A stretch of 64,000 bases of DNA from Ignavibacteria bacterium (GTDB lineage Bacteria; Bacteroidota; Ignavibacteria; Ch128b), in NCBI GenBank assembly GCA_013177855.1, contig JABLYA010000001.1, forward strand, positions 667,231 to 731,230. Reading direction: 5' to 3'. The notes under the pieces are model-generated. The model did not search any database. It was given only the letters and a program-made list of their open reading frames with translations, and was not told the origin of the DNA. Below, piece by piece: positions 1 through 64,000 of this stretch. Position 1 is the first letter of the stretch. The number at the start of each line of letters is the position of its first letter. A program made the translations under genes and the position numbers.

Positions 1-292
1 TATAAGGTTCAGCTAATGGATTTTTCAACAATGCCTGAAATACTGTTCCAACTAAAGATAATGAAGCCCCAACTAACATAGCCGTTAAAATTCTTGGAAG
101 ACGAAGTTCCAAAATTATTTTTGATTGAATTGTATCTCCACTCTTTCCAGTTAAAATTTTTAAAGTTTCCATAAAAGAAATTTCTTTTGTCCCAAGACTG
201 AGACTAACCAGAAAAACTGTTACGAGTAAGATAAATAGTAAGAGTAGATAAACAAATAATTTTTCTTTTGTTGATTTGATTTGATCGGTCAT
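1..292 (-). CDS. FecCD/BtuC-family ABC transporter permease, N-terminal part (runs off the window)
   Basis: Only the first 97 codons are present. The reverse strand opens with ATG at 292 and encodes a hydrophobic first membrane segment (about residues 12-32), then the stretch RLPRILTAMLVGASLSLVGT and FQALLKNPLAEPY. That is the conserved second region of inner-membrane permeases that import iron-siderophore, haem or cobalamin with a periplasmic binding protein and an ATPase. The ATG lies one base after the obg stop codon, so it is probably the next gene of the obg operon. The substrate cannot be read from this fragment. Confidence 0.85.
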   Translation of the reverse strand, partial: MTDQIKSTKEKLFVYLLLLFILLVTVFLVSLSLGTKEISFMETLKILTGKSGDTIQSKIILELRLPRILTAMLVGASLSLVGTVFQALLKNPLAEPY

Positions 293-293
293 T

Positions 294-1322
294 TTATTGT
301 GGTTTGCTTAAATCACTTAATGTTTTAGCGAGAGAATCAAGTAAGTTATCAATTCCAATTTTTGCGACTGAAGAAATGAAAAGAATTTCAACAGGTTTCT
401 CTACACCTTTGAGTGCAGTTTTGAATTTAGATTTTATCTTCTTCTCGAAGTTAAATCTTTCGCTTTCAGGAATTAGATCCATTTTTGAAATAGAAACAAG
501 ATAGGGCTTCTTTAATAATTCTTTGCTGTAAGCTCGTAATTCTTTAACAAGAATTTTAAATTCTTCAAATGGTTCTTCAGATGAAGCAGAGATTAAAAAC
601 AATAAAACTTTTGTCCGCTCAATATGTCTCAAAAATTTTAATCCCAAACCTTTCCCCTGTGCCGCTCCTTCAATAATTCCTGGAATATCTGCAACAACAA
701 AACTTTTAAAGTCTTTGTATTGAACAAGCCCAAGAACAGGTTCGAGTGTTGTGAATGGATAATCAGCAATTTTTGGACGCGCAGCTGAAATCACCGAAAT
801 TAATGTTGATTTACCTGCATTTGGAAATCCAACTATTCCAACATCGGCTATTAATTTAAGCTCGAGAATAATCCATCTTTCTTCACCTGGTTTTCCCGCT
901 TCGGCTTTTCTTGGAGCTTGATTGGTCGGAGATTTGAAATGTGTGTTTCCTTTACCGCCTTTGCCTCCACGAGCAACTACAAAGGTTTGATCTGGTTCAG
1001 TGAAATCAAATAAAACTTCTCCAGTTTCTTTATCTTTAACAACAGTTCCAACTGGAACACGGAGAATCACATCTTCGCCATTCTTACCAGTCTTAAGTGC
1101 TCCCATTCCGGGCTCGCCATTTTTAGCTATATATTTCCTTTTGTATCTGTAATCAAGTAAAGTTGACATATTCGGATCAGAGATTAATATTACATCACCG
1201 CCTTTTCCACCATCTCCACCATCTGGACCACCTTTAGGCACATACTTTTCACGGCGAAAACTGACCGCACCTCTTCCTCCGTTTCCTGCTTTTACATAAA
1301 TTTCTACAAGATCTATGAACAT
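294..1322 (-). CDS. obg: Obg/CgtA family GTPase
   Basis: Essential GTPase that binds the 50S ribosomal subunit and acts in its assembly and in stress signalling. Residues 1 to about 158 form the glycine-rich Obg fold, including GGPDGGDGGKGGDV near the start. The G domain follows with P-loop GFPNAGKST, switch region YPFTTLEP and G3 motif DIPGI. At 342 residues it is a short form: it ends soon after the G domain and lacks the extra C-terminal domain of some Gram-positive Obg proteins. The upstream unknown gene ends 7 bases before it and the permease starts 1 base after it, so the three are likely co-transcribed. Confidence 0.97.
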   Translation of the reverse strand: MFIDLVEIYVKAGNGGRGAVSFRREKYVPKGGPDGGDGGKGGDVILISDPNMSTLLDYRYKRKYIAKNGEPGMGALKTGKNGEDVILRVPVGTVVKDKETGEVLFDFTEPDQTFVVARGGKGGKGNTHFKSPTNQAPRKAEAGKPGEERWIILELKLIADVGIVGFPNAGKSTLISVISAARPKIADYPFTTLEPVLGLVQYKDFKSFVVADIPGIIEGAAQGKGLGLKFLRHIERTKVLLFLISASSEEPFEEFKILVKELRAYSKELLKKPYLVSISKMDLIPESERFNFEKKIKSKFKTALKGVEKPVEILFISSVAKIGIDNLLDSLAKTLSDLSKPQ

Positions 1323-1329
1323 AAGATTT

Positions 1330-2598
1330 TCACTTTATGTTTTCGTAAAGGAATTCTGCAAATTTATTTGCCCATTTAGATAAAGGTTGAATGTTTTTTT
1401 TGTCAAATAAATCTGTTAATAAAAGGGAAGCTTCGTCCCAATTGTTCACAGCATTAAGTTTTTCCATAAATTCAATAAACTCAATTTCATTTTCATCAAA
1501 AATCTTTTTAATGATTTTCTTCCTTAAGCTTTTAGGCATCAATCCATCAAGATTTCTATTGTAAAGTTTTTGAAAACTTTCTTCTTTCTTGACAGCATTT
1601 TGTTCAAAATTATTTTCGTTTTTTTGAATTGATAACTCAGGAGAGACATTTTCTGAGTTATTCAAGACTTCTTTAAAGTTTTCTTTCTGAACATAGCTTT
1701 CATAATTTTCTTCAAAGGTCACTGACTCTGATCCTTCCTTAACAACTTCCTCGTTCGTAATTTTTTCTAAAGATTTATTTTCTTCCTCTACTACCATATC
1801 TTCAGCGAGGGATTTAGTTTCAACGACCTGCTTTTCATAAACACTTGAATGAAGAATAGATCGAATGAACGAAACAACTGTTTCACCAGAAGTTTTAAAT
1901 TGTTCTCGATGTTCTTCAAGAAAACTTGCGAGCTCGTTTCTCTGTTTATCTTTCAAATAAATAATAAATGCCTCATATTCCGCTGAATCCGTAATAGAGA
2001 GATTTAATTCAAAAAGAAAGTTTTTAAATCGACTGAATAAATTGTAATGGTCCAACAGAGTAAAATCTCGTGTGTATTCTTTATCAATCTTATAAAGCAA
2101 ATTTTGAAAATCGTTCTTGCCAATTTTGGTTAAACCAGTCTTTTCAAAATATTTATTTACCAGAATTGGAAAATACTCGTATTCGACAATAAATTTTAAA
2201 CGGTCTCTAATAAAACTTACCGATTGGAATTCCTCATATTTCATTATAAATGAAGTTAATGTATCACAGGGCTTTAACAAATAATCTAGATTTAGGTCTA
2301 AGGCGAATTTCAAAAGAATAGATAATTCCTTGATGTCTAATTCTTTTGTTAATGTGAGAAGAATTTTAAGTTCATCGACAAGAGGTTTAACTTTTATATG
2401 ATCGAAATTGAACTTTGAAAAGTTTCTTATTGCGCTAAATTCTTCTTCAACTCTTCTTTCTATTTCTAATCGGATATAATGTTTAATTGAATCAGGAATG
2501 TTTAAGTTTAAAATTTCAGAAACTGAGATTTTATCAGATGCGTCAAAAATAGCTCTGCAATATCTATTAATTATTACTTGTTTTTCACGATCAAACAT
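1330..2598 (-). CDS. hypothetical protein, mostly helical, acidic middle
   Basis: 422 residues that I do not recognise. There is no signal peptide or membrane segment. Residues 1 to about 235 are rich in Leu, Lys and Glu and look helical. About 235-345 is low-complexity and acidic, rich in Glu, Asn and Ser, and probably disordered. The last 75 residues (from about LDGLMPKSLRKKIIKKIF) look folded again. An AGTGGAAAA stretch precedes the ATG. Its position directly upstream of obg, 7 bases apart, suggests co-expression, but that alone does not define a function. Confidence 0.75.
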   Translation of the reverse strand: MFDREKQVIINRYCRAIFDASDKISVSEILNLNIPDSIKHYIRLEIERRVEEEFSAIRNFSKFNFDHIKVKPLVDELKILLTLTKELDIKELSILLKFALDLNLDYLLKPCDTLTSFIMKYEEFQSVSFIRDRLKFIVEYEYFPILVNKYFEKTGLTKIGKNDFQNLLYKIDKEYTRDFTLLDHYNLFSRFKNFLFELNLSITDSAEYEAFIIYLKDKQRNELASFLEEHREQFKTSGETVVSFIRSILHSSVYEKQVVETKSLAEDMVVEEENKSLEKITNEEVVKEGSESVTFEENYESYVQKENFKEVLNNSENVSPELSIQKNENNFEQNAVKKEESFQKLYNRNLDGLMPKSLRKKIIKKIFDENEIEFIEFMEKLNAVNNWDEASLLLTDLFDKKNIQPLSKWANKFAEFLYENIK

Positions 2599-2774
2599 TT
2601 TTCCACTACATTTTTAAGTTAATTTAGATAAGGAATAGGGCTTTGTCAATTGAATTTTTATCTAATCTTAGACTCATATCTCACTAAAAAGTGAATTTAC
2701 CTTATAAATTTTTTACTGTGTTGTACTTGTTTCAATCACAAAAATTATTTTTGTGAAAATTTTGTGAGGTAATT

Positions 2775-3743
2775 ATGAAGTCCTTTTACAAAAAAATAAT
2801 CTTTATGATAAGCTCTTTAATCATTATTCTTTTCATAGTTTTCTTGATTAATCAAACTGCCCAGGTTATTGAATTATCAAAGAATGTTTCGGAGGATTTC
2901 AGCAAGTTTGTACTGTTTTTTCTAATCATAATCTACTCACTACTTATAATTATACCGATTTATCTTTTTATTTCATTACCCAGTTCGCTCAAAATTCCAG
3001 AGAGCATTAATTCGCCTGAATATCAAAAATATATTCAGCAGTTGAGAAAAAGACTTAAAAAGAACAAATATATAAAAGAGAAAAACATATCAGTCGATTC
3101 TGAAGAAGACTTAAAGAATGCTTTGAATTATTTAAATGAAATAGCTGATCAAGAAATTAAAAAAAATGCAATTGGCGTTTTTACAGTTACGGCTCTTTCT
3201 CAATCAGGAAGACTTGATGGTTTAATTGTTTTGACGCTTTTGACTAAAATGATTTACAAAATTGCATTGATCTACAATCAAAGACCAAATATTTCTGATT
3301 TAATTCAATTATATGCTAATGTTTTCATGACGACATTTCTTGCATACACAATTGAAGAAATCAATATTGAAGAACAGCTTGATCCAATTATAGATAATCT
3401 TACAGAGATTTCAGCTATTGGAGTAATGAAGTCAGTTCCATTTTCAGGACTTGTCGGCAAAATGCTTCTTGATGGAGCAATCAATGCATATCTTACATTG
3501 AGGGTTGGGATAATCACAAAAAATTATTGCTCTTCACTGGTCAAACCTGAAAGAAAAACTCTAAGAAGATCTGCCTCGATTCAAGCTGCGAAAATGACAG
3601 TTGTATTAGTGAAAGAAATTGGCATGGACATCACCAAAAAAATCGCTCGTAAAATGAAAGATAAGTTATCACAGGCAGGAGAAACTTTTATTGAAAAAGC
3701 AAAGGGAATTTTTGGCTCATTTAAAAATTTATTCGGTATTTAA
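2775..3743 (+). CDS. DUF697 (YcjF-like) membrane protein
   Basis: 322 residues. Two N-terminal membrane helices (about residues 8-27 and 43-67) are followed by a charged linker and then a DUF697-type hydrophobic domain: NAIGVFTVTALSQSGRLDGL, then LTKMIYKIALIYNQRP, a glycine-containing pair of helices and a basic C-terminus. Members of this family are inner-membrane proteins often found next to GTPases; the function is not established. A GTGAGG motif sits 6-7 bases before the ATG. The stop codon overlaps the stop of the convergent glycosyltransferase gene by four bases. No GTPase partner is adjacent on the same strand. Confidence 0.75.
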   Translation: MKSFYKKIIFMISSLIIILFIVFLINQTAQVIELSKNVSEDFSKFVLFFLIIIYSLLIIIPIYLFISLPSSLKIPESINSPEYQKYIQQLRKRLKKNKYIKEKNISVDSEEDLKNALNYLNEIADQEIKKNAIGVFTVTALSQSGRLDGLIVLTLLTKMIYKIALIYNQRPNISDLIQLYANVFMTTFLAYTIEEINIEEQLDPIIDNLTEISAIGVMKSVPFSGLVGKMLLDGAINAYLTLRVGIITKNYCSSLVKPERKTLRRSASIQAAKMTVVLVKEIGMDITKKIARKMKDKLSQAGETFIEKAKGIFGSFKNLFGI

Positions 3744-4828
3744 TGATTTAATGAGTTTTGATCGTTAAGTAATTCTTGAACTTTTTCAAGAACTAAATCT
3801 ACACTTAATTCTTTGATACATTTAAATTGAACATCGGTGCGAGAACAACTCAACGGTTTTGGCGAGTAATAAAAACAAGGCTGACAATCTAGATTGAGCT
3901 TAGCAATTTTGTAATTCGTTTTAAATGGATGAACATAATTTGGATTGGTGGGACCAAATATCGCAACAACTTTCAATTTTAATGCTGATGCAATATGCAT
4001 TAAAGCTGAGTCATTTGTAACAAACAAATTTGAGCGTTTCATAATTGCAGCAGTTTGTAATAAAGATTCAGTCTTTACAACTACAGCCTGATTTTGCATT
4101 GTGGAATTAATTTTTTCATTTAATTCGTATTCATCTGGTCCACCGAAAAGTAAAATCTTTGCTTTATATTCTTCTCTCAGTTTATTTCCAAGTTCAGCAA
4201 ACTTTTCCGGTTCCCACCTTCTCTTGATATGATTCTTTAAAGTCGCACAACCCGCATGAAATCCAACAACGAAATCATTCTCATTAATATTATTTTTCTT
4301 CAGCCATTCGTCAGCAAATTCTTCTACATCAGAATTAAAATAAATCTCGAGTCCCCCATCCCATTCTTCATAAACGACATTGTGATTTTGAAGAAATAAT
4401 TCAGCGAGCAATAAATTTTCTTCAACATTATGAAGAAAATCATTTTCAACAATTCGCTGATTGTTAAGAAATCCCAAATTCTCTAAATCTTTCCTCAAAT
4501 ATCTGACAGCGTACCTTTCACCTGTACCGACAATGAATGAAATTACATTATACTCTTTACGATTAGATGGGTAGACATTAAAAGTTACATCATATTTTTT
4601 TCTAAGTTTAAACAAAAAAAAGAGGGATTTAACAAATCCCTCTTTCATAAAATTAAAATAAATGACTTGATTAATCTTTGGATTAAATTCATAAACATCT
4701 TTAACACCTTTAAACATACAGAGCAAATCAATCTCCGCATCAGGAAGATATTTCCTAATCAGCGAAATAGCTGGTGAAAACATCAATGCGTCACCAATAC
4801 CTGAAAGTGCAATGACTAATATCTTCAC
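3740..4828 (-). CDS. glycosyltransferase family 9 (heptosyltransferase-like)
   Basis: 362 residues beginning with GTG two bases after the DUF2723 stop codon, so the pair is an operon. The GT9 (GT-B fold) pattern is clear: N-terminal KILVIALSGIGDALMFSPAI binding loop, then VGFHAGCATLKNHIKRRWEP and VTNDSALMHIASALKLKVVA with IFGPTNP at the nucleotide site. Such enzymes add heptose or a related sugar to the LPS core from ADP-sugar donors at the cytoplasmic face. The C-terminus carries a cysteine cluster (DCQPC, then SCSR and FKCI) shared with the two other GT9 proteins of the window. The exact sugar is unknown. Confidence 0.88.
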   Translation of the reverse strand: MKILVIALSGIGDALMFSPAISLIRKYLPDAEIDLLCMFKGVKDVYEFNPKINQVIYFNFMKEGFVKSLFFLFKLRKKYDVTFNVYPSNRKEYNVISFIVGTGERYAVRYLRKDLENLGFLNNQRIVENDFLHNVEENLLLAELFLQNHNVVYEEWDGGLEIYFNSDVEEFADEWLKKNNINENDFVVGFHAGCATLKNHIKRRWEPEKFAELGNKLREEYKAKILLFGGPDEYELNEKINSTMQNQAVVVKTESLLQTAAIMKRSNLFVTNDSALMHIASALKLKVVAIFGPTNPNYVHPFKTNYKIAKLNLDCQPCFYYSPKPLSCSRTDVQFKCIKELSVDLVLEKVQELLNDQNSLNH

Positions 4829-4830
4829 TT

Positions 4831-7617
4831 TTATTTAGTCGTATCGTTTTTGATCTCAAAGTTCATTTTCTGTTTGAAACGATTTATTTCTGTATCAATC
4901 GTTCTTGAATCATTAACAAATGAACGTAGTCCATTTAGAAGATTAATCGCCATCTGGTAATTTTCTTTTGCTTTGTCATTCATACCTTTTTCTTTATAGA
5001 TATCCCCACGACCCTCATATATCTGCAGTAAGATTCTATAAGGATTATAATAACTCGAAACATCGCCTGGATTACGATCTCTATCTTTTTCAGCTAAAGG
5101 TTCAATTTCATCGGCAATCTCTATAAATCGATCTCCTCTGCCTGCTAATTTGTAAAGACTTGCGATATCTGAAAGTAATCTATAATCCAGAGGAATATAT
5201 TTTCTTGGAAGTTTCTTTTCCATTTCATCCAGAACCTGACCTATCTTTTCATATTCGTTATTGTTCATATAATAAAGAGCGAGACGCAAAAAAGAATTTC
5301 GATAATTCATCATCATTCGTCTTTGATTCTCATCTAGATAAATCTTTCCTGTATTAAGTCCCCTAAACTTGAATCCAAGATGATAATCTTTATAATAACC
5401 TTCTGGTTCATTGAATAAGCATTTTTCCATTTTCTCACGATCAACATTTTTCTGCTGATTAGTTCCTCTGACAGGAGTAACCATAAAAGTCATTCCTTGC
5501 ATAACCATATATTCATCTAATCCGAGTTTTGAATCATCTGAACAGGTAACGGAGAAATGAATTGGTCTTTTCCAACCCTGCTTTGCATTAGTTACAATAA
5601 TATCTTGAACAACTAAATCTTGGACACGAATTATTCCTCTTGGCCCAACCTGTGTCTCGTATTGCATTGGAGGATTTAATCTGAAAACAATCTTTTTGTT
5701 CTTTATGACTGAAGAATCAGTCACGCCGAATTTTTGAATTGCTTCATCGGGAACTGGAATTTCAATATCTCTGCCAGAAAATTCCATCGGCATCAATCGA
5801 TCTATTTGATCATCTGTGAATGAAATTGGTACTTTTTGTGCACCGTAAGGTTCTTCATTTTTAGCTTGCTTTATGTACCAGTTTGTATTAGCCAGACTCA
5901 AATTCACAATTCTAACATCTCTTCTAACTCCTTCAACATCCTGTAAATACCAGAGAGGGAAAGTATCGTTATCACCGTTCGTGAAAAGAATTGCATTTGG
6001 TTCGCAGCTTTGAAGAATGTTATAAGCAAAATCCCATGGTACAAAGTTTTTTGAACGATCGTGATCATCCCAATTTTGAATTGCCATATTAACTGGAACA
6101 GCTAAGAGAGTAATTGTAAATAATCCAACTGATGCAGGGATTAAATTTTTCTCTCCTAATTTTACTTTCAAATAATGCAATAATCCTTCAAAAGCAATTC
6201 CAATCCAGATTGCGAAAACAAAGAAAGATCCAACATAAAAATAATCTCGTTCTCTTGGCTGTGGTTCCTGTTGATTTTGATAAAGTGCAGTCAGAACTCC
6301 CATTAACAAAAACATTGCAAGAAAACTCAATCCCAATTTCCAATCTCTTCTGAAATGATAATACAAACCAATTAATCCAAGTATAAATGGAATTGCATAG
6401 TATCTATTAGGAAATCTCTGAGGATCACCGATGAAATTTTCGTCGGGTTTTCCAAATAAGATAGTTTTAGCATCTTGAACATCACCTTCTCTGCCGATAA
6501 AATTCCAGAATAAATATCTGTTATACATATGATTTATCTGGTAACGCCACATAAAATCTAAATCACTAGAGTAATTATAATAAATTCCCTGTTGGTGTGG
6601 TTCCTGACTATATCTTCTCTTAAATAATGGGAAATCTCCATATTGTTCACGATTAATGTAATAGACAAACTCATTCATCGTGTCGGGTTCATTTTCATTC
6701 ATTGGCGGGTGAGCATTGGCTCTAATTATCACCATTGTATAAGATGTGTAACCAATAAAAATTAAAAACAATGAAGCGATAACGAGGAACGCCAGTGCCT
6801 TATTATTTTGTTTCGTCCAGTACATTCCATAAATAAGCAAAGCGACAAAGGCAACAACAAGTGAAAGTTTGAGTGTTAAATTAGTTCCACCAAACTTGGC
6901 CAGCAAAGAAGGGAAAAATTTTATAATCCCGGGATAAACAGCCCAGAAGAATAGGACGGCAAAAATACCCATATAAATAAATGATTCGAGATTAACTTCG
7001 TATTTTCTGAAATAAACAACCATTACAATTGTAAAGATTGCTAAAACACTCAAAAGATGAACACCGCTCGCCAAACCAATTATGTACATAATTAATAAAA
7101 GAATTTTTTCATTATTCACATCTTCAGCTTTTTCATACCACACAAGTAAAAGCCAGGTAATGATTGATACAAAAAACATTGAAATTGCATAAACTTCCGC
7201 TTCAACACCATTAAACCAGACTGTATCTAAAAATGAGTAGGTAATTCCTGCTAAAAATCCTGAACCATAATATGAAATTGCATCAAAGAAATTTTCTGGT
7301 CTTCTTCCCTTATAAAATGAAATCAGTTTAACAACTATAAAATAAAGGAACATTGAAGTAAATGCTGTCGATAGAACTGAGACATAATTCATTCTCAAGC
7401 CAAGATTTTCGACGAAAGGAATCATCATGAAAAATCTTCCGATCAAAAGAAAAAGAGGTGCACCTGGCGGATGTGGAACCTGCAAATAATATGATGCGGC
7501 AAGAAATTCACCGCAATCCCAGAAAGAAACTGAAGGTTGAACAGTTAAAGAATAAACTATAAAAGTAATTATAAAAACAAGACCGCCAATTATTCTATTA
7601 ATGAGCTTGTGATTCAT
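4831..7617 (-). CDS. DUF2723 family multi-pass membrane protein with C-terminal TPR-like helices
   Basis: 928 residues. The N-terminal signature DCGEFLAASYYLQVPHPPG with neighbouring helices is the DUF2723 hallmark, a GT-C-type family related to the eukaryotic O-mannosyltransferase TMEM260. About a dozen membrane helices fill residues 8-500. A soluble part follows with NGDNDTFPLWYLQDVEGVRR, also typical of the family. Roughly the last 150 residues look like tetratricopeptide helices (YNPYRILLQIYEGRGDIYKE). GAGGTAAAA precedes the ATG. The GT9 gene follows two bases downstream, which suggests a shared role in surface glycosylation. Substrate and donor are unknown. Confidence 0.88.
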   Translation of the reverse strand: MNHKLINRIIGGLVFIITFIVYSLTVQPSVSFWDCGEFLAASYYLQVPHPPGAPLFLLIGRFFMMIPFVENLGLRMNYVSVLSTAFTSMFLYFIVVKLISFYKGRRPENFFDAISYYGSGFLAGITYSFLDTVWFNGVEAEVYAISMFFVSIITWLLLVWYEKAEDVNNEKILLLIMYIIGLASGVHLLSVLAIFTIVMVVYFRKYEVNLESFIYMGIFAVLFFWAVYPGIIKFFPSLLAKFGGTNLTLKLSLVVAFVALLIYGMYWTKQNNKALAFLVIASLFLIFIGYTSYTMVIIRANAHPPMNENEPDTMNEFVYYINREQYGDFPLFKRRYSQEPHQQGIYYNYSSDLDFMWRYQINHMYNRYLFWNFIGREGDVQDAKTILFGKPDENFIGDPQRFPNRYYAIPFILGLIGLYYHFRRDWKLGLSFLAMFLLMGVLTALYQNQQEPQPRERDYFYVGSFFVFAIWIGIAFEGLLHYLKVKLGEKNLIPASVGLFTITLLAVPVNMAIQNWDDHDRSKNFVPWDFAYNILQSCEPNAILFTNGDNDTFPLWYLQDVEGVRRDVRIVNLSLANTNWYIKQAKNEEPYGAQKVPISFTDDQIDRLMPMEFSGRDIEIPVPDEAIQKFGVTDSSVIKNKKIVFRLNPPMQYETQVGPRGIIRVQDLVVQDIIVTNAKQGWKRPIHFSVTCSDDSKLGLDEYMVMQGMTFMVTPVRGTNQQKNVDREKMEKCLFNEPEGYYKDYHLGFKFRGLNTGKIYLDENQRRMMMNYRNSFLRLALYYMNNNEYEKIGQVLDEMEKKLPRKYIPLDYRLLSDIASLYKLAGRGDRFIEIADEIEPLAEKDRDRNPGDVSSYYNPYRILLQIYEGRGDIYKEKGMNDKAKENYQMAINLLNGLRSFVNDSRTIDTEINRFKQKMNFEIKNDTTK

Positions 7618-7750
7618 TTTTACCTCATTTTAATATCAGTTTTACTTTCAAAATTATTACATTAAAATAAGAAAATTCTGAATTTAATTTTTTACATCAG
7701 GAAAGTCTCGCCGGACCAAAATTTTCCAAATTAATTTTGATCGAAGTTTA

Positions 7751-8986
7751 TTAAATCACAGTTTGATTTAAAAATTTTTCAATTACTTCTTCAATTGACA
7801 TTGCAGACGGGAAGAAGGAATGTAATTTTCTTAATACACCTTCAATCACTGAGTCAGGGCAGGAAGCTCCGCTGGTGAGAAGAATAATTACTTTTTCTTT
7901 TTCTGGAATGTAATTCTGAGTCAGTACTTCTTTTTTAAGATTAATATCGTAATGAAGAATTTTATCTCGACTTAAAATTTTTTCTTCAGATGAAACGAAA
8001 AATGTTTTCACTTTCTCCTGAGAGAGTTCAACAATATGTGTGGTGTTTGAACTATTGTATCCTCCGACTACAACAGCGAAATCTGCCGGATACTTCAACA
8101 TCTCGAGGGTTGCTTCTTGATTATCATAAGTTGCATAACAGAGTGTATCGCTTGTATCTGCAAAATGATATTTAAGATTTTCTTCACCATATTTTTTCAA
8201 CATAACTGACTTAAAGTAATCAGATATTTCTTGGGTTTCTGATGCAAGCATTGTAGTTTGATTTACAACTCCAATCCTTTCAAGATGAACTTTGGGATCA
8301 AAACCTTCTGAATGTTTGTCCTTGAAGTATTCATAAAATTTCTCCGAGGGAATTTCACCAAGTATAATTTTGCCGAGTAATTGAGCTTCTTCAAGATTCA
8401 AAACAATCACTGAGTGAGACTTTTGAACACTATGGGAAAATGTCGCTCTTGTTTCTTCGTGTTTATATTTGCCGTGAATTATGATTGTGTAACCTTTTTC
8501 ACCAAGAGCTGCTGATCGATTCCAGACTTTTTCGACAAACGGACAGGTTGTATCATATTTCTCAACTTGCAATCCAATAGATTTAAGTTTCTCTTCAATT
8601 TCTACTGTAGTCCCAAATGCAGGAATTAGAACAATGTCATCAGGTGTAATTTCTTCCCATGGGATTATTTGCTCACCTGTTGGTTTCATTATAAAATTAA
8701 TTCCACGAAATAGAAGATCTTCATTCACAATTGGATTATGAATAATTTCACTGAGAAGAAAAACTCTTTTGTCAGGATTTTCTTCGAGTGTTTTATAAGA
8801 AATCTCTATTGCATTTTGTACGCCATAACAAAAGCCAAAATGACGAGCAATCAAAAACTTAACTGGACCAAAATCCAACTCTGTTGGAGAAAGATCTTTT
8901 TTCTTTGGATCAATTAGATTTCTAAAATCTTTAAGTCTTGTGATAATAGAACTTTTATAAAAAACTGGAATATTAAACTTTCTCAT
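7751..8986 (-). CDS. ispH: 4-hydroxy-3-methylbut-2-enyl diphosphate reductase
   Basis: Last enzyme of the MEP pathway: it reduces HMBPP to IPP and DMAPP using a [4Fe-4S] cluster. The three cluster cysteines are in FGFCYGVQNAI (Cys53), YDTTCPFVEKVW (about residue 148) and TSGASCPDSVIEGV (about residue 374). At 411 residues it is the long form, with an N-terminal extension of about 40 residues and insertions relative to the roughly 310-residue E. coli type; long forms are known from cyanobacteria and others. It stands alone, with gaps of more than 100 bases on both sides. AAGGTT lies upstream of the ATG. Confidence 0.96.
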   Translation of the reverse strand: MRKFNIPVFYKSSIITRLKDFRNLIDPKKKDLSPTELDFGPVKFLIARHFGFCYGVQNAIEISYKTLEENPDKRVFLLSEIIHNPIVNEDLLFRGINFIMKPTGEQIIPWEEITPDDIVLIPAFGTTVEIEEKLKSIGLQVEKYDTTCPFVEKVWNRSAALGEKGYTIIIHGKYKHEETRATFSHSVQKSHSVIVLNLEEAQLLGKIILGEIPSEKFYEYFKDKHSEGFDPKVHLERIGVVNQTTMLASETQEISDYFKSVMLKKYGEENLKYHFADTSDTLCYATYDNQEATLEMLKYPADFAVVVGGYNSSNTTHIVELSQEKVKTFFVSSEEKILSRDKILHYDINLKKEVLTQNYIPEKEKVIILLTSGASCPDSVIEGVLRKLHSFFPSAMSIEEVIEKFLNQTVI

Positions 8987-9125
8987 ATTCTAACCTTAAC
9001 TTCGCGTGCAAATTAAAGAATATTAGACTCACTAAAAATCTATAAATTAATCCCATCAAATGATCATCAATTAAAAATCAAAAAACTTTCTCTGGGATTT
9101 TATTCCATAATTATTTCGAAAATTC

Positions 9126-10880
9126 TTATTTCTTATAAACAATTTTACCATTCACAACTGTCATTAGAACATTAGTGTTTAAAATTTCTTTTGGCGAAAT
9201 GTTATAAAGATCTTTATCTAAAATTGTAAAATCAGCCCACTTACCGAGTTCAATCGTACCCTTTTTGGTTTCTTCAAAGACTGCAAAAGCTGCCCATTTT
9301 GTAAAACATTTTAGTGCCTCGTCAATTGTTAATTTTTGATCAGGATACCATCCATTCTCAAAATTTTTAGGATCCTTAATTCCACTTTTGGAAAGAACCC
9401 ATTTCTTTTTCTTCACGAGCTCTAAAACATCATCTGCGTTTTTAGGAGAACCGTTTTTATCCTGTCGCGTTATTGCAGCATAAATTCCTTCAAGAACACT
9501 CGGATTTTCAACAGGGAAATCAGAACCTCCTGCAATCAGATTGGTTTCGTTTAAAACCGTTTTATATGCATAAGACCATTTTACTCTTTCCGGACCTAAA
9601 CGAGCTTCAGCCCAGGGCATATCCGAAGTTGCGTGAACTGGCTGCATACTTGGAATCACTTTCAATTTCGCAAGTCGTTTAACATCCTCAGGATTTATTA
9701 CCTGAACATGTTCGATTCGTAATCGTGGATCTTTGTGATTTAATTCGTTCATTGCTCTTTGATAAGCATTCAATACAAGATAATTACCAGAATCACCTAT
9801 TGCGTGAGTGGCGACCTGCAAACCTTTACTCAATGCATCTTTAGTAACTTGATAAATTTGATCTTCGCTTAAAAGCAAAAGACCATAATTATCAGGATCG
9901 TCCTGATAAGGTTCAGTCATTAACGCACCTCGTGAACCCATTGCACCATCGACGAATAATTTTATTCCATCAACATTCACAAAGCCATTTGCATAACCCA
10001 CAAGCTTCCCTTCTTTAAGATATTTATTCCAGGTTTCTCCTATTCCATCCACATAAGCATGAATCCGGATTGGAAGTTTACCTTCATCTGCAAGTTTTTT
10101 ATAAACTTTAATTGTTCGTTCACTTACACCCATATCATGAACTGAAGTAATTCCATATTTAGCCAGATTTGTTGTTGATACAAGAACTGTATTTTCAAGT
10201 TCTTCGTCTGTTGGTGGTGGAATGACTTTGTAAATAAGATTCATTGCGTTGTCAATCAATAGACCAGTTGGATTTCCATCTTGATCTTTCTTAATCTCTC
10301 CGCCTTCAGGATTTGGAGTATTCTTATCAATTCCTGCAAGTTCAAGCGCTTTTTTATTCACCCAGAGAGCATGACCATCAATGCGAGTTAATGCGACTGG
10401 ATTTTTAGGTGCTGCTTTATCAAGAATTAAATGATTAGGCCAAGATTTATTTTCCCAATCGTTTTGATCCCAACCAACACCAAGAATCCAATCACCTTCT
10501 TTTAATGTGCTCGCTTTTTTCTTTACTAGTTCGGCAATTTCTTCCTGCGAATTCGTTCCAACTAGATCAATTTGAAGTAAATTATCACCATATCCTGTTA
10601 TATGACCATGAGCATCAATAAAACCTGGATAAACAAACGCTCCTTGTAAATCGATTCTTTCGCTCTGAGGATATTTTCTTATCAACTCTTCTGAAGAACC
10701 TAAGTCAACGATAATTCCATTTTTAACTGCAACTGCTTCGTAAATTGAGTTTTTATCATCAAGTGAATAAATTTTTCCATTGAAGAAAATCTTGTCAGGC
10801 ATCTCTTTACTGCAGGAAGTTAATATTAATTGAAATGATAAGACTAAAATTAATTGAGCAAAAAATTTTAATGACTTCAT
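9126..10880 (-). CDS. lipoprotein metal-dependent amidohydrolase (YtcJ/amidohydrolase-3 family)
   Basis: 584 residues. The N-terminus is a lipoprotein signal with lipobox LTSC, Cys23 being the predicted lipidation site, so it is probably anchored in the envelope. The amidohydrolase fold shows DAHGHITG (metal-binding His pair), THAIGDSGN, RIEHVQVINPED and GGSDFPVENPS, the usual order of metal and catalytic residues in the YtcJ/N-substituted formamide deformylase group. The C-terminal FTILDKDLYNISPKEI returns to the small beta domain. A strong AAGGAGAG precedes the ATG. It lies 48 bases after the Kdo transferase gene and may share its transcript. The substrate is not predictable. Confidence 0.9.
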   Translation of the reverse strand: MKSLKFFAQLILVLSFQLILTSCSKEMPDKIFFNGKIYSLDDKNSIYEAVAVKNGIIVDLGSSEELIRKYPQSERIDLQGAFVYPGFIDAHGHITGYGDNLLQIDLVGTNSQEEIAELVKKKASTLKEGDWILGVGWDQNDWENKSWPNHLILDKAAPKNPVALTRIDGHALWVNKKALELAGIDKNTPNPEGGEIKKDQDGNPTGLLIDNAMNLIYKVIPPPTDEELENTVLVSTTNLAKYGITSVHDMGVSERTIKVYKKLADEGKLPIRIHAYVDGIGETWNKYLKEGKLVGYANGFVNVDGIKLFVDGAMGSRGALMTEPYQDDPDNYGLLLLSEDQIYQVTKDALSKGLQVATHAIGDSGNYLVLNAYQRAMNELNHKDPRLRIEHVQVINPEDVKRLAKLKVIPSMQPVHATSDMPWAEARLGPERVKWSYAYKTVLNETNLIAGGSDFPVENPSVLEGIYAAITRQDKNGSPKNADDVLELVKKKKWVLSKSGIKDPKNFENGWYPDQKLTIDEALKCFTKWAAFAVFEETKKGTIELGKWADFTILDKDLYNISPKEILNTNVLMTVVNGKIVYKK

Positions 10881-10927
10881 TTCGTCTCTCCTTTAGATAA
10901 TTATTATAAAAAAGCTTTGCTTTCATT

Positions 10928-12211
10928 TCAGGAACTAAGAATTTCATTAAGAACATTCACAATTTTTTCAGTTGCACCAATATTTCTTTCAACAAAACTT
11001 TTTGCATTAGTTCCAATCTGTAATCTGTAACTTTCATCAGCAAATAGTTTACGAAGATAGCGATACAGTTCAACTTTATTATTTACAGAAAACCCACCGT
11101 TGTTATAAATTAAATGGAATGCTTCCTGACTATTTGAGTATTTAGGACCAAATAAAACTGGAATTCCATATACAGCTGGTTCAAGGACATTATGAATATT
11201 CGACTTAAAGCCGCCGCCGACAAAAGCAACATTAGCATAAGCATAAAGAGTTAATAAAATTCCAACTGAGTCGACAATTATCACCTTTTCATCCTTATAT
11301 TGATTTAATGCCGAGAAACGAATCGTAGAAATGTATTCTTTTAATTCAAATTCAATTTGTTCAAGAGTTGGAATAGATGGTTCGTGAGGAACGATAATCG
11401 AAATCAAATTTTTTTCAAATTGGTGAAGTTTAATCAAGGCAGGGAAAAGAACTTCTTCATCTTCCCGCCAGGTGCTTCCTGCAACAAATATTTTTTTACC
11501 TTCGATAATTTTTTCATTTAGGATTTTCTGTTTCAAAGCTGTTCTGCTTTTTTGATAAACTCTATCGTATCTCGTATCGCCAGCAACAATAATTTTATCT
11601 TTACTTACTCCAATCTCAATAAAACCATTCTTATCCTCTTCAGAAATAGTTAATATTTTACGGAACATATTGAACAAAAACTTATGAAAACTTTTTACTA
11701 CTACTATTTTTCTCGGTGAATTTTTTTTCATCGTCGCATCTACCAAAACAACAGGAATATTTCTTTTAGACAATTCAAAAACTGAATTGGGCCAGATGTC
11801 GTATCTCATAAAAATTAAAATTGCTGGTTTCACTATCTCGACAAAACGTTTGATATTCTTGATTGAATCGAAGGGATAATAAGTTATTAAATCAGCACCT
11901 TCATATCTTTTTGCTGCGTTGTAACCGCTGGGAGAAAGAAATGATGCAAGTATGTTATAATTTTTTTCTGAATTTAATTTCTCAATTATCGGTTTCGCCT
12001 GTTCAAATTCACCAACAGATGATGAATGAAACCAGAGTAATTTTTTTGTTTGATCTAATTTTTTCAACTCAGTTTGAAGTCGATTAAAAAGATTTTCTCT
12101 GTCTCTTAAGGCTGTTTTAATTTTCTTATTGAATAACGAAGCGATTTTAATACTCAAATAAAACAAAGGAATAATTAAATAATTATAAATCCATTTCCAG
12201 AAATTACTCAT
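10928..12211 (-). CDS. waaA: 3-deoxy-D-manno-octulosonic acid (Kdo) transferase
   Basis: 427 residues, the normal length for WaaA/KdtA, which transfers Kdo from CMP-Kdo to lipid A precursor at the inner membrane. An N-terminal membrane anchor (about residues 8-24) is followed by LLWFHSSSVGEFEQAKPII, the conserved acceptor-side motif with catalytic Glu. FVAGSTWREDEE and FVGGGFKSNIHNVLEPAVYG form the CMP-Kdo binding side. The start lies one base after the upstream GT9 stop, and AAGGAAA sits before it. Together with the GT9 genes it shows that the cell makes an LPS inner core. Confidence 0.95.
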   Translation of the reverse strand: MSNFWKWIYNYLIIPLFYLSIKIASLFNKKIKTALRDRENLFNRLQTELKKLDQTKKLLWFHSSSVGEFEQAKPIIEKLNSEKNYNILASFLSPSGYNAAKRYEGADLITYYPFDSIKNIKRFVEIVKPAILIFMRYDIWPNSVFELSKRNIPVVLVDATMKKNSPRKIVVVKSFHKFLFNMFRKILTISEEDKNGFIEIGVSKDKIIVAGDTRYDRVYQKSRTALKQKILNEKIIEGKKIFVAGSTWREDEEVLFPALIKLHQFEKNLISIIVPHEPSIPTLEQIEFELKEYISTIRFSALNQYKDEKVIIVDSVGILLTLYAYANVAFVGGGFKSNIHNVLEPAVYGIPVLFGPKYSNSQEAFHLIYNNGGFSVNNKVELYRYLRKLFADESYRLQIGTNAKSFVERNIGATEKIVNVLNEILSS

Positions 12212-12212
12212 A

Positions 12213-13232
12213 TTAATTTCCTTTTGTAATCAATTCTTCTAATTTTTGAACAATTAAATCGGGAGTGATATCCCTCATACATTTAAAATGCTTCTTCGGG
12301 CAACTCGATTTTCCAATATGTGAACAGGGCCTGCAATCCAAATTTTCATTCTCAACGATTATAGACTTTTCAAAGATAGGAGCGAAACCAAACTCTTTTA
12401 TAGTTGAACCAAAAATTGCAACAGTTGGAATCTTTAATAATGAACTCAGATGCATTAATCCCGAATCGTTTGTAATTATTGCTGAACATTTTTTCATTAA
12501 TGCTGCTGTTTCAAAGAGATCATTCTCATTTTGAAAATTTTTTACTGCTGCTGAATCTATTTCTAAAGATTTGCAAATTTCTTTATCGTTACTTCCGCCA
12601 AAAAGTGCGATAGAGTAATCTTTTTGAATTAATGTTTTTATAACCTGTACAAACAAATCAACAGGATATCTTTTGGTAAAATGTTTTGAACCAGGACATA
12701 TTCCTATCAAGACTTTTTCTTTAAAATGTTCTGGCAATAGATTATCTGCTCTTAGTTCATATTCTTTTGGAATTTCAAAATACAATGGAAGTTGATTTAA
12801 ATCTAACTCAGGATAAACTGTTCTTATATATTGAAGAGCAATTGATTTATTATTCTTCAAAAAATTGATTTTGAAATTGACCAGTAAGAATTTTTTCAGT
12901 GAAGGTTTCTTAAATCTATAAATACGAGTTTTCAAGCTAAATGGATAGAGTTGATGACTTCTAAAATTATTTTGAAGGTCAATCACTATATCAAAGTTTT
13001 CATTTTTAATAAATGACTTAACTTCTTTTTGATTACGCTCATTTAATTGAATTACTCCATCAATAAAAGGATTAGTTTCAATTGCCTGAGCAAATTTTTC
13101 CTTAACCAAAAAGTAAATTACCGGTTCATTTTCTCTTTCTTTCAAGATTTTTATCAATGGATAAGTTAAAAGAACATCACCAAGAGAGCTCAAACGAATG
13201 ATTAGAATTTTTTTCTTTTTATTATCAATCAT
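12213..13232 (-). CDS. glycosyltransferase family 9 (heptosyltransferase-like)
   Basis: I chose the ATG at 13232 because the GT9 family begins a few residues before its first strand, here KILIIRLSSLGDVLLTYPLI. The frame is open back to an ATG at 13313, which would add 27 unusual residues; neither start has a clear ribosome binding site. The sugar-nucleotide half shows ICPGSKHFTKRYP and ITNDSGLMHLSSLLKIPTVA followed by IFGST. The C-terminal cysteine cluster DCRPCSHIGKSSC with FKCM matches the other GT9 copies. The Kdo transferase follows one base later, supporting an LPS-core role. Confidence 0.88.
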   Translation of the reverse strand: MIDNKKKKILIIRLSSLGDVLLTYPLIKILKERENEPVIYFLVKEKFAQAIETNPFIDGVIQLNERNQKEVKSFIKNENFDIVIDLQNNFRSHQLYPFSLKTRIYRFKKPSLKKFLLVNFKINFLKNNKSIALQYIRTVYPELDLNQLPLYFEIPKEYELRADNLLPEHFKEKVLIGICPGSKHFTKRYPVDLFVQVIKTLIQKDYSIALFGGSNDKEICKSLEIDSAAVKNFQNENDLFETAALMKKCSAIITNDSGLMHLSSLLKIPTVAIFGSTIKEFGFAPIFEKSIIVENENLDCRPCSHIGKSSCPKKHFKCMRDITPDLIVQKLEELITKGN

Positions 13233-13391
13233 CACAACTAATTTAAAGAAATTTGATGAGATGAAAATTCGATTTATAGATGACTTTTCATCTGAGTAAA
13301 CTAAAAAATTCATTTTTGTTAAAACTCACATCATAATTAAATTGCAATCAAAAATTTCAGAAATGAAAATTATTTCAGAGAGGAAAGAAAA

Positions 13392-13670
13392 ATGACTTCA
13401 TTACCACCTGCACCTGTAAAACCATATCCAGATAATAGTATTGAAAAAAAAGCATATTCAATTGCAGAAAGTTTATCGGAATATTTACCAGTAATGAATG
13501 ATAGAAATCGACTTGGTTTTAACTTATACCGCCATCTTAAAGGTGAAGGTGATGATATCGCTACAATCGTAAGAACTAATAAATTCACTATCGAAAAAAT
13601 CTCTAAAGAAGAACTCATCCAATTACTCGAGCAAAAAGTTGAAGAAGTGAAAAAAGAACTTTTTGCATAA
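13392..13670 (+). CDS. small conserved-looking hypothetical protein
   Basis: 92 residues. It begins MTSLPPAPVKPYPDNSIEKK and continues with predicted helices and a heptad-like tail (EELIQLLEQKVEEVKKELFA) that could form a coiled coil. There is no signal peptide. A clear AGAGAGGAAAG motif precedes the ATG, and codon use resembles that of the neighbours, so I regard it as real. It is divergent from the GT9 gene and 65 bases upstream of the DUF5916 gene. I do not recognise its family. It is too different from RNA polymerase omega to use that name, although the size and acidic helical character are similar. Confidence 0.6.
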   Translation: MTSLPPAPVKPYPDNSIEKKAYSIAESLSEYLPVMNDRNRLGFNLYRHLKGEGDDIATIVRTNKFTIEKISKEELIQLLEQKVEEVKKELFA

Positions 13671-13735
13671 TCACTTCATACTAATTTGAAACTTACCAGC
13701 TTCGAATACGTCTAACGGCTTCAAAAACTATTACT

Positions 13736-16390
13736 ATGAAAAAGATTATCATTCCCCTCTCAATGGCTTTACTCCTTACTTCAGTTACTTTGTATTCGTT
13801 AGAAAAACCTGGCAACTCAAAAAAAGTAACTGCTTATAGGGTTAATGAAAAGATTTCAATTGATGGAAAACTTTCAGAAACAATTTATCAAACAATTACT
13901 CCAATCACCGAATTTATTCAGCGAGATCCAGATGAAGGCAAACCTGCAACAGAAAGAACTGAAGTCTGGACTTTTTATGATGATTATAACTTTTATGTAG
14001 CCGCAAAGCTTTACGATTCAAAACCTGATTCAATTACAAAAATTTTGGGCCGCAGAGATAACTTTCTTGCATCCGATTACTTTGGATTTGCAATTGATAC
14101 TTATCTCGATAGAAGAAATGCATTTTTCTTCCTAGTCAACCCAGCTGGTTCAATCATAGATGGTCAATTTTTCAACGATAGCTGGGATGATGAAACCTGG
14201 GATGGAGTTTGGGACTATGCAGTTTCGCTTTTTGACAGCGGTTGGTGTGTTGAAATCAAAGTACCATTTTCTCAACTACGATTTAAAAACTTAGAAGAGC
14301 AGATCTGGGGAATTAATTTTTATCGAAGACTTAATCGGAATAAAGAAGAAGATCATTTTATTTATGTACCAAAGAGAGAAAATGGCTTTGTTTCGCATTT
14401 CGCCACATTAACAGGCATCAAAGGAATTAAGCAAAAACAGAGAATCGAATTTTTACCATATGCTGCTGGTAAAGCCCAATATCTTATTCACGACCCATTG
14501 GATCCTTTTTATAAAAAGAATCAGTATCAAAAAAATCTTGGTGTTGATTTTAAATTTGGTGTTGGAAGCAACCTGACAATAGATGGGACAATTAATCCTG
14601 ATTTCGGTCAAGTTGAAGTAGATCCAGCTGTTATTAATCTTTCCGCCTTTGAAACATTTTATAATGAAAAAAGACCTTTCTTTATCGAAGGAAGAAATTT
14701 CATCAATTTTGGTAATGGTGGTTCGAATAGTAATTTTTCATTTAATTGGCCCAATCCACAAATTTTCTATTCAAGAAGAATTGGAAGAGCACCAAGAACT
14801 CCAGTCGAACATAATGGTTATATTGATTACCCAAATGAAACAAGAATTTTAGGTGCAACGAAATTATCCGGCAAGATTACCAATGATTGGTCAATTTACT
14901 TTTTGAATGCATTTACAGAAAGAACATACGCTCAGATTGATTCTCAAAATGTTCGCTTTGATCAAGAGATTGAACCCTTTACTTATTATGGTGTTTTTAG
15001 AACTCAGAAAGAATTTAATTCGGGAAAACAATCAGTTGGATTGATCTCAACAGCTGTAATTCGTGACAATCAAGACCCATTCATTGATTCACGATTAGTT
15101 CGTTCAGCGACCACAATTGGTCTCGATGGCTGGACATATATCGACAAAGAAGAAAATTATGTTTTTACCGGTTACATAATTAGATCTCAACAAACTGGAT
15201 CCAACAACTCTATTCGAAGATTACAGGAAGCACCTCAAAGATATTTTCAAAGACCTGACGCAGAGAAATATAAACTCGATACAACACGGACAAATTTTTC
15301 AGGTTACGCTGGAAGATTTGCACTGAATAAACAGAAAGGAAATTTTTATCTCAATTCAGCATTTGGTTTTATCTCTCCCGAATTCGATGTAAATGAACTC
15401 GGATTTCAATATAAAGCTGATGTATTAAACTCACATTTGGTTATTGGTTACCGCTGGTTTAATCCCGATGGAATTACAAGATGGAAAAACATTCACTTTG
15501 CAGTTTTCGCTAATTCTGATTTTGAAGGCAACTTGACAAATAAAGGATTAATGTTTTTTGGTGGTTTTCAATTAATGAATTTCTATTCATTTAATCTTGA
15601 TTTTGGATATGCACCACAAGTCTATGATAAAGATTTAACTCGTGGTGGACCACTTGTAATCAGACCAACAGCTTACTGGTACAGTTTTAATTTTGAAAGC
15701 GACGAGTCGAAAGATTTTGTTGTTGAATTTGGACTTCATGGTGAACATCTTGTTACAGGCATGAAAGGAATAAATTCAAGTATCTCTTTCGAGTGGAAAC
15801 CAAATTCGCAACTGAACATTTCATTTGAGCCGCAATACGAATACACATTAAATAAAACGCAATGGATAACTAAAATCGATGACATATTTGCAATAAAAAC
15901 TTATGGATCAAGGTACATTTTTGGCGAGATGACTCAAAAGACAATCTCGGCAAATATCAGATTGAACTGGACATTTACTCCGAAACTAACACTTCAATTA
16001 TTTGCTCAACCACTATTTTCAGTTGGAAGTTTTTCAAACATCAAAGAACTAGCAGAGCCAAGAACTCATAATTTTAATGTTTATGGTGTAGATAGAGGTT
16101 GGATAATCAAAGGACCTGATAATGACTTTGAAATTGATCCAGATGGTAGTGATTCGGCTCCATCATTTATTTTATCGAATCCTGATTTCAATACAAAATC
16201 CATCCGCGTAAATGCTGTCTTGAGATGGGAATTTTTACCAGGCTCATCATTATACTTCGTCTGGACACAGGATAGAATGAATTTGGACAATCCAGGAACT
16301 CTTTCTTTCAAACGAGATCTAAAAAATTTATTCAACTCAGATTCGAACAACATCCTTATGTTAAAACTTACTTATTGGCTTGACATTTAA
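13736..16390 (+). CDS. DUF5916 outer-membrane protein with N-terminal CBM9-like domain
   Basis: 884 residues. A signal peptide (about 1-22) precedes a CBM9/DOMON-like beta sandwich: ISIDGKLSETIYQ, then EVWTFYDDYNFYVAAKLYDS and CVEIKVPFSQLRF. DUF5916 follows; EKRPFFIEG is its most typical stretch. The rest consists of alternating amphipathic strands ending in LMLKLTYWLDI, consistent with a C-terminal outer-membrane barrel. Family members are common in Bacteroidota, often near peptidases or TonB systems; the ligand is unknown. No Shine-Dalgarno is visible. There is an AT-rich gap of about 105 bases before the nucleotidyltransferase. Confidence 0.85.
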   Translation: MKKIIIPLSMALLLTSVTLYSLEKPGNSKKVTAYRVNEKISIDGKLSETIYQTITPITEFIQRDPDEGKPATERTEVWTFYDDYNFYVAAKLYDSKPDSITKILGRRDNFLASDYFGFAIDTYLDRRNAFFFLVNPAGSIIDGQFFNDSWDDETWDGVWDYAVSLFDSGWCVEIKVPFSQLRFKNLEEQIWGINFYRRLNRNKEEDHFIYVPKRENGFVSHFATLTGIKGIKQKQRIEFLPYAAGKAQYLIHDPLDPFYKKNQYQKNLGVDFKFGVGSNLTIDGTINPDFGQVEVDPAVINLSAFETFYNEKRPFFIEGRNFINFGNGGSNSNFSFNWPNPQIFYSRRIGRAPRTPVEHNGYIDYPNETRILGATKLSGKITNDWSIYFLNAFTERTYAQIDSQNVRFDQEIEPFTYYGVFRTQKEFNSGKQSVGLISTAVIRDNQDPFIDSRLVRSATTIGLDGWTYIDKEENYVFTGYIIRSQQTGSNNSIRRLQEAPQRYFQRPDAEKYKLDTTRTNFSGYAGRFALNKQKGNFYLNSAFGFISPEFDVNELGFQYKADVLNSHLVIGYRWFNPDGITRWKNIHFAVFANSDFEGNLTNKGLMFFGGFQLMNFYSFNLDFGYAPQVYDKDLTRGGPLVIRPTAYWYSFNFESDESKDFVVEFGLHGEHLVTGMKGINSSISFEWKPNSQLNISFEPQYEYTLNKTQWITKIDDIFAIKTYGSRYIFGEMTQKTISANIRLNWTFTPKLTLQLFAQPLFSVGSFSNIKELAEPRTHNFNVYGVDRGWIIKGPDNDFEIDPDGSDSAPSFILSNPDFNTKSIRVNAVLRWEFLPGSSLYFVWTQDRMNLDNPGTLSFKRDLKNLFNSDSNNILMLKLTYWLDI

Positions 16391-16496
16391 TCGTTAGCTC
16401 AAAAATTTTTTATCAGCATCACAAATACTTTGAGTTTTTTCCTACGCTAAACTAATTGATATTACAAATCACTTTGTTTAAGTTTGTAATCAACTT

Positions 16497-17480
16497 ATGA
16501 AAAACATTAGAGCAATTATCCCGGTAGCAGGTATCGGTACAAGACTGCGACCTCATACTTATACACTTCCAAAAGTTTTGTTGAATGTCGCAGGAAAACC
16601 GATTTTAGGCCATATAATGGACCGAATTATTCTTGAAGGAATTTCAAAGGCGACCTTTGTCGTTGGATATCTGGGGGAAAAAGTTGAAGAGTATATTAAA
16701 GATAATTATCAAATTGAAGCTGATTTTGTTCAACAAAATGACCAGTTGGGTCTCGGTCATGCAATTTACACTGCAAGGGAAACTTTCAAAGGTGATGAGC
16801 TGCTTATCATTTTAGGCGATACAATTTTTGATGTCGATTTGAAATCTATGCTTTCCAAAGAATATTCAGCTTTAGGTGTCAAAGAAGTTGAAGATCCAAG
16901 AAGATTTGGTGTTGCAATAGTGGAAAACGGATTTATAACCAAACTGGTAGAGAAACCAGAAACACCAATCAGTAATCTCGCAATTGTTGGATTGTATTAT
17001 ATCAAAAATTCTTCTTTGCTTGAAGATTGTCTTAATGAAATTATCAAGAAAGACATCAGAACAAAAAATGAATATCAATTGACCGATGCTTTACAATTAA
17101 TGTTAGAGAAAGGTGAAAAGTTTGTTCCTTTTACAGTTGAAGGATGGTTTGACTGCGGTAAACAGGAAACATTACTCTCAACAAATCATCACCTGCTCGA
17201 AAAATTAAACAATACAGAGAAAATTGAAGGTGTAGTAATTCAAAAACCAGTTTATATTTCACCAAATAGCAAAGTTGAGAATAGCATAATTGGACCTTAC
17301 ACCACTATTAACGATGGTGCTGAAATTAAAAACTCAATTATTGTGAATAGTATAATTGGAGTAAATGCAAAAGTATATAACGCTATTTTGCGTGACTCAA
17401 TAATTGGAAATAATACAATCATTCGGGGACAGTTCAAAAGATTGAATACTGGTGATTCAACTGAAATAGAATTTTATTAA
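16497..17480 (+). CDS. sugar-1-phosphate nucleotidyltransferase with left-handed beta-helix tail
   Basis: 327 residues. The Rossmann-like nucleotidyltransferase domain (1 to about 230) has the signature GIGTRLRPHTYTLPKVLL, product-site GDTIFDVD and EKPETPISNLAIVGLYYI. Residues about 245-320 are hexapeptide-like repeats (SIIGPYTTIND, SIIVNSIIGVNAKVYNAILR) forming a left-handed beta helix. The reaction is NTP plus sugar-1-phosphate to NDP-sugar and pyrophosphate; glucose-1-phosphate thymidylyl- or uridylyltransferase is most likely, but specificity cannot be read. It lies 21 bases upstream of metK on the same strand. Confidence 0.88.
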   Translation: MKNIRAIIPVAGIGTRLRPHTYTLPKVLLNVAGKPILGHIMDRIILEGISKATFVVGYLGEKVEEYIKDNYQIEADFVQQNDQLGLGHAIYTARETFKGDELLIILGDTIFDVDLKSMLSKEYSALGVKEVEDPRRFGVAIVENGFITKLVEKPETPISNLAIVGLYYIKNSSLLEDCLNEIIKKDIRTKNEYQLTDALQLMLEKGEKFVPFTVEGWFDCGKQETLLSTNHHLLEKLNNTEKIEGVVIQKPVYISPNSKVENSIIGPYTTINDGAEIKNSIIVNSIIGVNAKVYNAILRDSIIGNNTIIRGQFKRLNTGDSTEIEFY

Positions 17481-17501
17481 AAACTAAATGGAGTAAAAAA
17501 T

Positions 17502-18647
17502 ATGTCAATGTTATTCACATCTGAATCAGTTTCGGAAGGGCATCCTGATAAAATCTGTGATCAAATTTCAGATGCAATTCTTGATGAATACTTAAAACAT
17601 GACCCAGAAGCTCGTGTTGCTTGCGAGACATTCGTCACAACCGGCCTTGTCTTAGTCGGCGGAGAAATAACTTCAAAAGCTCAGATAAATATTCAAGATG
17701 TTGTAAGAGAAACAATTCGCGAAATTGGTTATACAAGTCCTGTGTACAGATTTGACGCTGATTCTTGTTCCGTCTTGAATTCAATTCATTCACAATCACC
17801 TGACATCGCAATGGGAGTTGATAAAGGTGGTGCCGGCGATCAAGGAATGATGTTCGGTTATGCAACCGATCAAACTGAAGAGTATATGCCCGCACCAATT
17901 ATGTATGCTCATAAACTTGTCAAAAGACTTGCTGAAATTAGAAAAAAAGAAAAACACTTAATGCCTTACCTCAGACCTGATGCAAAATCTCAGGTAACAA
18001 TTGAATACGATGAAAATAAAAAACCTATAAGAGTTCATACTGTTGTCGTTTCTACTCAGCACGATGGAGATGTAACTCAGGACAGAATTCGTGAAGATGT
18101 AATTGAATATGTAGTCAAAAAAGTTATTCCTGCAGAATTGATTGACGACAAAACAATTTACTATGTCAATCCAACTGGCAAATTTGAGATCGGCGGACCT
18201 CACGGTGATACTGGTCTAACAGGAAGAAAAATTATAGTCGATACATACGGCGGTTATGCACCACACGGTGGTGGTGCTTTCAGCGGAAAAGATCCAACCA
18301 AAGTTGATAGAAGCGCAACTTATGCAGCAAGACATATTGCAAAAAATGTTGTTGCATCTGGACTTGCAAAAGAATGTCTTGTTCAGGTAGCTTACGCAAT
18401 TGGTGTAGCTCAACCAGTTTCAATTTTTGTAAATACTTTTGGAACTGGATTAATTCCTGACAAACAACTTGCTGATTTCATCTTAAAAGAAATCGATCTC
18501 ACGCCTAAAGGAATTATTGAACGGCTCGATTTAAGAAAACCAAAATACAAAGCAACTGCGGCTTATGGTCACTTTGGCCGCAACGAGAATGGATTTACAT
18601 GGGAAAAACTTGATCTTGTAGATTTATTCAAATCATTAATAAAATAA
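17502..18647 (+). CDS. metK: S-adenosylmethionine synthetase
   Basis: 381 residues, full length. It makes SAM from ATP and methionine in the cytoplasm. Seen: [20 protein letters not shown] (first metal and ATP site), [12 protein letters not shown] (family signature 1) and [16 protein letters not shown] (signature 2). A second in-frame ATG is two codons in; the first has GGAG at a suitable distance. The ahcY gene follows 29 bases downstream, so SAM synthesis and removal of its by-product S-adenosylhomocysteine are encoded together. No SAM riboswitch is seen in the short leader. Confidence 0.98.
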
Positions 18648-18676
18648 ATGTAAAATAAATTTGGAGAATAAAAGTA

Positions 18677-19954
18677 ATGGATTATAAACCTGGTGTTTAC
18701 AAAGTTCGTGACTTAAAATTAGCTGATGAAGGAAGAAAGAAAATCGAATGGGCTGAATCTCGAATGCCCGTTTTAATGGAACTTAGAAAAGAATACAGCA
18801 AAACTAAACCACTCAAAGGATACAAAATTGCCGGCTGTCTTCATGTAACAAAAGAAACTGCTGTCTTAATCGAAACTCTTGTTGCAGCTGGAGCAGAAGT
18901 AAGCTGGAGTGGCTGCAATCCCCTTTCCACTCAGGATGATGTAGCTGCTGCACTTGCAAAAAAAGGCATCTCAATTTTTGCTTGGCATGGAATGAATGTT
19001 AAAGAATTTTACTGGTGCATTGAACAGACTTTGAAATTCGAACCTAATTTAACTCTGGATGATGGTGCTGATTTAATTTTCACTATTCACAATAAATACC
19101 CAAAACTTGCTGAGAAAGTTATTGGCGGAACTGAAGAAACAACAACCGGTGTGAAAAGATTGCGAGCAATGGCTGCCGATGGCGCTTTGAAATATCCTGT
19201 CATTGCCGTCAACGATGCCGAAACAAAATGGGATTTCGATAATGTCTACGGAACCGGTCAATCATCCATTGATGGAATTTTAAGAGCAACAAGTGTTCTA
19301 CTTGCAGGGAAAAATTTTGTTGTAGCAGGTTACGGACATTGCGGAAGCGGAGTTGCGAAAAGAGCCGCAGGAATGGGCGCCAATGTTATTGTTACAGAAG
19401 TAAAACCAACTGCAGCATTGAAAGCCGCCCTTGAAGGTTTTAGGGTAATGCCAATGGATGAAGCAGCGAAAATTGGTGATATCTTTATTACTGCAACTGG
19501 CGTCAAAGATGTTATTGTTAAAAGACATTTCGAAAAAATGAAAGACGGTGCAATCGTTTGTAATACAGGTCATTACGATTGCGAAATTAATCTTAACGAT
19601 TTAGCTAAACTTGCAAAATCAAAACGACAGATCAGAGAAAACAACGAAGAATATGTTTTGAAAAATGGAAAGAGAATTTATGTCCTTGCTCAAGGCAGAC
19701 TCGTGAATCTTGCTGCTGCCGAAGGTCATCCGTCAGAAGTTATGGATATGTCCTTCGCAAATCAATTTATGTCTCAAATAAGATTAGCTGAACTTGATAA
19801 AAAAGGTGTAAGACTAGAAAATTCTGTTCATGAAATTTCTGAAGAGCAAGATCAATATATTGCATCAATTAAATTGAAAACTCTTGGTTATAAGATCGAT
19901 AAACTGACAAAAGAACAGATACGATACATTTCTGACTACTCTGAAGGTACATAA
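18677..19954 (+). CDS. ahcY: S-adenosylhomocysteine hydrolase
   Basis: 425 residues. Splits S-adenosylhomocysteine into adenosine and homocysteine using bound NAD. The NAD site is VVAGYGHCGSGVAKRAAGMG, and the substrate side shows GCLHVTKETAVLIETLVAAG, SGCNPLSTQDDVAAAL and EGHPSEVMDMSFANQ. The C-terminus ends in KLTKEQIRYISDYSEGT and lacks the Lys/Tyr-containing KPDHYRY-type tail that reaches into the neighbouring subunit's NAD site in eukaryotic and many bacterial enzymes. This resembles the shorter Thermotoga/archaeal type. GGAGAA precedes the ATG, and a strong terminator follows the stop. Confidence 0.97.
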   Translation: MDYKPGVYKVRDLKLADEGRKKIEWAESRMPVLMELRKEYSKTKPLKGYKIAGCLHVTKETAVLIETLVAAGAEVSWSGCNPLSTQDDVAAALAKKGISIFAWHGMNVKEFYWCIEQTLKFEPNLTLDDGADLIFTIHNKYPKLAEKVIGGTEETTTGVKRLRAMAADGALKYPVIAVNDAETKWDFDNVYGTGQSSIDGILRATSVLLAGKNFVVAGYGHCGSGVAKRAAGMGANVIVTEVKPTAALKAALEGFRVMPMDEAAKIGDIFITATGVKDVIVKRHFEKMKDGAIVCNTGHYDCEINLNDLAKLAKSKRQIRENNEEYVLKNGKRIYVLAQGRLVNLAAAEGHPSEVMDMSFANQFMSQIRLAELDKKGVRLENSVHEISEEQDQYIASIKLKTLGYKIDKLTKEQIRYISDYSEGT

Positions 19955-19984
19955 AACTTTTTCACAAAAAACATTTTAGATTTC

Positions 19985-20029
19985 AAAAAGTCAGGTTAAG
20001 TTAAATCTTAATCTGACTTTTTGTTTTTT
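19985..20029 (+). terminator. intrinsic terminator after ahcY
   Basis: A 16-bp stem (AAAAAGTCAGGTTAAG with CTTAATCTGACTTTTT, one G-T pair) encloses a six-base loop and is followed by G and six T. It begins 31 bases after the ahcY stop and should end the metK-ahcY transcript. The AAAAAGTCAGGTT stretch recurs in the terminator at 54170-54251. Confidence 0.85.
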
Positions 20030-20142
20030 AAAGTTCAGACCAATTCCGTAATTAAAAATTTACAAACAACAACTATCCAGCCTAAAGTGAATTTTTATCA
20101 AACTTGAATTTCCATATATTGAAACAAAAACACTAATTCAAA

Positions 20143-20637
20143 ATGAAGCTCAGGGCATCTTCAATAACTAAAGACATTATAACTATTATAAGCCTGACTA
20201 TTCTCTTTAGTTTTTCTTATACTCTCATTATTTACAAAGACTTCAATTTTTTAGAAAGGGCTATTCATAAATCCCATACAAATGACAATTCACTAAATAA
20301 ACAGATAAAAGAAATTTCTATTGACGAAGCACTAAACTTGATTAAGCTTAGTCATCCTGTAATAATAGATGCGAGAAACGAAAGCGATTATCAGAAATCA
20401 AAAATCGAAAACGCGATTAACATTCCAGCGAAAAAATTTGAAGAATACCTTGAACAAGTTCTTGCAATTCCCCAAGATGCGCTAATAATCATTTACTGTG
20501 AAGGAATTCATTGTAATTTAAGTCATCAACTCGCAGATAAAATGACTGCCTTCGGTTTTAAAAACCTCAACATAATGTATGAAGGAATTGAAGGTTGGCA
20601 AAAAAGGAATTTACCTCTGGTGAAAAATGAAAATTAA
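20143..20637 (+). CDS. membrane-anchored rhodanese-like protein
   Basis: 164 residues. One N-terminal membrane helix (about 11-31) is followed by a single rhodanese domain from about residue 55: DEALNLIKLSHPVIIDARNE is the usual first half. The active-site loop starts at Cys119 (CEGIHCN), with a second cysteine at 124. Rhodaneses carry persulfide sulfur or act as thiol switches; the unusual CxxxxC loop would also allow a disulfide. The domain probably faces the periplasm. The next gene (MauE/DoxX-like) overlaps the 3' end by 11 bases, so the two probably act together. Confidence 0.85.
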   Translation: MKLRASSITKDIITIISLTILFSFSYTLIIYKDFNFLERAIHKSHTNDNSLNKQIKEISIDEALNLIKLSHPVIIDARNESDYQKSKIENAINIPAKKFEEYLEQVLAIPQDALIIIYCEGIHCNLSHQLADKMTAFGFKNLNIMYEGIEGWQKRNLPLVKNEN

Positions 20638-21049
20638 TTTCAAAAAATATCTGATTGAAATAATTCGTTTAATACTTGCATCTTTATTCATAATCTCGGC
20701 GCTTGAAAAATTTAAGTCTATAGAGAATTTCGCTTTGAATGTTGATGCTTATCAAATCTTCCCGTCTCTTCTTGTTAATTTTATTGCTGTATTTATTCCT
20801 TCTCTTGAACTATTTATAGGGTTTGGTATTCTTTTCAAATTCAAACTAAAAGCAAATTTATATCTTTATTTACTGTTAATGATTTCGTTTACAATTCTAA
20901 TCATCATTGCAATGATCAAAGGGCTGGATATTGATTGCGGTTGTTTTGGAGAAAGCTCTGTTAAGGTTGGATTTGAAAAGCTTGCTGAAAATATCCTTAT
21001 TATCATTGGAAATTTGTATTTAATTAAATTCAGCAAGCTCTTTGAATAG
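20627..21049 (+). CDS. MauE/DoxX-like four-helix membrane protein
   Basis: 140 residues with four predicted membrane helices. The MauE/DoxX pattern is present: IIRLILASLFIISALEKFKS at the start, PSLELFIGFGILF in the middle and DCGCFG after helix three. MauE-type proteins are linked to thiol/disulfide handling in the envelope. The CxC motif here, together with the overlapping rhodanese gene, suggests a small periplasmic redox or sulfur module; that is inference. Translation is probably coupled, since the ATG lies inside the end of the rhodanese gene. An insertion sequence begins 21 bases after its stop. Confidence 0.8.
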   Translation: MKINFKKYLIEIIRLILASLFIISALEKFKSIENFALNVDAYQIFPSLLVNFIAVFIPSLELFIGFGILFKFKLKANLYLYLLLMISFTILIIIAMIKGLDIDCGCFGESSVKVGFEKLAENILIIIGNLYLIKFSKLFE

Positions 21050-21069
21050 ACTATAATATTAATTTATAT

Positions 21070-21086
21070 GAGCCTGTCCAAAAAGT
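21070..21086 (+). repeat. IS1182 left terminal inverted repeat
   Basis: GAGCCTGTCCAAAAAGT, perfectly complementary to 22912-22928. It lies 21 bases after the stop of the MauE/DoxX-like gene. Confidence 0.9.
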
Positions 21087-21169
21087 TGGCACGAAAAATG
21101 AATTTATATTAAGTATGCAAAAAGAAATATTTATAAAAAGGGAAAAAAGAAAAATTTAGGTGAAGAATT

Positions 21170-22837
21170 ATGATGGATTCTCTATTTGGAGAACAAGGAA
21201 TTTCAGAAATGAGAAAAAGGAAGAAGAAGAAAGGTGGTCGACAGGTATTTAAGGAATATAACCAGGCACAGCTGAAGTTGTTACCGCCATCACTTGATGA
21301 GTTAATTCCTCCAAAACACATAGTGAGAGTAATCAATCGGATAGTTGAAAATATGAACATCAAGGTTTTGGAGGCGACATACAAAGGAGGAGGAGCCAGT
21401 GCATACGATCCGAGGATGATGTTAAAAGTTGTAATATATTCATTTGTAAGTAAGATATATTCAGTTCGACAAATAGCTAAAGCACTAAGAGAGAATATTT
21501 GTTTTATGTGGTTAGCAGCTAATAATAAACCTGATTTCAGGACAATAAGTTATTTTATATTAAATCGATTAACTGGGGAAGTTCTTACAGAGATATTTAC
21601 GGAGGTAATAATATATTTAATTAAGCGTAAATACATTGATATGAAGGAATATTTTGTAGATGGTTCGATCATTAAGGCAAATGCAAATAAGCATAGTTAT
21701 GTATGGAGGAAGAATATTGAACGATATAGGGAGAGGATAGAATTAAAGATAAAGGATAGAATGGAAGAGATGATAAAACTAATCGAAGAGGAGAACTCAA
21801 TTTATGGTGATAGAGATTTAGAAGAACTTGGAGAGTGGTCAAAGGATTTAACATCAGAAGAAGAACAAGAGAGTATAGAGAGATTAAATAAATTAATAGG
21901 TAAGATAGTCAAAGGGATAGATAGTCAAAAGGAGGTTAATAAAAGATTAGATAGAGATAGAGCCAAGCGAAGGAGACAGATAAAAAGTTTGAATAGAGAG
22001 ATTAATAAGTTTGTAGAGAAGAAGAAGATATATGATGAATATCTCAGAGTGTTAAAAGATCGAAATAGTTGTTCAAAGACAGATTTGGATGCGACATTTA
22101 CGAGCTTAAAGACAAAGGGAGTTGAACCGGCCTATATGGTAATGATAGGGACAGAGAATCAATTTATAATAAATGGAACAGTATGTAGAAGGTTATCAGA
22201 GGCAAAGGGATTTAAGGAACATATGGAAGAGTTACTTAAGAGAGGATTGAAGCCTGAGAGAGTGGTAGGAGATAGTGGATTTGGTTCAGAACAGAATTAT
22301 GAATTTTTAGAAAAAGAAGGTATAGAGGGGTATTTGAAGTATAATACATTTAATAAAGAAGAGAAAGGGAATAAAAGACCAATTAAGGGATTTGTTAGAG
22401 ACAATTTCAAATATGATAAAGCTTTGGATGTGTTTATATGTCCCGAGGGAAAAGAATTAAGATATATAAGAGATGAAGAGAGTAAAGTTGAAGATGGACA
22501 TAAAAAGAAGTATCGTGTATATAGGTGTAATAGTTGTATAAGTTGCAGTTTCAGATGGGAGTGCATAAAATCAAATAATAATTATAAAGAGATAAGGTTA
22601 AACACAAAATTTGAAAGATATAAAGAAGAAGCTTTTAATAAATTAACTTCAGAAGAGGGAAAGAGGTTAAGAAAACGGCGGAATTATGAAGTAGAGAGTG
22701 TATTTGGTATTATAAAAGATGCTATGGGATTTAGAAAGTTTTTGAGACGAGGAATTGAAAAGGTTAAAAAGGAATTTAATTTAGTTTGTATTGCATATAA
22801 TCTAAAGAGATTAGCAAATTTTGAAACAGCCTCTTAA
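21170..22837 (+). CDS. IS1182 family transposase (DDE)
   Basis: 555 residues. The N-terminal DUF772-type domain includes LPPSLDELIPPKHIVRVINR and ASAYDPRMMLKVVIYSFVSK. The catalytic triad is readable: first Asp in EYFVDGSIIKANANK, second in VVGDSGFGSEQNYEFL, Glu in RRNYEVESVFGIIKDAMGFR. A long charged coiled-coil-like insert lies between the first two, and a cysteine cluster (YRCNSCISCSFRWEC) precedes the last part, as in IS1182 transposases. The frame is intact with no internal stop, so the element may still be mobile. AGA/AGG-rich codon use sets it apart from its neighbours. Confidence 0.95.
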   Translation: MMDSLFGEQGISEMRKRKKKKGGRQVFKEYNQAQLKLLPPSLDELIPPKHIVRVINRIVENMNIKVLEATYKGGGASAYDPRMMLKVVIYSFVSKIYSVRQIAKALRENICFMWLAANNKPDFRTISYFILNRLTGEVLTEIFTEVIIYLIKRKYIDMKEYFVDGSIIKANANKHSYVWRKNIERYRERIELKIKDRMEEMIKLIEEENSIYGDRDLEELGEWSKDLTSEEEQESIERLNKLIGKIVKGIDSQKEVNKRLDRDRAKRRRQIKSLNREINKFVEKKKIYDEYLRVLKDRNSCSKTDLDATFTSLKTKGVEPAYMVMIGTENQFIINGTVCRRLSEAKGFKEHMEELLKRGLKPERVVGDSGFGSEQNYEFLEKEGIEGYLKYNTFNKEEKGNKRPIKGFVRDNFKYDKALDVFICPEGKELRYIRDEESKVEDGHKKKYRVYRCNSCISCSFRWECIKSNNNYKEIRLNTKFERYKEEAFNKLTSEEGKRLRKRRNYEVESVFGIIKDAMGFRKFLRRGIEKVKKEFNLVCIAYNLKRLANFETAS

Positions 22838-22911
22838 AGGTGTATTTTTTTCTCCTCATATTTTTAGAGTTTCAAATGTAATTTCTTCAACATTTTTGAT
22901 CTGAAAAACTT

Positions 22912-22928
22912 ACTTTTTGGACAGGCTC
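22912..22928 (-). repeat. IS1182 right terminal inverted repeat
   Basis: Perfect complement of the 17-bp left end. Its outer edge is 22 bases before the sensor kinase start codon. Confidence 0.9.
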
Positions 22929-22950
22929 GGATAAAACCAGTGAGTGTCCA

Positions 22951-25900
22951 ATGATCACAAAAGAACTGATTTTTAATTTATTATTACTTCTTAGTGCAAG
23001 TGCAATTGCAAATCTCTTCAATATTTTACCTTCTTTTAAGCCCAGACTAAAAAATATAATACTCGGTTTTATATTTGGATTTATAACAATTCTTGGAATG
23101 ATATTTCCGTATGTAATGGATCAAGGTTTAATATTTGATGGAAGATCAGTTGTTCTCAGTCTTGTTTCGTTTTTTTATGGATTCTCAAGTGGTTTAATCG
23201 CAGGTATTATTGCTTTATTTTATCGAATTTTAATTGGCGGCCCTGGAGTTTATGCAGGAACTTTAACTATTATTTTCTCAGTCGCCATTGGATTAATATT
23301 TAACTATCTATTTTTTAGGCGTAAAAAATTTGAATTAAGTAATTATACACTTATCCTGTTTAATGTAATTGTTCACATTTTTGTATATGCTTCGATGTAT
23401 TCTGTATTAAGTCCTTACAGACCTCAAGTTCTTCAACAGATGGCATTTTCTTTTTTAGTTGTTTATCCAATCATTGGTTTTATAACGGGAAAAATTCTTT
23501 GGTTACAGTTAGACTACATTAACAAAGCAAATAAAATTAAAGAGAGCGAAGAAAAATTTTCAGTCTTATTCTACAGATCTATAATTCCAATGTTAATTGT
23601 TGAGAAAAGATCCCTTGTAATCATAGATGTTAATGAACCATTTTTATTACTTACAGGACAAGAAAAAAGTGAAATTCTTAATAAATCAATCAGCGAATTA
23701 AAATTATTTGAAGAAAAGTCATTAAACGATATAATAATACCTCGCCTCAGGTCTAAGGTACAATTCAAAAATTTTGAAACAGAAATATTGACTAAATCAG
23801 GACAAAAAGTCGATGTCATATTCAGCTATGATGAAATTAGTATTAATAGCGAAGATTTCTTTATAATCAGCCTGGTGGATATTACAAATCAAATAGAAGC
23901 AACTAAAGAAATTTTAAAACTAAATAGAATTTATCTTTTATTAAGTGAAATAAATCAATTAATTGTTCGAACAAAAGATGTTGATCAATTAATCAAAAAT
24001 GCCTGTGAAATAGCCGTTAAAAATAGCAGCTTTCTTGCAGTATTTATTGCCTTTTATGATAAATTAAAAAACTCTCTAAAGGTTGTATATTCCGCTGGAC
24101 CCGCAAAAGATTATTTTAAGAACATGGAAATTTCTGTTAATAATGAACGCTTTGAAATATACCCATCTTTAAGATGCTTTAAATTTAAAAAACAAGAAAT
24201 CATAAATAATTGGGAAACCGATCCAGCGGTTGAACCGATCAGAGATTTAGCACTTAAATATGGTTTCAAATCTTCGGCTACATTTCCTTTAATCGTTCAT
24301 AACGAAATTTTTGGAATTTTTGGCTTTTACTCAGCTGAAAAAAATTATTTTGACAGTCCAGAAATCGAACTTCTACAGGAGCTTTCTAAAGATATTAGTT
24401 TTGCAATTGAATCGATTGAAAACGAAAATAAACGAAAAGAAGCTGAATTTAAGCTCAAAGAAAATGTAAGATTTCTTTCAACTCTGATTAAAAATCTACC
24501 AGGTTTTATTTACAGATGCCGAAATGATCGCGATTGGACGATGGAATATATCACTCCTCAAGTTGAAGAAATAACCGGCTACAAACCAGAAGAACTAATT
24601 TATAATAGAGATTTTAGTTTTAATGATCTTATCCATCCTGATTATCGGGATTATTTATGGGAAAAATGGCAAAGAGTTTTAGCGGAAAAATCTGTGTTTG
24701 AAGATGAGTATCCAATCATCACAAAATCCGGCGAAATAAAATGGGTCTGGGAAAGAGGGCGAGGAATTTTTGATGACAATGACAATTTAATTTGTCTCGA
24801 GGGCTTTATTACTGATATTACTGAAAAGATAAAATTTAGAGACCAATTAATTGAGACAAATGAAAAATTAAAATTATTGGTTGAAGGTATCCCCTATTTC
24901 TTCTTTTATACACACGACACTGAAGGAAGAATTACATACATTTCCCCTTCAGTTGAAAAAATAACTGGATACACTGTTTCCGAATGGATTGGAAATAACA
25001 GTTGGTTTTTGACTGATAATCCAATTAATGAATTAGCTCGAGAAAACACAAGAAAAGTTTTACGTGGTGAACCGGGGAAATTTCCAATTTATATTGAAAT
25101 ATATCACAAGAATAGTGATAAAATAATTTTAGAAATTTTTGAAGTCCCTTACTATAAAGAAGGAAAAATTATTGGGCTGCATGGAGTTGCAAGAGATGTA
25201 ACGGTTGAAAAACGATACGAAGAAAAATTAATAAAAAGCGAAGAAAAATTTAGAAAATTATTTAAAGAACATTCAGCAGTAAAAATCATATTTGATCCAG
25301 AGACGGAAAAAATATATGATGTTAATAATGCTGCCATAAAGTTTTTTGGATACGATTATAATGAAATGGTAAATATGACTATGAGAAATCTAGCTGTTGA
25401 AGCTCGTGAAAATATTTTAAAGAAAGTTACTGAAGTAAGAGAAAAAGGCTCACCATTAATAGAAACAAAATACAAACTAAAAGATGGTTCAATAAAAGAT
25501 GTAGCGGTGTTCTTTAGTAATGTAGAAATCGATTCAAAAAATTATATTCATTTAATAATCATAGATATAACTGAAGCCAAAAAACTGGAAAAGGAAATAG
25601 AATTGGAGAGATATAAGTTCCAGCAGCTTTTCGATAACTCCCCAATTGCAATTACAATGATTGATAAAGCGCAAAAAATAGTGACGACAAACTCCCAATT
25701 CTTAAATTTCTTTAATCTAAAACAGGATGAGGCAACCGGGAAAATAATTACAGAGATTTGCTGCAAAGAAGATTTCGATATTACTTTAAAGAATTTTATT
25801 AACCGGGTTTTAAATGGTGATAAACAATCTACAGAAACTTATATTCAGAAATTGAATGGTGATTTTGCTTATGTACAATTGATGGGCCTTCCAATTTTTA

Positions 25901-26703
25901 TTAGTGGCGAGATTATTGGAGCTTTTATAATGATTGTTGATATTACCAAAATCAAAAAAGCTGAAGAAGATATGCGAGCAGCAAAAGAACTCGCCGAATT
26001 GGCAAACAAAATGAAAGATACTTTTATTGCTAACATTTCTCACGAAATTCGAACTCCACTTAATGCAATTCTTGGTTACAATGAATTGATCAAAGAAATT
26101 ACATTGGACTATCTGGATCAGGAAGAACAAAATTATTTTAATATTATTAAATCTGCTGGTGATAGATTGATGCGAACAATTGAAATGATTATGAATTATT
26201 CCAGGATTGTCTCGGGTGATATGCCAATAAGAAAAGAAATCATCAATCTTAATGATATTTTAGAAAATCTCTATAATGAATTTCAGATAAGAGCTACTCA
26301 AAAAAATCTTGAATTTACTCTGACAAACGAATGCGGAGATATTAAAATTTTTGCGGATAGATATTGTATCACTCAAGCTATTGCAAATTTGATAGATAAT
26401 GCGATTAAATACACCAAAAAAGGTAATGTTAAAGTTTCTTTAAGACGAAATGAAAATTCTGAAATAGAATTAGAAATTTCTGATACAGGAATTGGCATTT
26501 CCGAAGAATATCAAAAAAGAATTTTCGAACCTTACACTCAGCAGGAACTCGGTTGGAATCGTCCTTACGAAGGAGTTGGGCTTGGATTGGCTCTTGTAAA
26601 AAATTATCTAAATCTGAATGGGATTGACTTAACATTTATAAGCAAAGAAAATGTAGGAACGACTTTTATTATTCACTTCAAAGGCACTGAAGTAAAGGAT
26701 TAA
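22951..26703 (+). CDS. hybrid-free multi-PAS/GAF membrane sensor histidine kinase
   Basis: 1250 residues. The N-terminus (1 to about 190) has five to six membrane helices resembling the 5TMR-LYT (LytS-like) sensor region (GSPxG-type loop read here as GGPGVYAGTLTIIF). Then come PAS (about 200-315), GAF (about 325-485), four further PAS/PAC units (about 500-1010), HisKA with phosphorylated His1031 in ANISHEIRTPLNAILGY, and an HATPase domain with N box NLIDNAIKYTKKG and G boxes DTGIGIS (about 1178) and GVGLGLALV. No receiver domain is fused and no response regulator is adjacent, so it is an orphan kinase. The insertion sequence ends 22 bases before the ATG and has probably replaced the native promoter region. 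Confidence 0.92.
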   Translation: MITKELIFNLLLLLSASAIANLFNILPSFKPRLKNIILGFIFGFITILGMIFPYVMDQGLIFDGRSVVLSLVSFFYGFSSGLIAGIIALFYRILIGGPGVYAGTLTIIFSVAIGLIFNYLFFRRKKFELSNYTLILFNVIVHIFVYASMYSVLSPYRPQVLQQMAFSFLVVYPIIGFITGKILWLQLDYINKANKIKESEEKFSVLFYRSIIPMLIVEKRSLVIIDVNEPFLLLTGQEKSEILNKSISELKLFEEKSLNDIIIPRLRSKVQFKNFETEILTKSGQKVDVIFSYDEISINSEDFFIISLVDITNQIEATKEILKLNRIYLLLSEINQLIVRTKDVDQLIKNACEIAVKNSSFLAVFIAFYDKLKNSLKVVYSAGPAKDYFKNMEISVNNERFEIYPSLRCFKFKKQEIINNWETDPAVEPIRDLALKYGFKSSATFPLIVHNEIFGIFGFYSAEKNYFDSPEIELLQELSKDISFAIESIENENKRKEAEFKLKENVRFLSTLIKNLPGFIYRCRNDRDWTMEYITPQVEEITGYKPEELIYNRDFSFNDLIHPDYRDYLWEKWQRVLAEKSVFEDEYPIITKSGEIKWVWERGRGIFDDNDNLICLEGFITDITEKIKFRDQLIETNEKLKLLVEGIPYFFFYTHDTEGRITYISPSVEKITGYTVSEWIGNNSWFLTDNPINELARENTRKVLRGEPGKFPIYIEIYHKNSDKIILEIFEVPYYKEGKIIGLHGVARDVTVEKRYEEKLIKSEEKFRKLFKEHSAVKIIFDPETEKIYDVNNAAIKFFGYDYNEMVNMTMRNLAVEARENILKKVTEVREKGSPLIETKYKLKDGSIKDVAVFFSNVEIDSKNYIHLIIIDITEAKKLEKEIELERYKFQQLFDNSPIAITMIDKAQKIVTTNSQFLNFFNLKQDEATGKIITEICCKEDFDITLKNFINRVLNGDKQSTETYIQKLNGDFAYVQLMGLPIFISGEIIGAFIMIVDITKIKKAEEDMRAAKELAELANKMKDTFIANISHEIRTPLNAILGYNELIKEITLDYLDQEEQNYFNIIKSAGDRLMRTIEMIMNYSRIVSGDMPIRKEIINLNDILENLYNEFQIRATQKNLEFTLTNECGDIKIFADRYCITQAIANLIDNAIKYTKKGNVKVSLRRNENSEIELEISDTGIGISEEYQKRIFEPYTQQELGWNRPYEGVGLGLALVKNYLNLNGIDLTFISKENVGTTFIIHFKGTEVKD

Positions 26704-26730
26704 AAGATTTTATTTGAGCATTAAAATAAT

Positions 26731-27135
26731 GTCATCCCTTCGGGATTTTATTTTTTTGGGGTGCATTTTCATTTCTATAATAATTTCATCCTTTCAGGAT
26801 TTTATTTTTTCCCGTTGTTCATAAATCTATAACAATTTCATTCCTTCGGGATTTTATTCCCGTTATTTTCAACCCTATAATAATTTCATACTTTTAGGAT
26901 TTTTATGTTGATCGAATTTCTTTTTAAAATTTTTTCATTTGATCTTTGCGAAACTTTGCGTTCTTTGCGTCTCAGCGTTTAAAATCATTCTCAACATTCG
27001 TTTTTTTAATAATGTCATCCCTTCAGGATTTTATTCTTTTGGGTGCATTTTCACTTCTACAATAATTTCATCCCTTCGGGATTTTTATTTTTGGGGTGAG
27101 TTTTCATTTCTATAATAATTTCATTCTTTCAGGAT
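26731..27135 (+). repeat. REP-like hairpin repeats, upstream block (7 units)
   Basis: Seven copies of a short palindrome, consensus ATCCCTTCGGGAT (variants ATCCTTTCAGGAT, ATTCCTTCGGGAT). They are centred near 26740, 26794, 26846, 26894, 27023, 27076 and 27129. Each is preceded by ATAATTTC or ATAATGTC and followed by TTTTATT. Several occur as pairs about 53 bases apart, joined by TTTTTTTGGGGTGCATTTTC-like DNA. All point the same way. This block and the rest of 26704-27287 hold no gene. Confidence 0.8.
26940..26983 (+). repeat. CTTTGCG direct-repeat element
   Basis: Three close CTTTGCG copies followed by TCTCAGCGTTTAAAA, within the REP-like block. A degraded second copy (CTTTGCATCTCTGTATTTAA) lies at about 27990-28010. 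Each is followed after some 40-50 bases by a hairpin repeat, so the arrangement itself is duplicated. Similar CTTTGCGTTCTTTGCG strings are familiar from intergenic DNA of many bacteria; no function is known to me. Confidence 0.5.
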
Positions 27136-27187
27136 TTTTATTGTTGAAAAAACTTTCCTTTCAAGATTAGAATTAAAACTAAACATT

Positions 27188-27255
27188 TAACCTCGAAGAG
27201 GTGAAATTATTATAGAAAAGTTTTTTGAGTTCATTTATTAAAACTCTGAAAGAGT
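27188..27255 (-). repeat. two inverted-orientation REP-like hairpins beside the transposase remnant
   Basis: CCTCGAAGAGG (27191-27201) and ACTCTGAAAGAGT (27243-27255), each followed by GTGAAATTATTATAG or GTGACATTATAG. They are the reverse complement of the repeats on either side, with different but still self-complementary stem bases. They lie next to the 3' end of the transposase pseudogene. Confidence 0.7.
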
Positions 27256-27287
27256 GACATTATAGCAACTTCTAAGAAATCTAATTT

Positions 27288-27749
27288 TTATTCCAACCAT
27301 TGAAATAAATATTCTGGTTTGTATTCAATTTCAAATTTTTTCAGAAATTCAATGTATTCATCATGGAATGTTTTCTTTTTGTGATGCTCTTCTTGTTTTA
27401 GAATATAACTGTATACTCTATTTAATTGAGAGTGTGAATATGAAAATGCTCCGTAACCTTCTTGCCATCTAAAATGGCTTTTTATGAATTTTCTCTCATT
27501 AATATATTTTGATGAATTATTCTTTATATCACGAACTAAATCTGAAATTGATGAATATGGTTTTAATCCAATTAAACAATGAACATGATCTTGTTATCCA
27601 TTTACTATGATTGCCTTATGACCTTTATTTTTAATTATCCCTGAAATATATCTAAAGACTTCTCCTCTAAATTCTTTTCTCAGTAAATTTTCTCTACCCT
27701 TTACTGCAAAAATGATATGAACATAAATTTGAGTATATGTTCCTGCCAT
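27288..27749 (-). pseudogene. Y1 (IS200/RAYT-like) transposase broken by one in-frame stop
   Basis: Read from ATG 27749, the frame encodes 153 residues with a single TAA at 27594-27596. The first part begins MAGTYTQIYVHIIFAVKGRE and ends GHKAIIVNG. After the stop the same frame continues QDHVHCLIGLKPYSS (the HUH motif is HVH), HFRWQEGYGAFSYSHSQLNR (nucleophile Tyr region) and ends EYLFQWLE. Apart from the stop, length and motifs match small Y1 single-strand transposases, so this looks like a recently inactivated copy. It sits in the middle of REP-like hairpins, the setting expected for a REP-associated tyrosine transposase. Suppression or a sequencing error cannot be excluded. Confidence 0.88.
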
Positions 27750-27808
27750 GAGAAACCTCAATTTTGAATAGAGATATTTAAACGACAATTATAAATTTTT
27801 TTAATAAT

Positions 27809-28101
27809 GTCATCCATTCGGGATTTTTATTTTTTGGGTGCATTTTCATTTCTATAATAATGTCATCCCTTCGGGATTTTATTTTTTTGGGGTGCATTTT
27901 CATCTCTATAATAATTTCATCCTTTCAGGATTTGATCAATAGTGCATACAACTTTTTTAAAATTACATCAAATAATATTTTGCTCAACTTTGCATCTCTG
28001 TATTTAATATAATTTTCAAAATTTATTTTTCAATAATGTCATTCCTTCGGGATTTTATTCCCGTTATTTTCAACCCTATAATAATTTCATCCCTTCAGGA
28101 T
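27809..28101 (+). repeat. REP-like hairpin repeats, downstream block (5 units)
   Basis: Five further copies at about 27812-27824, 27865-27877, 27919-27931, 28041-28053 and 28089-28101, in the same orientation and with the same flanks as the block before the transposase. The paired arrangement with GGGTGCATTTTCAT linkers recurs. No gene is seen in 27750-28304. Confidence 0.8.
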
Positions 28102-28288
28102 TTTTTGAAGGTTTGTTCAATCTATAAAGGTCCGACTACTTCGAGATATTTTTGTTTGCCCTACCTAAAAATGAATTTATCTCTCTAAGATTGTAGGTTT
28201 TATGACTCTTTTAATCATCCTGAAATGAATTTCATTAAAGCTTGTTAGTTCAAATGAGAAAATTCAACAAGTCGGTACTGATCAGAAA

Positions 28289-28316
28289 AAAATTTAAAGC
28301 TTCATCATTGAAGCTT
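28289..28316 (-). terminator. possible terminator overlapping the GT-C gene stop
   Basis: An 8-bp stem (AAGCTTCA with TGAAGCTT) and a four-base loop span the stop codon at 28305. On the minus strand they are followed by TAAA and seven T. The stem is short and the T run is offset, so confidence is moderate. Confidence 0.45.
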
Positions 28317-30308
28317 CATCAATCTTTCTCTGAATATTTTTGCTTCATCAAAATTCTTTTCAACATTTTCAAGAACTGTGATTACTAATTGTATTGCTTC
28401 TTTCAAATCCGGTTTGTACTCGAGAGATTTTAGAGCGCTTTCTTTAGCTAAATCATATTTTTGTTGCAAAAAATAAACTCGTGCAAGTTCATAATGTGCT
28501 TCGTAATATTCTGGAAATAATTCAATTGCTCGTTTCAGATACGTCTCAGCATTTTCATAATCTTTTAAGAAATCATAGACATTGCCCAGAAGCAAAAGTG
28601 TACGAGATGATTTTGGATCAAGTCGTAAAGATCGCATCAGAAAGTCTAAAGCGGCTCTATAATTTCCATTTTGAACAAAAAACAAAGCCCGCTGGTTATA
28701 GAACGATGCTTCCTTCGGCATTAAATGAAATCTCTGCGGATCAAATTTAAAGACTTCCATAAATTCAAACTCGTTAATAGGAATATACACAGGTCTCTGA
28801 TTAACAGCTTCAAACCAGTTCCTCATTGTCACAAAATATGAGACATTATTTTTGATAAAATAATTTTTCAAATAGTCAGATAAATTTTTGTCATTGAGAT
28901 GTTCAATCACTTCAGGATTGACAAGTCCAACCATATCAATAATTTTTCTATTGCTATAAAAAGCAATTGCGCCTATATCGTGTGTTGCAATAACTTCATT
29001 TTCTTTTGTGTTCTGTTTAATCCACTCAGCTATTCTAATGTGACGGTCATAATGATATTTACCGGTGTAAGCAATCTCTTCAGCATTCTTTGGAATTTGA
29101 TTTAAAGACAGTACCAGAATGAAAAGTCCAAAAGCAACATAAATTATATTCAAAAACTTACTTTGATCAGATTTACTCTTAACCTGCAAATAATTCAATA
29201 TTCTCTGGAAACCATCAAAAGCTGTAAGTAAATAAATTGGAATTACAGGCATTAAATACCTTCCGAACCTGTGCGTAAATGGAAGCTGGATGTAATAAAT
29301 TAAAATGAATGATAAGATAAATGAAAAATAGACAATCGATTTATTGTATTCTTTTTTGAAAATGTCCCTCACTATGAATAATATATTAAGAACAAATGGT
29401 ATCCAGATAAGAATAAATTCTTTAGTCGAGAAATAGTCGATTACATCTCGCTTGAGAAAATTCTTTCTATCAGAACCAAAATAATAAGTCAATTTAGCTT
29501 TGTAAGTATTTGGCAAAATATTACCCGACAGGATGTAATTAAACAAGAAATAAGAAATTATTATAATTAGAATCGGCAGAACAAAATGAACATATCTTTT
29601 TTCTTTAATAAATTTTTCAGCAAACTCTGTCTTGAAATAAATTATTTGAATTATCAAATCAAAGGTCAAAATTGCAATTAGAATTAAACCTTCTGGTCTT
29701 GCCCATACACTTAATCCAGAAAATATTCCAGCAATTAAATAATTCTCTCTTCTATAAAAATATATAGACGAAATTATAAAAAAGATAAACATCGTTGTCT
29801 CCATCCCCGAGACAGATATCAATCCAAGTTTCGGTTGAATCGCAACCAAAATGCTTAAAACTAATGCAGCATAATTTGAATTAAACTCAAACTGAGTCAA
29901 CTTGAAGAAGAAGTAAGTCATTAAACCAAAGAATAAAATTCCAATTATGTAACTTAAAATGAATTCATTTTTGATAATTAAATAAAGTAAAGCAGCCAGA
30001 AAAGTATAAAGCGGTGAGGTTGATCCTGAAGTTATAACCTGATCTTTAAAATAAGAGTAAGCACCATACTCAATTAAATTTCTTGCAAATTGTAAATGGA
30101 TCCAGGGATCATCAAGCGGAAAAGAAAAAAATCCATTTTTCGAATACTGGTAAATTACATAATAGACAGGAAGAGCTATGGCAATTAAAATTGGGACAAT
30201 TAGAAAAACAAATCTTAACCTTACCGCCGACACTTTTTGAAATAAAAGCGGGCTTTTGGATATAATTTTCTGATGATGTTTTTCTTTTTTAATCTTCTTC
30301 GTTTTCAT
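28305..30308 (-). CDS. GT-C family (family 39-like) membrane glycosyltransferase with C-terminal TPRs
   Basis: 667 residues. After a basic N-terminus and a first helix, the loop PLDDPWIHLQFARNLIEYG carries the acidic motif typical of ArnT/PMT-like GT-C enzymes, which use lipid-linked sugars at the periplasmic face. About ten membrane helices follow to residue 420. The last 150 residues form about four TPR units (ASFYNQRALFFVQNGNYRAA, then LLLLGNVYDFLKDYENAETY). A methyltransferase and a GT9 gene lie directly upstream on the same strand (12 and 1 bases apart), so the three form an envelope-glycan operon. Donor and acceptor are unknown. Confidence 0.82.
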   Translation of the reverse strand: MKTKKIKKEKHHQKIISKSPLLFQKVSAVRLRFVFLIVPILIAIALPVYYVIYQYSKNGFFSFPLDDPWIHLQFARNLIEYGAYSYFKDQVITSGSTSPLYTFLAALLYLIIKNEFILSYIIGILFFGLMTYFFFKLTQFEFNSNYAALVLSILVAIQPKLGLISVSGMETTMFIFFIISSIYFYRRENYLIAGIFSGLSVWARPEGLILIAILTFDLIIQIIYFKTEFAEKFIKEKRYVHFVLPILIIIISYFLFNYILSGNILPNTYKAKLTYYFGSDRKNFLKRDVIDYFSTKEFILIWIPFVLNILFIVRDIFKKEYNKSIVYFSFILSFILIYYIQLPFTHRFGRYLMPVIPIYLLTAFDGFQRILNYLQVKSKSDQSKFLNIIYVAFGLFILVLSLNQIPKNAEEIAYTGKYHYDRHIRIAEWIKQNTKENEVIATHDIGAIAFYSNRKIIDMVGLVNPEVIEHLNDKNLSDYLKNYFIKNNVSYFVTMRNWFEAVNQRPVYIPINEFEFMEVFKFDPQRFHLMPKEASFYNQRALFFVQNGNYRAALDFLMRSLRLDPKSSRTLLLLGNVYDFLKDYENAETYLKRAIELFPEYYEAHYELARVYFLQQKYDLAKESALKSLEYKPDLKEAIQLVITVLENVEKNFDEAKIFRERLMKLQ

Positions 30309-30320
30309 TTTTACTCTGAG

Positions 30321-31130
30321 TTATTTTTTTGAAATGACAATTAATCCAGTGCCTTTATCTATTCTGGATTTTGTGTCGAGATAGTTTAATAAAATAAAGA
30401 AAGGTAAGATCAGGATATAATAAAAAGGTAAGAGCAATAAAAATATTTTACTCACATTTAAAAGCAGCATTGGATATTTAATTCCAATTCGCCAGGCTTT
30501 ATCACCCCAGAAACCATAAGTGTAAAACCCTTCGAATGAATTAAAACCAGCTAGTTTTAATTTTTCAAACATTTCCTCCTTTGAGTAACCAGTTCGAAAA
30601 TGTTCACCAATAAAACTTTCATCTTCTTCACCGTGAGCGTCACTGCCGCCAAAGATTGAAGGAGTATTAATAATTAAATATCCATCCTTCTTTAATGCAC
30701 GATGAAAGTTTCTTAAAACACCAATATCGTTCTCGATATGTTCCATCACATCAACGCATACAATCAGGTCAAACTCATTATTGTATGTGATTTTTGTCAG
30801 ATCATCAATTTTGAATTCGACATTTTTCAGGTTTGATTTTTTGAAAAATGTGGAAGCGTCGTTTATGTAATCTTCCTTTATATCAACAGCAAGAATTTTT
30901 GTGTTTGGGAATTTCTTAGCTATAAAGTAGGAGTATTGACCAAATCCAGTCCCTGCATCGAAGACAACCGGCGCAGATGTATTAATTTGTGGAATTATTT
31001 TTTTTAATAACTTTCTGATGTACCAGCTTCTCAGGAAAAATAAATTTAAGAGAGAGTAAAAAATCTTTCTTAGTAATAAATTCGATTTGATAAATTTTGC
31101 GAAGATATTTTTGATGGGATCGTAATGCAT
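30321..31130 (-). CDS. class I SAM-dependent methyltransferase with membrane hairpin
   Basis: 269 residues. Motif I is VVFDAGTGFGQYSYFIAKKF, with the acidic loop at LAVDIKEDY and DLIVCVDVMEHIENDIGVLR as post-motif strand; the fold is Methyltransf_11-like. Near the C-terminus a hydrophobic pair (about 215-250) suggests association with the inner membrane. It lies between a GT9 gene (one base upstream) and a GT-C gene, so methylation of a glycan or lipid-linked sugar is a reasonable guess. GAAGGAATAAA precedes the ATG. Confidence 0.85.
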   Translation of the reverse strand: MHYDPIKNIFAKFIKSNLLLRKIFYSLLNLFFLRSWYIRKLLKKIIPQINTSAPVVFDAGTGFGQYSYFIAKKFPNTKILAVDIKEDYINDASTFFKKSNLKNVEFKIDDLTKITYNNEFDLIVCVDVMEHIENDIGVLRNFHRALKKDGYLIINTPSIFGGSDAHGEEDESFIGEHFRTGYSKEEMFEKLKLAGFNSFEGFYTYGFWGDKAWRIGIKYPMLLLNVSKIFLLLLPFYYILILPFFILLNYLDTKSRIDKGTGLIVISKK

Positions 31131-31131
31131 T

Positions 31132-32247
31132 TTATTCCTTCATTTGTTCAATTAATTTTTGAAATACAGTTTCGGGTTTAATTGAATTCATACAATTCGG
31201 ATCAAAATCGCAATCCATCTTGTAACAAACAAGACAATCGAGGTCCGATTGAATTTTTGTAATCAATCCATAATCTTCTATTTCATTGGCAGAGGTAGGA
31301 CCAAATAATGCAATTATTTTTTTCCCTAAAGCTGTTGCTGTGTGCATTGCAAGAGTATCGCCAGTAACTAATAAATCGCACAAGTTCATCAAAGCAAAAA
31401 ATTGTCTGAGAGAGTTCTCTGTGCCAGTATCTACAACTCTTGTGGAATGCAATTTTGCAAGATAATTATTCCTTTCTTTTTCAAATGGACCACCGTAAAG
31501 AAAAACATAATAATCAGTTTTATCCAAAATCATTTTGATGAGAGTTTCAAATCCATCGAGCGTCCAGCTCTTAAATTTCCATCTTGTACCAGCTCCAGTG
31601 TTTAGTCCGATAATTTTTTTTGATTTATCGATATTGCTATTGAGCAAAAATTTTTTTGCAAATTCTTTTTCCTTCTCATCAAGGGTCAAAATTATTGGGA
31701 AATTTTTTGTTTTTATTTTCGCAATCTCAAGAATAATAGATTGATAAGTTTTCGTGTTTTTCTTTTTCACATCATCGAAAGCACCCATAATAAACCATTC
31801 TTCAGCTTCTTTATTTATCGGATAGACTTTGCCTTTTTCATCTAATCCGTATCCTAATTTCTCCTTACCTTTAACCGCAGAACAAATTGCTGAACTGATT
31901 GTTGATGAATCTAAATTTATTACAAGATCAAATTCTTCCACAGATAGAAAATAGTTTGTTTCGTTTTTCTCGATTTCAAGCAGACGATCTACAAGATTAT
32001 TGTTATAAAAAATTTCTTTTGCACTTGAGCGAGTTATCCAAGTGATGTGAGATTGTGGATATTTTTCTTTTAGACCTGGCAGAATACAAGTTGTTCTCAA
32101 AACATCACCAACTGCATCAAGTTTAATGATTAGTATTTTAAAACTTATCGTTTCATAGTGTGGACAATCATCACATTTGATTCCAGTAAACTTATGAAAC
32201 GAGCAAGGTCGATCTCCAGGAAAATGTTTACAATCTCGTTTTAACAT
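31132..32247 (-). CDS. glycosyltransferase family 9 with N-terminal cysteine cluster
   Basis: 371 residues. It begins with an unusual cysteine-rich segment (CKHFPGDRPCSFHK then KCDDCPHYE) before the GT9 start KILIIKLDAVGDVLRTTCIL. The donor half shows LNTGAGTRWKFKSWTLDGFE and VTGDTLAMHTATALGKKIIA followed by LFGPTSA. The C-terminus has a second cluster (DCLVCYKMDCDFDPNC). These clusters could bind metal or form disulfides. It is the first gene of a three-gene envelope operon with the methyltransferase and the GT-C protein. Confidence 0.87.
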   Translation of the reverse strand: MLKRDCKHFPGDRPCSFHKFTGIKCDDCPHYETISFKILIIKLDAVGDVLRTTCILPGLKEKYPQSHITWITRSSAKEIFYNNNLVDRLLEIEKNETNYFLSVEEFDLVINLDSSTISSAICSAVKGKEKLGYGLDEKGKVYPINKEAEEWFIMGAFDDVKKKNTKTYQSIILEIAKIKTKNFPIILTLDEKEKEFAKKFLLNSNIDKSKKIIGLNTGAGTRWKFKSWTLDGFETLIKMILDKTDYYVFLYGGPFEKERNNYLAKLHSTRVVDTGTENSLRQFFALMNLCDLLVTGDTLAMHTATALGKKIIALFGPTSANEIEDYGLITKIQSDLDCLVCYKMDCDFDPNCMNSIKPETVFQKLIEQMKE

Positions 32248-32754
32248 AGCTGAAACTTATTTTTTCAAAGTTAAGAATTTCAATATTTCTTTGATTAATG
32301 TTTTCTCAGCAAAAAAATCAAAACAGAATTCAGGTTCAGAACTGTTAAACTTTATTATTAATAAATCTTAATTTATACTTAGTAATAATTTTAGTATGTG
32401 AAATTGAATTCAAAATAATTATGATACTAAGGATAAAATTTAAGTAAAATAATCTAAAACATTTTAATTTTATTTTGGTTATTCGACTTACCGTAGGCAG
32501 ACCAATCGTAGTCCCTTGAGTGGGAATGAAAGGAGACAAAACAATAATGACAATTGTCGAAGGCCAATTAGCAGTAATAATATACAAAAGCGAAAGTACA
32601 AAAAGTTTGTTAAAATAGTTTAGAATATTTAGTTACTTATGAAAGATAATTTAAGATTTAAATTGGCAAGAAAATAGTTTTTAGAGTCGCTCGGCTGAGC
32701 GACTCTACGGTAAAATTTAATTTGTTAAGATTTTTCTACCTTAGGTAGATGCAT
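32248..32754. other. non-coding stretch with degraded palindromic repeats
   Basis: About 500 bases between the GT9 gene start and the subtilase gene end. No convincing gene is seen; the only open frame (32345-32587, minus, 80 codons) has no ribosome site or recognisable product. At 32489-32504 there is TTACCGTAGGCAGAC, a degraded relative of the TCTACCGTAGGTAGA palindrome at the subtilase end. A GGGAATGAAAGGAGAC segment follows. A perfect hairpin lies at 32682-32707. Confidence 0.5.
32682..32707. repeat. perfect 11-bp hairpin, TAGAGTC type
   Basis: TAGAGTCGCTC, loop GGCT, GAGCGACTCTA. It is much more GC-rich than its surroundings and sits 48 bases beyond the subtilase stop. It could act as a terminator for that gene, but no T run follows on the minus strand beyond TAAAAAC, so a dispersed palindromic repeat is the better reading. 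Confidence 0.65.
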
Positions 32755-32768
32755 CTACCGTAGGTAGA
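32735..32768. repeat. double palindrome covering the subtilase stop codon
   Basis: TCTACC-TTA-GGTAGA, spacer TGCA, TCTACC-GTA-GGTAGA. Each half is a palindrome and the two halves are near-copies. The right half encodes the last residues and stop codon of the subtilase gene. Confidence 0.75.
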
Positions 32769-35589
32769 CAAACTTCTTTGTCGAAGTGAATGAACCTGAA
32801 CGTAGTTGATATAAATAGATTCCTGAACTCAATCCATATTTACTTGCATCAAACTCAACTTCATATTCACCGGCTTGCATTGGTTCATTTACAAGTACGG
32901 CAACTTCACGGCCGAGTAAATCAAAAACTTTCAATGTAACAAATTGTTCTGCGCTCTGATTACTGCCTACTGCATATCTTATTTTTGTTGTTGGATTGAA
33001 TGGGTTGGGGTAGTTTTGATGCAGAACAAATCCATTTGGATTCTGTACTTCCAAGGAAACATCTGTAGTGTTCCGCTCTATGATTAGTTTTACCGGCATG
33101 TCAACTACCAATCCCCAATTTTGACTCGTTTCGTAAAATCCGATTGAGTTACCGCTAATTGGAATATTAGTTGGCCACACCAAATCAAGTGGTCCAATCA
33201 ATCCGTAAGGTACCTCTATTACTCCCTGGATAGGAATAAAGTTTGTATCAACAATTACCTTATACCAATTCGGATAAACATCTACTGAATCTAAAATATC
33301 ATTAATCGTTTGTTCAAACACTTTTGTTTTTAATGTATCTTTATAAAAAGCGATTGCTTTTAATGTATCACCAATTACATTATGCGAGAATAGGTAATGA
33401 ATTTCTTTTATTTTATAAGCTTCCCAATCATCCTTTGGTCTAAATCGGCCATGTCGATAATAAATTTCATCAGTTAAAGCGTATTTAACTAAAAACCTTG
33501 CTGTATCAGGAAGATAATAAAGTGTATCTATGTCTGTTAGCGTTTGTTTCTGAACCATTGTTCCTCTGGTAGAAACTGAGTTCGAAGAGGATGATGATAG
33601 ACTATTGTTTTTCGCCTGAACATAATAAAAGTATATTTGACCTCTACCAATCCCAATTTGATTATCAATAAAACTCAAAGTGTCTTTATTTGTAAAACCG
33701 ATAAGTGAATAGTTGTTAGGTGGTGTTGATCCATCGAGAGAGACCCCTCTATAAATATCGTAACCTGTAACGAAGTTATCTGGAGAGGCGTTCCAAGTAA
33801 GTTTAGGATTTCCATTATAATTTGTTAAAACCAAATTAGAAGGTGGATTAGGAAGCTTACATGAATTCCCCCCTGAATTACATATTAATGAAGAGCCATT
33901 TAAGAATGTTATGTTTGCACCGGATTTAATTAAGACACTTCCTCCTTGCTCAATGACTATGTTTGTATTTACAGTTAAATTTCCTTCTATTATCAAATTA
34001 CCGTAAACAATAAATTGGCAATTATTATTGAATAGTAATTGAGTATTTGGTCTTAGCGTTAAACTTACATTTTGTGCAACAGCAATTGTATAATGCGGTT
34101 TTAATGTTTTACTCCAAATGGTATTTTCTGTAATATATCCATTGAAAGTTAATGCTTTGTATGCATTCAATAATCCATTACCTATCAGTCCATAGAAGTC
34201 AAAATTGCAAATGTTGCTACTTGCCCTGTTTTGTTCATCTCTATTTGTACATGTCATTAAAATCTGATTTATAATTTTTTCGTTGTTCCATGAATGATAT
34301 TTTGCAGCCAATAAAGCGACAAGACCTGATGTCATAGCGGTTGTTCCAGAAGAGTGAACTGTCCATCCATAAGTATACTGTCCAGAATTATACCAAGGCC
34401 ATCTAACTAATTTTGATCCTAGAACATCTATCTTGTTATTGACATAAGAATTCAATCTCATATGAACACCATCTCCATCTAAGACTGATGCGGCGATAAC
34501 ATTGTTATATGAAGCGGGAAAGGTATAAGTATTGCTCGGACAATTAGAGTATGTAAAGCCACCACAAGCAATCAACACACAGTTTTTGACATTATATGCA
34601 TAATTAATTATATCTTGTTCATATTGACTTGGTAGAGTATCGATGCTTGGATAGAAAAAACTCATATTGATTGCTTTAACCCCCTTGTTTGCTGCATAAT
34701 AAATAGCATCTACCCAATCTCCCCCTATAGTTCCATTTTCACCAGCTTTAAGATGTAAAACTTTACTATAAAAAGATACTCCAGCCGCACCCTCATTGTT
34801 ATTACCCTTTGCCGCAATTATACCGAAAATTGCCGTTCCGTGAGTAGAATTGGGATCGGGTGGAATAATGTTGTTATTTCCATTTAAAAAATTCCATCCA
34901 GCAAAATCATCTATCTTTCCATTTCCATCATCATCAATTCCATTAATATCACCTGGGTCAAATACTATTTGGTTATTAATAATCTCAAGCGTATGACCAT
35001 CTCCATCTGCATCTTCACCATAATTTCCCGAACCACCAGTAATATTTTGATAAACATTATCCATACCTATATCAGGATGTCTCCAATCCAAACCATTATC
35101 AATCACGGCAACAGTAATCCCACTGTTTCCTGTTTCTACATCCCATGCTTCTGGTAGATGCATATCCCAATATGCTTTACAATTTACGGAATCAAGCAAG
35201 GGATCATTTGGTAAAAATGATGTTATCGGGATACTCATTTTTTCTACATAATCAAAGTAATCAGTGAGCAATGAATATGAATTGAATATATATTCAATAT
35301 CCTCTGGAGATAAAAATTTAAATAAGTACCATCGATTAATATCATATTCATTAACATTGGGAAATTTTTGAACTACTTCAGTGCAAAGAAATAATTCATT
35401 CAATCTGTCTATGTCCTCAACTCCTGTAAATGTTATCAAGATTCCACTTTCATTATACCTTTGCTTTATATTAAAGTTAACATCTTCTTTGACTTTGATT
35501 ATAAGTCTATCATTGTGAAAATTTTGTTGAGATATTGCACTTGTATTTAAAAAAAATAAAAACGCTAATAATAAAATTTGTGTTTTCAT
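32755..35589 (-). CDS. secreted subtilisin-like (S8) protein with T9SS sorting domain
   Basis: 944 residues. A signal peptide (about 1-20) is followed by a propeptide-like region and an S8 domain (about 150-480): Asp164 in VAVIDNGLDWRHPDIG, His250 in NSTHGTAIFGIIAAKG, candidate Ser414 in HSSGTTAMTSGLVALL. The usual GTSMAxP around the serine is altered and the oxyanion-hole Asn is Gly (ACGG at 341-344), so activity is uncertain. A fibronectin-III-like domain follows (LPNPPSNLVLTNYNGNPKLT). A type A T9SS sorting domain closes the protein, from FVLHQNYPNPFNPTTKIRYA to STKKFVYLR. Strong AAGGAGG precedes the ATG. It is probably exported by PorU/PorV-dependent secretion. Confidence 0.9.
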   Translation of the reverse strand: MKTQILLLAFLFFLNTSAISQQNFHNDRLIIKVKEDVNFNIKQRYNESGILITFTGVEDIDRLNELFLCTEVVQKFPNVNEYDINRWYLFKFLSPEDIEYIFNSYSLLTDYFDYVEKMSIPITSFLPNDPLLDSVNCKAYWDMHLPEAWDVETGNSGITVAVIDNGLDWRHPDIGMDNVYQNITGGSGNYGEDADGDGHTLEIINNQIVFDPGDINGIDDDGNGKIDDFAGWNFLNGNNNIIPPDPNSTHGTAIFGIIAAKGNNNEGAAGVSFYSKVLHLKAGENGTIGGDWVDAIYYAANKGVKAINMSFFYPSIDTLPSQYEQDIINYAYNVKNCVLIACGGFTYSNCPSNTYTFPASYNNVIAASVLDGDGVHMRLNSYVNNKIDVLGSKLVRWPWYNSGQYTYGWTVHSSGTTAMTSGLVALLAAKYHSWNNEKIINQILMTCTNRDEQNRASSNICNFDFYGLIGNGLLNAYKALTFNGYITENTIWSKTLKPHYTIAVAQNVSLTLRPNTQLLFNNNCQFIVYGNLIIEGNLTVNTNIVIEQGGSVLIKSGANITFLNGSSLICNSGGNSCKLPNPPSNLVLTNYNGNPKLTWNASPDNFVTGYDIYRGVSLDGSTPPNNYSLIGFTNKDTLSFIDNQIGIGRGQIYFYYVQAKNNSLSSSSSNSVSTRGTMVQKQTLTDIDTLYYLPDTARFLVKYALTDEIYYRHGRFRPKDDWEAYKIKEIHYLFSHNVIGDTLKAIAFYKDTLKTKVFEQTINDILDSVDVYPNWYKVIVDTNFIPIQGVIEVPYGLIGPLDLVWPTNIPISGNSIGFYETSQNWGLVVDMPVKLIIERNTTDVSLEVQNPNGFVLHQNYPNPFNPTTKIRYAVGSNQSAEQFVTLKVFDLLGREVAVLVNEPMQAGEYEVEFDASKYGLSSGIYLYQLRSGSFTSTKKFVYLR

Positions 35590-36203
35590 TGTATTTTTCC
35601 TCCTTAATTTTTAAGATATATTTACAATTGTTTCGCAATATCTTCCTCAAGTAAACCCTGTAGTATAAAAATATTGCCCCTTTGTTGATGAAGGATTAAA
35701 TCTAACATCTTCTTTACATCTTAAACCATTGAGTAATTCTGAAAAAGAAATGAAATAATTAAGGCTATATATATGCCTGTTAATCAGTCTACAGAAAATA
35801 TCTAATTTTCCAAACCCACAGACAAATTCTTTTATGCCCGAAGAAAAATATTTTGAAAAATTAAATAACATCTTTATCTCATGATTGAGATTAAGTTCTA
35901 ACAAAGGTATAAATTGAAACATTGAAAAGCAAAAGTAATCTCTCATCAAAAGTCTTCAATCTCAAAAACAATTGTAGAGACACAACTATTTGTGTCTCTA
36001 CTTAAATAGATATTTAAAAAATAAAATATACCTGAGAACTGTACCCGGCTTTTCACTCACTTATCGCCTGTTCATAATTTTCTTCAAGAGATAGGATTCA
36101 ATCAGCTTTTAATTTTAAAATTATTTTAAAAAATCTTAGAACCGTCAAAATTAACTATTTCTTTTTTTTCACATTCCGATTTTTACTAAATACTTGTCTT
36201 TTT
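35590..36203. other. intergenic region with one hairpin and a doubtful small ORF
   Basis: 614 bases between the subtilase start and the S9 peptidase end. An open frame at 35647-35949 (minus, 100 codons) lacks a good ribosome site and any recognisable family; I do not call it. The clear structure is the hairpin at 35974-36001. The AT-rich remainder shows nothing I can name. Confidence 0.5.
35974..36001. repeat. perfect 12-bp hairpin, GTAGAGAC type
   Basis: GTAGAGACACAA, loop CTAT, TTGTGTCTCTAC. Palindromes of this GTAGAGAC type are common dispersed repeats in cyanobacteria and other groups. It resembles the TAGAGTC hairpin at 32682-32707, so the subtilase gene lies between two related palindromes. 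Confidence 0.7.
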
Positions 36204-38207
36204 CTAATTTAATTTTGAAGGTTCTTCATTTTTCAAATACTTTTTGAACCAATTCAATCCTCTATTCAACATATTTAGATAATGTTGTGGTTCATTTCTA
36301 ATTCCATGACCTTCTCTTGGATAAACAACAAATTCAACTGTCCTACCCAAAATTTTTAATGCCTGATACATCTCCTGTGAATTCGCAAGGTTCGTGTATT
36401 TATCTTTATCACCTTGAAGTATGAGAACAGGTGTTTTTATATTCTGTACATAAAATGCTGGTGAGCGATTTACCCAAAGATGATTCATTTCAATTGGCTT
36501 TTCCCAGTAGTAATATCCAAAATACATTTTCTCAAAAATCGGTTGCCAGGAATTTGAAAAATCGGTGAAGAAACTGAAAATTCCATACATCGAAACTGCT
36601 GCAGCAAAACGATCGGTTTGTGAAATTATCCAGTTTGTCATATACCCGCCATAACTTCCACCAATCACTCCCATTCTGGTTGAATCAACAAATCCCATTT
36701 TAATTACTTCGTCAACAGATTGCATTGCATCTTGAAAGTCACCACCACCCAAATCATAACGATTTGATTGACCAAATTTATCTGAATAGCCCGCACTGCC
36801 TCTTACATTTGGAGCGACTACGACAAAACCTTCATTTGCATAAACCTGCATTGGATAACTCTGCAAAAATGTTCTCTTGAATGCACTGTAAGGTCCGCCA
36901 TGAACACACAAAATCAAAGGATATTTTTTCGATGGATCGAAATCAACTGGTTTAACTAACATTGATTCAATTTCAAACTTTTTATCGTAAGACTTAAATG
37001 AAAATATTTCAACTGACCCTTTCTTGAATTTCTTAATTTGCTCAGAATAATTAGTCAATAGTTCGATCTGATTTTTTGTCAGCTTACCGATTTCTTTCAA
37101 GAGATTTTCATTCTCATAGATGAAAAACAATTCACCATTACCCGCAATTTTTAAATTACTTATAACCGAACCATCATCAATAATTTTTTTAATTGAGTTT
37201 TTCTTAACATCAATTTGATAAATAGAATTTGTATAACCTTCATTCACCAGTGCAAAAATCAAAAAGTCCTTTGGATGCCAGATGTAATTAATTATTGAAA
37301 AACCAAAATTTTTCGTCAGATTAACTCTTGTCATATTTTGAAGATCGAGCAATTCGATATCCGTTTCGGCGAATTCAATATCAGGGACTGTCTGAGAAAT
37401 GAATGAAACAAATTTCTCATCTGGAGAAGTTTGAGGTTCTGTCTCTGGTCCTTCAAAATCTGTCAATTGAGTTACAGTACCGTCAAGAGTCAATTTGTAA
37501 ATATCGTGATGTTGTTCGTCATTATATTCACCGGTATAATTAGTCTGATAGAGCAAAAAATTTCCTTTTGATGAAAATCGAATATTGCTGATCCCGGCAT
37601 CACCTTTAAAAATTTTTTTCAGTTGTTTGCTCGAAAAATCATAAAGCCATATTTCTTTTTTGGGATTTTCTTTTGGATAAACAATTTCATCATTTTTTGT
37701 TCTTTCTTTTTCATCAAGAATCTTTTGAAGACTATCGGAAATCTCTTCATCTGAAAGAAGTGCCAGATATTTTCCATCATTAGAGAATGTGAACTCATCA
37801 ACTCCATTTGGTAATCTTAAAAAATGTTCTGCTTCACCGCCATCAATAGAAATTCTCCAGAGCTGTTTTTCACCTTTAATGGTCTTTCCATCATCACTCT
37901 GAAATTCCCTCGACGATAAGAAGTAAACAAATTTTCCATCCGGTGAGAAGGTAAAATTCCCCACTCCGGATTTGTGAGTTGTTAATTGCCGAATTTGTTT
38001 AGTTTTATTGTTCAACAAGTAAATCTGACTCGCCCACTTCGCATTTTCAAAATCTGGTTTTCGAATATTGAATGCTGTAAAATTCCCATCATTCGAAACC
38101 GAGATTGATGATGGATACTCAAGTTTGAATTGGTCTTCCAATGTAAATTTCTCTTGACCATTTAATACCTGTAAAGTAAATAAAAGAATAAAGATGAATT
38201 TACGCAT
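36204..38207 (-). CDS. S9 family (prolyl oligopeptidase-like) peptidase
   Basis: 667 residues with a signal peptide (about 1-17), so periplasmic or secreted. Residues about 30-390 form a beta-propeller with WD40/TolB-like turns (VGNFTFSPDGKFVYFLS, FTFSNDGKYLALLSD). The C-terminal alpha/beta-hydrolase has the nucleophile in MGVIGGSYGGYMTNW, Asp in LQGDKDKYTNLANSQ and His in YPREGHGIRNEPQHY, all in family order. It should cleave short peptides behind the propeller gate. GGAGAAG precedes the ATG; gpmA is transcribed divergently about 150 bases away. Confidence 0.93.
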   Translation of the reverse strand: MRKFIFILLFTLQVLNGQEKFTLEDQFKLEYPSSISVSNDGNFTAFNIRKPDFENAKWASQIYLLNNKTKQIRQLTTHKSGVGNFTFSPDGKFVYFLSSREFQSDDGKTIKGEKQLWRISIDGGEAEHFLRLPNGVDEFTFSNDGKYLALLSDEEISDSLQKILDEKERTKNDEIVYPKENPKKEIWLYDFSSKQLKKIFKGDAGISNIRFSSKGNFLLYQTNYTGEYNDEQHHDIYKLTLDGTVTQLTDFEGPETEPQTSPDEKFVSFISQTVPDIEFAETDIELLDLQNMTRVNLTKNFGFSIINYIWHPKDFLIFALVNEGYTNSIYQIDVKKNSIKKIIDDGSVISNLKIAGNGELFFIYENENLLKEIGKLTKNQIELLTNYSEQIKKFKKGSVEIFSFKSYDKKFEIESMLVKPVDFDPSKKYPLILCVHGGPYSAFKRTFLQSYPMQVYANEGFVVVAPNVRGSAGYSDKFGQSNRYDLGGGDFQDAMQSVDEVIKMGFVDSTRMGVIGGSYGGYMTNWIISQTDRFAAAVSMYGIFSFFTDFSNSWQPIFEKMYFGYYYWEKPIEMNHLWVNRSPAFYVQNIKTPVLILQGDKDKYTNLANSQEMYQALKILGRTVEFVVYPREGHGIRNEPQHYLNMLNRGLNWFKKYLKNEEPSKLN

Positions 38208-38357
38208 ATTAACTTCTCCGATAATTTTTCATTTAATTTAATTAAAGAAGATGAATTATTGAACGTGGATTTTTTGTTAATTCAATTGTTAGATATTAAT
38301 TGAAGGGCAAAATTTTTATCGGTAACTTTGTAAAAATTTGAGGAGATAAAACAAAAC

Positions 38358-38993
38358 ATGGCTAAACTAATTCTATTAAGACACGGTGAATCGCAATGGA
38401 ATCTTGAAAATCGTTTCACCGGCTGGGTTGATGTCCCATTAAGTCCAAGAGGCGAAGAAGAAGCCCGCAAAGCTGGTGAGAAGTTAAAAAACATTCAAAT
38501 TGACAAGAGATATACTTCAGTTCTTAAGCGTGCAATCGATACAGATCGAATTGCAATGGAAGTCGCCGGAAAGCTTGATGTTCCTGTAGAAAGAGATAAA
38601 GCCTTGAATGAGAGACATTACGGTGCTCTTCAAGGATTAAATAAAGAAGAAACTGCTCAAAAATATGGCAAAGAACAAGTTCATTTATGGAGAAGAAGTT
38701 ACGACATTGCTCCACCTAAAGATGTAACTCCACTAAATCCGGATGGAATTAGCGAAAGTTTGAAAGATACGGCAGATAGAGTCATTCCATACTTTTTAAA
38801 TAAAATTAAACCCGACATTGATGCCGGATTAAATGTTCTCGTAACTGCTCACGGTAATTCACTGAGAGCGCTGGTGATGTATCTTGACGGATTGACAAAA
38901 GAAGAAGTTCTTGAATTAAACATTCCAACTGGAGTCCCTATTGTCTATGAATTCGAAAATGGTAAAATCGTAAATAAATATTACTTAGAATGA
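38358..38993 (+). CDS. gpmA: 2,3-bisphosphoglycerate-dependent phosphoglycerate mutase
   Basis: 211 residues. Interconverts 3- and 2-phosphoglycerate in glycolysis. LILLRHGESQWNLENRFTGW carries phospho-acceptor His9; ALNERHYGALQGLNKEETAQ, RRSYDIAPP and LVTAHGNSLRALVMYLDGL are all GpmA hallmarks. It is about 20-40 residues shorter than most GpmA proteins because the middle (after NPDGISESLKDTADRVIPYF) is compact and the C-terminal tail is absent. GAGGAGAT precedes the ATG. The next gene starts inside the stop codon (ATGA). Confidence 0.95.
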   Translation: MAKLILLRHGESQWNLENRFTGWVDVPLSPRGEEEARKAGEKLKNIQIDKRYTSVLKRAIDTDRIAMEVAGKLDVPVERDKALNERHYGALQGLNKEETAQKYGKEQVHLWRRSYDIAPPKDVTPLNPDGISESLKDTADRVIPYFLNKIKPDIDAGLNVLVTAHGNSLRALVMYLDGLTKEEVLELNIPTGVPIVYEFENGKIVNKYYLE

Positions 38994-39451
38994 TCAGTAA
39001 AAATTTCATACATAAAATTCTTTCTGAAGTCGAACTCGAAAAAATTGCTGAAGAGATAAAATCACAGGAACTCAGAACATCCGGCGAACTTAAAGTTTCG
39101 ATTAAAAAAGGTCGCAGCCTTTTTGATAAAAGAAAAAGCATCCGAGAACTTGCAATCAGAGAATTCCACCGTCTCGGTATGACAAATACTCGAGATAGGA
39201 GTGGAATTCTCTTTTTTTTATTGTTAAATGACAGAGAGTTTTATATTCTTCCAGATATTGGTATCTCCGAAAAAATCCCGCAAACTTTCTGGGATGAACT
39301 TGCAAAGGAAGCAGAAAATTCATTCAGAGAAAAAAATTTCTTTGAAGGAATATTAAAAGTTCTTAGAAAATGCGGTGATGTTTTAGCCGAACATTTCCCC
39401 CGCAAATCAGATGATATGGACGAACTAAGTAATAAAGTGGAGATAAGTTGA
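38990..39451 (+). CDS. TPM-domain protein (soluble, YgcG/Psb32-like)
   Basis: 153 residues. The fold is TPM-like: SEVELEKIAEEIKSQELRTS, ELKVSIKKG, then DRSGILFFLLLNDREFYILP and DIGISEKIPQTFWDELAKEA with FFEGILKVLRKCGDVLAEHF. No signal peptide or membrane helix is visible, unlike many TPM proteins, so it is probably cytoplasmic. The ATG overlaps the gpmA stop by four bases and its own stop overlaps the next gene's start, so expression is coupled. The biochemical role is unknown; acid-phosphatase activity has been described for plant TPM proteins. Confidence 0.75.
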   Translation: MISKNFIHKILSEVELEKIAEEIKSQELRTSGELKVSIKKGRSLFDKRKSIRELAIREFHRLGMTNTRDRSGILFFLLLNDREFYILPDIGISEKIPQTFWDELAKEAENSFREKNFFEGILKVLRKCGDVLAEHFPRKSDDMDELSNKVEIS

Positions 39452-40380
39452 TGGAACAAGACTTAAAAGAAATTTTATTAAAAATTTCAATATCATTAGA
39501 TAAAATTTCAAATTCACTTGAATTAATTAATAAACATTTAACGAAAAAAGCAGAAAATATTAAACCTGATAAACAAATTTTTATTGAAGACAATGCAGAG
39601 GAATTAAATGAACCTAATAAAATTGAAGATGAAAATAAAAATAATGAAACATCAAAATTAGCCTCATATTTTGCAAACAAGCAGATAATTTTAAAGTCCG
39701 CGGAAAGCACTGATTTTGTAGAACATAATTTATCAAAGCTGGCGAATTTCATTGGGAATAAACATAATTTAATAGTGCCTTTCTTAGAAAAAATTAAGAG
39801 CGCTTTAAACAATGGTCAAACTATTAAAATGGATTTAAAGTATGAAAGTCCTGAGCGTATTTCTGCTATTTGCCAATTAGGTAAAGACTTGCAGAACTTA
39901 GCTTTTTTAACAAATTTCTTTTACAGGAATTCTCCTGTTTGTGCTTTAACAGCTACCCCTAACAGGATTCCAGAAGCAATAAATTTTTTATCAGGTAAAT
40001 GGGCTGAAATATATATTTCTGATACTCTAAAAAAAATTTTATTGCCTCTAAAGAATAAAATTTATTTTGAAGTTTTAATTAATCCAGTTTTCAGACTTCC
40101 AGACTCAACAGAAATCGAAATTGATATTCTATTATTAATAAATAATGAATTGTACTTGTTTGAAGTTAAAACTGGAACTTATCAAAAGTTCATACAGCAG
40201 TTCAAAAAAATTCAAAAGTATTTTAAAATCGATTCAAAAAATTGCTTTTTAATTCTTACAAACAATCAAAGTCTTAATATAGACTTGCTTTCCAATCTTT
40301 ATAATTTGAATTTCGTTGAAATTCAAAACTTTAAATCACTGTTTTTATCATCGCTTAATATAAAATTAAATTTGCCTTGA
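39451..40380 (+). CDS. PD-(D/E)XK-like putative nuclease with coiled-coil N-terminus
   Basis: 309 residues from ATG 39451, whose A is the last base of the TPM stop codon; an in-frame TTG one codon earlier is less likely. Residues 1-65 look like a coiled coil followed by an acidic Asn-rich linker. A helical middle follows. The C-terminus (about 215-250) has TEIEIDILLLINNELYLFEV followed by KTGTYQKF, which fits the D...ExK core of PD-(D/E)XK enzymes as in the nuclease domain of Card1/DUF1887 proteins. No CARF domain or CRISPR locus is present, so a CRISPR role is not supported. Its partner may be the TPM protein, by operon position only. Confidence 0.7.
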   Translation: MEQDLKEILLKISISLDKISNSLELINKHLTKKAENIKPDKQIFIEDNAEELNEPNKIEDENKNNETSKLASYFANKQIILKSAESTDFVEHNLSKLANFIGNKHNLIVPFLEKIKSALNNGQTIKMDLKYESPERISAICQLGKDLQNLAFLTNFFYRNSPVCALTATPNRIPEAINFLSGKWAEIYISDTLKKILLPLKNKIYFEVLINPVFRLPDSTEIEIDILLLINNELYLFEVKTGTYQKFIQQFKKIQKYFKIDSKNCFLILTNNQSLNIDLLSNLYNLNFVEIQNFKSLFLSSLNIKLNLP

Positions 40381-40687
40381 TCTTATAAATTTAACCATTT
40401 AATACTCTAATATTATTAATTTTATAATCCTTCCACTAAAAATTTCTACAAAACTTTCACAAAAAATTATTTACTTCTTCATTTAATCAAATTGTTTTCA
40501 AGATTTCAAAACTAAATATGTTATTTCACTTTGCAAGTATGACTTTTATTAATTCAATAGTTCAAACATTGTATTTGCCAGAAAGAATAATTTTTCTAAC
40601 ACCTAATTTTAATTTTCCTTATTTAGTGTATTTTCATTCTGATTTATCATAGGATTCTATGGTAAAAAAGGATGTCGGAAGGAAAAA
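40381..40687. other. intergenic region, nothing recognised
   Basis: About 307 very AT-rich bases between the convergent nuclease and HhH-GPD genes. I see no open frame of note, no strong hairpin with a T run and no repeat shared with other parts of the window. Confidence 0.5.
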
Positions 40688-41461
40688 TTAATATGCTTCT
40701 GGTAAATTTTTATCTAACAATTTGAGACAAACATTGGATATAGGACATTTATTACATTCAGGATTTTGGGGATGACAATATTTCCTTCCGATTATCCAAC
40801 AAGGAAAATCTAATATCCCGGGATATTCAGGATTTAATTCTCGTGCTGTTTGCAAAATAAGGTTCATATCATCTCTATAAACCAATCCTGTTCTCAAAAA
40901 TATCCTCCGGACTTGAATATCATAGGAGACATCAATACCTCTTTTATCTTTGATTTCGATCTTAAAATCTCTAACTAACATATTTGTCCCCATTGAAGCT
41001 TTCTTTTGTCCAATACCTTGAAATTCTAAAAATCTTTGATGAAGTTCATTACTTTCTGGCTTATCATTCCAAATGTTTTCAACCTTCCCATTATATTTTT
41101 CAATAATATGTTGACAGGCTTTTTTAACAAACAAAGCCATTCTTCTGGGAAATCGATGAAGTTTTGGTGCCTCCATAAACACAGATATAATTTCTTCATC
41201 TGAAATACTTGCGATTTTAAAGACATCCAAGTGCCCTAATCTCTGTTTGAGTAAATAAGGAATTTCCCAGGCCTTTTCAGCCTTCATACCTTGGTCTAAT
41301 AAAACAGCCAAAAAAAATGCTAGTGGATTGTTCCATATTAGTTGTTCTGCATTTGGGTTACGAGTAAAAAATATTTCTTTTTTCGAATTGAGATTTTCTA
41401 ACACTTGCCCAAATTTAATTAAAGCTTTAGCAATGTTATGTTTATAATTATCAGTCATCAT
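40688..41461 (-). CDS. HhH-GPD family DNA glycosylase/endonuclease III-like with iron-sulfur cluster
   Basis: 257 residues. The helix-hairpin-helix is FLEFQGIGQKKASMGTNMLV, with the second Lys of GQKKA at the usual catalytic position, and DVSYDIQVRRIF provides the conserved Asp. The C-terminal loop CHPQNPECNKCPISNVC is the Cx6Cx2Cx5C cluster ligand of endonuclease III-type enzymes. It excises damaged bases, but the long N-terminal half and divergent helices (KEIFFTRNPNAEQLIWNNPL) set it apart from Nth, which is separately encoded at 60245-60904. Two ATG codons stand in tandem at the start. Substrate unknown. Confidence 0.85.
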   Translation of the reverse strand: MMTDNYKHNIAKALIKFGQVLENLNSKKEIFFTRNPNAEQLIWNNPLAFFLAVLLDQGMKAEKAWEIPYLLKQRLGHLDVFKIASISDEEIISVFMEAPKLHRFPRRMALFVKKACQHIIEKYNGKVENIWNDKPESNELHQRFLEFQGIGQKKASMGTNMLVRDFKIEIKDKRGIDVSYDIQVRRIFLRTGLVYRDDMNLILQTARELNPEYPGILDFPCWIIGRKYCHPQNPECNKCPISNVCLKLLDKNLPEAY

Positions 41462-41534
41462 TTTAATGATAACTATCGAATTTATAAGATTATTTAATAA
41501 AATAATGATTAGTTAACTTAATTAAAATTTTTAT

Positions 41535-41768
41535 TTATTGAGTTGCTTGAGAATATGAAGCATCGAACGACTGACCTTGAGCCGTAGTTGGCAAGATACC
41601 CATAAAGAATCCTCTTGATGGTAGCTGAGGTGAATCATCTGGAATAATCGTTTCAGGCTCGGTAGGAGTAGTTTCTTTTTTTTCACATCCAGATATCAAA
41701 ACAACACCAATTATCATCATCGCAATAAATGCCAGTCTGATTAAATTTTTTGTTTTAATCTTGAGCAT
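41535..41768 (-). CDS. small putative lipoprotein
   Basis: 77 residues. A basic start and hydrophobic stretch lead to the lipobox VVLISGC at about residue 28, followed by an acidic, Pro- and Thr-rich linker (EKKETTPTEPETIIPDDSP) and a short C-terminus of low complexity. AAAGGAGGGGAGA before the ATG is the strongest ribosome site in this part of the window, which supports a real gene. Function unknown. It lies on the same strand as the HhH-GPD gene, 73 bases upstream of it. Confidence 0.65.
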   Translation of the reverse strand: MLKIKTKNLIRLAFIAMMIIGVVLISGCEKKETTPTEPETIIPDDSPQLPSRGFFMGILPTTAQGQSFDASYSQATQ

Positions 41769-41849
41769 TCTATTCTCCCCTCCTTTCTATTAATTCTTTA
41801 GACCTTTTAAATATTTTTCCAAATCTTTTACCTCAACAGCGTGGTTCGG

Positions 41850-42150
41850 AATTTCATATAATGTCCACATGTTGCCAAAGCTCAACCGCCCTAAGGCCCC
41901 CACAAAAGTCGCAGTATTCGACGATGTGGTGAAGCCGTCGTCTTACAGGACTTGGGCGGATGAGTTTGGTCGCGCCCACTTCATGAACCATCATCTTCGA
42001 AACAGCTTCATGATTCAGCCTTCCTCTTCGAATACCCATCTTCGAAATACCGCAACCCGCCAGCAGCAACATATTGTCATATTTCGTATCAAGCCCTGGA
42101 CAGAAGTTATTCAATTACACGCCAGCTGAACTAGGATGGTTAGCTGGTCG
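41850..42150. other. GC-rich structured segment without a convincing gene
   Basis: About 300 bases near 50% G+C by eye, against about one third around it. Nested complementary tracts occur on the plus strand: CCGCCC (about 41889) with GGGCGG (about 41953), AAGTC with GACTT just inside, and CGACG with CGTCG at the centre. Three TCTTCGAA copies follow (about 41995-42040), then a hairpin CCAGCTGAAC/GGTTAGCTGG at 42121-42149 just beyond the DUF6790-like stop. Both strands have an 86-codon open frame here (41854-42114 minus, 41869-42129 plus), as expected by chance in GC-rich DNA. It may be foreign DNA or a structured RNA. Confidence 0.5.
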
Positions 42151-42170
42151 GCAATAAATATTTCCAAACT

Positions 42171-42614
42171 TTATCGTAATACTAGTAATACAATCAATGT
42201 AATTGGCATTAAAAAATCCGGCAAAATAATCCATGTATTGCCAGGTTCGAAATTTTTGTTCCTTATCATTTCAATAATATGAATTGCTCCAGCCCCAATT
42301 AGAAATGTCGAAAACGGAATTATCGTCGCAATCCAAAAATTGTCTCTAATCCAATAACACAAGATACCTGATATTCCAATCCCCAAAGAAACCCATCCCA
42401 GCTCTTTTTGAAAAAGATTGGACTCCCATCCTATTTTTTGGGCAACTTGCTTACTTAAAAAAACATGTCCAATAAAGTTAAAAATTCCGAAAAATCCAAC
42501 TGTAAAAACTAATTGAACCAGTAATTGAGTATTGATAAAACCATATTCCGGTTTTAAGAAGTATATAATTATCCCTAAAATCCAACCACAAAGATAGCTA
42601 ACTAAATAGATCAT
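42171..42614 (-). CDS. DUF6790-like four-helix membrane protein
   Basis: 147 residues, four predicted membrane helices. Features include YGFINTQLLVQLVFTVGFFG, GHVFLSKQVAQKIGWESNLF, QKELGWVSLGIGISGILCYW and GAGAIHIIEMIRNKNFEPGN, which resemble the DUF6790 family of small integral membrane proteins. The function is unknown. GGAGGAATTACAAT gives a strong ribosome site. The gene lies alone between two GC-rich segments of foreign appearance, which suggests it travelled with them. Confidence 0.7.
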   Translation of the reverse strand: MIYLVSYLCGWILGIIIYFLKPEYGFINTQLLVQLVFTVGFFGIFNFIGHVFLSKQVAQKIGWESNLFQKELGWVSLGIGISGILCYWIRDNFWIATIIPFSTFLIGAGAIHIIEMIRNKNFEPGNTWIILPDFLMPITLIVLLVLR

Positions 42615-42689
42615 ATTGTAATTCCTCCATTTTTTAATAATAATTACTTAAGTTGTTTTTGCTTTAGATACACCTCCTTGAACTACCAT

Positions 42690-42815
42690 AAATGGCCGTG
42701 CCCACTAAGGGACCGCCACGCGGGCCTGATATGTCATATAAGGTTTTGGACTATACGAAGGTCTGCGATAGCCGATTTGGGCGAACGGAGTGAGCGTATA
42801 GCCCGTGTTATGTGA
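42690..42815. other. GC-rich segment with long-range hairpin, attC-like in outline
   Basis: About 125 GC-rich bases directly upstream of the DUF6790-like gene's leader. GGACTATACG (42748-42757) can pair with CGTATAGCCC (42795-42804, one G-T pair), with a 37-base apical part. The outer arms read ATATAAGGTTTT and GTGTTATGTG. A separate GC-rich part (GTGCCCACTAAGGGACCGCC) precedes it. The outline recalls an integron attC site but the core heptamers do not match RYYYAAC/GTTRRRY, so I do not name it so. Confidence 0.4.
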
Positions 42816-42832
42816 AGTAAATTTAAAGCCAT

Positions 42833-43272
42833 TTATTTTTCAACTTGGGTATCCAAAAACTGCTTCATTAGAATAAAGGAAAATATTATTCCTTCTTTTT
42901 CAGAAAAAATTTCTTTTAAATAAATTTTTGTATACTCTATATATTTCTTAGGAAATTTGATACTTAAATATGTCATTCTCTCTTTTTGTGCTTCTCAAAA
43001 TCTTTATTTTACTGTCTCCATTCCTTTATATTTGTTTAAAGATTTATCAATAGATTTTTCTTCTTCCTGCCAATTAATTATTAATTTATTAATCCAGACT
43101 TCATTCCAGCTTTCAAAAAAGAAAAATATACGACAATATTTCTAATGAATTTAAAAAGTTCACTTCCTATTTCAGCTTCCATTGGAGGTCTTGCTTTTTT
43201 AATGTGTTCAATTACCCATTTAATAGGAGGATAATTAAGCAATTCAGCGTAGACTGCAAAAACATATTCCAA
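42833..43272 (-). pseudogene. decayed unknown gene (frameshift and stops)
   Basis: Reverse-strand coding-like sequence broken at least three times. It begins MEYVFAVYAELLNYPPIKWV and shifts frame near 43120, where the reading continues FESWNEVWINKLIINWQEEE. It then meets TAA and TGA near 42993-43001, and carries on KKYIEYTKIYLKEIFSEKEG to TAA at 42833-42835. The open frame also continues a little upstream of the ATG. I do not recognise the ancestor. Together with the repeats beside it, it suggests a region of gene decay. Confidence 0.55.
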
Positions 43273-43339
43273 TACTTTTTTCCTACTTTTTTCTTTATCA
43301 ACTTAGAAAATTCACAAGTGTCTGTCAAACAAATACACA

Positions 43340-43597
43340 GTGGTTATATGTCTTTCCGAAGCAGTCATATTTCTTTCCGAAAAGGTTATATGCCATTCCG
43401 AAGTGGTTATTTGTCCTTCCGAAACGGTTATATATGCTTCCGAAGAGGTTATATGTCTTTCCGCAATGGTTATATGTCGTTCCGAAAAGGTCATATTTGA
43501 TTCCGAATAGGAAATATGTCTTTCCGAAAAGGTAATGTGTCATTCCGAATAGGTCATATGTCTTGCCGAAATGGTAATATGTGATTCCGAAAAGGTC
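43340..43597 (-). repeat. 12-copy tandem array of a 21-bp repeat
   Basis: TTCCG (once TGCCG) recurs at exactly 21-base spacing from 43354 to 43585, consensus TTCCGAAAAGGTTATATGTCT, with several substitutions per unit but no insertion or deletion. The period keeps one reading phase: on the minus strand the frame is open across all copies and reads heptads such as FGKTYNL. That frame is the one of the upstream phosphodiester glycosidase gene, open from its TAG at 43664 to 43325. The plus strand is open through seven units. Confidence 0.85.
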
Positions 43598-43663
43598 TTT
43601 ATTATCATTGAGCTTTTCAATCCAGTTCTTCTTCGATCTCTTCAGTTCTTCACTAAAATTAAG

Positions 43664-46303
43664 CTACTTTAATAGAACAAGTTTTTTTGTCAATATTTTT
43701 TCATCAGATACAAGTTGATAAAAATATATTCCTGAGGTTAGATGTTGTGGAAAATGATTCGAGTTCAATTCAATCTCATAATTGCCGGGATTTTTTGTTT
43801 CATTTATTAACTCAGAAATTTTTCTACCAAGACAGTCATATAGATTAATTTTTACATTAGTTTGTTTTGGAATGCTATATCGAATTTTTGTAATTGAATT
43901 AAATGGATTGGGAAAATTCTGGCTCAAGTAAAAATTTTCCAGAAAAAGTTTTTCATCTTCAACCGAAGTAGTTGTATCGATTGTAATTTGATATGCACCA
44001 ATTCCATTATTTGTTGAAAGTACATAAATAATAAAAACTCCCCTTCCGTAATATCGCACTGCTACATCTCCACTTAAACCAATGTTATTGGCATTATCAC
44101 CGAGTGTTGGAGTTGTTTCATATGTGGTTGCATTTGCAATTCCATTTGTTATATCTAATATCCTCGCATTTTCATTAAATACACCGTATTGATATGTGAC
44201 TAAAAATTTTTTACCGAATTTTTCAAAATATCTTATTGCATTGCTCTGCGTTGCAACCAAACCAGTCGGACAGGTTCCGAGTATTGAACCTGTTGGAGAA
44301 TAATATTTCGGTAAGATACTTGTTGCATTAACAAAAAAATTTGAATTACCTTTTCCTATCGGTGCGACAGATGGATTGGTTCCATAATTCGTTACATCAG
44401 AAAGCACAATCTCTTGAGGAGTTTGATTAAATGAACCATTGCTCATTGTCCATTTCAAAATTCTATTTGAATTAGCTGCTGCGGCATAAATAACTGCTGA
44501 ATTATCCGACCAACTGCCTACGACAGTAATTTTATCACCTAGACGATAAGCATTGGCAGAATACTCAATTATGACTTGCGGCGCTGAATTTTCATCATCC
44601 CATTTATAAATTTTAAATGGAGAAGTAGATGCGCTTGTAGTGAGATTTGCAGCAATAATTTTTCCATCATCGGTTACTTCAACATCATTGAGTGTGAATG
44701 TTCCACCAGTGACTCCATTAATATTCAAACTGCCCACAACATCGCCAGTCTGTGCATCCAGGATTAAAACATTTGGTCTTGATACTACATAAAGTCGATG
44801 ATTATTATTTGTAAATCCATATGCCAAACCTCGTTCTGTGCTTGCTGTTGGAGATAACCAGGACGGCATATTATTACCTGCATCGGAAAAACTCCAGGTC
44901 GGAATTCTTTCGCCGGTAACAGTCACTGAAATTGTATCTGCAAGATTTTTAATTCTTCCAATTATAATTCCAGTACCTACCTGCAATGGGTAGAAAAATC
45001 CAAGTGAATCGATATAACCATTCAAGCCTTGAATTTCCCAATTGACTTCAGATGGTAAGACATCAATTTCGTATCCCCATATATCTTTTCCATAGATTTC
45101 AATTTTTTTCGATTGAGTGGAGTCAATAAAAATTTGTCGGGGCCAGAGATAAAAGCTATCAATAACTTCACTTGCATAAATTTCGCTTATTGCAAGAAGT
45201 GCATTTGCAACAGATCTTTCTCCCGCAGCATCACTAGGTGAATTGACCACTCTATTTCTCACAACCATTGTAGTCGATCCTCCGCCATCTAAGTTTACAG
45301 CATTATAACAACCAATTGATTTCATATAATTTGCAAGCTCAGGTAAAGACATTCCAACACTAAAGCCTGGCTGACGCCCATCAACTGTTACGAAAAATAA
45401 TTTTGTTGAGTCTTGATTAAATCCAACTGCGGTTCTCGGATGCACAGCAGTCTGAAGTCCATCAGGAATTACACCATTAATTACAAGTGTTGGTCCGCCA
45501 CCTGTCATTGTAAAGATGTTTCCCCTAAATGGATTTGTACTGAAAAGAATTGTTATTGTATCGTTGACAAGAATTGTGGAATCTAAAAATGCTTTTGCTG
45601 TTCCATTTCCAGATAAAACATATTCATCTGCTGAATAAGTCATATTCCCAATACCAACATTTTTAGCTCTTACTACAAATTTGATTGAGTCGCCAATAAC
45701 AAGCGGAGTTAATCTTTTCAACCTAACCTCAGTCACAGAGTTGTTTGTTTTAGTCGAAGTTCCAAAATATTTATTGAAAATTACCAGCGAATTTGATCTA
45801 ACGGTATCGTTAAGACTTGAAATTGACCTCACATAACCTTGCTTTGTTTTAATGATTGCTGAAAAACCGAGATCATCGATAATCATTCTCTTTGAAGTAT
45901 CAACCGCAAAAGATGGCCTCTGGCTAATTCTGCCAAAAGTGTACTCGTTATTATTTATCATTGAACCGATTAAAAAAGTGTAAGGATTGTACGGATCACT
46001 GATACCAAAGAAATCGGCATTGACGGCACCAATTACAACATGACCACTTCTGCTGCTTCTTTTAGCCATCGATGAAGTCTTTTCGAAACCAGTTCCAAGA
46101 ACATCCTTTGCCAGTACAGTTTCAATTTTATTTTTTGGATGAGTAATATCTATCTCTAAAATTTTAATGTTGTATGGTCCAACTGAAGTTTTATAAACCG
46201 AATGATATTTAATTCCCGGTCCAACCATCACAGCTGTGGAATCATCTGCATAAATTTTTATGAAGAGAGAGAGAAGAATTAAGTAGAGTAATTTTATTTT
46301 CAT
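43664..46303 (-). CDS. secreted phosphodiester glycosidase (NAGPA domain) with T9SS sorting domain
   Basis: 879 residues from ATG 46303, preceded by GAGGTGACT; a longer frame from 46357 would put 18 residues before the signal peptide MKIKLLYLILLSLFIKIYA. Residues about 50-390 form the NAGPA/DUF2233 domain: GGGPTLVINGVIPDGLQ, HPRTAVGFNQDSTKLFFVTV, DGRQPGFSVGMSLPELA and NLDGGGSTTMVV. These hydrolases cleave GlcNAc-type phosphodiesters. A propeller-like middle (about 510-790) precedes the sorting domain YLSQNFPNPFNSITKIRYSI to KILTKKLVLLK. Probably T9SS cargo that acts at the cell surface. Confidence 0.9.
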   Translation of the reverse strand: MKIKLLYLILLSLFIKIYADDSTAVMVGPGIKYHSVYKTSVGPYNIKILEIDITHPKNKIETVLAKDVLGTGFEKTSSMAKRSSRSGHVVIGAVNADFFGISDPYNPYTFLIGSMINNNEYTFGRISQRPSFAVDTSKRMIIDDLGFSAIIKTKQGYVRSISSLNDTVRSNSLVIFNKYFGTSTKTNNSVTEVRLKRLTPLVIGDSIKFVVRAKNVGIGNMTYSADEYVLSGNGTAKAFLDSTILVNDTITILFSTNPFRGNIFTMTGGGPTLVINGVIPDGLQTAVHPRTAVGFNQDSTKLFFVTVDGRQPGFSVGMSLPELANYMKSIGCYNAVNLDGGGSTTMVVRNRVVNSPSDAAGERSVANALLAISEIYASEVIDSFYLWPRQIFIDSTQSKKIEIYGKDIWGYEIDVLPSEVNWEIQGLNGYIDSLGFFYPLQVGTGIIIGRIKNLADTISVTVTGERIPTWSFSDAGNNMPSWLSPTASTERGLAYGFTNNNHRLYVVSRPNVLILDAQTGDVVGSLNINGVTGGTFTLNDVEVTDDGKIIAANLTTSASTSPFKIYKWDDENSAPQVIIEYSANAYRLGDKITVVGSWSDNSAVIYAAAANSNRILKWTMSNGSFNQTPQEIVLSDVTNYGTNPSVAPIGKGNSNFFVNATSILPKYYSPTGSILGTCPTGLVATQSNAIRYFEKFGKKFLVTYQYGVFNENARILDITNGIANATTYETTPTLGDNANNIGLSGDVAVRYYGRGVFIIYVLSTNNGIGAYQITIDTTTSVEDEKLFLENFYLSQNFPNPFNSITKIRYSIPKQTNVKINLYDCLGRKISELINETKNPGNYEIELNSNHFPQHLTSGIYFYQLVSDEKILTKKLVLLK

Positions 46304-46495
46304 AGTCACCTCGTTGTTTTTACAAAAATAAATTTTAAGGAATGAACTGAAAATCATTTTTCTTTTATTTATTTGTTAAATGCAAAGCATCTTAAAAACT
46401 AAATTGATGGGCTATGTCGATTATTCTAAGTTATTTTTTAATTCACAATTTCAAATTAAATTTCGAAATAAGTTGAACAAATTTGTGAGACAAAA

Positions 46496-46978
46496 ATGGA
46501 ACACAAAAAAAGACCAAGCTGGGATGAATATTTCCTTAAACTTGCAATGCTGGCTTCGGAACGATCAACTTGTCCAAGAATGCATGTAGGCTGTGTTTTA
46601 GTAAAAGATAAATATGTTTTAGCAACAGGATACAATGGTTCTTTGCCTGGTCTTCCACATTGCGATGATGTCGGTTGTTTAATTGTTGATAATCACTGCG
46701 TTAGAACAAATCATGCTGAGATAAATGCATTGGTGCAAGCATCTTTGCACGGAGTAAGCGTAAAAGGTGCAACTGCTTATGTGACAAATATGCCCTGTAC
46801 AACTTGTGCGAAAGCTTTGATTGCTGCGGGAATTGTTCGAGTTGTCGTCTTTTCAGATTATCACGATTCTCTTGGGGTTCAATTTTTTAAAGATGCGGGT
46901 GTCCAAATTGATAAACTACCAATGCCTGAAAAGATCATTCACTACGATTTGGAAAGTTATACTTCAGCCAGAAAATGA
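46496..46978 (+). CDS. dCMP deaminase-type cytidine deaminase
   Basis: 160 residues, normal for the ComEB/dCMP deaminase family, which converts dCMP to dUMP for thymidylate synthesis. Zinc ligands are in RTNHAEINAL (His, catalytic Glu) and MPCTTCAKAL (two Cys). YNGSLPGLPHCDDVGC is the extra zinc and substrate loop of this family. The alternative frame upstream (46380-46589) is a shadow. It is flanked by a divergent T9SS cargo gene and a convergent gene 23 bases away, so it is probably monocistronic. Confidence 0.93.
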   Translation: MEHKKRPSWDEYFLKLAMLASERSTCPRMHVGCVLVKDKYVLATGYNGSLPGLPHCDDVGCLIVDNHCVRTNHAEINALVQASLHGVSVKGATAYVTNMPCTTCAKALIAAGIVRVVVFSDYHDSLGVQFFKDAGVQIDKLPMPEKIIHYDLESYTSARK

Positions 46979-47001
46979 ATAACAAAATCTCTTAGTTTCA
47001 A

Positions 47002-47871
47002 TTAAAAGTTTAATCGAAGATTCAACTGTGGATAATACTCAACAAAGTAATTAGACTGAATTTTTTCAAGGCTCATATCAAGTTTTATTTTAGAATTGTA
47101 CTTATTGGCTGAAATGATTGCATCTACCATACTAATGATGTGATTTGTAATTGTGACTATCAAAGCTTTGTCTGCATAGTTGTAATAATCATTGGCTTTG
47201 CCTCTTAAACCTGAGTAGTAAATGAACTTCCCCTGAGTATCATAATAATATTCACCTGCAATTGTGTATTGTCCTCTTGCAAATTTTGAATCATCCCAGC
47301 CCTGACTGTATTGAGGATACTTACCGATCATCTCATAATATTGTTGATGTCCATGCGGATATAAAGTATGGGAAAATTCCCTGATTGATCTTTCAGCTGT
47401 GTTAAGTTCATCCCAATTTACTCTTTGCCAGGGTTTTAAGTTGACATCTGGACTGATATGAATATTCGCTGTGCCGCCAAGAGCACTTGCCCATTGATTT
47501 AACCATTCAGCATAACGAACTACGCTCCAGTATTCATCAGCATAATTCTGGAAAAAGATCGTCTGATCATCACCTTTTTTAGTGTAATGATAATTTAGAT
47601 AAAGAGATACACCTTCAACGGCAACAAATAAAATTGCTTTCAAATAATCTCCAGTATAAATCTCACCTGCACCGGGAATTAAAGCAGATAAAGCACCAGC
47701 AAGAATTGGAGATTTCTGATTACTTATATTATTCAATTGAGCTGAAGATTGATTTTCTTTCTGTAAATTAATCTTAAAATCAGTCTGGAGATTACCTGTC
47801 CTGAAATTATCATCAATTGCAAAAAGATTTAAGGATAGAACAAAGATTAACGATGCGATTAATTTTTTCAT
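47002..47871 (-). CDS. DUF5683-like secreted/envelope protein
   Basis: 289 residues from ATG 47871 (GAGGTTAAAATT before it); a longer frame from 47910 is not favoured because the signal peptide KKLIASLIFVLSLNLFA starts at the later ATG. SPILAGALSALIPGAGEIYTGDYLKAILFV resembles the DUF5683/TM2-like pattern SxxxPGxGQxYxGxxxKG found in Bacteroidota envelope proteins (written here in two pieces of the same stretch). Two hydrophobic helices flank it. The C-terminus (LVITNHIISMVDAIISANKY) matches that family. It starts 10 bases after the gluzincin/barrel gene stop, so the two are co-transcribed. Confidence 0.65.
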   Translation of the reverse strand: MKKLIASLIFVLSLNLFAIDDNFRTGNLQTDFKINLQKENQSSAQLNNISNQKSPILAGALSALIPGAGEIYTGDYLKAILFVAVEGVSLYLNYHYTKKGDDQTIFFQNYADEYWSVVRYAEWLNQWASALGGTANIHISPDVNLKPWQRVNWDELNTAERSIREFSHTLYPHGHQQYYEMIGKYPQYSQGWDDSKFARGQYTIAGEYYYDTQGKFIYYSGLRGKANDYYNYADKALIVTITNHIISMVDAIISANKYNSKIKLDMSLEKIQSNYFVEYYPQLNLRLNF

Positions 47872-47881
47872 AATTTTAACC

Positions 47882-50800
47882 TCATAATTCAAAACCGAAT
47901 AAAATTCCAAAGTAAACTAAAAGTTCTTTTCCGTATTTGATTGTTTCCTTTGTAAAAATGTTTTCTCTTTTGAATTCATCAAAACCATAAGCAAGATTGA
48001 CAAATAAGCTTGTGGGAAACATATAAAAAGAATTCATCTGAACTCTTAATTCTGCACCTACACCTTTTTTGAAGTTTTTCAATTTTACAGCTTTTGACTG
48101 CCAAGCATTACCAAAATCGAAATAAATTGAACCATAAATTTTATCGACATAAAGATTATAAATCCTCTTATCAATATCTTCAAAAATTGGGAAACGATAA
48201 TTAACATTGAGATGAAAAATTTCATTTCCGCTAATTGCATAAAAAGGATAACTCTTCATTCCAATTAAGCCGCCCAGATAAAAATCGAAGAAACTATCCG
48301 TTTCGGGTCCGAGTGTTGTTCCTGCTCGCGTTTTGAAAGTTAAAGAATGTTTTCCAGCTGGAAGTTTAAATGCCTGCATCAGGTTCAATTCAATTCTTGA
48401 GTATTTTGTTTTACCATATCTTGTCAGCAGAGCACCTTCATTTTCATCATAATAAGTTTCTGGATTAAAGTCGTTTGTTGAATACTCAAAATTAAGATTG
48501 ACTTTGGTTCCATATGGATTAATGTCATTGTCTTTTTTCAAAAGAATATTTTCAAAGTTATAAGTCAAATTAAAAGTCCATCCTCGCAAATAAATTTCAA
48601 ATGTAGCAGGATAAAGAATTCCACCAGGCAGCAGAAAAGAACTAAGGTCTGCTGAGTAGCGGCTGTAAATTGTTTTAAATTGAAGTGTATGATTTTTTGA
48701 AAACAAGTAATGCTTTGCAGATAAATCAACTTCAAACAGATTATAAGTTACAGTGACAGGAGTTTTATATGCATAATTAATTGTCCCATCCGCTAAGGTA
48801 TCGGGAGATAGACCTAGAAAATTTTCTGCTTTTCTGGAAACACTATAAACTTCGAGATTTAATTCTGGTTTTAATCCAAGTTGAAAGAAGATTGGAACTC
48901 GATCACGATATTCCAAGCCAAAGTATAAATCCCGCTCAAATCTTGAATTGATTGCAATGCTTCCAAACATTCCAGTTCGATTTAATATATCTGATGAATA
49001 GAAATAAAATCCCGGTTTGATCAGTTCAAATCCTTTTGCAGAGCGACTGTAATTATCATATCTAAGGAATGGAATGAAAGAAAGCTTTGTGAAATTTGCA
49101 GAGTATTTTTTCACTTTAAAATCAGGGATCTGTGTATCATCAAAGTTCTTGAGTTTTTCCCAGTCAAAATTGCCATTCACTTTTTTGCTCTGATCAATCG
49201 GGAACAATTTGTAATTGTATTCAGGAATATAATCGAAGTTCAGTGTATCAAATCTATCAACGAAAAATATTTTATAACCAGTCGAAGTATAACCAGCATA
49301 AGCAATCTCTCCTTTGAAGTTGCAGGCAGGCATAAATGCACCGCCAACTACATTTGTAATTTGTCTTTTACTTCCAGTGTTTAAGTTATAAACGAAAAGA
49401 TTAAAAATACCTTTTTTATCAGTTGAGTATATTATTTCATCTTCATTAACAAATACAGGATTTCTTTCATCAATATTTTTTTCATTAATAAGAAAATCGA
49501 TGTTTCCATCCAGATCACAAATTGCAATATCTCTGCTTTCATTAAGTGAATAATCAAAAACAATTTTTTTACCATTGGGTGAAAATTTTGGATTATAAAC
49601 CTGCTCTCCGTTTTTAAAGAAAGTCAACTGCCTTTGATTTTTCCCTTCAATATCAATTAAAAACAAATTCAGCGTTCCATCTTTCTGGGAAACATAAACT
49701 ATCGTTTTCCCATCTGGGGAAAGGGAAGGATTATTTGCTCTTAAACCGTAAGTTAAACGCTTCTCTTTCTTTTTCTCGAGATCATAGATGTAGAGGTCAT
49801 GTATCTTTACAAGATTTTTGTTTTTTTCAGTGAGCTTGGAATAAATGATTTTATTCCCATCAGGAGTTAGAGCAAATGTCGAGCGAACTCCAGATTGAAC
49901 AAGCTCAGATTTTTTGGTTTTGAAATCATAGACATAAAGTGAGGTTAAAAAATAATCTTCGTTTTTATTTGAAAGATAGTAGAGTTTAGAACCATCGGGA
50001 CTGAATACTGGATAAAAATTACCAAATCCTTCTGGTTCGATTAATTGACCAGTGAATAAATTTCCCCTTATGATTTCGGTATTTTTAGTATAATAATCTT
50101 TTAAAAATTCTTTCCATTCGTTGTATAGTTGTTCTCCAGAAATATTCAGAACTTTCTTAATAGCCTCATCAATTGTGAAGGATAATTTATCTTTTAGTCG
50201 ATTATTAATTTCAATTAATTTTTTCTCTCCGTAGCGATAAGCGATGTAACTGACAAGTGCAAAACCTGAATTGTAAACAGATTCATTTCCAAGGCTTGTC
50301 TTTTCAAAAACTGTCATTTGATTCCAGGTTAACATATTTCCATCAAGCACATAGGATCTTAAAATCATATCTCGATGAGAGTCCCAATAATCGTATTGAA
50401 ATTCGTTTCTCATATATTGTGCAGTTCCTTCAGCAAACCACTGAGGCACATTTATCGATGGAATTGGATAAGATACGATTACATTCGGAAAACCATAAAG
50501 AACATCGGGTCTTCTTTCTCTTTCATAGTTCAAAACCTGTAAATAAAATGCTGGTACTCTGCGATTTAACTTCATTGCTGCTTGAAGTTGAACCATATGA
50601 GTAAATTCATGGGAAATTACATTTCGTAACCAGTGATGTGTCCCTCTTAAATCTGTATCAAGAGGCGGTGCCCAGATTTCAATCTTGTTGTCAAAAAAAT
50701 ATGTCGCTCCATTGGAATAATCATCAATGTCTTTAATTACAAAGTGAACACGTTCGGGTTTATAACCATAAAAAGAAGTTATGGGCTCGTAAATTTCTTC

Positions 50801-50977
50801 AGCAATTTTTGCAATTACTTTTGCGGTTCTTTCGGCACCTTCATGGAAATGAACAGAAAAATGTTTGGTTTCAATTGTGTACCAATTCACTTCTGGATAA
50901 TACTCATTAAATTGAGCATTGGTTGAGTATGCACTTAGAACTAAAAAAATAAGAGTTACAAAAAAGTTATTTTTCAT
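47882..50977 (-). CDS. gluzincin-like metallopeptidase, beta-propeller and outer-membrane barrel in one protein
   Basis: 1031 residues. Signal peptide (1-21). Residues about 35-290 form a peptidase-MA-like domain with zinc motif HEFTH (His123, Glu124, His127) and WFAEGTAQYM (Glu183) as third ligand. About 300-590 is a six-bladed TolB/WD40-like propeller (YPVFSPDGSKLYYLS, NPSLSPDGKTIVYVS, NPKFSPNGKKIVFDY). From about 640 to the end are beta strands typical of an Omp85-like barrel (GLIGMKSYPFYAISGNEIFH, FDFGNAW, ending LVYFGILFGFEL). It probably sits in the outer membrane with its peptidase domain on one side. Role unknown. Confidence 0.85.
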   Translation of the reverse strand: MKNNFFVTLIFLVLSAYSTNAQFNEYYPEVNWYTIETKHFSVHFHEGAERTAKVIAKIAEEIYEPITSFYGYKPERVHFVIKDIDDYSNGATYFFDNKIEIWAPPLDTDLRGTHHWLRNVISHEFTHMVQLQAAMKLNRRVPAFYLQVLNYERERRPDVLYGFPNVIVSYPIPSINVPQWFAEGTAQYMRNEFQYDYWDSHRDMILRSYVLDGNMLTWNQMTVFEKTSLGNESVYNSGFALVSYIAYRYGEKKLIEINNRLKDKLSFTIDEAIKKVLNISGEQLYNEWKEFLKDYYTKNTEIIRGNLFTGQLIEPEGFGNFYPVFSPDGSKLYYLSNKNEDYFLTSLYVYDFKTKKSELVQSGVRSTFALTPDGNKIIYSKLTEKNKNLVKIHDLYIYDLEKKKEKRLTYGLRANNPSLSPDGKTIVYVSQKDGTLNLFLIDIEGKNQRQLTFFKNGEQVYNPKFSPNGKKIVFDYSLNESRDIAICDLDGNIDFLINEKNIDERNPVFVNEDEIIYSTDKKGIFNLFVYNLNTGSKRQITNVVGGAFMPACNFKGEIAYAGYTSTGYKIFFVDRFDTLNFDYIPEYNYKLFPIDQSKKVNGNFDWEKLKNFDDTQIPDFKVKKYSANFTKLSFIPFLRYDNYSRSAKGFELIKPGFYFYSSDILNRTGMFGSIAINSRFERDLYFGLEYRDRVPIFFQLGLKPELNLEVYSVSRKAENFLGLSPDTLADGTINYAYKTPVTVTYNLFEVDLSAKHYLFSKNHTLQFKTIYSRYSADLSSFLLPGGILYPATFEIYLRGWTFNLTYNFENILLKKDNDINPYGTKVNLNFEYSTNDFNPETYYDENEGALLTRYGKTKYSRIELNLMQAFKLPAGKHSLTFKTRAGTTLGPETDSFFDFYLGGLIGMKSYPFYAISGNEIFHLNVNYRFPIFEDIDKRIYNLYVDKIYGSIYFDFGNAWQSKAVKLKNFKKGVGAELRVQMNSFYMFPTSLFVNLAYGFDEFKRENIFTKETIKYGKELLVYFGILFGFEL

Positions 50978-51033
50978 TTTAAGATTAATGATAAGTTTTG
51001 GTTAAAAGATTAATCTTCGTTAAGATTGATTTA

Positions 51034-54000
51034 CTATTTAACAACAGCAACTTTAATGATCTTATAATCACTTTTACTTTGTGATTTTGCTTCGATACGA
51101 GCGAAATAAATTCCGCTTTGAATATTTGCAACATTCCATTTGATATCGGTTTCAATTCCAGCTAAGGCATAAGAATTTATTTCATCAACAAATTCTCCAT
51201 TCAAATCATAAATCTTTATTTTAATCTTTGCATCTTCTGAAACATAAACTCTGAAATTTGTTTCGTTATCATAAACTGGGTTAGGCCAATTATAAACTTT
51301 AGACTTCGGCAGAAATTCATCTCTGTAAAATGCACCCGCTGGAATTTCAGATACATTATGATGATACAAATTGTTTGAATTCAAAGTCCATTTAATAATT
51401 TTAGGTTCATCAGCAATTTGTACCAGTTGAACAAAACCACTATCATTTCCTGTCAAATAAAATGTTTTGTTGAAATTATAAATAAGACTTGAACCACTTG
51501 ACAGATAACCAATTGAATAAGTGATTAATGCATCCATTAAATTTTCGGAAGGCTTTTTCCCATTATAACAGATTAATCTACCATCTTCTGTTGAAACCAG
51601 AATATCGTTAACACCATCATTATTGTAATCAATTAAATTCAAATTGCCAATGAATTTTGTCCCGAAAGGCGGATAGATTGGAAAATTTTCAGCCACAGCG
51701 CCAGATTTGTTGAAAGCTAAAATTTTGTCTTTTGTGTTTACAAAAATGTAATTCGTTTCATCTGGTTTTAGATTTCCAGCAGCTATTGTAAAGCTTGAAT
51801 CAGTCAAGTCAATTTTGAAATGAGCGATTATCCCTTTTTCATTTAATGTCTCAACAAAACCAGACTTATCAAAAATAACAGCAATCTCTTTATCAGCTGG
51901 AGTTTGAGCAAGTGAATTATCCCAGATTAAAACCATTTCAACCAGATCATTAAGCGAGTGTTCAACTTTAGTATTGCCAAAGTAAACATACTTAGAAGTC
52001 AGAGTAATAGTTCTATAACCATTATATGCTGACTTAATTGCTTTGTCAGTTACAATTAATCCAGTTGGAGCAAAAGTATTTTGTGGAGATTTAAATAGAT
52101 ATTGCTCGCCATTCTCCCTAAGAATTTCAATCACGAAATTTGATAGTAATTGCGATACTGGGTAGGTAATTAAATTTTTTACATTGTTTGTAAACGGAAG
52201 TTTAAATTGTTCTACCCATATTGTATCCGAAGAGATATAAACCAAACTAAGCAAAAGTTCGTTTGATGAATTCGATTCGACAAAAGAGTAAATATTTATT
52301 CCATTCAAAAAATTGATAAAAAGTATGTTAGTTTGAACTGAATTGGAAAAAATCTGTTTAGATTTTGATAAGAGATCGTAACTAAAAAATTCATTGCCAG
52401 ATTTAATAAAAATTTTGTTCGTATCAATTTCATTTCTATGTATAAATTCAGTTCTGAGAGATTGAGCAATTCGTTCGTTGACAATTGGTTTTATTTTCTC
52501 GTTACCAAAACTTACACTAAAAGTCATTTGATTATTTAGTTCGGAGAAGTTGTAAATTTTAATATAAGTCGGTGTTCCATTGTTTGATAGAGTTCTCGGC
52601 TTAGTTTCATCTGAAAATTCATTCTTATAAAATTTTGATGGATTATTCTTGAACCAGAAATCAACTGAATCGCCTTCGCCAACAACTACATCACCGAAAA
52701 TAGTAGTGAACTCATTACCTATATCCTGAATTCCATCGGCTTCAATTAATTTGATTCCTCGCAATTTCGGATTTGCATTTATCGAATTATCAGCGAAATT
52801 TTCAGCTATGATTTTTTCATCAATATGCCAGATCAAAATTCCATTACCTGGAGTTGCCCAATCAAATTCATCAACATCAATCACTACTCCGTCTACTGTA
52901 TCAACATAGTAAGAACTAAAATTTCTAAAATCTTTGAAGAAATTATACTCAACAAGATTAACCCCGATCTGAGATTTGATTTTTATTCCATCATTTAAAA
53001 CATCTTTCTGACGATTTTCAATTAAGTAATACTCTCTTGAATTGATTGGAATTTTGTAAACTGTTTTTGAATTATTAACTGATGCCAGGCGAGCAAAAAC
53101 TTCTAAATCCAAAGTATCCTTTGAAATTTCAATTGGTTCAACTAAACCAAGAAAATATTTTTCCCAGGCTGATGGCTCTGGTGGGAAAAGTCCTGCATAC
53201 GCAAACATTGCCTGACCATCCATCAAGCCAAAACGACCAATAGCCGTTTTACCAGTTTTAGTATCAAACAAATCTGGAAGTCCAAGAAAGCTGCCAAAAC
53301 TTGCAGCAAGCAATCCATTAATGCTCAATTCAAGCAAAGCTTTGCCAGTTAAAGTTTGAATTTCCCGACTTTCAGTCTCGGGTAAAATCATAGAGTTTAG
53401 AACATATTTAGGTGGATTGCCAATTTTTACACCTTGATAATTTGCACCAAAGAAATTCTTCAATGTAGTTGGACTTAAGTAAACAGATGGAATATCTTTT
53501 TCAAGTCCGAATGTCTCTGGTATTACAATATCTCTTCCCACTCCAGCGTGAAAAATTGTAAAGACATCGTACTTGGTAAAATCCTGATCTGGATAAAGTG
53601 AATCGACTTTTCGCCAGACATCTTCGAATAATATTCCCAATCGTGATAGATCATTCGATTTCGGTGGTGAATAATAACTCATTACATTTGGAAGCGTAAC
53701 AATTCTATCTAATACTTCATACTGAATTATAATTTTACCATCAGAGATTTTTTGATAGTAATTTTTTAAGAACTCAAGGTGTGATTTGAAATAATTTCTA
53801 TCATGTGGCAGCGGATCAATTATACTTTTTCCGTAATCCTTTGAATAATGGGAACCAAATTTTCCATTCCCGTAAGTCGCTGCATCTTGATCAACTGCAA
53901 AATCAACCATCACAGCAAGCAAACGAAAAGTATCAACCGATGTCGTTCGGTAAATTTGACTTTCACTCGCACTAAACGGATTTAAATTATGTGGTAATCT

Positions 54001-54078
54001 CAATTCAATTTTAGCAGATTGAGCAAAAAGAATTGTCGATAAAGTCAAAAACAGGATTAAAAATTTTTCAAGTTTCAT
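51034..54078 (-). CDS. M6-like secreted protein with lost zinc motif and T9SS-type C-terminus
   Basis: 1014 residues with signal peptide (1-19). The fold resembles immune-inhibitor-A/M6 peptidases: FRLLAVMVDFAVDQD, YFKSHLEFLKNYYQKISDGK, FTIFHAGVGRD, then SFLGLPDLFDTKTGKTAIGR and FGLMDGQ. The expected HExGH directly before LGLPD reads A-S-F-G-S (residues 259-263), so all three motif residues that bind zinc or catalyse are absent. A propeller-like middle and a sorting-domain-like end (VYNWPNPVYDNETNFRVYVS to YKIIKVAVVK) follow. It lies between PorV and the gluzincin/barrel gene. Confidence 0.85.
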   Translation of the reverse strand: MKLEKFLILFLTLSTILFAQSAKIELRLPHNLNPFSASESQIYRTTSVDTFRLLAVMVDFAVDQDAATYGNGKFGSHYSKDYGKSIIDPLPHDRNYFKSHLEFLKNYYQKISDGKIIIQYEVLDRIVTLPNVMSYYSPPKSNDLSRLGILFEDVWRKVDSLYPDQDFTKYDVFTIFHAGVGRDIVIPETFGLEKDIPSVYLSPTTLKNFFGANYQGVKIGNPPKYVLNSMILPETESREIQTLTGKALLELSINGLLAASFGSFLGLPDLFDTKTGKTAIGRFGLMDGQAMFAYAGLFPPEPSAWEKYFLGLVEPIEISKDTLDLEVFARLASVNNSKTVYKIPINSREYYLIENRQKDVLNDGIKIKSQIGVNLVEYNFFKDFRNFSSYYVDTVDGVVIDVDEFDWATPGNGILIWHIDEKIIAENFADNSINANPKLRGIKLIEADGIQDIGNEFTTIFGDVVVGEGDSVDFWFKNNPSKFYKNEFSDETKPRTLSNNGTPTYIKIYNFSELNNQMTFSVSFGNEKIKPIVNERIAQSLRTEFIHRNEIDTNKIFIKSGNEFFSYDLLSKSKQIFSNSVQTNILFINFLNGINIYSFVESNSSNELLLSLVYISSDTIWVEQFKLPFTNNVKNLITYPVSQLLSNFVIEILRENGEQYLFKSPQNTFAPTGLIVTDKAIKSAYNGYRTITLTSKYVYFGNTKVEHSLNDLVEMVLIWDNSLAQTPADKEIAVIFDKSGFVETLNEKGIIAHFKIDLTDSSFTIAAGNLKPDETNYIFVNTKDKILAFNKSGAVAENFPIYPPFGTKFIGNLNLIDYNNDGVNDILVSTEDGRLICYNGKKPSENLMDALITYSIGYLSSGSSLIYNFNKTFYLTGNDSGFVQLVQIADEPKIIKWTLNSNNLYHHNVSEIPAGAFYRDEFLPKSKVYNWPNPVYDNETNFRVYVSEDAKIKIKIYDLNGEFVDEINSYALAGIETDIKWNVANIQSGIYFARIEAKSQSKSDYKIIKVAVVK

Positions 54079-54169
54079 TTTTGATTATGTATTTAAAGTT
54101 ATTTTCAAGATAATGTTTAATATCTTAGATTGAGTTCTTCAGAATTTTGGACAAAAGAATTTGATTAAT

Positions 54170-54251
54170 AAAAAAGTCAGGTTTTCTCAACCAGAAGCTC
54201 TCTTAATTAAAAAATTCAGAAAGCTTTTGGTGGAGATTAATTCAACCTGAC
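54170..54251 (-). terminator. long-stem terminator after porV
   Basis: On the minus strand GTCAGGTT at the start pairs with AACCTGAC at the end and is followed by six T. Inside, CTCCACCAAAAGCT can pair with AGCTTCTGGTTGAG (one mismatch, one G-T pair), so the structure is larger than a normal terminator. It begins 70 bases after the porV stop and separates porU-porV from the M6-like gene. Confidence 0.7.
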
Positions 54252-54320
54252 GATAATTTTATCATTCAAATCGTTTCCCAATTTAGTCTCTTCACAAATT
54301 CAATTACTTAAAGGTCAGTT

Positions 54321-55517
54321 TTATTTTTTATCAGAATACGGACCTGATGGGAAACCTTTTGTCTGAACAGGTTTAGCACCCCAGGCAATTGAGAGTGTAA
54401 ATCTTAATGTTTCATTAAGCGGATGATTTTCCTGACCTTTGAACATTGAAGTTGTGATATAAGAAAAATCAAATCCATACATATCATATCTTACACCTGC
54501 ACCAAGAGAAACAAATTTTCTATTTCCATAAGCAGGATCTTCGTAAAAGAATCCCGCTCTTGCTGCAAACATAAAATCACCTGGCATTCCATACCAATAC
54601 TCAAGTCCCATTGATGTAACAATCTGTCTCAATTCTTCCTTAAATGGTTCATCAGTCCATGATGTAATCAATGATTTTGGCAAACCATCTGGTGGAATAT
54701 CCTGGCCTGTTATTGGATCTTTTTTCCTTTTATGAACCAGCAGTTTGCTGAAATCAAGTGTGTAAGTAAAGGAGTTATAATCAATGTCGAGCAATTTTAA
54801 GGCAATTCCCATTCGTAAGTTAGTTGGGATTGGATCGGCTTGAGCTTGATCAATGTAATAAATCTTTGGACCAAGATTGCTCAAATTCATTCCGAAACTA
54901 AATCTCCTGCTAAAATCACCAATCAATGGGAGATAAAGATTTTGTGGACGATAAAGCATTGCAATATCAAAGCTAACAGTAGTTGCAACTCCTTTACCTT
55001 GTTCAAGCTCAGTTCCTTTATCTGCAAGTCTGCTGTGAATTAATCTGAAATTTCCACCAATACCGAGAGATGGATTAAGCTTTGTTGCATATCCGACTGT
55101 TAAGGCAGCATCAAAAGACTTAAATGTTCCAATTGGATCTGGTGATTGTGATGATGTTCTAACAAATTCACCAAAGTTCATATAAGTGATGCTTGTAAAG
55201 AGATGCCCATTTAGAGATGGGAAATATTGTCTGTAAGTAGCGTATTCGTAGAATAAATCGAGATTAAATTGTGGAAGCCAGTTTGAATGAGTAAAACTAA
55301 CTTCACTTCCATCAAGGAAAGCAATCCCAGCAGGATTCCAGAAAACTGCATTAGCATTATCAGCCAATGCAACACCAGATTCACCTATTCCACCAGCTCT
55401 TGAGTCAGGAGCAAGTAAAAGAAATGGAACTGCTGCCTCTCCCTGAGCCTTTGCAATTTGACTTGTGCTTAAAATCACAAGAACAAAGAATGCGATTAAT
55501 ATTCGAACTGTTTTCAT
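54321..55517 (-). CDS. porV: T9SS outer-membrane shuttle protein PorV
   Basis: 398 residues. Signal peptide (1-24), then the PorV/LptO start: VPFLLLAPDSRAGGIGESGV followed by ALADNANAVFWNPAGIAFL, typical of this FadL-like barrel. Strands continue to the C-terminus. PorV binds the C-terminal domains of T9SS cargo and carries them from the translocon to the PorU sortase complex. In Porphyromonas gingivalis porU and porV are also neighbours. GGAGGAAC lies 7 bases before the ATG, and the porU stop is 18 bases upstream, so the two form one operon. Confidence 0.93.
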   Translation of the reverse strand: MKTVRILIAFFVLVILSTSQIAKAQGEAAVPFLLLAPDSRAGGIGESGVALADNANAVFWNPAGIAFLDGSEVSFTHSNWLPQFNLDLFYEYATYRQYFPSLNGHLFTSITYMNFGEFVRTSSQSPDPIGTFKSFDAALTVGYATKLNPSLGIGGNFRLIHSRLADKGTELEQGKGVATTVSFDIAMLYRPQNLYLPLIGDFSRRFSFGMNLSNLGPKIYYIDQAQADPIPTNLRMGIALKLLDIDYNSFTYTLDFSKLLVHKRKKDPITGQDIPPDGLPKSLITSWTDEPFKEELRQIVTSMGLEYWYGMPGDFMFAARAGFFYEDPAYGNRKFVSLGAGVRYDMYGFDFSYITTSMFKGQENHPLNETLRFTLSIAWGAKPVQTKGFPSGPYSDKK

Positions 55518-55535
55518 TTGTTATGTTCCTCCGAG

Positions 55536-58500
55536 TTATCTCATTATTGCTAATTTACCTAAGGCTTCGCTGCTTTTTGTATTGTCGAGCGAATTAATGA
55601 TTATTTTATACAAATATACGCCATTACCGAGATAGTCTCCTTCAGCATCTTTACCATCCCAGTAAACTTTTACAAACTTTTCTAAGACATTTTGTTTTTC
55701 AATTTTATGAATAAGCCTGCCGCTTACTGAATAAATTTTGATCGTTACATTAACAGGTTGATCATAACTATGCTGGAATGTGAAATATGTCGAATTATTT
55801 ACTGGATTCGGATAGTTGTAAACATTTTTAATTATGAGTTGATTATCACCAACGACTTCAAAAAACATTTCTGTTTCATTTTTGTTGTTGAAAACATCCC
55901 AAGCTGAAACTCTAATTTTATTCTTCCCAAGAGGTAAATCACTCAAACGATAGCGAACTTCACCTTTCTGATTTCCAGCATCCAGATCACCCTGAAAATA
56001 TTCATTTAATTTAATTGAATTGGTTTCGTTATCATTAATTACAGCTTCAATATTATGACCAATGCCTAAGCCAGTTGTGTTGATGCCTGTCTCATCTTCA
56101 AGTTTAACAATTAGTAATGGCGACCGAGAAACTAAAGTCGCTCCAAATGAAAGATCATTATCAAAATAAATTTTAATATCAGGACCTTTTACATCAGTAA
56201 TAGTAACGCTGTCAGCAGATACAACTTTGATATTTTCAGTGTAAGCAATACCATCTGTACTGTTATTAAAGAAATACACAGAGACTTTTCCATTATTGCC
56301 TTCATAAGAAAGATCTTTTGGTACAACAAATTCAGTTCTAAAAATTCCATTCTTTATTGAAACTCTACCTTTATAAATTATTCCACCAGATAATTCTATG
56401 CCCTTCCCTGGACCTGTCCAGCCTGGCCATTCTGGCACTTCTTGATATCTCTTTGAATCATAAACAGTAACAAGAGCTTCGCCATTGAAATTTGAATTAA
56501 TGGTTCCATCTGAATTTCTGATAGTCCCCGTGATCGAGGCTCTATTCAAAGCCTTAATCTCTACAATACCTGATGTAGAAGAATTGTTAATTGAATCAAC
56601 TAAACCGAGATCGCTCGGTGCAAGCAAATAGAGGCTGGGATCACCAAATAGATTATATTTTTGATCGTTATCAGAAACTTTAAATCGCTTAACTTGAAAA
56701 TATGCTTCACCAATTGAAGGTTGAGTTGAGTTTGTTCTGCGATACGAAAACAAAGCTTGGAAAAGAGCGTAATTGATAGCTGCATTCTCGCTCGACCATA
56801 CAGCTCGAGATGCAGTAAATCCTGATATGATTCCACCGTCAGCTTTTGTCAGAAGTAGTTCCATCGAACTCTGATTGGCGGGTTTATCATAATCACCAAA
56901 ATCGCAGGTTGCCGCCGAAAGGAACGGAAGTCTGTTTGCATTTTTTAATTGTGGAACTGTCACAGTTTTTTCAAATACATATTCGTGAGTCCAGACTTCT
57001 GGATTTCCATGCCCAATGAAATTAATTACAAGAGTTCCATCATTAAAAGTATTTATAATTTCTCGATTGACATCAGGCTTTCTTCTTCCTCCAGCTGTTT
57101 CCACAGTTGGATATTGAATCAAATATATTTTCTTTGTTTCAAATGCTGGAGGAATAGTTTCTTTGGCAAGAATTTCTGATTGATTGGTGTGTATATGTCC
57201 ATCATCACCTTTTGTAGTTTTACCATCATCAGCAACTAAGGTTATTAAATTTCTCCAAAGACCAAAATCCTTATTATTCTCATAGCGAATTATTTTATCA
57301 ACAGCAGCTTTTGCTTCTTCAATTGACTGGATATGAATTCTTCCAACAGCTATATCAACAAATAAATCATTGCCTACAACTCTGCCGAAGAAATCATCTG
57401 TTGGATAACTATAAAGCAAGAATAAGCTTTCTTCCGTCTCATAAACTGGAATAAAGTTTTTACCATAACCTTCTATGTTTCTGTAATCATAATTTCCATC
57501 ACCAAAAAGCAAAACATATTTTGGTTTGATTGTCCAGAATGTATAAGCATGTTTGATAAAATTTCTTATTGCTGAGACATCGAGTAATCCACCACTGAAT
57601 TCGTTGTAAATCTCTTCGACATTGACAACGACTGTTGACAATGGTTTCTTCGATCTTGATTCTTTGTGAGACTTCAATCGGTTTGCTTCAGCTAAAAATT
57701 CTTTTGGTGAAATTATGATTAATTCTCCGCCTGGATTAATTCCCCTTAAATTTTGATTTGCTATTTTAATTATTTCAGATGGAAGTAGATAACCATTTTG
57801 ACCAACAGCAAAATATTTTGAAGGAGAATTTCCATCCTCAATTGCTCTAAACTTTATCTGCATCCCGCTTATTTCTGCATTTGAAATCAACTTGACATCG
57901 TTAAATTTTGAAACATCAAAAACTTTTATATCACTATTGGAAAAATTGCTCACCAAATATTCATAAACTCCAGACTTCAGCGGTGAGAAGAAACTTATCC
58001 TATCACTTTCAGCTGATAAGTATCTTGGATAAAGAATTTCAAAATAATCAATATAACCTGAAGAGATTGCATCAGTTACATTATATGTTAACTTTAAGAC
58101 ACTCCTTGAGTCAGACAAATTTGATGAGTGTGTGAAAACACCAAAATTTGAGTAAGCATAAAGTCCAATACCATCTGCAAGATTTACTGGGTTCATTGAA
58201 ATTGAACCGATTCTATCGTTCCCTTCATCAACAAAAAATGTTGTGACTCTATCGGATCTTGCAACTACACCTATTCGATAGGTAATAGTTTTATCAGGTA
58301 CCAATCCAGGCAATCGATTTACATAAACCCTTGATTTAGTTCTATCATTAAATTCATCACCAAACCATCTTCTGCCTGTCCCGGCAAGATTTTTTTTGAA
58401 TTCACGATACAGAATATAACCCGTAGTTGTTGTTACGATAGAGTCAGGATTATTAGAAACCGAAACTTTACTCGACATTCGTTTACCAATTGCATTGCCG

Positions 58501-59528
58501 AATGTCAACCACACATAATTCACATCACTATAATAATGAAAGTAATGCCCAATCGTTTTTGAACTTGATTTATATTCCCAGCCTTTGACTGATGGTGCGT
58601 AGAAAATTATGTAATCGGATGGATCAAATTTTCCATCTTCTTCACCAACAACTAAAATTGCATTTTCAATCAAATCAACATTTAAATAATCTTCAGGATT
58701 TTCACTTAAAGTTTTTCCACCATTTCCAAAAATTTGAATTGTTCTTGGATCAACATTCGCTAAATCAATTCCTTTTGATTTAAGAAAATTATAATCGAGT
58801 TTATAAATACCCTCTTCTGTAATTTTAATTCTATACCAATTACCATTACTCAATCTGCTATTTGTGACTTTCTGCATCGAAAAGTCTTTTGAATGATAAA
58901 CCCAGTTCTTCGCCTGATTTTCATTAATTATCCCTCGATAAACAATATCATCATTATCGCGGATTTTGAATGAAACTATAGGTGTTCCGAAATTAATCTG
59001 GATCTTAATTTTCTTATAAATTCTTACTGTATTGGAACCAATCTGTTGATAAGGATAAACTCTGAGATTTCCAACAATTAAATCACGAACGATCCCAATT
59101 TCTCCCCATTTTACTAACTCAAATTCCTGGCTTTTAATATTTTCAGAAATTAAGTCAGAATATTCTGGGATTAAAATTCCATTTTCTCTAATTAATGTCG
59201 GAACAGGTTTTAGAGTTACTCCCTGTATATCTTCGAATTCAACATCTAAAATTGTAAAAGTATTTCCAGCCATTGAAGGCAGGGCAATTGGAATATTTTT
59301 ATATCGATAATCTGGTGAACCAACATTAATAAACTCAGGAGCTGATGCATCTTCGAAAAGTGGTAGTATTCTGTTTAAATCATCACGATAATGATTTTCA
59401 GAGAGATATTTGGGTATAAACTCGAAAGTTAATCCCTTATCTGTCGAAAAGATTAAATTAAGATCCTGAGCATTGATGAAGCTCGCATAAAAAATAAATG
59501 AAATAAAAATTGCAAAGAATTTTTTCAT
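55536..59528 (-). CDS. porU: T9SS sortase PorU (C25 gingipain family)
   Basis: 1330 residues from ATG 59528, chosen because the signal peptide MKKFFAIFISFIFYASFINA starts there. An in-frame ATG at 59600 with a strong AAGGAG site gives 24 extra residues (see the leader entries). The C25 caspase-like domain (about 600-1000) has His in VINFIGHGNPEVWTHEYVF and Cys in LPFLSAATCDFGDYDKPA. PorU removes the cargo's C-terminal signal and attaches the protein to the cell surface. The C-terminus is a FlgD-like Ig domain (NYPNPVNNSTYFTF to GKLAIMR), normal for PorU. porV follows 18 bases later. Confidence 0.94.
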   Translation of the reverse strand: MKKFFAIFISFIFYASFINAQDLNLIFSTDKGLTFEFIPKYLSENHYRDDLNRILPLFEDASAPEFINVGSPDYRYKNIPIALPSMAGNTFTILDVEFEDIQGVTLKPVPTLIRENGILIPEYSDLISENIKSQEFELVKWGEIGIVRDLIVGNLRVYPYQQIGSNTVRIYKKIKIQINFGTPIVSFKIRDNDDIVYRGIINENQAKNWVYHSKDFSMQKVTNSRLSNGNWYRIKITEEGIYKLDYNFLKSKGIDLANVDPRTIQIFGNGGKTLSENPEDYLNVDLIENAILVVGEEDGKFDPSDYIIFYAPSVKGWEYKSSSKTIGHYFHYYSDVNYVWLTFGNAIGKRMSSKVSVSNNPDSIVTTTTGYILYREFKKNLAGTGRRWFGDEFNDRTKSRVYVNRLPGLVPDKTITYRIGVVARSDRVTTFFVDEGNDRIGSISMNPVNLADGIGLYAYSNFGVFTHSSNLSDSRSVLKLTYNVTDAISSGYIDYFEILYPRYLSAESDRISFFSPLKSGVYEYLVSNFSNSDIKVFDVSKFNDVKLISNAEISGMQIKFRAIEDGNSPSKYFAVGQNGYLLPSEIIKIANQNLRGINPGGELIIISPKEFLAEANRLKSHKESRSKKPLSTVVVNVEEIYNEFSGGLLDVSAIRNFIKHAYTFWTIKPKYVLLFGDGNYDYRNIEGYGKNFIPVYETEESLFLLYSYPTDDFFGRVVGNDLFVDIAVGRIHIQSIEEAKAAVDKIIRYENNKDFGLWRNLITLVADDGKTTKGDDGHIHTNQSEILAKETIPPAFETKKIYLIQYPTVETAGGRRKPDVNREIINTFNDGTLVINFIGHGNPEVWTHEYVFEKTVTVPQLKNANRLPFLSAATCDFGDYDKPANQSSMELLLTKADGGIISGFTASRAVWSSENAAINYALFQALFSYRRTNSTQPSIGEAYFQVKRFKVSDNDQKYNLFGDPSLYLLAPSDLGLVDSINNSSTSGIVEIKALNRASITGTIRNSDGTINSNFNGEALVTVYDSKRYQEVPEWPGWTGPGKGIELSGGIIYKGRVSIKNGIFRTEFVVPKDLSYEGNNGKVSVYFFNNSTDGIAYTENIKVVSADSVTITDVKGPDIKIYFDNDLSFGATLVSRSPLLIVKLEDETGINTTGLGIGHNIEAVINDNETNSIKLNEYFQGDLDAGNQKGEVRYRLSDLPLGKNKIRVSAWDVFNNKNETEMFFEVVGDNQLIIKNVYNYPNPVNNSTYFTFQHSYDQPVNVTIKIYSVSGRLIHKIEKQNVLEKFVKVYWDGKDAEGDYLGNGVYLYKIIINSLDNTKSSEALGKLAIMR

Positions 59529-59530
59529 AA

Positions 59531-59568
59531 TAAAAAACCGAGTGTTTATTTGTGAATAAATACTCGGT
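59531..59568 (-). terminator. intrinsic terminator directly before the porU signal-peptide start
   Basis: ACCGAGTATTTATT, loop CACA, AATAAACACTCGGT (13 of 14 pairs), then six T. The T run ends within 5 bases of ATG 59528. It would stop transcripts that enter from upstream unless translation from the ATG at 59600 prevents folding. Confidence 0.75.
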
Positions 59569-59572
59569 AAAC

Positions 59573-59643
59573 CTATATAGATTCCTTTACAATTTTTCAT
59601 TTTGTTCTCCTTAGTAAATTAAATTGTAAAGAAATCTATATAG
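59573..59643 (-). promoter_or_regulatory. porU leader: 23-bp inverted repeat around a Shine-Dalgarno and ATG
   Basis: Arms 59573-59595 and 59621-59643 are complementary over 23 bases with one mismatch (CTATATAGATTCCTTTACAA versus the complement with T). The 25-base loop holds AAGGAG and the ATG at 59600. On the transcript this presents an initiation site in a hairpin loop, followed after five bases by the terminator. Only the sequence is seen; regulation is inferred. Confidence 0.7.
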
Positions 59644-59696
59644 TCAACTCCTTCTTTTTGTTGCAAATATAACTGATATAAAAAACACTTGTCAAG

Positions 59697-60248
59697 TTAA
59701 AGTCCAAGTAAATCTTTTCTTTTTTTCATAGCCTCAATACAAAAGGCAATATGTTCTTCGAGTGGAACTCCAAGTTCTTCAGCACCTTTATAAATATCTT
59801 CTCTGCTAACATTCCTTGCGAAGGCTTTGTCTTTTAATTTTTTAGTGACCGATTTAACTTCAACCTCATCAATAGTTTTGTTTGGTCTTACATAAGTTAC
59901 GGCTGTAATAAATCCGGCTAATTCATCACAGGCAAAAAGTGTTTTTGCAAGCAGTGTATCCCTTTCAACATTAGTGTAAGATGCATGGCCAAGAATTGCT
60001 TTAATAATTTTTTCATCAACACCTTTTTGTCTTAAAATTTCACTTCCTTTTAATGGATGATCAGGTGCATTTGGATACATTTCGTAATCAAAGTCATGTA
60101 AAATTCCCGTCACACTATATTCATTCACATCTTCACCAAATTTTTCTGCATATGCTATCATACAGGACTCAACAGCAAAAGCATGTTTTCTTAAAGCATC
60201 GCTTTTTGTGTATTCGAAAAGTAGTTGAACTGCTTCTTCTCTTGTCAT
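59697..60248 (-). CDS. HD-domain phosphohydrolase
   Basis: 183 residues. HD signature: His in DALRKHAFAVESCM, His-Asp in VTGILHDFDYEMYPNAPDHP, then HASY and FACDELAGFITAVTYVRPNK, as in the small HDIG-type family often annotated as a predicted hydrolase. It should bind two metals and cleave a phosphomonoester or nucleotide; substrate unknown. The ATG overlaps the nth stop (ATGA), so translation is coupled to nth. Confidence 0.88.
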   Translation of the reverse strand: MTREEAVQLLFEYTKSDALRKHAFAVESCMIAYAEKFGEDVNEYSVTGILHDFDYEMYPNAPDHPLKGSEILRQKGVDEKIIKAILGHASYTNVERDTLLAKTLFACDELAGFITAVTYVRPNKTIDEVEVKSVTKKLKDKAFARNVSREDIYKGAEELGVPLEEHIAFCIEAMKKRKDLLGL

Positions 60249-60904
60249 TTCGATTTCCGTTTATTTGTTTTGAATGCAGAAGGACAGATGTCGTTCAAAA
60301 AACAGATCTCACATTTTGGTTTTTTAGCCTGGCAAATTAATCTTCCGTGAGTTGCAATTCTATGACAGGTTACAACCCATTCATTTTCAGGAATTATTTT
60401 TTTTAATTGTTCTTCTATCTTATCTGGATTTTCTTCTTTAACGAAATGAAAAATATTTGATAATCTTTTTACATGTGTATCTACTGCAATTGCAGGAATG
60501 CCGAAGGCATTACCAAGAACTACGGATGCAGTTTTTCTACCAATGCCAGGTATTTGTGTTAACTCATCAATATTTGTTGGAATTTTACCTTTATATTTTT
60601 CCACTAAGACCTGACAGCAAGCTTTAATTGCTTTTGCCTTTTGTTTATAAAATCCTGTGGAAAAAATATCTTTTTCAAGTTCCTCATTTGATACTCTTAA
60701 ATAATCTTCGGGCTTTTTATATTTTTTGAAAAGAGTTTCGGTAACAATATTAACTCGATCATCAGTGCATTGAGCGCTAAGAATAGTTGCAATTAGGAGT
60801 TCAAAAGGGGTTTTAAATTTGAGTTTTATTTTAGCATCGGGGTAATGTTTTCTGAAGCGGTCTAAAATTTCTTTGTTTCTTTTTTCGTCGAAATATGAGC
60901 TCAT
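60245..60904 (-). CDS. nth: endonuclease III
   Basis: 219 residues, normal length. DNA glycosylase/AP lyase for oxidised pyrimidines. Helix-hairpin-helix LTQIPGIGRKTASVVLGNAF with catalytic Lys, VDTHVKRLSNIF with the conserved Asp, and cluster loop CQAKKPKCEICFLNDIC (Cx6Cx2Cx5C) are all present. LIATILSAQCTDDRVNIVTE is the N-terminal signature. The HD-hydrolase gene overlaps the stop. Confidence 0.97.
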   Translation of the reverse strand: MSSYFDEKRNKEILDRFRKHYPDAKIKLKFKTPFELLIATILSAQCTDDRVNIVTETLFKKYKKPEDYLRVSNEELEKDIFSTGFYKQKAKAIKACCQVLVEKYKGKIPTNIDELTQIPGIGRKTASVVLGNAFGIPAIAVDTHVKRLSNIFHFVKEENPDKIEEQLKKIIPENEWVVTCHRIATHGRLICQAKKPKCEICFLNDICPSAFKTNKRKSK

Positions 60905-60951
60905 TTAAAAGAAAGAAGTTTAAAGATTAACGAGTAACTCTTTGAATTTAG

Positions 60952-61025
60952 TAGCGCGTGCGGGATTCGAACCCGCGATCTCCGCCTTGAGAGGGCGGCG
61001 TCCTAAACCACTAGACGAACGCGCC
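60952..61025 (-). tRNA. tRNA-Glu (anticodon CTC)
   Basis: 74 bases on the minus strand. Acceptor GGCGCGT/ACGCGCT with a G-T pair at 1:72, D arm TCGTCTAGTGGTTTAGGAC, anticodon stem CCGCC/GGCGG with loop CTCTCAA (anticodon CTC, codon GAG), T arm GCGGG-TTCGAAT-CCCGC, and discriminator A. CCA is not encoded. A 1:72 G-U pair also occurs in other Bacteroidota Glu tRNAs. Confidence 0.95.
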
Positions 61026-61266
61026 AATATCAAAATTTTGTGATGCAATTTAGAAAAAAGATTAATTAAAATTAAGTGGTCAGATCAAATGATCAAATTT
61101 TAATTATTGTTGAAAATAAGGGAAGCATCTTTTATTGGTTATTTATCTCGTTATTATAATCACGACTTCATCATTACATATATTCTCAAATAATCATTAA
61201 AAACTCAAAAAGATATATCTCATCCTTTTTTTATATTGCAAAAAAAGTTTTATTAATGGAGTAAAT

Positions 61267-61926
61267 ATGCACTTAATTCTTTTTGGTCCACCTGGAGCAG
61301 GGAAAGGAACACAGGCTAAAATTTTATCAGAAAAATTTAAAATTCCTCACATCTCAACTGGTGATATGCTTCGTGATGCTGTTGCAAACCAAACAGAATT
61401 GGGACTAAAAGCTAAATCTATAATGGAAGCCGGGCAGCTTGTTCCAGATGAAATAATGATTGGAATTGTAAAGGAAACTCTAACCTCAATTAAGTGCAAA
61501 AATGGTTTTATCTTAGATGGCTTTCCAAGAACTGTCGATCAAGCAAAAGCTCTTGATAAACTTTTTAAGGAAATGAATATCAATGATGTAGTGATTCTGG
61601 ATTTTAATATTGATGAAGAAGAAATAATTAAACGAGTTACAAACCGAAGACAATGTAGAAATTGTGGATCTCTTTTCAATCTCCTTTACGATAAATTAGA
61701 TAATGTTTGTCCAAATTGCGGCGCAGTTGGAACCATTTATCAAAGGGATGATGATAAAGAAGATGTAATCAGAAAACGAATAAAAGTTTATAAAGAATTA
61801 ACTCTTCCTGTTAAAAATTATTATAAAGAAAACAACGCTTGTTTTATCTCAATTGATGGTTTTGGTGAAATTGAACAAATAACGAATTCAATTTTAGAAA
61901 GATTGGAAAAGATTAAAGTTCATTAA
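61267..61926 (+). CDS. adk: adenylate kinase with zinc-binding LID
   Basis: 219 residues. Catalyses ATP + AMP to 2 ADP. P-loop FGPPGAGKGTQAKIL, AMP site ISTGDMLRDAV, GFILDGFPRTVDQAKAL. The LID carries four cysteines (CRNCGSLFNLLYDKL, then CPNCG), the zinc-binding form of many Gram-positive and thermophilic bacteria. GGAG lies before the ATG. The last 14 bases overlap the convergent ftsE gene. Confidence 0.97.
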   Translation: MHLILFGPPGAGKGTQAKILSEKFKIPHISTGDMLRDAVANQTELGLKAKSIMEAGQLVPDEIMIGIVKETLTSIKCKNGFILDGFPRTVDQAKALDKLFKEMNINDVVILDFNIDEEEIIKRVTNRRQCRNCGSLFNLLYDKLDNVCPNCGAVGTIYQRDDDKEDVIRKRIKVYKELTLPVKNYYKENNACFISIDGFGEIEQITNSILERLEKIKVH

Positions 61927-62584
61927 TTTGAACGGGCAAGAATTTTTCATTTTGAAGTTTTAAGACGCGAGCAGGAAATTTCTTAACAAGCTCATAGTTA
62001 TGTGTCGCGACCAGAACAGCAGTCCCTCTTGCATTTATATCCCTCAATATTTCCATAATTTGTCTTGAAGTATCCGGATCGAGATTTCCAGTTGGTTCAT
62101 CTGCAAGAATTAAGATTGGATCATTAATAATGGCGCGAGCAATTACGACTCTTTGCTGTTCCCCTCCAGAAAGTTCTGATGGATATGAATTTCTTCGATG
62201 ACTTAAACCGACAAGTGATAATGCATTAAAAATTTTTCTCTTCACTTCTCTTTTTGGTGAATTAACAGAATGGAGAACAAAAGCAAGATTTTCTTCGATG
62301 GTTCTATCGTTCAGTAAACGAAAATCCTGAAAAATAATACCAAGTTTTCGCCTTAACATTGGAATATATCTTTCTTTCATAAAGAGCGAATTAAATTCGC
62401 CAATGGCAACTGCACCTTTCTTAGGTTTTAAATCCATGTAAATTAATTTTAATACTGTAGTTTTGCCTGAGCCACTTGGTCCAATTAAATACAAAAACTC
62501 GCCAGTATCCATTAGAAAAGAAGCACCATTTAAGATTGTATGACCATTATAATCAAAATAAACATCCTCGAAAGAAAGAATCAT
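61913..62584 (-). CDS. ftsE: cell-division ABC transporter ATP-binding protein FtsE
   Basis: 223 residues. Walker [22 protein letters not shown] loop [16 protein letters not shown], signature [15 protein letters not shown], Walker [16 protein letters not shown]. The order and spacing, and the sequence [10 protein letters not shown], favour FtsE over other small ATPases. FtsE works with the membrane protein FtsX to control peptidoglycan hydrolases at the septum; no ftsX is in the window. The ATG overlaps the pdxA stop (ATGA). Confidence 0.88.
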
Positions 62585-63525
62585 TTTATCTTATTCCTTG
62601 TCTTAAAGATTTTAATTGCGAACTTAATTGCCTCGAGCATACTTCGATGGTCAGCAAGATTTTTGCCGGCAAGATTGAAAGCAGTTCCATGGTCTGGGCT
62701 AGTTCTTATGATTGGCAATCCAGCAGTAAAATTAACACCATTATTAAAATTCAATAATTTAAACGGGATCAAAACTTGATCATGATACATTCCAAAGACG
62801 CAATCATAATTTTTGTATTCTTTTCTGCCAAAGAATCCATCGGATGAAAATGGTCCATAAATTCCGAATTTATTTCCACTTAATTTTATAATTGCCGGTT
62901 CAATTATTTGAGTTTCTTCAGTTCCGATTAAATCAGACTCACCTGCATGTGGATTTAAACCAAGCACAGCAATTTTGGGACTTCTTATATTGAAATCCTG
63001 GATCAGAGTTTTTCTTACAATTGAAATTTTGTTTTCGAGAAGTTCAAGATTTAAGACTCTTGGGACATCTTTTATTGGAATGTGAATGGTTGCAAGTCCT
63101 GCATAAAAAGAATTAGATAAAAACATCATTACAAAATTTTTTGTTTTGAAATGACTCGCATAAATCTCCGTATGTCCCGGAAAATTTGAGCCTGCTTTTG
63201 ATATTGCTTCTTTTGAAATCGGAGCGGTTACAACAACATCGATAATTTTTTCATCCCACAATTTTAGACTTTCGTAAATCGCTTTCAAAGAAAGCTTGCC
63301 AGACATTACCGTGGGTGAGCCTAAATTCTGTGAATATTTCCCCAAATCAACAAATTCAATATTTGAATAGTCTTCTAACTTTAATTTAGAGATCAAATTG
63401 AGAAAAATATTTTTTGGTCCAATGAGATAAAATTTATAATCCCCTCGAAGATTTTTAATTGCTTTAATTGTAATCTCAGGACCAATTCCGTTAATATCCC
63501 CGCAGGTTATTCCTATTTTAATCAT
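62581..63525 (-). CDS. pdxA: 4-hydroxythreonine-4-phosphate dehydrogenase
   Basis: 314 residues, slightly shorter than the E. coli enzyme (329). Oxidises and decarboxylates 4-phosphohydroxy-L-threonine in pyridoxal phosphate synthesis. ITCGDINGIGPEITIKAI at the start, metal His in NFPGHTEIYASHF, then GLNPHAGESDLIGTEE, and FGMYHDQVLIPFKLLNF with GTAFNLAGKN near the end are all typical. Its ATG overlaps the GWxTD gene stop and its stop overlaps ftsE, so the three are tightly coupled. Confidence 0.96.
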   Translation of the reverse strand: MIKIGITCGDINGIGPEITIKAIKNLRGDYKFYLIGPKNIFLNLISKLKLEDYSNIEFVDLGKYSQNLGSPTVMSGKLSLKAIYESLKLWDEKIIDVVVTAPISKEAISKAGSNFPGHTEIYASHFKTKNFVMMFLSNSFYAGLATIHIPIKDVPRVLNLELLENKISIVRKTLIQDFNIRSPKIAVLGLNPHAGESDLIGTEETQIIEPAIIKLSGNKFGIYGPFSSDGFFGRKEYKNYDCVFGMYHDQVLIPFKLLNFNNGVNFTAGLPIIRTSPDHGTAFNLAGKNLADHRSMLEAIKFAIKIFKTRNKIK

Positions 63526-64000
63526 TGTTGTAAAATGTAATTTCCGTTTTTGTTTTCATCAAAGAATGTAAACTTTAAATTACGATTTGAATTATAAGTC
63601 CAGATTTCTAAAGCTCTGCCGTCTTTTGAAAAATTTCTTTCGATTGAATCTGGTTTACCATAGATAATGTAAATTTTCCCTCGATCTGTTAAAGCACCAT
63701 CGGGCTGCGATACTGACTTAAATTCAAACGATGCATAATCAGCTCGTCTGTAAAATTCAGCCAGTAGTTCATTAAATGGAGTATTTGGTGTAGGATCGAA
63801 TTTCTTCCAGATTGAATAAAACTTTCTGACTCTATCCTTGCCGTCAAGTAATTCCTTTTCAATATTATCATTTTCAAATAAATACTTCATTATCCTGAAA
63901 GCTTTTTCAGGATTTTTTAAATATTCTGGTTTTCCAATCCATCGAACAAAAATCTTTTTTGATTTTGTTGCCTGTGAGTTTTTTAAATCATATTCACCTT
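63522..64000 (-). CDS. GWxTD-domain protein, C-terminal part (runs off the window)
   Basis: 159 codons are visible; the frame is open to the window edge and continues beyond it, so the ATG at 63890 is internal. KKFDPTPNTPFNELLAEFYR, then ADYASFEFKS and GALTDRGKIYIIYGKPDSIE are the GWxTD-domain pattern (the Trp of GWxTD is Ala here). The tail EIWTYNSNRNLKFTFFDENK is also typical. These envelope proteins are widespread in Bacteroidota and relatives; function unknown. The stop overlaps pdxA. Confidence 0.8.
   Translation of the reverse strand, partial: GEYDLKNSQATKSKKIFVRWIGKPEYLKNPEKAFRIMKYLFENDNIEKELLDGKDRVRKFYSIWKKFDPTPNTPFNELLAEFYRRADYASFEFKSVSQPDGALTDRGKIYIIYGKPDSIERNFSKDGRALEIWTYNSNRNLKFTFFDENKNGNYILQQ

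What the first reader, a model, noticed from the sequence alone, without database searches (positions are those of the whole stretch)
59526..59643. porU leader: terminator and hairpin-presented start upstream of the T9SS sortase
Seen: a strong AAGGAG-ATG (59600) in the loop of a 23-bp inverted repeat, an in-frame 24-codon leader running through a clear intrinsic terminator (14-bp stem, six T), then the porU signal-peptide ATG at 59528. Inference: continuous translation from 59600 would keep the terminator open and permit porU-porV transcription, whereas a stalled or absent ribosome would end it. A leader that puts the sortase pair under translation-coupled attenuation is not something I know described.
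Basis: partly seen in the sequence, partly recalled or inferred. Interest (0 to 1): 0.62.

Follow-up and report, generated by a model that had tools for sequence, protein, structure and literature searches.

The report
Conserved terminator leader controlling T9SS sortase
The stretch just before the secretion-system sortase gene porU is the local version of a previously uncatalogued RNA leader, found across the bacterial class Ignavibacteria, that folds into a long hairpin followed by a transcription stop signal directly in front of porU, so transcription must get past that stop for porU to be expressed.

Summary
On the minus strand at 59695-59528 there is a Bacteroidota-type promoter, a 23-bp hairpin (P1) with AAGGAG-ATG in its loop, and a terminator (T) whose U-tract ends 3 nt before the porU ATG. 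It is far beyond chance (fold z -7.9) and it is the only such arrangement among 34 genes of the window.

Promoter, P1, T and the T-to-ATG spacing are kept in all six family genomes held. The reading frame is not: SD+ATG in frame occurs only in the window's genus, and two species carry an in-frame stop.

The main new result: this is the local form of a class-wide porU leader. It has a GGAG-N-UAUMGA-N-UUUGUUAAAGGUU 5' arm paired as P1, then CCGAAUG...CAUUCGG-U6 close before porU. A covariance model finds it in 86 of 294 class genomes, about one copy each, almost always at porU; five second copies all precede a PorV/PorQ-family gene. Covariation is strong (96 double-change cells against 32 shuffled). 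Rfam has no match.

Regulated transcription attenuation is likely. Translation coupling as the general mechanism is not supported (ORFs across T: 13/29, expected 12.8), and no conserved antiterminator was found. The 5' arm is more conserved than its partner and persists without P1 or T in other families, pointing to a trans-acting factor. Signal unknown.

The parts
59664..59695 (-). promoter TTGACA-N18-TATATTTG of the porU leader
   Evidence: 11 of 12 consensus matches; invariant TTGACA and TATATTTG with an 18-nt spacer in all six family genomes
59648..59653 (-). AAGGAG, conserved purine motif just before P1 (leader 5' element)
   Evidence: AGGA(G) kept in all six family genomes; GGA(G) in leaders of other families
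59626..59640 (-). TATAGATTTCTTTAC, the family's form of the class-wide 5' arm element UAUMGA-N-UUUG-YUA
   Evidence: alignment with other families, e.g. GGAGAAAAACTATATAGAGTTTGTTTAC in Melioribacteraceae-type leaders
59573..59643 (-). P1 hairpin; arms 59643-59621 and 59595-59573, loop 59620-59596
   Evidence: fold z -7.5; conserved in six genomes with one compensatory pair (A-U to U-A in G003/G005)
59598..59613 (-). AAGGAGAACAAAATG in the P1 loop: SD and ATG of the 24-codon in-frame extension of porU (window's genus only)
   Evidence: SD+ATG in frame in G000, G001, G002 only
59529..59568 (-). intrinsic terminator T (stem 59568-59537, U-tract 59536-59532) abutting the porU start
   Evidence: fold z -3.8; conserved in six genomes with a compensatory U-A to C-G pair in G003; same element in other families
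55536..59528 (-). porU, type IX secretion sortase, from the signal-peptide ATG
   Evidence: NF033707 998 bits
54321..55517 (-). porV, directly downstream of porU
   Evidence: NF033710 260.6 bits, above its cut-off

Best explanation
The region is the family-specific form of a class-wide cis-acting leader RNA that attenuates transcription of porU (and porV). Transcription starts near 59660. By default the nascent RNA folds into P1 and T, and RNA polymerase stops at T just before the porU start codon. Expression of porU requires read-through of T. The most conserved part is the 5' arm of P1 with the GGAG before it, kept in sequence even where P1 and T are lost. I infer that a trans-acting factor recognises this 5' element as the RNA leaves the polymerase and lets it pass T, or tunes how often it does. 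Shown: promoter, the two hairpins, their covariation, adjacency to porU, recurrence at PorV/PorQ-family genes. Inferred: termination in vivo, regulation, and a factor binding the 5' arm.
For: All six family genomes keep promoter, P1, T and the same T-to-ATG spacing. A T-like terminator lies near the porU start in families f1, f3, f5, f6, f8, f12, f13, f17, f18 and f23. Model R2 built from 20 leaders of 7 families finds 86/294 class genomes and 80/98 genomes of one order; in a phylum sample of 296 genomes all 15 hits are in this class. In 35 of 38 loci PorU follows directly; of the rest, L160 and L162 stand before a second porU-like ORF and L196 before a PorV/PorQ-family gene. Five second copies all precede PorV/PorQ-family genes; in G013 the leader precedes a flippase-like gene followed by porU. 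Covariation: 96 cells changed on both sides against 32 shuffled, 0/500; slid controls at most 20. 5' arm 21.4 bits against 14.9 for the 3' arm. 5' element regex in 36 of 63 named loci against 0.35 in shuffles. R2 recognises all six family leaders at the right place, 18-28 bits.
Against: No transcript data exist. Membership of the window's family in the class-wide model is marginal (E 0.001-0.08 in 19 kb) and rests mainly on T and the 5' element; its P1 pairs differently from the UUGUUAAAGG form. No conserved antiterminator pairing was found, so the switch is not visible in the RNA. Families f10 and f22 have the 5' element without T, so T is not essential everywhere. A constitutively leaky terminator would look the same.
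Confidence: 0.58

Rival explanations
1. Translation-coupled attenuation: ribosomes starting at 59600 in the P1 loop translate through T and keep it open; without translation T stops transcription.
For: SD+ATG in frame in all three genomes of the genus, with indels in multiples of three. An ATG in the same register in 5 of 6 family genomes; in G003/G005 the ORF ends inside T, where a ribosome could still block it. In f16 the best porU start assigned also lies upstream of a terminator-like stem.
Against: Frame and SD are not conserved in the family. Class-wide ORFs over T are at chance, 13/29 against 12.8. In most families the porU frame is closed between T and ATG or shortly upstream.
Confidence: 0.15
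2. The leader is mainly a small RNA gene (about 130 nt, own promoter and terminator) and porU is expressed only by constitutive leakage past T.
For: Compact promoter-hairpin-terminator anatomy; single copy in most genomes; strong sequence conservation of the 5' arm.
Against: The unit stays attached to porU or PorV/PorQ-family starts across families and moves with the operon start. T abuts the ATG. Families f10 and f22 keep the 5' element without T, so no separate small RNA would be made there.
Confidence: 0.17
3. Nus-type antitermination: the P1 3' arm (ACCUUURACRA) is a boxA-like site hidden by P1; when free, NusB-S10 let polymerase pass T.
For: rrn leaders of the class have GUUCUUUGAMA, close to CCUUUGACA/CCUUUAACA in the 3' arm.
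Against: The 3' arm is the less conserved arm. f3 and f13 arms (CCUUUGUCA, CCUUUUUCA, CCGCUAGCA) depart from it. f10 and f22 have no such site.
Confidence: 0.07
4. The 5' element is a DNA operator just downstream of the promoter and the hairpins are secondary.
For: Distance from the -7 element is short; in f10/f22 the element is not in a hairpin.
Against: Covariation supports pairing of P1 and T as RNA.
Confidence: 0.03

Closest known systems
terminator-bearing cis-regulatory leaders in general (transcription attenuators)
   Same: promoter, sensor hairpin, intrinsic terminator immediately before the gene, conserved across species
   Different: no recognisable aptamer, leader peptide, T-box or antiterminator; not in Rfam 15 at the gathering score, and only chance-level matches besides tRNAs at E<=5 in 20 leader loci
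ribosome-mediated attenuation (leader-peptide type, e.g. trp, erm, mgtC leaders)
   Same: in the window's genus a start codon with SD precedes a terminator
   Different: no conserved ORF, no regulatory codons, no alternative pairing; the frame fuses to porU in the genus and is closed elsewhere
processive antitermination RNAs (HK022 put, EAR of eps operons; from memory)
   Same: a promoter-proximal RNA element upstream of one or two terminators
   Different: sequence and fold not compared here; no test with polymerase
PorXY-SigP control of T9SS genes in Porphyromonas gingivalis (PMC4800418, PMC7712824)
   Same: controls T9SS component genes
   Different: two-component system and ECF sigma factor, not a leader RNA

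Membership tests
transcription attenuator leader | promoter upstream of an intrinsic terminator that lies before the coding region | tested here: met
transcription attenuator leader | structure conserved with compensatory changes | tested here: met
transcription attenuator leader | mutually exclusive antiterminator (defining only for the RNA-switch subtype) | tested here: not met
   no conserved upstream partner for the T 5' arm
transcription attenuator leader | condition-dependent termination in vivo | not testable with these tools
   needs term-seq or reporters
ribosome-mediated attenuation | conserved translated leader ORF overlapping the switch | tested here: not met
   SD and frame only in the genus; class-wide at chance
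Rfam-listed riboswitch or leader families | match to a covariance model | tested here: not met
class-wide porU leader (this work, model R2) | GGA(G), UAUMGA, UUGUUAAAGG arm, paired P1, CCGAA-type T with U-tract at porU | tested here: inconclusive
   the window leader has GGAG, UAUAGA, P1, T and position, but not the UUGUUAAAGG arm; R2 28 bits, E 0.001 in 19 kb
boxA/Nus antitermination | boxA sequence conserved as in rrn | tested here: not met
   resembles GUUCUUUGAMA but varies between families

The most novel reading that the evidence does not exclude
Ignavibacteria control the T9SS sortase PorU and a PorV/PorQ-family protein through a shared RNA regulon: an unknown factor binds the conserved 5' element (GGAG-UAUMGA-UUUGUUAAAGG) of the nascent leader and carries polymerase past one or two terminators, a new antitermination system tied to protein secretion.
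Probability: 0.3. Interest if true: 0.78.

Novelty: new variant of a known kind. Interest (0 to 1): 0.58.

Why it matters
Known T9SS control is by PorXY-SigP in Porphyromonas; I found no RNA leader for T9SS in Rfam or in the papers searched. A class-wide conserved leader before the sortase gene, reused before PorV/PorQ-family genes, gives a concrete and testable handle on how Ignavibacteria set the level of surface-protein attachment, and possibly a new antitermination factor. It also adds a candidate RNA family defined by covariation.

Tried and rejected
Conserved antiterminator pairing with the T 5' arm: no consistent partner by duplex scoring or by folding truncated transcripts. Pairing of the P1 3' arm with the porU signal-peptide codons in G000 (third fold): judged chance complementarity of low-complexity codons, since G002 lacks it on inspection. 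Conserved ORF from NTG ACT AT(A/T) TA(G/A) at the foot of P1: present in all six family genomes, but AGGA lies only 1-2 nt upstream and it is not kept class-wide. AUA/AUC start codon after the 5' GGAG: frames differ between families, so not coding. Mobile or repeated element: single place in the genome. boxA as the driver: weak. R2 in the window's own genome by whole-genome search: nothing at E<=10, which fits a diverged member but means that a second copy in this genome cannot be excluded. f2 and f20: no leader found before porU or before the upstream flippase-like gene apart from one weak hit, 16.6 bits. Pattern scans for the 5' element elsewhere: the non-porU hits L298, L302 and L303 lay in or beside unrelated genes.

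Full report
WHAT IS THERE. On the minus strand upstream of porU (55536-59528) the sequence shows TTGACA-N18-TATATTTG (59695-59664), AAGGAG (59653-59648), a 23-pair hairpin P1 (59643-59573), AAGGAG-N7-ATG inside its loop (ATG at 59600), an intrinsic terminator T (59568-59532) and the porU signal-peptide ATG at 59528. The leader folds far more stably than shuffles: -39.2 against -16.2 kcal/mol, z -7.9. P1 and T are each better than shuffled. Among 34 gene starts of the window the porU terminator has the top score, 26 against 17 for the next (own script). PorU and PorV are clear family members. The leader is a single-copy sequence in the genome. Named relatives are Ignavibacteria metagenome-assembled genomes.

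FAMILY LEVEL. All six genomes of the family (three genera) keep the leader in front of porU. TTGACA, TATATTTG, the 18-nt spacer, TGACTAT, the P1 foot and T with its U-tract and RTT-ATG spacing are conserved. Compensatory changes occur in P1 (A-U to U-A) and T (U-A to C-G). The reading frame behaves differently. The three species of the genus have SD+ATG in frame with porU, with indels in multiples of three. G004 has only GTG without SD. G003 and G005 have an in-frame TAA 16 codons before porU, and their loop ATG opens a 16-codon ORF that ends within T. So the structure is conserved, while the fusion frame is not.

CLASS LEVEL. Upstream regions of PorU from 23 other families revealed that the leader is not confined to this family. 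In f3, f5, f6, f8, f12, f13, f17, f18 and f23 a terminator lies close before porU, usually of the type CCGAAUG...CAUUCGG-UUUUUU (f6 uses ACCAUUUAUU...AAUAAAUGGU). It is preceded in most of these families by GGA(G)-N-UAUMGA-N-UUUGUUAAAGGUU, whose 3' partner AACCUUURAC closes a hairpin with a highly variable apical part. f8 has two terminators in tandem. Counting pairs on 20 leaders of 7 families: 9 pairs and 31 cells with changes on both sides, 0/500 shuffles as high for cells or covariation score. On 49 leaders: 96 such cells against 32 in shuffles and at most 20 with slid partners. The second alignment was fitted to the structure and leans towards it; the first was made by MAFFT without structure. 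Covariance model R2 finds the leader in 86 of 294 class genomes, one place each with few exceptions, in 80 of 98 genomes of one order, and within a phylum sample of 296 genomes only in this class. E-values from the short calibration are rough.

WHICH GENES. tblastn with PorU shows PorU directly after the leader in 35 of 38 fetched loci. L160 and L162 stand before a second porU-like ORF next to a full porU, in one case followed by a PorV-like ORF. Five genomes have a second copy (G081, G292, G180, G176, G533); each precedes a PorV/PorQ-family protein (NF033709 above cut-off, best match NF052325 below its cut-off). In G013 the leader stands before a flippase-like gene that is followed by porU. 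The leader thus stays with the start of the porU operon and with PorV/PorQ-family genes. Two weak hits in f22 precede other genes.

IS THE WINDOW A MEMBER? R2 recognises the leader in all six family genomes at exactly the right place, 18-28 bits, E 0.001-0.08 in 19 kb; three of the four family loci fetched by name stand out in 454 kb of PorU loci. The match rests on GGAG, UAUAGA and T; the UUGUUAAAGG arm is absent and P1 pairs otherwise. The family's 5' arm GGAGUUGACUAUAUAGAUUUCUUUAC is close to that of Melioribacteraceae-type leaders (GGAGAAAAACUAUAUAGAGUUUGUUUAC), and a regex for this element is found in 36 of 63 named loci against 0.35 in shuffles; the regex was written after seeing several of these families, so the contrast is optimistic. 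I call the window leader a diverged member, likely but not proven.

MECHANISM. Shown: promoter, hairpins, terminator position, conservation, gene association. Termination in vivo and regulation are inferred. Translation coupling was tested in two ways. ORFs starting with ATG between the P1 5' arm and T and running over T occur in 13 of 29 leaders against 12.8 expected after shuffling that region. The porU frame is mostly closed within a few to a few dozen codons upstream of porU in the other families. So it is not the conserved function, though the family shows 5 of 6 leaders with an ATG in one register, and SD in three. Alternative pairing of the T 5' arm was searched and not found consistently. 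The 5' arm carries 21.4 bits over 14 columns against 14.9 for its partner, with the partner drifting through G-U pairs, and the 5' element persists in f10 and f22 where neither P1 nor T is seen. This points to recognition of the 5' arm itself, most simply by a trans-acting factor that acts on termination. A boxA-like reading of the 3' arm is suggestive against the rrn GUUCUUUGAMA but conflicts with which arm is conserved and with deviant families.

KNOWN OR NEW. Rfam 15 has no match to the leader at gathering threshold in the window and only chance matches in 20 leader loci apart from tRNAs. Paper searches for PorU or T9SS with attenuation, leader, riboswitch or untranslated region gave nothing on this; T9SS control in P. 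gingivalis is by PorXY-SigP (PMC4800418, PMC7712824, abstracts). The library holds only open-licence papers. As a kind, it is a terminator leader; as a family and in its T9SS association it appears new.

Noticed in passing
window 60952-61025 (-): tRNA gene upstream of the HD-domain and endonuclease III-like genes.
   Followed up: no
window 51034-54078 (-): Gene matching NF052323, T9SS-dependent M6-like inactivated metalloprotease, two genes downstream of porU.
   Followed up: no
G123, G046, G054, G146; L160, L162: Two porU copies in some f5, f6 and f8 genomes; in f8 loci L160 and L162 a second leader stands before a second porU-like ORF.
   Followed up: partly
L209 and L210 (G288:C26:33430-33532, G250:C52:20159-20266): Weak leader-like hairpins in f22 with UUGUUAAAAGUUU before a membrane-protein-like ORF followed by a YceI-like ORF, not T9SS genes.
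   Followed up: partly
L198, L205, L206, L207, L208: In f2, f9 and f20 a flippase-like (polysaccharide export) gene directly precedes porU, suggesting a sortase/surface-polysaccharide operon.
   Followed up: partly
L291-L293 upstream of 16S rRNA: rrn leader boxA of the class reads GUUCUUUGAAA/GACA.
   Followed up: partly
window 59647-59636 (-): In all six family genomes NTG ACT AT(A/T) TA(G/A), a 3-codon ORF, sits at the foot of P1 with AGGA 1-2 nt upstream.
   Followed up: partly
terminators of G001-G005: The T stem has a conserved G-G mismatch at its sixth pair in five family genomes; G000 instead has an A-C mismatch at the eighth.
   Followed up: no
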